Positions 1 through 21,860 of a DNA stretch of 21,860 nucleotides are shown piece after piece (position 1 is the stretch's first letter; each line of letters begins with the position of its first letter). The stretch is from a virus. A model generated the notes under the pieces. It did not search any database, had not been told where the DNA came from, and saw only the letters and a program-made list of their open reading frames with translations. The stretch spans positions 1 to 21,860 of IMG/VR virus record IMGVR_UViG_3300020450_000110; one strand, written 5' to 3'. The position numbers and the translations under genes are program-made.

Positions 1-1
1 T

Positions 2-94
2 GCTGGTTGGAGTGCTCCAGCAAAACATGTAAGGGGTACTATCTTCTCTTCAGAAACTAATTGGTTCAGTTGGACAGGTCCAAGGTATTTATAA
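2..94 (+). CDS. C-terminal tail of an unidentified phage protein (5' end outside window)
   Basis: Frame 2 is open from the left edge to a TAA at 92-94 and encodes 30 residues ending in TGPRYL. Its stop overlaps the ATG of the next gene by one base (TAATG), the same junction used by several other gene pairs here. That makes it a likely real gene end rather than chance openness. The fragment is rich in Trp, Ser and Thr. Too little is visible to name a family. Confidence 0.55.
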   Translation, partial: AGWSAPAKHVRGTIFSSETNWFSWTGPRYL

Positions 95-540
95 TGAATC
101 AAGATTCGGTAGAAAGAAATAAAGAAGAATATGGCGTTCAGATAATTGAACTCAAAAAGATTATCGAGCGTCAAGTCGTTGACTCAGGTAGTTCTGATGA
201 ATTTGCATCTGATATGTATGTTGCTTTGATTAGTGGTAGAAAGATTACACCAAAGATGGAAGCGGCTATAGATAGGATAATCAAGGCACATTCACCGGAT
301 GAGTTATTGAAACGTGAAGAGTGGGTCGATAAAGTTGTTCCTAAATTGTTAATGGTAGAAAATTTAATTGATGATACAAGTTGGACAGAAGACTATAGAG
401 TAAATACAAAAAGATTTATGTCAAGTTTAATAAAACAAGCCAAGTCTAGAAAGACATTGTCCAAAAAACAAATGGATTCAGCTGCTAGTATTTATGTGAG
501 GGTTAAAAAAAATATTAAAAAAAGTGAAAAAAGAGCTTGA
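94..540 (+). CDS. Hypothetical phage protein, helical and lysine-rich (149 aa)
   Basis: The ATG at 94 is preferred because it overlaps the stop of the upstream frame (TAATG) and follows an AAGG at 82-85. An in-frame TTG at 61 would add 11 residues but has no better ribosome site. The protein is highly charged and looks helical throughout, with a basic C-terminal tail (KKNIKKSEKRA). No catalytic motif, membrane segment or zinc ligand set is visible. The small size and basic tail would suit a nucleic-acid-associated accessory protein, but this is only a guess. I do not recognise a family. Confidence 0.75.
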   Translation: MNQDSVERNKEEYGVQIIELKKIIERQVVDSGSSDEFASDMYVALISGRKITPKMEAAIDRIIKAHSPDELLKREEWVDKVVPKLLMVENLIDDTSWTEDYRVNTKRFMSSLIKQAKSRKTLSKKQMDSAASIYVRVKKNIKKSEKRA

Positions 541-566
541 CATGTATAGGTTTTTCTTCGTATCTT
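537..566 (+). promoter_or_regulatory. Candidate sigma70-type promoter for the 590 gene run
   Basis: A perfect TTGACA lies at 537-542, overlapping the stop of the preceding gene. After an 18-nt spacer comes TATCTT at 561-566, a 4 of 6 match to TATAAT. Initiation would fall near 573, just upstream of the AAAGGAAAT ribosome site for the ATG at 590. This is one of the few non-overlapping gene junctions in the left part of the window. Motif matching only. Confidence 0.35.
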
Positions 567-589
567 TAGGTGTAAGATAAAGGAAATAT

Positions 590-949
590 ATGAGTAATTT
601 AAGTAAAGATTTGATTTTAGACGGTTATTGGGTTAACAAAAAGAGTGGAACTATCCATTGGGTTTCTGAATCTAAATCCGTTAATGGTGGTAAGAAGTTA
701 TGGACTCAAACTACTAACCTTAAATATAATAGGGATTATTTTTTCTATGATAGGAAGAGTAATGTCATAGGTTTTGGAAATAGTCTTAATAATTTCTTAA
801 AAAATTATGAGTTTATTTGTGATTCAGCTGATGTACCACATGATTTTTATCATTATGTTTTACATAACCAAGTTTTGAAAAATAGATTCAGTACTGGTTT
901 TATTTGTAAAAAAGAATTTTTTGCTAGAATTTTCAACTATTCAAAATGA
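590..949 (+). CDS. Hypothetical phage protein (119 aa)
   Basis: An AAAGGAAA ribosome site lies 5-8 nt before the ATG. The 119-residue product is rich in aromatic residues and Asn, with many Tyr, Phe and Trp. The N-terminal half (about 10-65) alternates in a way suggesting beta strands, including a short GYWVNKKSGTIHWV stretch. No signal peptide or membrane helix is visible. The gene ends in ATGA, overlapping the start of the next gene by 4 nt, so the two are probably translationally coupled. No family recognised. Confidence 0.7.
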   Translation: MSNLSKDLILDGYWVNKKSGTIHWVSESKSVNGGKKLWTQTTNLKYNRDYFFYDRKSNVIGFGNSLNNFLKNYEFICDSADVPHDFYHYVLHNQVLKNRFSTGFICKKEFFARIFNYSK

Positions 950-1188
950 CCAACCAACAATTATTAGACAAGGTTATTAAAACATTTGATGGTGAAATCA
1001 TGGTTCCTAATCAATGGAGAGTTGATGGTTCTAATGGTAAACGCTACACAGTAAATTGGGATAAGTATCATAGACAATATAGTTGTACTTGTTTGGGTTA
1101 TACTTATAGACGAAGGTGTAGACATATAACGGAATTGAGTAATTCATTTTTATTAAAAAAAGGAGTAAGTAATGGCAAAAACATTTGA
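946..1188 (+). CDS. Small SWIM-type zinc-finger protein (80 aa)
   Basis: Residues 47-60 form a CxC-x8-CxH pattern (C47, C49, C58, H60) preceded by a Tyr-rich strand. This is the signature of the SWIM zinc finger, a DNA- or protein-binding module found in SWI2/SNF2 helicases, MuDR transposases and some RING proteins. The domain fills nearly the whole protein, so it is probably a stand-alone binding module. The start overlaps the preceding stop (ATGA). The 3' end overlaps the next gene by 17 nt, and that gene's AAAGGAG ribosome site lies inside this reading frame. The fold call rests on ligand spacing and cannot specify a partner. Confidence 0.7.
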   Translation: MTNQQLLDKVIKTFDGEIMVPNQWRVDGSNGKRYTVNWDKYHRQYSCTCLGYTYRRRCRHITELSNSFLLKKGVSNGKNI

Positions 1189-1612
1189 AGATAACGGCGG
1201 TTATTTTATAAATGGTGTTCCTTACATGGATTGTAAGGTAACTGGTGAACCGGTTCGCAATGTAAGCACAGACGCTGTATCGGTAATAGGTAATAGTGCT
1301 CTTACAGGCCTTCTTCATAAGAAGTTTCCTGATACCGGTAAACCCGCGTACAAACCAACAGGTCGACCATCTGGTTGGCATTTTATGAATGAGTTTGTCG
1401 ATAAGGATGGTAACGTATTTCACAAGGGTGTTGAACAGCCTAAGTTGAAAGGAACATTACCACCTACTAAGGTAAAGCCTGTGAAGAGAAAAAAAATTAA
1501 ACGAAGGACAAAAGAAGAGATACTTATCGCTAGACAGGCGGAGAAAAAAGCCGCGTTGAAGAAGGCAGTAAAAAAACAGAAAGATTTTTTAAACCATAAG
1601 TTCGGAGATTAA
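1172..1612 (+). CDS. Hypothetical phage protein with a very basic C-terminal tail (146 aa)
   Basis: The ATG follows a strong AAAGGAG site at 1159-1165. The N-terminal half (about 1-90) carries Gly/Pro-rich loops and a single Cys (C21). From about residue 95 the protein becomes an extreme Lys/Arg stretch (KPVKRKKIKRRTKEE and beyond), typical of a nucleic-acid-binding or disordered tail. No enzyme motif is visible. It begins inside the SWIM gene and is followed after 2 nt by another small basic ORF. Confidence 0.75.
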   Translation: MAKTFEDNGGYFINGVPYMDCKVTGEPVRNVSTDAVSVIGNSALTGLLHKKFPDTGKPAYKPTGRPSGWHFMNEFVDKDGNVFHKGVEQPKLKGTLPPTKVKPVKRKKIKRRTKEEILIARQAEKKAALKKAVKKQKDFLNHKFGD

Positions 1613-1614
1613 AT

Positions 1615-1740
1615 ATGGCTAAGAAAAAGAAAACATATTGGGATGGGTACAAACAGTACACTCTAAAAGACGGAAGTAAATTTTACGCTCGTGATGAACA
1701 CGACGCTAAACTTTATCGTGAAAAGGTCGGTGAGAAATGA
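1615..1740 (+). CDS. Small basic hypothetical protein (41 aa)
   Basis: This 41-codon frame begins MAKKKKTYWDGY and ends at TGA 1738-1740. It starts 2 nt after the previous stop, with a GGAG at 1604-1607 as ribosome site. Its last bases form ATGA with the next start. Tight packing on both sides and a Lys/Tyr-rich composition matching its neighbours support a real gene. The central part (TLKDGSKFYARDEHDAKLY) resembles a short beta-hairpin plus helix. No family recognised. Confidence 0.6.
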   Translation: MAKKKKTYWDGYKQYTLKDGSKFYARDEHDAKLYREKVGEK

Positions 1741-1895
1741 GACCTATCTTACCCAATACAAAACCTGAGTTAATAAAGATTCGTGACACATTGAATGATT
1801 TGGTCAAAATTGTATCAGAGATAAAATCGATGTTAAAACCTACTTCAACCACACCACACGAAAGTGATAATCGTTACGGAGAGATAGATGGCTAA
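1737..1895 (+). CDS. Small hypothetical protein, predicted helical (52 aa)
   Basis: This 52-codon frame starts at an ATG overlapping the previous stop by 4 nt and ends 8 nt inside the next gene. Residues 12-34 (KIRDTLNDLVKIVSEIKSML) form a good amphipathic heptad pattern, so it is probably a short coiled-coil oligomer. The only support is this pattern plus coupled starts and stops in the middle of a gene run. Confidence 0.5.
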   Translation: MRPILPNTKPELIKIRDTLNDLVKIVSEIKSMLKPTSTTPHESDNRYGEIDG

Positions 1896-2193
1896 TGATT
1901 TGAAACGTAGGAAAGATGGTTCATATGTATTGAAGCATAAAAGTAAACAAGCCAAAAAAGGTGTATGCACAGAATGTGGACAGAATGAAAAAAGTCGAGA
2001 GTTAGGTTTACTCTATCGACATAAGTCGGAGGATAACTTGTCGGTACAAGAATACATTTCAAACCATCTTAGGGATTACAAGAAACATAAATCCGTTACA
2101 CCGGTTTGGTGTAGTAAGTGTAAGGCTCTTATAGAATATTTTGTAGAAGTTGATATTGACCAAACATTAGGGTACTATGAAAAAGCTGATTAA
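1888..2193 (+). CDS. Zinc-ribbon-like hypothetical protein (101 aa)
   Basis: Two CxxC pairs (C27/C30 and C75/C78) are separated by a charged helical segment, a typical four-cysteine zinc-ribbon arrangement. The N terminus is strongly basic. A GGAGAG site at 1878-1883 lies a few nt before the ATG. The stop codon shares its last A with the ATG of the deformylase gene (TAATG), indicating coupling. A structural or RNA/DNA-binding role is plausible; there is no catalytic signature. In phages such small zinc proteins are often transcription or translation modulators, but nothing here proves that. Confidence 0.7.
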
Positions 2194-2831
2194 TGTTATC
2201 AAAAGAGTTTCTAATACAACGAGGTTATTGTTGTGGACACGGTTGTTTGATGTGTCCATACGAACCGAAACATCAAAAGGGTAATACCATGTTGGAAGTT
2301 ATAAATTGTTTTAAAAAAGATAATCCATTAATACAAAAAAAATTAAGGAGAGTTACCGTTGAAGAAGGATATGATATCGCCAGAAAATTATTTCAGATAC
2401 TTAACAAAAGAGGGGACGGCATTGGGTTGGCAGCGAATCAAGTGGGAATTGATGCTTCGGTTGCCGTGGTTAATGTTAAGGAACCAATCGTTCTTATCAA
2501 TCCTAAAGTCGTTAAAAAAGAAGAGGAAACAAGATACTACGAAGGTTGTCTGAGTTTTCCAAAAAAAAGTTGTCATACCAAACGGTATAAGACCGTTGAG
2601 GTTGAGGTGGATAATATGGAAAGTAATATGACCTTTGGTGCTGGTGATACTGATTTAGATCTATTGGAGTCAGTATGTGTGCAACACGAGATAGATCATT
2701 TGAATGGAATGAGAATATTGGATAGAGCAATGGAACTTACTATCAGAAGGGATAAACCAAAGATAGGACGTAATGAACCTTGTCCTTGTGGTAGTGGAAA
2801 GAAATATAAAAAATGTTGTATAGGGAAATAA
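2193..2831 (+). CDS. def: Peptide deformylase with N-terminal Cys-rich module and C-terminal SEC-C motif
   Basis: The core is a peptide deformylase, which removes the formyl group from nascent N-terminal fMet. All three metal and active-site motifs are present: [10 protein letters not shown] at 76-85, EGCLSF at 117-122 (metal ligand C119), and QHEIDHLNG at 164-172 (ligands H165 and H169, catalytic E166). The enzyme proper could begin at M33. Before it, residues 13-23 read [11 protein letters not shown], resembling the short DUF5522-type Cys motif. After it, residues 193-209 form a SEC-C zinc motif ([17 protein letters not shown]), known from the SecA C terminus, where it binds SecB and ribosomes. 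Phage deformylases are known from cyanophages, usually as the bare catalytic domain, so the two appended metal-binding modules are unusual. The start is coupled to the preceding gene; the 3' end overlaps the glycosylase gene by 19 nt. Confidence 0.93.
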
Positions 2832-3223
2832 CCAGACCACTTTTACAAGAGATATACCAAGACGACCCTTGGAAGATGTTGGTGTGTTGTATACTACTCA
2901 ACCTGACCAAACGACAACAGGTAGATGGTATTCGACATGAGTTATTCAGTAAGTATCCGACAGAGTATGAGATGATGGAAGCCAATGAGGATGAACTATC
3001 AGAGATACTAAGACCATTGGGTCTGTATAGAAAAAGGGCAAAGACATTAATTAAGTTTAGTTGGATGTGGGTAAATGGTTTCAATGATGTATCCGAGTTA
3101 TATGGAATAGGTGAGTACGCGAAAGATTCATGGGAGATATTTCAAATGAACAACTTTGATACCAAGCCTAAGGATAAGGTTTTATTAGAATATTTATATC
3201 AGGAGAAATTTGAAAAAAATTAG
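2813..3223 (+). CDS. MBD4-like HhH-GPD DNA glycosylase (136 aa)
   Basis: The product resembles the compact glycosylase domain of MBD4 (endonuclease III superfamily), which excises thymine or uracil opposite guanine. Visible features are the [13 protein letters not shown] helix (18-30), the [13 protein letters not shown] segment (67-79), the helix-hairpin-helix [11 protein letters not shown] (96-106) and D121 in KPKDKVL, at the position of the catalytic Asp of the family. There is no Fe-S cluster Cys set, as in MBD4. Length fits the bare domain. It begins inside the deformylase gene, with GGAAAG as a probable ribosome site. The likely role is removal of deaminated or modified bases from phage or host DNA. 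Substrate cannot be inferred. Confidence 0.8.
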
Positions 3224-3899
3224 ACATAGTGTTTTACCTATTACGTTAGAATCAAAAGATAAGTTGACAGGTGATTTTTTAAATTCTATAGAAACTCAGA
3301 TGACCAACAATGGTTGGGGTAAATGGGTGGACGAATATGGTAATTGGTTCGATCCATTATATAAGAATTATAGACAGTTAGAATTATTTGATAAAGCCGA
3401 TGAACAAATGATTTGGGAGACCGAGGAATACTTTGATTACCTTGAAAAGCCTAATGATGCTTTTTCAGGTATGCCGGTATGTCCGTTTTTGAAACCTGAA
3501 AGGATTAACGATAGGTTGATGGTAAAGGTTTGGAATCCAACAGATACTTCGTTGAATGATTTGTTCGAAGAATTTTTTGATTCAAAATACAGTTCTGCTT
3601 TATTTATATGTAGGGATTCAGAAAATTTAGAGTGGAAAAACGTTACAAGAAAATCTTACCAAAACACATTACAAGATTTTCTAAAACACACGGATTACAA
3701 AGCTCTCTGTTTTTCACCGTATGAGGAATGGAGCGCAGGTGGTGAGGAGACACGAAAAAAATCTCCTTACTTTTTAATCAATGTTGCTGAAAGAAAAGAG
3801 TTGGATAAGGCACATAAAGGATTATTAAAAACAAAATATTTTGAAAAATTTGATGATAAGGAGATTAAGAAATTAAAAGTTTACCCGAAGAAAAAGTGA
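3210..3899 (+). CDS. Hypothetical phage protein (229 aa)
   Basis: The frame opens with TTG at 3210, just after a strong AGGAG at 3201-3205. The protein is soluble, acidic and rich in Trp, Tyr and Phe. Noticeable segments are GMPVCPFLKPERIND (near 87-101), a possible alpha/beta strand SALFICRD (near 130) and a C-terminal Lys-rich helix. There are few cysteines, no Walker or other nucleotide loop, and no membrane segment. It sits in the packed gene run between the glycosylase and a tiny membrane protein, sharing 14 nt with the former and a GTGA overlap with the latter. I do not recognise the family. Confidence 0.75.
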   Translation: MKKIRHSVLPITLESKDKLTGDFLNSIETQMTNNGWGKWVDEYGNWFDPLYKNYRQLELFDKADEQMIWETEEYFDYLEKPNDAFSGMPVCPFLKPERINDRLMVKVWNPTDTSLNDLFEEFFDSKYSSALFICRDSENLEWKNVTRKSYQNTLQDFLKHTDYKALCFSPYEEWSAGGEETRKKSPYFLINVAERKELDKAHKGLLKTKYFEKFDDKEIKKLKVYPKKK

Positions 3900-4042
3900 A
3901 CAACCTTAAGGTATTCGCCAGATTGATTTTTTTGATTCTATCGATACCACTGCTGACTTTGATGTTTGGTGTTACATTGTTTATTCTTACTTTTATTGTC
4001 ATTATTTTTTTCATAGAGGATATTATTTACAGTAGGAGGTAA
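3896..4042 (+). CDS. Tiny membrane protein (48 aa)
   Basis: A GTG start overlaps the preceding stop (GTGA). The 48-residue product is almost entirely hydrophobic from residue 8 to 40, enough for one long or two short membrane helices broken by a Pro (P18) and a Gly (G25). It ends in a basic tail (YSRR). Such tiny membrane proteins in phages can be holin-like, superinfection-exclusion or membrane-remodelling factors. The sequence alone does not decide. Confidence 0.6.
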   Translation: MNNLKVFARLIFLILSIPLLTLMFGVTLFILTFIVIIFFIEDIIYSRR

Positions 4043-4043
4043 A

Positions 4044-4205
4044 ATGAATAGTAGTGAAGCATACTTAGAATTACTAGAAGAAATACAGAACGACTTAGAA
4101 GAAGCGGTCGAAGAAGATAGTTGGGATGGTGTCGGTGATGTGATACTTAAGATAAGAGAAGCTTTGGACAATCCATTTGATAATTATAATACCGAGGATT
4201 GGTAG
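4044..4205 (+). CDS. Small acidic protein (53 aa) upstream of tmRNA
   Basis: A near-perfect AGGAGG at 4034-4039 lies 4 nt before the ATG, one of the strongest ribosome sites in the window. The product is very acidic, with helices of Glu/Asp and Leu (residues 5-24 and 33-42). No family recognised; acidic mini-proteins of phages often bind host nucleic-acid-binding proteins, which is conjecture here. The end of the gene overlaps the probable promoter of the tmRNA, and its stop lies 6 nt before the mature tmRNA 5' end. Confidence 0.65.
   Translation: MNSSEAYLELLEEIQNDLEEAVEEDSWDGVGDVILKIREALDNPFDNYNTEDW
4163..4190 (+). promoter_or_regulatory. Candidate sigma70-type promoter for the tmRNA
   Basis: A perfect TATAAT lies at 4185-4190, with a TTTGGA/TTGGAC-like -35 at about 4163-4169 (15-16 nt spacer, slightly short). 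Initiation would fall near 4197, giving a short 5' leader that RNase P would remove to yield the mature end at 4212. The element lies in the 3' end of the small acidic gene. Confidence 0.4.
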
Positions 4206-4211
4206 GAATAT

Positions 4212-4629
4212 GGGGCTGTATTGGAATTCGACAGGTGTTGTTTGATAATAGAGTGCAGCAGAGATTGAGTAGGTCTCGTTACAAAATACTCACAATTCTA
4301 TTTGGCGAACAATCGCTAGAAGGGTTGGACATTGATTGGCATTTAGCTGAGTATGATTACTCAGTTGAGTTACCAATCGGTAATGACCAACCAACTTACG
4401 CATACGCTGCTTAAGTTACTGAGTTGTCTAACACTCGGTCATAAAAAAAGTTAGACGAACTCTCTTTAGTTAGGATGGAAGTTAGAGATTAAAGAAACTA
4501 CCAGTTGACAACTCTGAGCAAAGTTGTAAGTAGTTTGTCAGTTACTTCTTATTGAAACTGAACTAAGCTGTGAATGACTTATTTGATGAGACATGCTGGA
4601 CGCGGGTTCGACTCCCGCCAGCTCCACCA
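4212..4629 (+). ncRNA. ssrA: Transfer-messenger RNA (tmRNA), complete, with long tag reading frame
   Basis: tmRNA rescues stalled ribosomes by acting as an alanyl-tRNA and then as a short mRNA for a degradation tag. The 5' end GGGGCTG (4212-4218) pairs with CAGCTCC (4619-4625), followed by A and an encoded CCA (4627-4629). The T arm GCGGGTTCGACTCCCGC and the 5' motif GGAATTCGACAGG are classical. Pseudoknot PK1 is clear: GAGA 4261-4264 with TCTC 4274-4277, and TGAGTA 4266-4271 with TACTCA 4287-4292. Eleven nt later, with T and A at -5 and -4 as in E. coli, lies GGC at 4304. The tag frame from there runs 36 codons to TAA 4412-4414 and ends TYAYAA. Other helices are visible downstream, for example GTCTAAC/GTTAGAC. 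At 418 nt it is longer than the E. coli RNA (363 nt). Phage tmRNAs are known (for example in some mycobacteriophages) but uncommon. Confidence 0.95.
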
Positions 4630-4671
4630 AAAAAAAATGTTTTTTATAACAACAAGGAGATACTTATAGAT

Positions 4672-5196
4672 ATGAAGATGTATAAGGAATTAGTTGCATT
4701 ATACATTGCGTTGATTACTCTGGCCAATGGTTGGGTATCAACAGTCTTCCTAGAAGACAAAAACGAACAACTGGTTGAGGCAAGACAACAAATTATTGAC
4801 CTCAAGAAAAGGTTGTTGATGTACGAAACAGAAGGAATGAACGTGACCGTAACTATGTATGAACCCGTTCGTTATCAAACTGATTCTACACCGAACATTC
4901 TCGCGGATGGAACGCGTATTAGGGTACACAAGGCTAGCGAGTACCGATTTATAGCGGTGAGTAGAAACCTTTTGAAACGACATGGTGGGTTTTTAGATTA
5001 CGGAGACTTTATTCTTCTGAAGGGTACAAATCATAAAGATGGTGTATATCAAGTAAGAGACACTATGAATAAAAGGTTCGTAAACAGAATTGATATTCTA
5101 GAGTCGCCAGGTGTACGACCTTACAAGTTTGACAAAGCTAGTATTGTCAAGACGGATTTATTAGTGAATAATGAAATATTAGTTGATACTTATTAG
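4672..5196 (+). CDS. 3D-domain (double-psi beta-barrel) protein, possible cell-wall hydrolase (174 aa)
   Basis: The ATG at 4672 is chosen because AAGGAG lies at 4654-4659 and any upstream start would run into the tmRNA. Residues 6-27 form a hydrophobic segment acting as signal peptide or membrane anchor. Residues 30-55 are a likely coiled coil. From about 58 the sequence matches the 3D domain of MltA- and YocH-like murein enzymes: VTMYEPV, TDSTP with D71, AVSRNLL, YGD, then VRDTMNKRFVNRIDI with D130 and D141. The three Asp residues are the family hallmark. It probably acts on or binds peptidoglycan in the periplasm, perhaps in lysis. No dedicated holin adjoins it. Confidence 0.7.
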   Translation: MKMYKELVALYIALITLANGWVSTVFLEDKNEQLVEARQQIIDLKKRLLMYETEGMNVTVTMYEPVRYQTDSTPNILADGTRIRVHKASEYRFIAVSRNLLKRHGGFLDYGDFILLKGTNHKDGVYQVRDTMNKRFVNRIDILESPGVRPYKFDKASIVKTDLLVNNEILVDTY

Positions 5197-5288
5197 AAAT
5201 AGCGAGTTACAAAATAGATAAGTTTTATTACGAGAGAAGTAATCTTCTCGAATCAGACATTAACATATTTTTCGAAGATGTTCTTTGG

Positions 5289-6635
5289 ATGTCGCACGAC
5301 GATACTCTGAAATGGATTGACGAGCTCAGAACATTTGTTTTGACCGAATGGGACACCAAAGGTATTCCGCCTACCATAGGATTGGACACCGAGGATATCA
5401 TCAGAAACTTTCGTAAGCTACGAGAGTATCCTTTACATCAAGGAAAAAAACAATTTCTTATCAACGATGACATAATCAAAAACTACAACAAACAAGCCTC
5501 ATCGGTAAACCAATTCTTTCCCACTATGCTGAAGACAAGAGTTAACAATGGTTCTATCTATGATTGGTTCACGGATGACTACAGAGAAAAGTTTACCAAG
5601 GTTATGTTAAGGGTTATAAAACGAGACGGTATGTATAACTATTCTAAGTGTATACCAAACGGCTCTGAGTTACCAGAGAATTGGTTTGTTGTACAGCAAA
5701 AGAGAACGGACGACTTAGGTAATTATTACTCGATGAAAGCCGATGAAGTTAAGGGGTTGGAATCAAAATACACTACGAATATTACGGATTACGATGACGA
5801 TAAATTTGTATACCTTGTGAGAAAATTTAAGTTAGGGCAGAAGATATTCCCATCTGCTATACAAGGATTCAGATTAGGATTAGGACAACCGGCGGTAAAC
5901 TTCCCACCATTGACAGCACGATACCTATACGAAAAGTACACAGACCATATCGAACAAGATGAACCTCTGAACATCTATGACCCAAGCAGTGGTTGGGGTG
6001 GTAGGATACTCGGAGCTATGTCATCGTTGAAAAGAATACACTACATCGGTACAGACCCGAATACGGATAACTTCATAGACGAGTTGGGTATAACGAGATA
6101 CGAATACGTGGCTGACTTTTTCAACAACAAGGCGTTGGAAACGAATTCGTTTTGGGAAGAGGAACAAAATACCTTTCATATCTTTCAAGAGGGTTCCGAA
6201 CATATCGGAAACCATCCTGACTTTCAACAATACAAAGGTAAGTTGGATATGGTGTTTACTTCACCACCTTACTTTGATAGGGAACAATACAGTACGGACG
6301 AGGAACAATCCTATAAAGCATATCCACAGTATGATGATTGGAGAGATAACTTTTTGAAACCGACTTTGACCAACGCTTACGAAAGTCTGAGGAACGATAG
6401 GTATCTACTGTGGAACATCGCTGATATAAAGATAGGAACCGATAAGTATCATCCGTTGGAACAAGATAGTATCGATATCGTTGAATCCCTTGGTGGTCAG
6501 TATAAGGGTAAACTAAAGATGTTGATGACCAGAATGATAGGACTTGACCCGAGCAGTAGTGGTATAAAAAATTCTGTAAAATTAAACGGTGAGTACTATA
6601 AGTATGAACCAATTTTTATTTTTCATAAGGAGTAG
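5289..6635 (+). CDS. SPPY-type DNA methyltransferase (N4-cytosine or N6-adenine)
   Basis: The protein carries motif I as DPSSGWGGR (231-239), a following acidic strand HYIGTDPN (motif II) and motif IV as TSPPY (324-328), in that order. This is the layout of amino-methyltransferases that transfer a methyl group from S-adenosylmethionine to an exocyclic N of C or A in DNA. The long N-terminal part (1-220) is likely to hold target recognition. No partner endonuclease is adjacent, as is usual for phage protective or regulatory methylases. The reading frame is open upstream to 5187 and the 5199-5288 stretch reads like protein, but contains no ATG, GTG or TTG start, so the true start may be an ATA at 5199. 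The asparagine synthetase follows after 2 nt. Confidence 0.88.
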   Translation: MSHDDTLKWIDELRTFVLTEWDTKGIPPTIGLDTEDIIRNFRKLREYPLHQGKKQFLINDDIIKNYNKQASSVNQFFPTMLKTRVNNGSIYDWFTDDYREKFTKVMLRVIKRDGMYNYSKCIPNGSELPENWFVVQQKRTDDLGNYYSMKADEVKGLESKYTTNITDYDDDKFVYLVRKFKLGQKIFPSAIQGFRLGLGQPAVNFPPLTARYLYEKYTDHIEQDEPLNIYDPSSGWGGRILGAMSSLKRIHYIGTDPNTDNFIDELGITRYEYVADFFNNKALETNSFWEEEQNTFHIFQEGSEHIGNHPDFQQYKGKLDMVFTSPPYFDREQYSTDEEQSYKAYPQYDDWRDNFLKPTLTNAYESLRNDRYLLWNIADIKIGTDKYHPLEQDSIDIVESLGGQYKGKLKMLMTRMIGLDPSSSGIKNSVKLNGEYYKYEPIFIFHKE

Positions 6636-6637
6636 TT

Positions 6638-8353
6638 ATGTGTGGAATAATAGGTGGGAATATGTTTCCCAAACAAGAACAAGTTGTAAAGGGTTTGACA
6701 AGTATGATGCATCGTGGTACAGACGGTAATGTAATTTTTTCATTCGATAAAAAGGAGATGTATTTATCTCATAATCGTTTATCTATCCAAGATACATCTC
6801 AGTTGGCCAATCAACCGTTGATTTCCTCCGATGGTAGGTATTATCTATCGTTTAACGGAGAATTATGGAAATCGTCTTTTGAAAAATATTGGAAAAAATT
6901 GAATAAGGAATACAAATTTAAAACCGAAAAAAGTGATTCAGAACTTTTACTTTATTACTTAATAAAAAACATAAAAAAATTAAAACAAAAATTACCAAAG
7001 CTAGATGGTATGTTCTGTTTCGCATTATACGATAAAGTTGAAGATACGACTTATCTAGGTAGAGATTTTATAGGTAGATTACCTTTTTATTACATCTATG
7101 AAAATGGATTATTTAGTTTTGCTAGTGAGGCTAAAGGACTAGTAGATAGTTTAGAAGGGTCATATTATAAGATAGACGTGAAAAATCCTAAGTACGTTCC
7201 TATATCAGAGTGGAGAATAAAGGAGTCTATACATCCTGTTATGCCTGGTACATTGATAAAGTTTTCACCAAGTCCCGTGGAAGAAGGTAGTTACATAAAA
7301 GAAGAAATTAGATGGTGGGACTTTAAACCCTCAAACTATGATAAAAAAAATAAAAACTATCCAGCACTTTACACTAGGACAAAAGAAGAATTTGAAGACT
7401 TTGAATCCGATGATAAAGGGCTGAAATATTATGTTGAAGGCTTTAGAGAAAAATTAATAAAAGCTGTGGACAATGAAACTATTAGTGATGTTCCAATATG
7501 TACAATTTTGAGTGGTGGTATAGACAGTACAGTCATAACACACATTTTAAAAAATGAATTAGGTATGGATGTTGAGGCATTTGTAGTCAATGTTAATCCA
7601 ACTAGAAAGTCAAAGTACAAGGATGATTTATATTACGCTAGGTTAGCGGCTAAACAATTTGATATAACGTTACATGAGGTCAACGTTGATAGAATAGACA
7701 TTGAAGATTTGTTACTGGATTCAGTATGGGCTAGTGAGACTTATAAATGGACACAGGTGTCTCCAGCTGTTGCACAGTTGTTCTTAGCATGGGAGATACG
7801 AGATAAAGGTTATAAGGTTGTGTTTGGTGGTGAGGGTGCTGATGAAATATTCGCATCATATGGTGATGTAAAAAGGTTCTGTTGGAATCAACCCATATAT
7901 TGGCATCAGAAAAGAATTAATCTGTTAAATGGCTTACATAAAAGTAACTTGGTTCGTACGAATAAAGCTATGATGTATGGTGGTAAGGTTGAGTTGAGAA
8001 CACCATTTTTAAATAAAGAGGTGGTAGATTTTGGTTTAAGAATACCAACAAGATATCGTGATGAAAATTGGAATGACAGAAGCACAGATAATATAGATGT
8101 TTTCGATACCAAGGTCGCTGATGGTAAGGATATGAAATTTATTTTGAGAAAGGCTTTCGAAAAAGATATACCAAACGAATTACTATGGAGACCAAAAAAA
8201 ACTTTTCAAGTTGGCTGTCATACAGACTATCTCAAGAAAGAACAAAAAAGTTTAGATGATATTTTTGAAAAATTATTTATCAATCGTACGAGTAGACCTA
8301 AGTCCAAGAATATTGGACATATAGGAGCTAGAGCGACTATTGTAAATGTGTGA
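6638..8353 (+). CDS. asnB: Glutamine-hydrolysing asparagine synthetase
   Basis: Converts aspartate, glutamine and ATP to asparagine, glutamate, AMP and PPi. The N-terminal class II glutaminase is intact: catalytic Cys2 (MCGIIGG), HRGTDGN, HNRLSIQD, FNGELWKSS, and SDSELLL. The C-terminal synthetase has the pyrophosphate loop SGGIDST at 292-298 and GGEGADEIFASYGD. In E. coli AsnB the loop lies near 233, so about 60 residues are inserted between the domains, including a charged stretch around 225-265. Total length (571) is close to the family (about 554). An AAGGAG lies upstream of the ATG. Homologous enzymes also make amides on sugars and cyclise peptides, so the substrate may not be free aspartate, although the motif set is that of ordinary AsnB. 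Confidence 0.93.
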   Translation: MCGIIGGNMFPKQEQVVKGLTSMMHRGTDGNVIFSFDKKEMYLSHNRLSIQDTSQLANQPLISSDGRYYLSFNGELWKSSFEKYWKKLNKEYKFKTEKSDSELLLYYLIKNIKKLKQKLPKLDGMFCFALYDKVEDTTYLGRDFIGRLPFYYIYENGLFSFASEAKGLVDSLEGSYYKIDVKNPKYVPISEWRIKESIHPVMPGTLIKFSPSPVEEGSYIKEEIRWWDFKPSNYDKKNKNYPALYTRTKEEFEDFESDDKGLKYYVEGFREKLIKAVDNETISDVPICTILSGGIDSTVITHILKNELGMDVEAFVVNVNPTRKSKYKDDLYYARLAAKQFDITLHEVNVDRIDIEDLLLDSVWASETYKWTQVSPAVAQLFLAWEIRDKGYKVVFGGEGADEIFASYGDVKRFCWNQPIYWHQKRINLLNGLHKSNLVRTNKAMMYGGKVELRTPFLNKEVVDFGLRIPTRYRDENWNDRSTDNIDVFDTKVADGKDMKFILRKAFEKDIPNELLWRPKKTFQVGCHTDYLKKEQKSLDDIFEKLFINRTSRPKSKNIGHIGARATIVNV

Positions 8354-8371
8354 TTAGGAAAAAAAAATACA

Positions 8372-8398
8372 TTTTAGAAAATTAGACTTATATATAAT
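8372..8398 (+). promoter_or_regulatory. Candidate promoter for the structured leader and ParB-like gene
   Basis: A perfect TATAAT (8393-8398) lies in a very AT-rich gap after asnB. The -35 side (around 8372-8377) is poor. Initiation near 8405 would place the whole folded segment 8421-8561 in the 5' untranslated leader of the 8600 gene. AT richness makes a chance match possible. Confidence 0.3.
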
Positions 8399-8420
8399 AT
8401 TATATTTTAAATCCTAAAAC

Positions 8421-8561
8421 ATTATGTTCTTAGTTGAAAATACGATACTCTAAATCGGGTATCATCATCAAGAACATAATTGGGAACGGCGAGTGAAGCG
8501 AAACAAGGATACGTAGACTTCGAGAATCCGTCACCAAGGCAACTTTAATTTAGGTGAGTTG
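8421..8561 (+). ncRNA. Structured leader RNA of unknown class (possible riboswitch or cis-regulator)
   Basis: The 246-nt gap after asnB is not protein-coding but is full of pairing. A perfect 11-bp stem joins 8421-8431 and 8470-8480; inside it GATACTC (8444-8450) pairs with GGGTATC (8457-8463). Downstream, GGAT (8507-8510) can pair with ATCC (8526-8529), or ACGG (8486-8489) with CCGT (8528-8531); the two share bases and are mutually exclusive. Finally CACC (8532-8535)/GGTG (8553-8556) and CAACT (8540-8544)/AGTTG (8557-8561) interleave as an H-type pseudoknot with contiguous 3' strands. CCTA at 8572-8575 can cover TAGG at 8588-8591, part of the ribosome site. It matches no riboswitch consensus I know. 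It could also be a processed free RNA. Confidence 0.55.
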
Positions 8562-8599
8562 TTAAATAAAACCTACTAACATAATAATAGGAGTAACAG

Positions 8600-9763
8600 A
8601 TGAATGTTACAAGGAATGTTGGTAGTTTTACAATACCAAATTGGGTATTGAATCTTGAAAAAAATTATCCAACATATATTAAGAAAGTGAACGACGTAAC
8701 GTTGGTTCACATTGACGACATAGATTTTAGTAATACTAAAAATCTTGCTCGTGATAAAGGTATCAATCAGAATGTAAAGAATTTACTGGTTGAGTCTTTT
8801 GAAAACGATGGGTTTCTCGAAGAGGAGGAGCCCATCATTATCTTCAAGAACAGCACGTATAATGATGATACTTCGAAGTTATCAAAACCAAAAGGACATT
8901 TTGGTAGATTATGTATTCATAGATTAAATGCCGCTGATGAAGCTGATGAAACAAAGTTTGATAAGAACTTACCATCAGTTGTAATTGAGTTACAAGATGG
9001 GTTATCAAAACAAGAAGTTAACTTTATCTTGGCATTAATTGGACTTGAAGAAAATGCTAATAGAAAAGCAGTTAACAATGCTGGGATGAATGACTATGTC
9101 AAAGGCGCTTATAATATGGTAGTTGATTATCCTGGTACACCTGAAGTGAAGATGAAGTATCTTGAGAAAGAGTTGAAGAAGATGAAGAGAAACGGATCAC
9201 GTTTGTGGACAAGATACCAAAAGATTCGTGAAGTGATGAAGAAGGTTCGTAGACTTATCGACTTAAAAGGTGTTGCTACAAAGTTATCTACTTTCGCAGA
9301 TGGTCAAGAATGGGTTGATAGGTATTATGAAGATGAATTCGCTTATGGGGATGTGCAGATTAATAACTTAGTAATCTCTTCTAATAGTAATAGTAAGTTC
9401 AGTAAGTTGGACATTACACAGCCACACTTGAAAAGTGTTTCGTTGTACTGGCCTTCTAATCGTATGGATAGAAATGCTAATGATATCTTTTTGGCAACAG
9501 AACATATGGATGAACAAGGTGAGAGAACACCTATTCATATTTTCTTATCAACAGATACTTTAGATGCTGGTAACTTATTACACGATAGAAAAACATACGC
9601 ACGAAGAATGATTGAACTGCGTAAAATGTTTTCCAAAGAAGTCCGTGAACTAGTACATTTCGTTGCTTTCTTACCACAACATAGTAGTGAGGAAGTACAA
9701 TCTTTGATTAGTTTCAGAGCTTTCCAACGTGAGTATTTAAAAGATACTTTAACGGACTATTAG
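8600..9763 (+). CDS. ParB-like domain protein (387 aa)
   Basis: A TAGGAG site lies 6-7 nt before the ATG. Residues about 30-175 resemble a ParB/Srx-type domain: an effector-like start (residues 34-48), NVKNLLVESFENDGFLEEEEP (59-78), then HRLNAADEA (107-115) where ParB has its GxRRxxAA motif, and LEENANRKAVN (149-159), like the ParB box 'IENLQR'. Residues about 195-225 are a basic helical stretch. The C-terminal half (230-387) is unrecognised. ParB-fold proteins bind CTP and DNA, or act as nucleases or ATPases in phages. It is preceded by a folded leader and followed after 1 nt by a possible HNH protein, so the two probably act together. The ParB assignment rests on motif resemblance only. Confidence 0.6.
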   Translation: MNVTRNVGSFTIPNWVLNLEKNYPTYIKKVNDVTLVHIDDIDFSNTKNLARDKGINQNVKNLLVESFENDGFLEEEEPIIIFKNSTYNDDTSKLSKPKGHFGRLCIHRLNAADEADETKFDKNLPSVVIELQDGLSKQEVNFILALIGLEENANRKAVNNAGMNDYVKGAYNMVVDYPGTPEVKMKYLEKELKKMKRNGSRLWTRYQKIREVMKKVRRLIDLKGVATKLSTFADGQEWVDRYYEDEFAYGDVQINNLVISSNSNSKFSKLDITQPHLKSVSLYWPSNRMDRNANDIFLATEHMDEQGERTPIHIFLSTDTLDAGNLLHDRKTYARRMIELRKMFSKEVRELVHFVAFLPQHSSEEVQSLISFRAFQREYLKDTLTDY

Positions 9764-9764
9764 T

Positions 9765-10202
9765 ATGAAGTTTGATGATACCTTGTTTGTTTTACTCGCT
9801 GAATATTGTAAAGGCGGAAACATTGACAAAGATATAATGAATAAAACACTTCGTAAATATGATGATATACTCATCCAAGAAAAAGGTGTATGGTTATCAG
9901 AACAAGCAAGGTTATCATCAAATGTTAATATACTTACAGAACATAATAGTAAAAACACTTCAGGCTTACATCTTGAACATATTATACCTGTGGGTATTAG
10001 ATTGAATAATATAATTTTTAATTACCAAAATAAATTTATACGAGATAAAAAAGATATATCAGATTATATAATAAATACTTTTTATGCGGTTTACAAAAAA
10101 AATGAACCACTTGAAGGATTTGAAGCTGAAATATATTTACCAAAAGAAAATAGAGAACCAAAAAAAATTTTATACTATGAAAAATATTCTAATAAAAGAT
10201 AA
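9765..10202 (+). CDS. Possible HNH-type nuclease (145 aa)
   Basis: The start lies 1 nt after the ParB-like gene's stop. Residues 67-76 read GLHLEHIIPV, resembling the first half of an HNH (beta-beta-alpha metal) site such as the 'IEHIIPQ' of GmrSD-type DUF1524 nucleases. The usual Asn (N81 or N82) follows, but the last His of the triad is not evident. The remainder is helical and charged. The 3' end overlaps the next gene by 26 nt. It may be a restriction- or homing-like nuclease or a degenerate relative. I am moderately unsure of the call but confident that it is a gene. Confidence 0.5.
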   Translation: MKFDDTLFVLLAEYCKGGNIDKDIMNKTLRKYDDILIQEKGVWLSEQARLSSNVNILTEHNSKNTSGLHLEHIIPVGIRLNNIIFNYQNKFIRDKKDISDYIINTFYAVYKKNEPLEGFEAEIYLPKENREPKKILYYEKYSNKR

Positions 10203-10965
10203 ATCTGATTTGGATGGTGTTGAGGAGTTCATCCCTAACGCTTACATCCTCGGTGCGATGGAAAAACCAAACCTACCATCCGAGGACATCAAGGTGTTAT
10301 CGACCAAGTTCAGTAAGGTCGGTAGGACAACACTGGAAAGATTTCCTAATCTAGAGTGGGTTGTATATCGTGGTCATGGTACGGATAGTATCAATTTGGA
10401 TATGTGTTCCCAGCATGGTGTCGGTGTAGTCAGTACAAATCCAAACATCGAAGGTTGTTCGCATTGGATTAAGGATAAACTTAAGGATGGTGAAACAATA
10501 ATATTCGGTAATGGAAGTATATCGAAAAGATTACAACAGCTGATTACAGATTATCATGTGGTTGATAGTAAAACAAAAATAATCCACATAGATGACGAAT
10601 ATAAAAATGTTGTTTCTTGTGTATCGTTGAATCAATCAACAGAGGATATGTTTAATTATGAATTGTTCAAAAACATGAATAATGTAAACTTCGTTTCAAT
10701 CAGTAGAGCGAAGACACATAACAACAAAGACCTGGTAAAATTAATTGAAGAAAACAAATTATCAAGCATATTTATAGATACACTAGGAACTGATGTTCGT
10801 GATGAGTTACTGAATACAAATAAGGTTACATACACCAAACACATGTCGTGGGATTATCTCGGTCACAAAAACGACCACAAAAAATTATCCGAGATTATTC
10901 AAAGCTGTTTGGATGACAATGTAGAGAACCCTATTTTGAGTAGGAGAAAAAATCAATGGTTTTAA
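10177..10965 (+). CDS. Reduced D-2-hydroxyacid dehydrogenase-like protein (262 aa)
   Basis: The pattern follows NAD-dependent D-2-hydroxyacid dehydrogenases. The outer-domain segment around 58-92 (LEWVVYRGHGTDSINLDMC through VVSTNPNIEG) matches the usual 'YGxGxDNID...NTPG'. Next come a nucleotide loop GNGSISKR (111-118), VVSCVSLNQSTEDMFN (145-160), a SRAKTHN segment (176-182) where the catalytic Arg normally lies, and TKHMSW (220-225) with H222 at the catalytic His. The Rossmann part is shortened (262 against about 320 residues), the third Gly of the loop is replaced, and the catalytic Glu is not obvious. The ATG at 10177 is preferred; an ATG at 10084 would run 119 nt inside the upstream gene. 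Confidence 0.7.
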   Translation: MKNILIKDKSDLDGVEEFIPNAYILGAMEKPNLPSEDIKVLSTKFSKVGRTTLERFPNLEWVVYRGHGTDSINLDMCSQHGVGVVSTNPNIEGCSHWIKDKLKDGETIIFGNGSISKRLQQLITDYHVVDSKTKIIHIDDEYKNVVSCVSLNQSTEDMFNYELFKNMNNVNFVSISRAKTHNNKDLVKLIEENKLSSIFIDTLGTDVRDELLNTNKVTYTKHMSWDYLGHKNDHKKLSEIIQSCLDDNVENPILSRRKNQWF

Positions 10966-12134
10966 AGACAAGCGAGATAGACGAATCTATAAAGGAACAA
11001 TACAAGGAAGAAGCTAAATTCTTTCAACAATACGATGTACCACCGATACACGAATCACAACCGATTGCTACAAAAGAAAAAAATCTAGACCCGTTCAAGA
11101 AAGTAAATTGGAAAAATATATTTGATGAAAATTACAAAGGTAATTACAGATATAGAAAAGTCGATGGTAAATTGGTTTGGGCGTTCTTTATAAAAGAAAG
11201 TAAAAGTAATCGTGGTATAAAAGATATAGCGGATGATATTGTTGGTAGGATACAGCCAGGTGATTTACAGATAACTAGATTCGCTTACCATGATGACTAC
11301 AAAGACGATTTAATAATTAATATCGAAAACGAAAGATTCGAAAAAAATAATTTTTTTTCTGATACGGTAAAGGATTTATGGTTTACAGACGTGAACATGG
11401 AATTGGATAGAGATAAAGCTCTAGTACAAGATATTGGTGGTGAATGGTTGTCTAGTAAGATTACAGCCGTTGGTTCAGAGGTTCGTGGTATGTATTACTG
11501 TGGTGATACCGAACAACCAGGCTTCTCACGACACGAGGACATAACGATTAAGAAGATGGATTTTGAATCATTGACCGAGGATGAGTGTTCGGAGTTGGTG
11601 GATGAAATTAAAAACTATCAAGACGCTTTGAATCCTTGGTCTTACGATGGTATCAACGGTAACTACGGTGGGCCGGAAAAAACTTGGTACACGATTGAGG
11701 TGGTTCCGATAAAACCAGATAGTCCTACCGATTATAAGATATTAGATTCCTTACCGAAACTTAAAAGGATAGTTGAGACAATTACAACGATAGACAAATG
11801 CACTTGGTTGGTAATCACTAGGGTTGAACCAAAGAAAGGTCTGATACAAAGACATACCGACATAGGATACGATAGTTGGGACTATAAAACGAAGAACGGC
11901 CCCAAGGTTGGTAACTCACTTAGGGTACACTTTCCGATTCAGGTAGACGATGATTGTGTATTCACACAAGTCGGATTGGATGGTAAGGAAGTAGAGCATA
12001 GATTGAAAGTTGGTGAGTATTATTATATGGATAAAAGAAAACCGCATTGGGTTGTTAACAATTCAAAAAATTATAGGTTTCATGTCATCATGGATATAGA
12101 GTGTGAGGAGAAACATTTAGATGCTCTCCTTTAA
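10956..12134 (+). CDS. Aspartyl/asparaginyl beta-hydroxylase-like 2OG-Fe(II) oxygenase (392 aa)
   Basis: Family members hydroxylate Asp or Asn side chains, free or in peptides, using 2-oxoglutarate, O2 and Fe(II). The iron site is visible as HTD (H300, D302) and distal H364 in KPHWVVNNS, with R374 (NYRFH) placed to bind 2-oxoglutarate. Between them the double-stranded beta-helix segments SLRVHFPIQVD and VGEYYYMDK are typical. The first about 200 residues are unrelated or unrecognised and form an extra N-terminal domain. A TAGGAG site precedes the ATG, which overlaps the dehydrogenase stop by 10 nt. The next gene overlaps by 14 nt, so these three enzymes form one translational unit. Confidence 0.82.
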   Translation: MVLKTSEIDESIKEQYKEEAKFFQQYDVPPIHESQPIATKEKNLDPFKKVNWKNIFDENYKGNYRYRKVDGKLVWAFFIKESKSNRGIKDIADDIVGRIQPGDLQITRFAYHDDYKDDLIINIENERFEKNNFFSDTVKDLWFTDVNMELDRDKALVQDIGGEWLSSKITAVGSEVRGMYYCGDTEQPGFSRHEDITIKKMDFESLTEDECSELVDEIKNYQDALNPWSYDGINGNYGGPEKTWYTIEVVPIKPDSPTDYKILDSLPKLKRIVETITTIDKCTWLVITRVEPKKGLIQRHTDIGYDSWDYKTKNGPKVGNSLRVHFPIQVDDDCVFTQVGLDGKEVEHRLKVGEYYYMDKRKPHWVVNNSKNYRFHVIMDIECEEKHLDALL

Positions 12135-12972
12135 CTTCGACACACCTTTGGAAAAACACCGTTGTGGTGAACAAGATGTTTGGGTCAAAAGAGATGACCT
12201 GTTAAATGGTGATTTAGATTTACCTCCATGGGCTAAAATGGAAGGTATAAAAAGAGTATTAGAAAGTGGAGATTTAGATAAATCACAACCATTAATACAT
12301 CTATCTGTTAGAGTGAGCTATAGTGGGTGGGCACTGGCCTATATAGGGAAACACCTTGGTTGGGATATCAAGATTGCTTATCCAAATAGTAAAAATTACC
12401 CTATCGAAGTTTTAGATAAAATAAAAAGTCATGGGGCCGAGTTAGTACCGGTAAAACCAAATCTATTGGACATAGTGGAGACCTATGTGAAAAGAGTCGC
12501 TGATGACAAGGATTATCAGATGATGCCATACGCTTTCAACCATCCATCATACATAGATTACTTTTCAACGAGGGTCAGAAAGATACAAGAGGAATACGAT
12601 TTTGATAACATCGTATTGAACGCTGGAAGTGGAGTCACCGGTGCCGGTATTCTACAAGGATTTATGGACTATGATAATTTTTTTCCGAAGAAAAAAGCCT
12701 ACCTTATCACAACAGCAGGTGAGAAATCAATCATTAGAATGTTGAAGAAATGGGATGTATATCATCAGAACAATGTCTACATATCTGAAGCTCAACAAGA
12801 CTTTTTCGACCCAATGGATTACGTCGAGACACCTTTTCCATGTAATGGAAATTGGGATAAGAAAGCTTGGTGGTGGTTAGAGAATAATAAGTTAGAAGGT
12901 AGGACTTTATTCTACAACCTTGGTGGTGAGGACATGGAAAAAATAGCAAAAAAAGGCTTGACTTTTGAGTAA
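12121..12972 (+). CDS. Fold-type II PLP-dependent enzyme, ACC deaminase / D-cysteine desulfhydrase-like (283 aa)
   Basis: The N terminus, PLEKHRCGEQDVWVKRDDL (9-27), is the opening of the tryptophan-synthase-beta superfamily, closest in style to ACC deaminase and D-cysteine desulfhydrase. K39 in PPWAKMEGI is the likely PLP lysine, replacing the usual GNKxRK. SYSGWALAYIG corresponds to the 'SNHxRxxA' helix. NAGSGVTGAG (167-176) is the phosphate-binding loop. At 283 residues it is shorter than typical members (about 330). Likely reaction: beta-elimination, replacement or deamination of an amino acid. Its coupling to a 2OG Asp/Asn hydroxylase suggests a hydroxylated amino acid as substrate, which is inference. 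Confidence 0.78.
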   Translation: MLSFNFDTPLEKHRCGEQDVWVKRDDLLNGDLDLPPWAKMEGIKRVLESGDLDKSQPLIHLSVRVSYSGWALAYIGKHLGWDIKIAYPNSKNYPIEVLDKIKSHGAELVPVKPNLLDIVETYVKRVADDKDYQMMPYAFNHPSYIDYFSTRVRKIQEEYDFDNIVLNAGSGVTGAGILQGFMDYDNFFPKKKAYLITTAGEKSIIRMLKKWDVYHQNNVYISEAQQDFFDPMDYVETPFPCNGNWDKKAWWWLENNKLEGRTLFYNLGGEDMEKIAKKGLTFE

Positions 12973-13026
12973 AAATGTTGTAAGTTAAGTAGGTTGAAAA
13001 ATACAATTTATAATAATTAGGGACAA

Positions 13027-13251
13027 ATGTTAGTTACAATAATATACAATAAAGATTTCGAAACAGAGGCGTTATCTTTGAGAGCTGATATACTCAATGA
13101 ATGGCCTGAATGTAATATCAACAGAATGGGTATTGAAAATGATTTCGTAGGTGCGAAATACCAAATTCAACTAGAATCAAAAATTATCTATAAAGATATA
13201 GTACCTGTGGATAACACCACGATAATAAATTCCATAAAGGAGAGGTTATAA
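13027..13251 (+). CDS. SelW/SelT/Rdx-like small protein lacking the redox motif (74 aa)
   Basis: The beta-alpha-beta-beta-alpha pattern fits the Rdx (SelW/SelT/SelH) thioredoxin-like family: strand LVTIIYNKDF, helix ALSLRADILNEW, strand GAKYQIQLESKIIYKD, and terminal helix TTIINSIKERL. The usual CxxC (or CxxU) after the first strand is replaced by YNKDF, so redox chemistry is unlikely. The only Cys is C30. The stop TAA shares its last A with the ATG of the HD gene. The family call is tentative because the protein is short. Confidence 0.5.
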   Translation: MLVTIIYNKDFETEALSLRADILNEWPECNINRMGIENDFVGAKYQIQLESKIIYKDIVPVDNTTIINSIKERL

Positions 13252-14027
13252 TGAAAGAACTTACAGTTCAACAAATAGAACACAATTGGAAGAAGTTAAG
13301 AGATATCATCCAAAACACATTCGATGGTGACCGTTTGATTAATCTAAACAAAATGTATGATTACTTCGAGGATAGGATGTGTATGGCACCAGCAAGTGGA
13401 AAGGAACATTATCACTATGCTCATGTCGGTGGATATGTCGAACATATTCTTCACATCATAGATTACTCCCAACAGATTAAACACACTTGGGAGAAGAATG
13501 GAGCGACAATCAACTTTACCGATGAGGAACTTATATTCGCCGCCTTACATCATGATTTGGGTAAGGTGGGTGACTTAGAACATGATTACTATATACCACA
13601 AGACTCGGATTGGCATAGAAAAAATCAAGGTTCGCTGTTCAAACATAATCCTGAGATTGTGTATATGACCGTTACTGATAGAGCTCTATGGTTACTACAA
13701 CACTTCGGTGTCTCGATGACTCAGAATGAGTTCATCGGTTTGAGACTTACAGATGGTATGTATGAAGAGGCTAACAAATCATATTATGTATCCTACATAC
13801 CAGAGAGACAATTAAGGTCTAACATCGCTTACATTTTACATCAGGCCGATATGTTGGCAACTCATGTTGAATACGATGAATGGAAACGTGGAGAGTTGGA
13901 AGAAGAACAGAGAGTTCAAGAAAGTGTTGAAAAAATAAAAGAAGCAACCAACAATGAAGATATATCAGAACAACTATCAGAAAAATCTAAGGATTTATTC
14001 GAGGAATTATTTGGAGACGCGTCGTGA
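13251..14027 (+). CDS. HD-domain phosphohydrolase (258 aa)
   Basis: A metal-dependent HD site is visible: H58 (YAHVGGYVEH), the HHD motif at 100-102 (AALHHDLGKVGD) and a distal D in HQADMLATH. HD enzymes hydrolyse phosphate esters, such as dNTPs, cyclic nucleotides or (p)ppGpp. The tail (about 220-258) is an acidic coiled coil. AAAGGAGAGG supplies a strong ribosome site. It is coupled to the genes on both sides (TAATG upstream, GTGA downstream). HD proteins near gp55 occur in marine T4-like phages. Substrate unknown. Confidence 0.85.
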   Translation: MKELTVQQIEHNWKKLRDIIQNTFDGDRLINLNKMYDYFEDRMCMAPASGKEHYHYAHVGGYVEHILHIIDYSQQIKHTWEKNGATINFTDEELIFAALHHDLGKVGDLEHDYYIPQDSDWHRKNQGSLFKHNPEIVYMTVTDRALWLLQHFGVSMTQNEFIGLRLTDGMYEEANKSYYVSYIPERQLRSNIAYILHQADMLATHVEYDEWKRGELEEEQRVQESVEKIKEATNNEDISEQLSEKSKDLFEELFGDAS

Positions 14028-14284
14028 TAATTGAAATAATCCTTTTGATATTCGTATTGACAGAAGCTTATGTGATATGGAATCTGATGAGAAAAGCCGA
14101 GGTGCTTGAGACTTGGGTTGAGGAATTTACAGTTCTTATCGAATCAGTTAATCAAGAATTACAAACTATAGATCAAAGTGGTGCCTTCGCTGCCGACGAT
14201 GAGGTGGGTGCAACTTTTAACCAAATAAAACAAACCGTAAATAAACTAACCGTACTAAGGGGGGAAGATGTTGATGACAAATAA
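14024..14284 (+). CDS. Single-pass membrane protein with coiled-coil tail (86 aa)
   Basis: A GTG start overlaps the HD gene's stop (GTGA). Residues 2-20 (IIEIILLIFVLTEAYVIW) form one membrane helix at the N terminus, followed by a helical acidic region to residue 80. Topology would place the tail in the cytoplasm or periplasm depending on insertion. It overlaps the sigma-factor gene. No family recognised. Confidence 0.7.
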   Translation: MIIEIILLIFVLTEAYVIWNLMRKAEVLETWVEEFTVLIESVNQELQTIDQSGAFAADDEVGATFNQIKQTVNKLTVLRGEDVDDK

Positions 14285-15023
14285 GTCAAACAAAGCTAAA
14301 CCAAAATTCAAAAGAAAACGTAAAAAGAAAAGTAGAATATATTTTGGAACACCAGTACAAAATGCTATCATTAGGTATAATAACCATGACAATCCAGTTA
14401 TTAAAAATAGAATTTACAAGGAACATATAGCATTTGCTTTTAATAAGTTAGCTGAAAATCTAATTCATACTTTTAAATTCTATTATTTTGATTATCCGAT
14501 AGAAGAGGTCAAACACGAGGTTGTTGCTTTCTTGGTAATGCAGATGCCAAAATATAAACCAGATAAAGGTAGAGCGTTTTCATACTTTTCTATTGTCGGT
14601 AAGAATTGGTTGATATTACATAACAATAACAATTACAAGAAAATGAAGATTCATGACCAGATAACGGTATTGGACTACAATAGAAATGTAACGAAGGAAT
14701 CCAATGAATCAGATGTCGATGATTTCAACATGGAGTTCGTAGACCAGATGTTGGAATATTGGGATAACAATATCACGAATATATTCAGACGTCAGAAGGA
14801 TATATTAGTCGCCGATTCTGTTTTGGAATTATTTCGTAGAAGAAGAAATATAGAAAACTTCAACAAGAAAGCACTATATATAATGATTCGTGAGATGACC
14901 GGTTCAAACACACAACACATCACGAGGGTCATCAATCAGATGAAAAACTATTACTTCAGTATGTTAGAGGAGTTTCAGACCGACGGTAAGATTGATACAG
15001 CCAATACAGGTTCAATATTTTAG
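14274..15023 (+). CDS. 55: Late-transcription sigma factor, T4 gp55-like
   Basis: gp55 is the small phage sigma factor that directs host RNA polymerase to late promoters (TATAAATA) together with the sliding clamp. The protein has a very basic N terminus (KFKRKRKKKSR). A sigma region 2-like helical core follows: EHIAFAFNKLAENLIHTF, then EEVKHEVVAFLVMQMPKYKPDKGRAFSYFSIVGKNWLI, matching the 'D..KG.aFsYf...a.n.f' pattern of region 2. At about 249 residues it is longer than T4 gp55 (185). The ATG at 14274 is favoured over 14268 because AAGGGGGGA at 14258-14265 is then properly spaced. It sits immediately before the terminator and the structural genes. Confidence 0.82.
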   Translation: MTNKSNKAKPKFKRKRKKKSRIYFGTPVQNAIIRYNNHDNPVIKNRIYKEHIAFAFNKLAENLIHTFKFYYFDYPIEEVKHEVVAFLVMQMPKYKPDKGRAFSYFSIVGKNWLILHNNNNYKKMKIHDQITVLDYNRNVTKESNESDVDDFNMEFVDQMLEYWDNNITNIFRRQKDILVADSVLELFRRRRNIENFNKKALYIMIREMTGSNTQHITRVINQMKNYYFSMLEEFQTDGKIDTANTGSIF

Positions 15024-15044
15024 GAGAACACCCCCCACACAAAC

Positions 15045-15075
15045 AAAAAAAGGGGAGTTTTCACTCCCCTTTTTT
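15045..15075. terminator. Bidirectional rho-independent terminator
   Basis: AGGGGAGT (15051-15058) pairs perfectly with ACTCCCCT (15063-15070) around a TTTC loop, flanked by an A tract on the left and a T tract on the right. It works in both directions and lies between two convergent genes, the sigma-factor gene on plus and the membrane-protein gene on minus. Confidence 0.95.
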
Positions 15076-15113
15076 CTTGCCTGATAGCGTAGGACTATCA
15101 AACTATTTCGTAC

Positions 15114-15335
15114 CTACTTACGAAATAAACCCACCAACACCAATAAGGCGACAAGCCCAGCGAAACCCGACTCGCCGAACTTATTAATGATGGATGTGAG
15201 GTTACCAATAACATTGACACCAAAGATACCTGTTCCAAATATTACTTCAGAAACAGCACCTACGGCTACAAAGGAAACTAATAAATGAACAATGTCATCT
15301 ATATATCCCTTTACCATTGTTATTATTTCCTGCAT
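15114..15335 (-). CDS. Small two-helix membrane protein, possible holin-like (73 aa)
   Basis: This is the only leftward gene in the window. On the minus strand GGGAG (15346-15342) lies 6 nt before the ATG. The product has two hydrophobic stretches, about 10-33 (DDIVHLLVSFVAVGAVSEVIF) and 55-71 (GFAGLVALLVLVGLF), joined by a Gly/Asn loop, and ends RK. Size and topology fit class II holins or small membrane effectors. A 3D-domain protein is encoded at 4672, but there is no direct link. It has its own promoter motif, a hairpin in its leader and a terminator behind it, so it is an independent unit. Confidence 0.75.
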   Translation of the reverse strand: MQEIITMVKGYIDDIVHLLVSFVAVGAVSEVIFGTGIFGVNVIGNLTSIINKFGESGFAGLVALLVLVGLFRK

Positions 15336-15355
15336 GGTTATCTCCCGTTAGTTAG

Positions 15356-15378
15356 AAAAAAAAGGGTTTAAAAACCCT
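15356..15378 (-). terminator. Terminator-like hairpin in the leader of the minus-strand gene
   Basis: Read on the minus strand, AGGGTT pairs with AACCCT (15378-15373 with 15368-15363) and is followed at once by eight T residues (15363-15356). This has the form of a short intrinsic terminator, but it lies between the TATAAATA box and the ATG at 15335. It could be an attenuator, or an insulator against transcription arriving from the right. Confidence 0.55.
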
Positions 15379-15421
15379 CCGTATATAACTATATAATATT
15401 TTGATAATAAATTACTATATA

Positions 15422-15429
15422 TATTTATA
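15422..15429 (-). promoter_or_regulatory. T4-type late promoter box TATAAATA (minus strand)
   Basis: An exact TATAAATA reads leftward here, the consensus recognised by gp55-type sigma factors, one of which is encoded nearby. Transcription would begin around 15416 and reach the gene at 15335 after about 80 nt. The region is very AT-rich, so chance occurrence is possible. Confidence 0.5.
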
Positions 15430-15487
15430 TACTGTTATTTTTTAGTTATAGACTATTTATTGTTAGATAAAAATATACAGGTAAATC

Positions 15488-15889
15488 ATGAGTATAGATT
15501 ACGAAATATTTGAAGGTAAATCTTTATCATCGCTTTTCGAAGATATATATAAAAACACAGAATATAATAGAAAACAACTAGACATTCTTACGAAAGAATT
15601 AGTTCAGTTTATCAAGGATGGTGATACTGCCGTACAGATAGTACCGATGATAAAAGAATACCTCGAAATAAATGTTAGAAATGATGACCAGCTGGTAAAA
15701 ATGGCTGGAATCGTACAGCGTCTTATTTCAGCCGAATCCAAAGCTGGTGCCGAGGATGAGTTTGGTTTATCCGAGGAAGAAAAAACTCAATTGTTGTCTG
15801 GTATTGAGGATACTATCAAAGATATACAAACTGAATCTGATAAAATACATAACAAAATTGAGGACTCAAATCGGATAACCTATGAGTAA
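15488..15889 (+). CDS. Hypothetical phage protein, first gene of the structural run (133 aa)
   Basis: The ATG follows a weak AGGT site. The protein is acidic and mainly helical, with a Leu-rich N-terminal helix and a C-terminal coiled-coil segment (about 95-130, with GIEDTIKDIQTESDKIHNKI). It has no Cys and no enzymatic motif. Its stop overlaps the hub-like gene by 8 nt, so it is probably a baseplate or tail-assembly component. I do not recognise a named family. Confidence 0.7.
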   Translation: MSIDYEIFEGKSLSSLFEDIYKNTEYNRKQLDILTKELVQFIKDGDTAVQIVPMIKEYLEINVRNDDQLVKMAGIVQRLISAESKAGAEDEFGLSEEEKTQLLSGIEDTIKDIQTESDKIHNKIEDSNRITYE

Positions 15890-16991
15890 ACACGTTAAAA
15901 TACATCCAAATGACACCACAACATCGATTCCGTTGAGTAGGGTGTCAACCCCATCGGAAACTTCTGCGTTCATTAAACAAGAAATAAAAAGAAACCAAAC
16001 AGAATTTTTCGAAATAGAAACCTTAGAAGTTACGGATGTTTTTTTGAATGATGCCGGAGAGAGAGTTATTATAGAGGGTAATTTTCTTAGTGATGGAAGT
16101 AGTCCGGGTCCAATTAGACCAATCGATCCATATTTTACAAAAGTACCTGTAAGGGGTGAACATGTGCGGGTTGCCGAATATGAATCGGGTTTTTTCTACT
16201 TGGACATTGTAAATAGAAAAGGTCGTGTAAATCAAAATTCGATACCAGGTGCTTCTCGTAGTTATAAAACCGATATGAAGTTTGGTAATACCTTTGAACA
16301 AAAAAAAGTTAAACCAATAGAAGCTGGTGAGGGATGTTTATTGATTGAAGGACGACTCGGACAAACGATACATCTTGATGGTAGTGGAAATAAACCTAGT
16401 CTTAAATTATCAACACATATTGATGAGACCGATGGTTTTTTTAGAAAAGAAAATATTGATGAGGATAATTCTTCTATATATTTAACATCTGATGGCCTGA
16501 GGGGACAAGGATTTGTTGGACAAGAAATTAAAAAAAATAGTATACTAATGAGGTCGGACGATATACTTATTAATAGTAGGAGTAGACTTATTTTGGAGGC
16601 GGACGAAGTTTTTATACATTCTAGAAAAGGACAAACTATAAAGATGGGTGACCCAAGAGCTGTATTTGTACCGACAATCGATGCCATGAAATTAACTGAG
16701 TTGATGAAAAACATTATGTCATTTGTAAGTAAAACTTTTTCTGCGATTGGGAAAGCATCGAATCCAGCAACATTAGTTCAGGCAGCGAAAGATATCAAAA
16801 AAGCCGTGGGAACAGATTTACCTGAAATCATAGATACTGTTGAAAAGGAAAAATATTTGAACAAACAAGTGATGGTACAAATGCCTGATGTTGAAATACC
16901 CAAAGCACCAAAAGTTAATCTATCACCAAAGATACCGAATGTACCTAATGTTCCAACCACTTTTCCAGACAAAGAAAGTTTTAAAAGATAA
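15882..16991 (+). CDS. Baseplate hub/spike-like protein (T4 gp5-like OB-fold), tentative
   Basis: Residues about 45-110 read like the OB-fold seen in baseplate hub proteins: strands around EVTDVFLN, VPVRGEHVRVAEYESGFFYLD and IVNRKGRVN. A beta-rich region follows (CLLIEGRLGQTIHLDG, then KNSILMRSDDILINSRSRL), suggesting a spike-like beta prism. The C terminus (about 330-360) is Pro/Val-rich with repeated PxxPKxPN units, like a linker. It is placed directly ahead of gp25 and gp6, where hub proteins are expected. No lysozyme domain, which T4 gp5 has, is visible. Assignment is by position and strand pattern. Confidence 0.55.
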   Translation: MSKHVKIHPNDTTTSIPLSRVSTPSETSAFIKQEIKRNQTEFFEIETLEVTDVFLNDAGERVIIEGNFLSDGSSPGPIRPIDPYFTKVPVRGEHVRVAEYESGFFYLDIVNRKGRVNQNSIPGASRSYKTDMKFGNTFEQKKVKPIEAGEGCLLIEGRLGQTIHLDGSGNKPSLKLSTHIDETDGFFRKENIDEDNSSIYLTSDGLRGQGFVGQEIKKNSILMRSDDILINSRSRLILEADEVFIHSRKGQTIKMGDPRAVFVPTIDAMKLTELMKNIMSFVSKTFSAIGKASNPATLVQAAKDIKKAVGTDLPEIIDTVEKEKYLNKQVMVQMPDVEIPKAPKVNLSPKIPNVPNVPTTFPDKESFKR

Positions 16992-17002
16992 AAGGAGTAA
17001 TT

Positions 17003-17452
17003 ATGACTAAAAAGGCTTTAGTTAAAATAATACAAGAAGTTGTTCGTAGAGAAATAAAAAAAGAGGTCAGTAAGATATTTATTGAAGAACAAAAAAGTTC
17101 ACCTAAACAATTGAAAGATATTATCGAACAAGTTCCAAAACAAAAAACAAACGTCAAATATACGAATAATAAATCTTTGAATGATGTTTTGAATGAAACT
17201 GTCGGTCTCAGTAAAAAAACCGATGATTATCCAACAATGGGTGGTGGTGCTTTTGATACTTCTAGAATGACGGAATTATTAGGTTATGGTCAGACTGAAG
17301 AAGTCAAACGTGACATGGTTGCTGTAGATACAATAAAAAAAGCTGGTAAATCAGTAGACCAAGTACCAGAACATGTTACCAACGCTTTAACAAAAGATTA
17401 TAGTGCTTTAATGAAAGCATTAGATAAGAAAAAACAAGGAGGATTGGGTTAA
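17003..17452 (+). CDS. Hypothetical virion-associated protein (149 aa)
   Basis: AAAGGAG at 16991-16997 precedes the ATG, and the stop shares its last base with the gp25 gene start. The N terminus (5-30, ALVKIIQEVVRREIKKEV) is an amphipathic basic helix, residues 31-75 are Lys-rich and probably disordered, and the C terminus ends in a Lys/Gly tail. No family recognised. Position inside the baseplate operon suggests a structural or assembly role. Confidence 0.65.
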   Translation: MTKKALVKIIQEVVRREIKKEVSKIFIEEQKSSPKQLKDIIEQVPKQKTNVKYTNNKSLNDVLNETVGLSKKTDDYPTMGGGAFDTSRMTELLGYGQTEEVKRDMVAVDTIKKAGKSVDQVPEHVTNALTKDYSALMKALDKKKQGGLG

Positions 17453-17865
17453 TGCCAAGAAGTGCTAGGGAAATAGATTTAGACCCAAGAACTTATGTGG
17501 GTCTTTCGTTTCCACTCCGAGCGGATGTAAATAATAATTTTCAGATGACAAAAACTTCATTAGAACAATCAGTTCATAACATGAAAAATTTGTTACTTAC
17601 TAGTCTTCGTGAAAGACCATCAAATCCAGAGTTTGGTAGTAGACTGAAAGAATTATGTTTCGAACCAATAGATGACGATTTGATAGCCAAGATTGATTTT
17701 GAAATAAGACGAGCGACAGGTATTTGGTTACCATACATTGAAATCATTGATATTTCGGTCACCGATAATCCGGATAAGAATAGTGTATTGGTCATCGTGA
17801 AATTTGTAACGACTTTGGATCCAACATCTGACCAGTCCTTGAACTTAGAACTTAATAATACCTAG
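17452..17865 (+). CDS. 25: Baseplate wedge protein, gp25/GpW family
   Basis: The gp25-like wedge protein joins the tail tube and sheath to the baseplate in contractile tails and related secretion systems. The family core is clear: NMKNLLLTSLRERPSNPEFGS (about 43-63), then LKELCFEPIDDDL (65-77), RRATGIWLPYIEI, and VLVIVKFVT near the end. Length (137) is normal. A strong AAGGAGG (17438-17444) precedes the ATG by 7 nt. It is followed by gp6, the T4 gene order. Confidence 0.88.
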   Translation: MPRSAREIDLDPRTYVGLSFPLRADVNNNFQMTKTSLEQSVHNMKNLLLTSLRERPSNPEFGSRLKELCFEPIDDDLIAKIDFEIRRATGIWLPYIEIIDISVTDNPDKNSVLVIVKFVTTLDPTSDQSLNLELNNT

Positions 17866-17873
17866 GAATATAC

Positions 17874-19862
17874 ATGGCACGTACGAGTATACAAAAAGAC
17901 ACAGTAAAGGATGTTAATTATCTTAATAAAGATTTCAATGATTTCAAAAATAATTTGATTGAATTTGCGAAACAGTATTTTCCAAATACATATAATGATT
18001 TCAATGAAGCGTCACCTGGTATGATGTTTATTGAGATGGCGGCTTACGTAGGTGATGTTCTATCATATTATGTTGATTCACAATTTAGAGAATCATTGTT
18101 GGCGTATGCAGAGGAAAAGAGAAATGTCTATTCTATCGCACAATCATTTGGATATAAACCAAAGACAACTTCTCCGGCTGAGGTAATTTTAGATGTCTTT
18201 CAAACCGTACCAGCACTGAACAACAAACCAGATTTAAGATACGCATTAACTGTCAATGAAGGAACCCAAATCAATGCTTCCTCGAATGGAACTACTTTTA
18301 GGACTATAGAAGATGTAAACTTTAAATTTTCAAGTTCATACGACCCACGTAATATCACTATTTTTGAAACAGACTCAGGTCAACCAACAAAATTTTTATT
18401 ATCTAAAAAGGTTAAAGCTCGAAGTGGTGATATCACAAGTGAGACATTTGACTTTGGAGCCGCAGAGAAATATTCTGAGATTCGTTTAGGCAGACCTGAC
18501 GTAATTGAGATATTATCCTGTACCGATAGTGATGGAAATAGATGGTACGAGGTCGACAGTTTGGCACGTGATACGATATATGAAGAGATGGAAAATAATA
18601 TTTCTAATTCACCAGAGTCAGTCGCTGATAGAGGCAATGCAGCATATCTACTTAAATTAAGAAAGGTCGCTAGGAGATTCACAACATTTATCAATCAAGA
18701 TGACGAAACCATTATAAGGTTCGGAGCTGGAATATCGGATAATCCAGATGAAGAGATAATACCGAATCCAACAAACGTAGGCTCGAATTTACCTGGTAGT
18801 CCGACATTTCTAAACACAGCTTTTGACCCATCCAATTTTTTAAAAACAAAAACTTTTGGTTTGGCACCCGCGAATACAACACTTACGATTGAATACACGT
18901 TTGGTGGTGGTGTAGATGACAATGTTTCCCAAGGTGACATAACACAAAGGAACTCAATAGGTTTCACAGTAGATGATATTAATTTAGCTAGTAATCTTTT
19001 AGAAGAGTCAAAAAATTCAGTATCATTTACGAATGATAGACCTGCTGCTGGAGGTTCAACAGGTGAATCTGTTAGGGAAACAAGGGATAATGCTCTGGCA
19101 TATTATCAGGCACAACAGAGGGCGGTGACAAAAGAAGATTACATCGTACGTGCTTATTCTTTACCACCAAAGTTCGGTACTATCGCAAAAGTTCATATGT
19201 CACAGGACGAACAACTCAGTAAGGTTGGACTTGAGGAACAACTAGAAAGAACAATAACCGACGCGGATGTGGGTAAAAGTCTCAAGAATTTACAAGTCAA
19301 TAATATTCCAAATCCGTTAGCACTTAATATGTATACTTTAGGTTTTGATAGTAATAAAAAATTATCTAATCTAAATAATACAACAAAGCAAAATCTTAAA
19401 ACTTATCTCTCACAATATAGATTGATAACAGACGCCGTCAACATAAAGGATGCCTACATTATCAACATTTCTGTTGAATTTGCAATTCTTACAAAATTAG
19501 GATTCAATAAAAACGAAGTATTACTCAGATGTGTATCTGTTGTCCAAAACTTTTTCGATATCGATAGATGGCAGATAGGACAACCTATTGTTTTAGCAGA
19601 TTTGGTCTATGAACTTTCATTAGTGGACGGAGTCGCGACGGTAGTCAATCCTAATCAAGATAATCCTAACAACCAACCAATAATAATCAAAAATAAATAT
19701 CAAGCGTCCGAAGGGTATTCTGGAAACTTTTTTGACATAACAAGTTCACTTCGTGGTGGTATTCTTTATCCGGCTTTAGACCCAAGTATATTCGAAGTAA
19801 AATTTCCAAATTCTGATATCAAGGGTAAAGTTTTGGGTGATAATTTAGGCGCTAGGGAGTAA
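17874..19862 (+). CDS. 6: Baseplate wedge protein gp6 (baseplate J family)
   Basis: gp6 forms the ring of the baseplate wedge with gp7 and gp53. The N-terminal signature is strong: PGMMFIEMAAYVGDVLSYYVDSQ (about 43-65), then SLLAYAEEKRNVYSIAQSFGYKPK. Around residues 415-440 the sequence TKEDYIVRAYSLPPKFGTIAKVHM matches the baseplate-J core. The C-terminal third is likely the dimerising domain. The 662-residue length matches T4 gp6 (660). A TAGGAAT precedes the ATG, 8 nt after gp25. Confidence 0.92.
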   Translation: MARTSIQKDTVKDVNYLNKDFNDFKNNLIEFAKQYFPNTYNDFNEASPGMMFIEMAAYVGDVLSYYVDSQFRESLLAYAEEKRNVYSIAQSFGYKPKTTSPAEVILDVFQTVPALNNKPDLRYALTVNEGTQINASSNGTTFRTIEDVNFKFSSSYDPRNITIFETDSGQPTKFLLSKKVKARSGDITSETFDFGAAEKYSEIRLGRPDVIEILSCTDSDGNRWYEVDSLARDTIYEEMENNISNSPESVADRGNAAYLLKLRKVARRFTTFINQDDETIIRFGAGISDNPDEEIIPNPTNVGSNLPGSPTFLNTAFDPSNFLKTKTFGLAPANTTLTIEYTFGGGVDDNVSQGDITQRNSIGFTVDDINLASNLLEESKNSVSFTNDRPAAGGSTGESVRETRDNALAYYQAQQRAVTKEDYIVRAYSLPPKFGTIAKVHMSQDEQLSKVGLEEQLERTITDADVGKSLKNLQVNNIPNPLALNMYTLGFDSNKKLSNLNNTTKQNLKTYLSQYRLITDAVNIKDAYIINISVEFAILTKLGFNKNEVLLRCVSVVQNFFDIDRWQIGQPIVLADLVYELSLVDGVATVVNPNQDNPNNQPIIIKNKYQASEGYSGNFFDITSSLRGGILYPALDPSIFEVKFPNSDIKGKVLGDNLGARE

Positions 19863-19866
19863 TTAA

Positions 19867-20967
19867 ATGCATTTTTTTACATTCGCAGAAAAAGACGCAA
19901 CATTAGTTCAAGCCACTGGTAGTTTGAATACCGGTCTTGATGAAATTTTAGAAATTAGAAAAGATGTAAGTGATAGTGGTGATTCCGTTAACGTGACTCG
20001 TATTCTAATTAAATTTGATATAAAACATTTATCGGAATCTATTGTGGATGGAACTATTTCTAATCCAAGGTTTTTCTTAAATCTATTTGATGCTAAATCA
20101 ACTAATTTGAATACATCTCAAAGCATACAAGCCTATCCTGTTAGTCAATCATGGACTATGGGACAAGGTAGGACATATGATAATCCTATAACGACTGAGG
20201 GTTGTAGTTGGAATTTCAGAGACGGTGCAACTCAAGGTACTAACTGGCACTCATCCGTAAGTGCTTCAGGCGGGACATGGTATAGTGGTAGTGGTTTTGA
20301 GGCTTCAGCCTCTTTAGGTCATGAAACAATTGACATAAGAATGGATGTCACGGATATAGTAAAAAAATGGTTGTCTGGTAGTATTGATAATGATGGTTTT
20401 ATCGTAAAAAGAGAAGGAGATGTTGGTAACCTAGGTTCAACAAGTGATGAGGCTAGTGCTACAAGATTTGGTAATTTGAGTTTCTTTTCCTCGGATACAC
20501 ATACTAAATACCCACCCACATTGGAAACGGTTTGGAATGATTCAAGATGGGACACTGGTTCACTTTCTCCATTATCACAAACAGCTCTAGAAGACTTGGT
20601 AATCTACATGAGAGGTTTAAGACCTGAGTATAAGGAGAATGCAAGGGTCAAGTTCAGATTGGTTGGAAGGGAAAGATTTCCTGAGGCTAGTTTTTCAACT
20701 ACACCAGCGAATTTGACAGTAAATTATTTACCGAGTGCATCATCATTTTATTCTATATTGGACGCCGAGACCGAAGAGGTAATAGTTCCTTTTGGAAGCG
20801 GTTCTTACATCAGTTGTGATAGCACAAGTAATTATTTCATATTAGATATGAATGGATATCAGCCGGAAAGATTTTATAAATTGGAATATAAAATTATGAG
20901 CGGTAGTGGTGTTGATAAGACCGTACAATTTTACGACGAAGGATTTACATTCAAGGTAACACAATAA
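19867..20967 (+). CDS. DNRLRE-domain virion protein (366 aa)
   Basis: The first about 200 residues match a DNRLRE (disaggregatase-like, carbohydrate-binding jelly-roll) domain. They show VTRILIKFDIKHL, AYPVSQSWTMGQGRTYDNP, CSWNFRDG, and the typical closing IDIRMDVTDIVKKWLSGSIDNDGFIVK. Residues after about 230 form a second beta-rich domain. DNRLRE domains are found in adhesins and surface enzymes, so it may bind host glycan or decorate the baseplate. In T4, gp7 would follow gp6; this is not gp7-like. A GGGAG site precedes the ATG. The 3' end abuts the next gene (TAATG). Confidence 0.7.
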   Translation: MHFFTFAEKDATLVQATGSLNTGLDEILEIRKDVSDSGDSVNVTRILIKFDIKHLSESIVDGTISNPRFFLNLFDAKSTNLNTSQSIQAYPVSQSWTMGQGRTYDNPITTEGCSWNFRDGATQGTNWHSSVSASGGTWYSGSGFEASASLGHETIDIRMDVTDIVKKWLSGSIDNDGFIVKREGDVGNLGSTSDEASATRFGNLSFFSSDTHTKYPPTLETVWNDSRWDTGSLSPLSQTALEDLVIYMRGLRPEYKENARVKFRLVGRERFPEASFSTTPANLTVNYLPSASSFYSILDAETEEVIVPFGSGSYISCDSTSNYFILDMNGYQPERFYKLEYKIMSGSGVDKTVQFYDEGFTFKVTQ

Positions 20968-21557
20968 TGCCTTACACCAAAGAACAATTAGCAGATGTTG
21001 AATTCTACACACAATTTATAGATGATTTAAGAGTAAATTATTTGAAGGAATTGGTTGGTGCGGCTTTGACAAAATTTAGAGATACAAGTGACGTGCTTTT
21101 ATCATTCGAAGATATAACAACCGGTCTTGGTATTGAAAAGGCAGTTTTCGAAGACGCAGTCTATTCAACTCTAAATAGTCAGCTCAATACAACAGATATA
21201 GAACCGACAGGTTATACAGATTTTTCTGAGTTGATACGAAAAGAATCTTGCTCATTACAATCAGATGTACTAAAAGAGGGTAATAAGGATGTAGATAGTG
21301 ACGCTTTAATCGATAGGATAATTTCTGAATTATTACTATCCGAAGTGGCCACAAGTTTACCCAACGGAGTATCAAACGGAGATACTATAACGAGTAATAA
21401 CACCGCGGACATAAGTAAATGGTTGGTTGAAAATAATCAAAAAAGACCATTTCCTGATTTACAAAGTTTTTATGCATATGGTATAAATTATAGAGATGTC
21501 AAAACTTTAACTCAACAAGAAATAGATGAAATACCAGAAGGGGAGCCGGTAGATTAA
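20967..21557 (+). CDS. Hypothetical virion protein (196 aa)
   Basis: The start shares one base with the preceding stop, and the end does the same with the next gene. The protein is acidic and mostly helical in residues 1-130, and ends with a Pro-rich tail (EIPEGEPVD). One notable segment is QKRPFPDLQSFYAYGINYRD, near 155-175. No enzymatic motif. Position in the baseplate run suggests a structural role. Confidence 0.65.
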   Translation: MPYTKEQLADVEFYTQFIDDLRVNYLKELVGAALTKFRDTSDVLLSFEDITTGLGIEKAVFEDAVYSTLNSQLNTTDIEPTGYTDFSELIRKESCSLQSDVLKEGNKDVDSDALIDRIISELLLSEVATSLPNGVSNGDTITSNNTADISKWLVENNQKRPFPDLQSFYAYGINYRDVKTLTQQEIDEIPEGEPVD

Positions 21558-21860
21558 TGCTTAATAATATAGATAGAGAATTGTTGTTAACAAATAAGGA
21601 TTTGGACTACACATCAAAGGACAGCCTATATTTAGGTGGTTTTTTTGGTAGTGATAGCACAGATTATGTTGAGCTGTACATATATGATGTAAATGATAAT
21701 CTCCTTGAAACAGCGATTGTCGATCCTGAAGACTATTACTTAACAACCGAAAAGGGTGGTGTGAAACTCAACACAGGTACTATACTCAGAAAATTAGGGT
21801 ACGATAGAGGTAAATTCAAAGTGACTTACAATTTTTTGAGAAAATTAGGTGGTTCATATG
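21557..21860 (+). CDS. N-terminal part of a further tail/baseplate protein (truncated by window edge)
   Basis: The frame is open from ATG 21557 to the right edge (101 residues visible). It begins MLNNIDRELLLTNKDLDYT and carries strand-like segments (DYVELYIYDVNDNLLETAI, KFKVTYNFLRKLGG). The ATG overlaps the preceding stop (TAATG), and AGGGG at 21539-21543 may serve as ribosome site. Its beta pattern resembles a tail protein with an Ig-like or immunoglobulin-type fold, but no family can be named. Confidence 0.7.
   Translation, partial: MLNNIDRELLLTNKDLDYTSKDSLYLGGFFGSDSTDYVELYIYDVNDNLLETAIVDPEDYYLTTEKGGVKLNTGTILRKLGYDRGKFKVTYNFLRKLGGSY

Follow-up and report, generated by a model that had tools for sequence, protein, structure and literature searches.

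A tmRNA gene with a conserved, predicted 36-codon tag template in marine phages

By analogy, the closest precedent for the locus described here is the extended ssrA tag of Mycoplasma and Mesoplasma, which is about 27 residues long, ends in NYAFA and belongs to a cellular gene in bacteria without ClpXP. Gur and Sauer are said to have reported in 2008 that this tag is read by Lon, and a 2009 title by Ge and Karzai, listed in PMC11986505, speaks of multipartite recognition of the extended Mycoplasma tag; to our knowledge, no hairpin has been described in its template. Reading of extended Mycoplasma tags by Lon is recorded in PMC9382460, and tags at large are recognised, chiefly through the hydrophobic end, by ClpXP, ClpAP, Lon and FtsH (PMC3985003). 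The commonest tag length is given as 10 residues (PMC11915505), and the reported range of 8-35 is descriptive rather than defining (PMC8012679). Among phages, the marine phage Melnitz carries a two-piece tmRNA, and the roles proposed for phage tmRNAs include upkeep of the hijacked translation machinery and recycling of host protein (PMC9004378). Long tags are found in unrelated phages as well: the tmRNA of mycobacteriophage Kumao (L119:326-732) has a 31-residue tag, ADYNDADSMLQASASLLAEAVLTERGALVAA, in the ARAGORN call. The literature searched, with most subscription papers outside its scope, contained no conserved extended tag in phages.

The window, that is, the whole 21,860-base stretch of DNA analysed here, is a virus fragment; its gene content, with a baseplate wedge, a peptide deformylase and others, is consistent with a myovirus-like marine phage. 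By baseplate protein, its nearest named records are Microcystis phage Mel-JY01 (46% identity) and Flavobacterium phage immuto (40%). The tmRNA gene, its parts and its neighbours are as follows.

2193-2831, + strand: peptide deformylase with a SEC-C motif, a few kb from the tmRNA in most relatives
4044-4205, + strand: small acidic ORF of 53 aa without known family, just upstream of the tmRNA
4212-4629, + strand: one-piece tmRNA gene with encoded CCA at 4627-4629 (ARAGORN; RF00023, 99.6 bits)
4261-4292, + strand: pseudoknot 1 (PK1), read from the sequence, arranged alike in relatives
4293-4303, + strand: 11-nt spacer setting the resume codon, with U at -5 and A at -4 of GGC 4304
4304-4414, + strand: predicted tag reading frame, 36 codons and TAA, GEQSLEGLDIDWHLAEYDYSVELPIGNDQPTYAYAA (Rfam alignment; relatives)
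4304-4317, + strand: hairpin SL1 (GGCGA....UCGCU), beginning at the resume codon (folding; compensatory changes)
4313-4357, + strand: conserved core SLEGLDIDWHLAEYD, family SLxGLx[I/V]DWH[L/M]A (core pN/pS 0.23-0.24)
4323-4392, + strand: long helix SL2 (GGUUGG.CAUUGAUUGG ... CCAAUC..AAUG.CCAACC) (folding; compensatory changes)
4358-4378, + strand: variable linker YSVELPI, changing length by whole codons among relatives
4379-4411, + strand: degron-like end GNDQPTYAYAA, the entire tag in the ARAGORN call
4419-4456, + strand: pseudoknot 2, read from the sequence, which is kept in long-tag relatives
4672-5196, + strand: 174-aa ORF, phrog_21574, downstream of the tmRNA and syntenic in most relatives

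ARAGORN and Rfam give the identical span for the tmRNA, and the RF00023 covariance-model match runs full length over model positions 1-374 (E 3.6e-38; the curated cut-off is 47 bits). The tRNA-like ends, GGGGCTG and CAGCTCCACCA, pair over 7 bp as an acceptor stem that includes the alanine identity pair G3.U70, and the CCA is encoded. Both programs find the ends in one-piece, not permuted, order, unlike those of a two-piece tmRNA. Stem 1 of PK1 pairs 4261-4264 with 4274-4277 and stem 2 pairs 4266-4271 with 4287-4292; the stems of pseudoknot 2 lie at 4419-4424/4433-4438 and 4426-4432/4450-4456. The E. coli spacer, AAAAAAUAGUC, is likewise 11 nt long (PMC2481249). The tag frame, open over 4304-4411, closes with a hydrophobic end and a stop codon (TAA 4412-4414), as expected of a tmRNA. 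The phage-encoded tmRNA proposed in an earlier note is thus confirmed by ARAGORN and RF00023, and the tRNA-like ends, CCA, PK1 and 11-nt spacer that it listed are all present. Its description of the tag as far longer than usual also holds, since 36 codons here, and up to 43 in relatives, lie beyond both the commonest length of 10 and the published 8-35 range.

By membership, the gene is therefore a tmRNA, sharing with RF00023 the ends, the G3.U70 pair, the CCA, PK1, the spacer with A at -4, and a tag frame followed by later pseudoknots. It differs in its 36-codon tag and in the two hairpins inside the tag frame. Like the Mycoplasma/Mesoplasma tag it is long and has an aromatic-Ala end (TYAYA(A) here, NYAYA in some short-tag relatives), but the two share no core, and the likeness of their ends is one of motif rather than of demonstrated homology. 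Kumao and Melnitz also carry phage-borne tmRNAs, the former with a long tag, but their tag sequences are unrelated to ours and a conserved core with linker was not seen in either.

The position of the resume codon determines how much of this stretch is tag. The Rfam alignment places it on 4304-4306 and treats the bases that follow as an insertion; the alternative placement at GGT 4379, which the earlier note had set against its own reading, did not appear in the covariance model. Syntenic short-tag relatives (9-11 codons) begin at the codon aligned with GGC 4304, directly after PK1, and A at -4 is found in 58/58 distinct long-tag relatives, so that a start at GGC 4304 stands on all three lines. 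The start codon itself varies among relatives (GGC, GGT, GAC, GAT, AGC). ARAGORN agrees with the note on the gene but not on the start, giving GGT 4379 and the tag GNDQPTYAYAA, which is the last 11 codons of the 36-codon frame. Its tags in relatives with the same core are varied and partial, with shorter starts (EYDYS..., GDSQ...), and it reports all 31 residues in Kumao; from this we infer that the GGT 4379 call is a search-limit effect. As ARAGORN misplaces the tag start in long-tag tmRNAs, the family is probably mis-annotated elsewhere.

A single sequence with 36 open codons counts for little, and since the frame by definition runs to its first stop, openness by itself is trivial; the case is made by the relatives. 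An initial search with the downstream neighbour gene as query, in which the tag was not used, returned syntenic tmRNAs of two classes, a short one with 9-codon tags (for example GTQFNYAYA, GNQVNFAYA and GNTANYAYA) and a long one like the window. With the long-tag alignment as query, 86 loci were found and 80 kept, and all the complete ones have an open frame between the codon after PK1 and the stop. Since a tag-anchored search selects for the peptide, the collection was repeated blind to the tag, anchored on the peptide deformylase. A tmRNA was present in 47 of these 79 loci, 39 of them long (34-40 codons) and 8 short (9-11 codons), with none between; over all searches, about 90 related loci have tags of 34-43 codons.

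In the tag-blind set, all 31 distinct long frames (window included) lack an internal stop and the +1 and +2 frames each hold one in 31/31, the core pN/pS is 0.23 and 64% of changes fall at third positions. The tag-anchored set of 58 (34-43 codons) gives a core pN/pS of 0.24; the +1 frame holds a stop in 56 sequences and the +2 frame in 57. Both the core and the C-terminus are conserved, and length differences, of whole codons, lie mainly in the linker. Across 32 diverse tags, L5, L8, I10, D11, W12 and H13 do not vary, with V also occurring at position 10 in the tag-blind set, and the degron-like end is kept nearly always. The coding case draws its weight from length, conservation up to the YAYA end and the substitution pattern, which together indicate that the 36-codon frame is very likely translated. 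The conserved core appears unlike any known tag. It gave only noise in Pfam and PHROGs and is not repeated in any other protein encoded by the retrieved loci, tag and core had no PDB match, and a tblastn search of 50,697 phage records with the 36-aa tag found nothing. The structure predicted for the tag (mean pLDDT 62, neither helix nor strand) is uninformative.

The segment 4304-4378 is not peptide alone but part of a conserved RNA helix, with SL2 running from the core as far as the QPT codons. Folding is better for the tags than for counterparts with randomised synonymous codons (mean z -2.8; 98% below -1), and in SL1 and outer SL2 95% of cells are paired, where synonymous randomisation gives 82% and 69%. 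In a 24-sequence alignment, 90% of cells pair, dropping to 20-44% in slid controls. Changes on both sides of a pair occur at 8 pairs and in 31 cells, the cell count being 10.6 in shuffled alignments (0/500 shuffles as high). In sequences with GAC as resume codon, the SL1 stem is rebuilt from other bases. Run on the gapped alignment, RNAalifold returned SL1 and small hairpins only, and the support for SL2 is the named-structure count together with the synonymous-codon control. Because of these controls and the compensatory changes, we consider it very probable that the stretch is selected as RNA as well as peptide, which makes the tag frame a compact example of selection acting on peptide and RNA helix together. 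A hairpin beginning at the resume codon is unusual and counts against the explanation that we prefer below; in E. coli, a helix over the resume-codon region is thought to block a ligand (PMC2481249). At the level of comparative sequence evidence, the frame, its start codon, the coding constraint and the RNA structure are established.

The earlier note had further proposed that 75 nt were added in frame to an ordinary tag, and had called for comparison with related phages. That comparison finds the long segment in 39 of the 47 tag-blind tmRNAs, and the proposed addition is not borne out: in the trees built from the 174-aa neighbour and from the deformylase, short-tag phages are nested inside long-tag ones (2 changes and 1 change, respectively). 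Loss or replacement of the long segment therefore appears at least as likely, and an ordinary tag plus insertion is not the favoured order. As both trees have a midpoint root and uneven sampling, the direction of change is not proven.

The best overall explanation, to which we give a probability of roughly 0.6, is a working phage tmRNA with a putative 36-codon template conserved in a large clade of marine phages. After alanylation by the host and binding to host SmpB, the tmRNA would enter stalled ribosomes of the infected cell, where translation would resume at GGC 4304. The ribosome would unwind SL1 and SL2 and add Ala and the encoded tag. A host AAA+ protease would recognise the YAYA(A) end, just as with ordinary tags, and the core SLxGLxIDWHLAEYD may form a second docking site for a protease domain or adaptor, held by the variable linker at a distance from the degron-like end. 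Products of trans-translation would then be steered to a particular protease or broken down more quickly. As for the hairpins, their most likely role is to hold the larger mRNA-like part in a compact shape, which would let the ring of pseudoknots still fold and move through the ribosome.

The analogy with extended Mycoplasma tags read by Lon makes a bipartite degron the most likely form of the tag, with the core most likely its second docking site, a role that we hold tentatively, at somewhat less than even odds. The core is absent from short-tag relatives, which counts against the preferred explanation, as do the differing ARAGORN start, the negative Pfam, PHROGs and PDB comparisons of the core and the absence of SspB and SmpB genes from the sampled related records. 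That the phage changes the handling of tagged products, as the earlier note suggested, is plausible. Perhaps, and again with slightly more doubt than confidence, this clade has made trans-translation a delivery system, in which truncated proteins of the infected cell receive a degron together with a conserved 15-residue binding peptide recruiting a specific protease, an adaptor or another factor; that peptide is written in the dual-coding RNA hairpin. The deeply conserved core offers a concrete handle on why phages carry tmRNA, and these phages appear to have built an extra signal into the rescue system, with a peptide of 34-43 residues versus about 10 in bacteria.

Other explanations differ in whether the segment is read at all. 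If ARAGORN were right, translation would resume at GGT 4379 with the tag GNDQPTYAYAA, leaving 4304-4378 as an untranslated hairpin between PK1 and tag. GGT 4379 too has A at -4, the 11-residue end looks complete and 4304-4378 is a real RNA structure; set against this are the core pN/pS of 0.23, the whole-codon indels, the 31/31 frames without an in-frame stop beside two frames that are always closed, the different, shorter ARAGORN starts (EYDYS...) in same-core relatives, and the agreement of Rfam and short-tag relatives on 4304, which leave this start very improbable. A still smaller chance attaches to a ribosome hop over the insert, as in T4 gene 60, or to its removal as an intervening sequence, readings suggested by the glycine codons GGC 4304 and GGT 4379 that flank the strong hairpin. 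Amino-acid constraint and whole-codon indels are not expected of skipped or removed sequence, and the start codon varies among relatives; as the gap is under amino-acid constraint, both readings were rejected.

Two further alternatives accept translation of all 36 codons. Selection mainly for length, giving a flexible tail for AAA+ engagement or for clearing the exit tunnel before release, would suit the narrow 34-43 codon range, the linker's freedom to change and a predicted model without stable fold (mean pLDDT 62), but it leaves invariant L5, L8, D11, W12 and H13 in 32 diverse tags unexplained, and we regard it as unlikely. Somewhat less unlikely, though still doubtful, is a non-proteolytic role of the core, either in recruiting or titrating some factor of host or phage or as a nascent peptide acting within the ribosome tunnel. 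Such a role would agree with a short, strongly conserved motif that matches no library and that, at about 18-33 residues from the stop, would be inside or just leaving the tunnel at termination. No partner gene tracking with the long tag was found, however, and the degron-like end is nearly always kept, which suggests degradation.

Among 19 related phage records, many of them fragments, SmpB and SspB genes were absent; ClpP-like genes occur in four and are more likely head-maturation proteases. Neither these records nor the Pfam, PHROGs and PDB comparisons yielded a candidate partner for the core. In the window, the deformylase has a C-terminal SEC-C zinc motif and an N-terminal DUF5522-like segment, and a 571-aa ORF at 6638-8353 is a putative glutamine-dependent asparagine synthase (MCGIIGG start, read by eye). 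An exact-match scan with the tmRNA 5' end gave no match. A genome scan gave one member of the family, a phage contig inside a marine MAG (bacterium TMED198, L106) that also holds a cellular tmRNA; tmRNAs of that bacterium's family mostly have a 9-residue ADYGYAAAA-like tag, and the MAG is at most a hint to the host. A match in an archaeal MAG (L107) was discarded as a chance 12-residue match at a place with no tmRNA.

Several tmRNAs outside the family were also encountered. In four cellular genomes of the G011 family (L144-L147), the tag reported by ARAGORN, ENNFTSVNIQDNFILL or a variant of it, is odd and lies late in the RNA; it is probably another misplaced tag frame. The 484-kb uncultured phage LR756508.1 has a tmRNA (L110:2683-3126) with U at -5, A at -4 and 36 codons from a post-PK1 GGC, GVNNADYESAGFTAEDFAQMDGESLYHGSERKPAAV; its tag is unrelated to the core in the window, ARAGORN takes another frame, and it is possibly an independent long tag. 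Permuted tmRNAs without tmRNA annotation are present in Synechococcus phage BUCT-ZZ01 (L124), L125 and L126, and in BUCT-ZZ01 a hypothetical protein is annotated across part of the permuted tmRNA.
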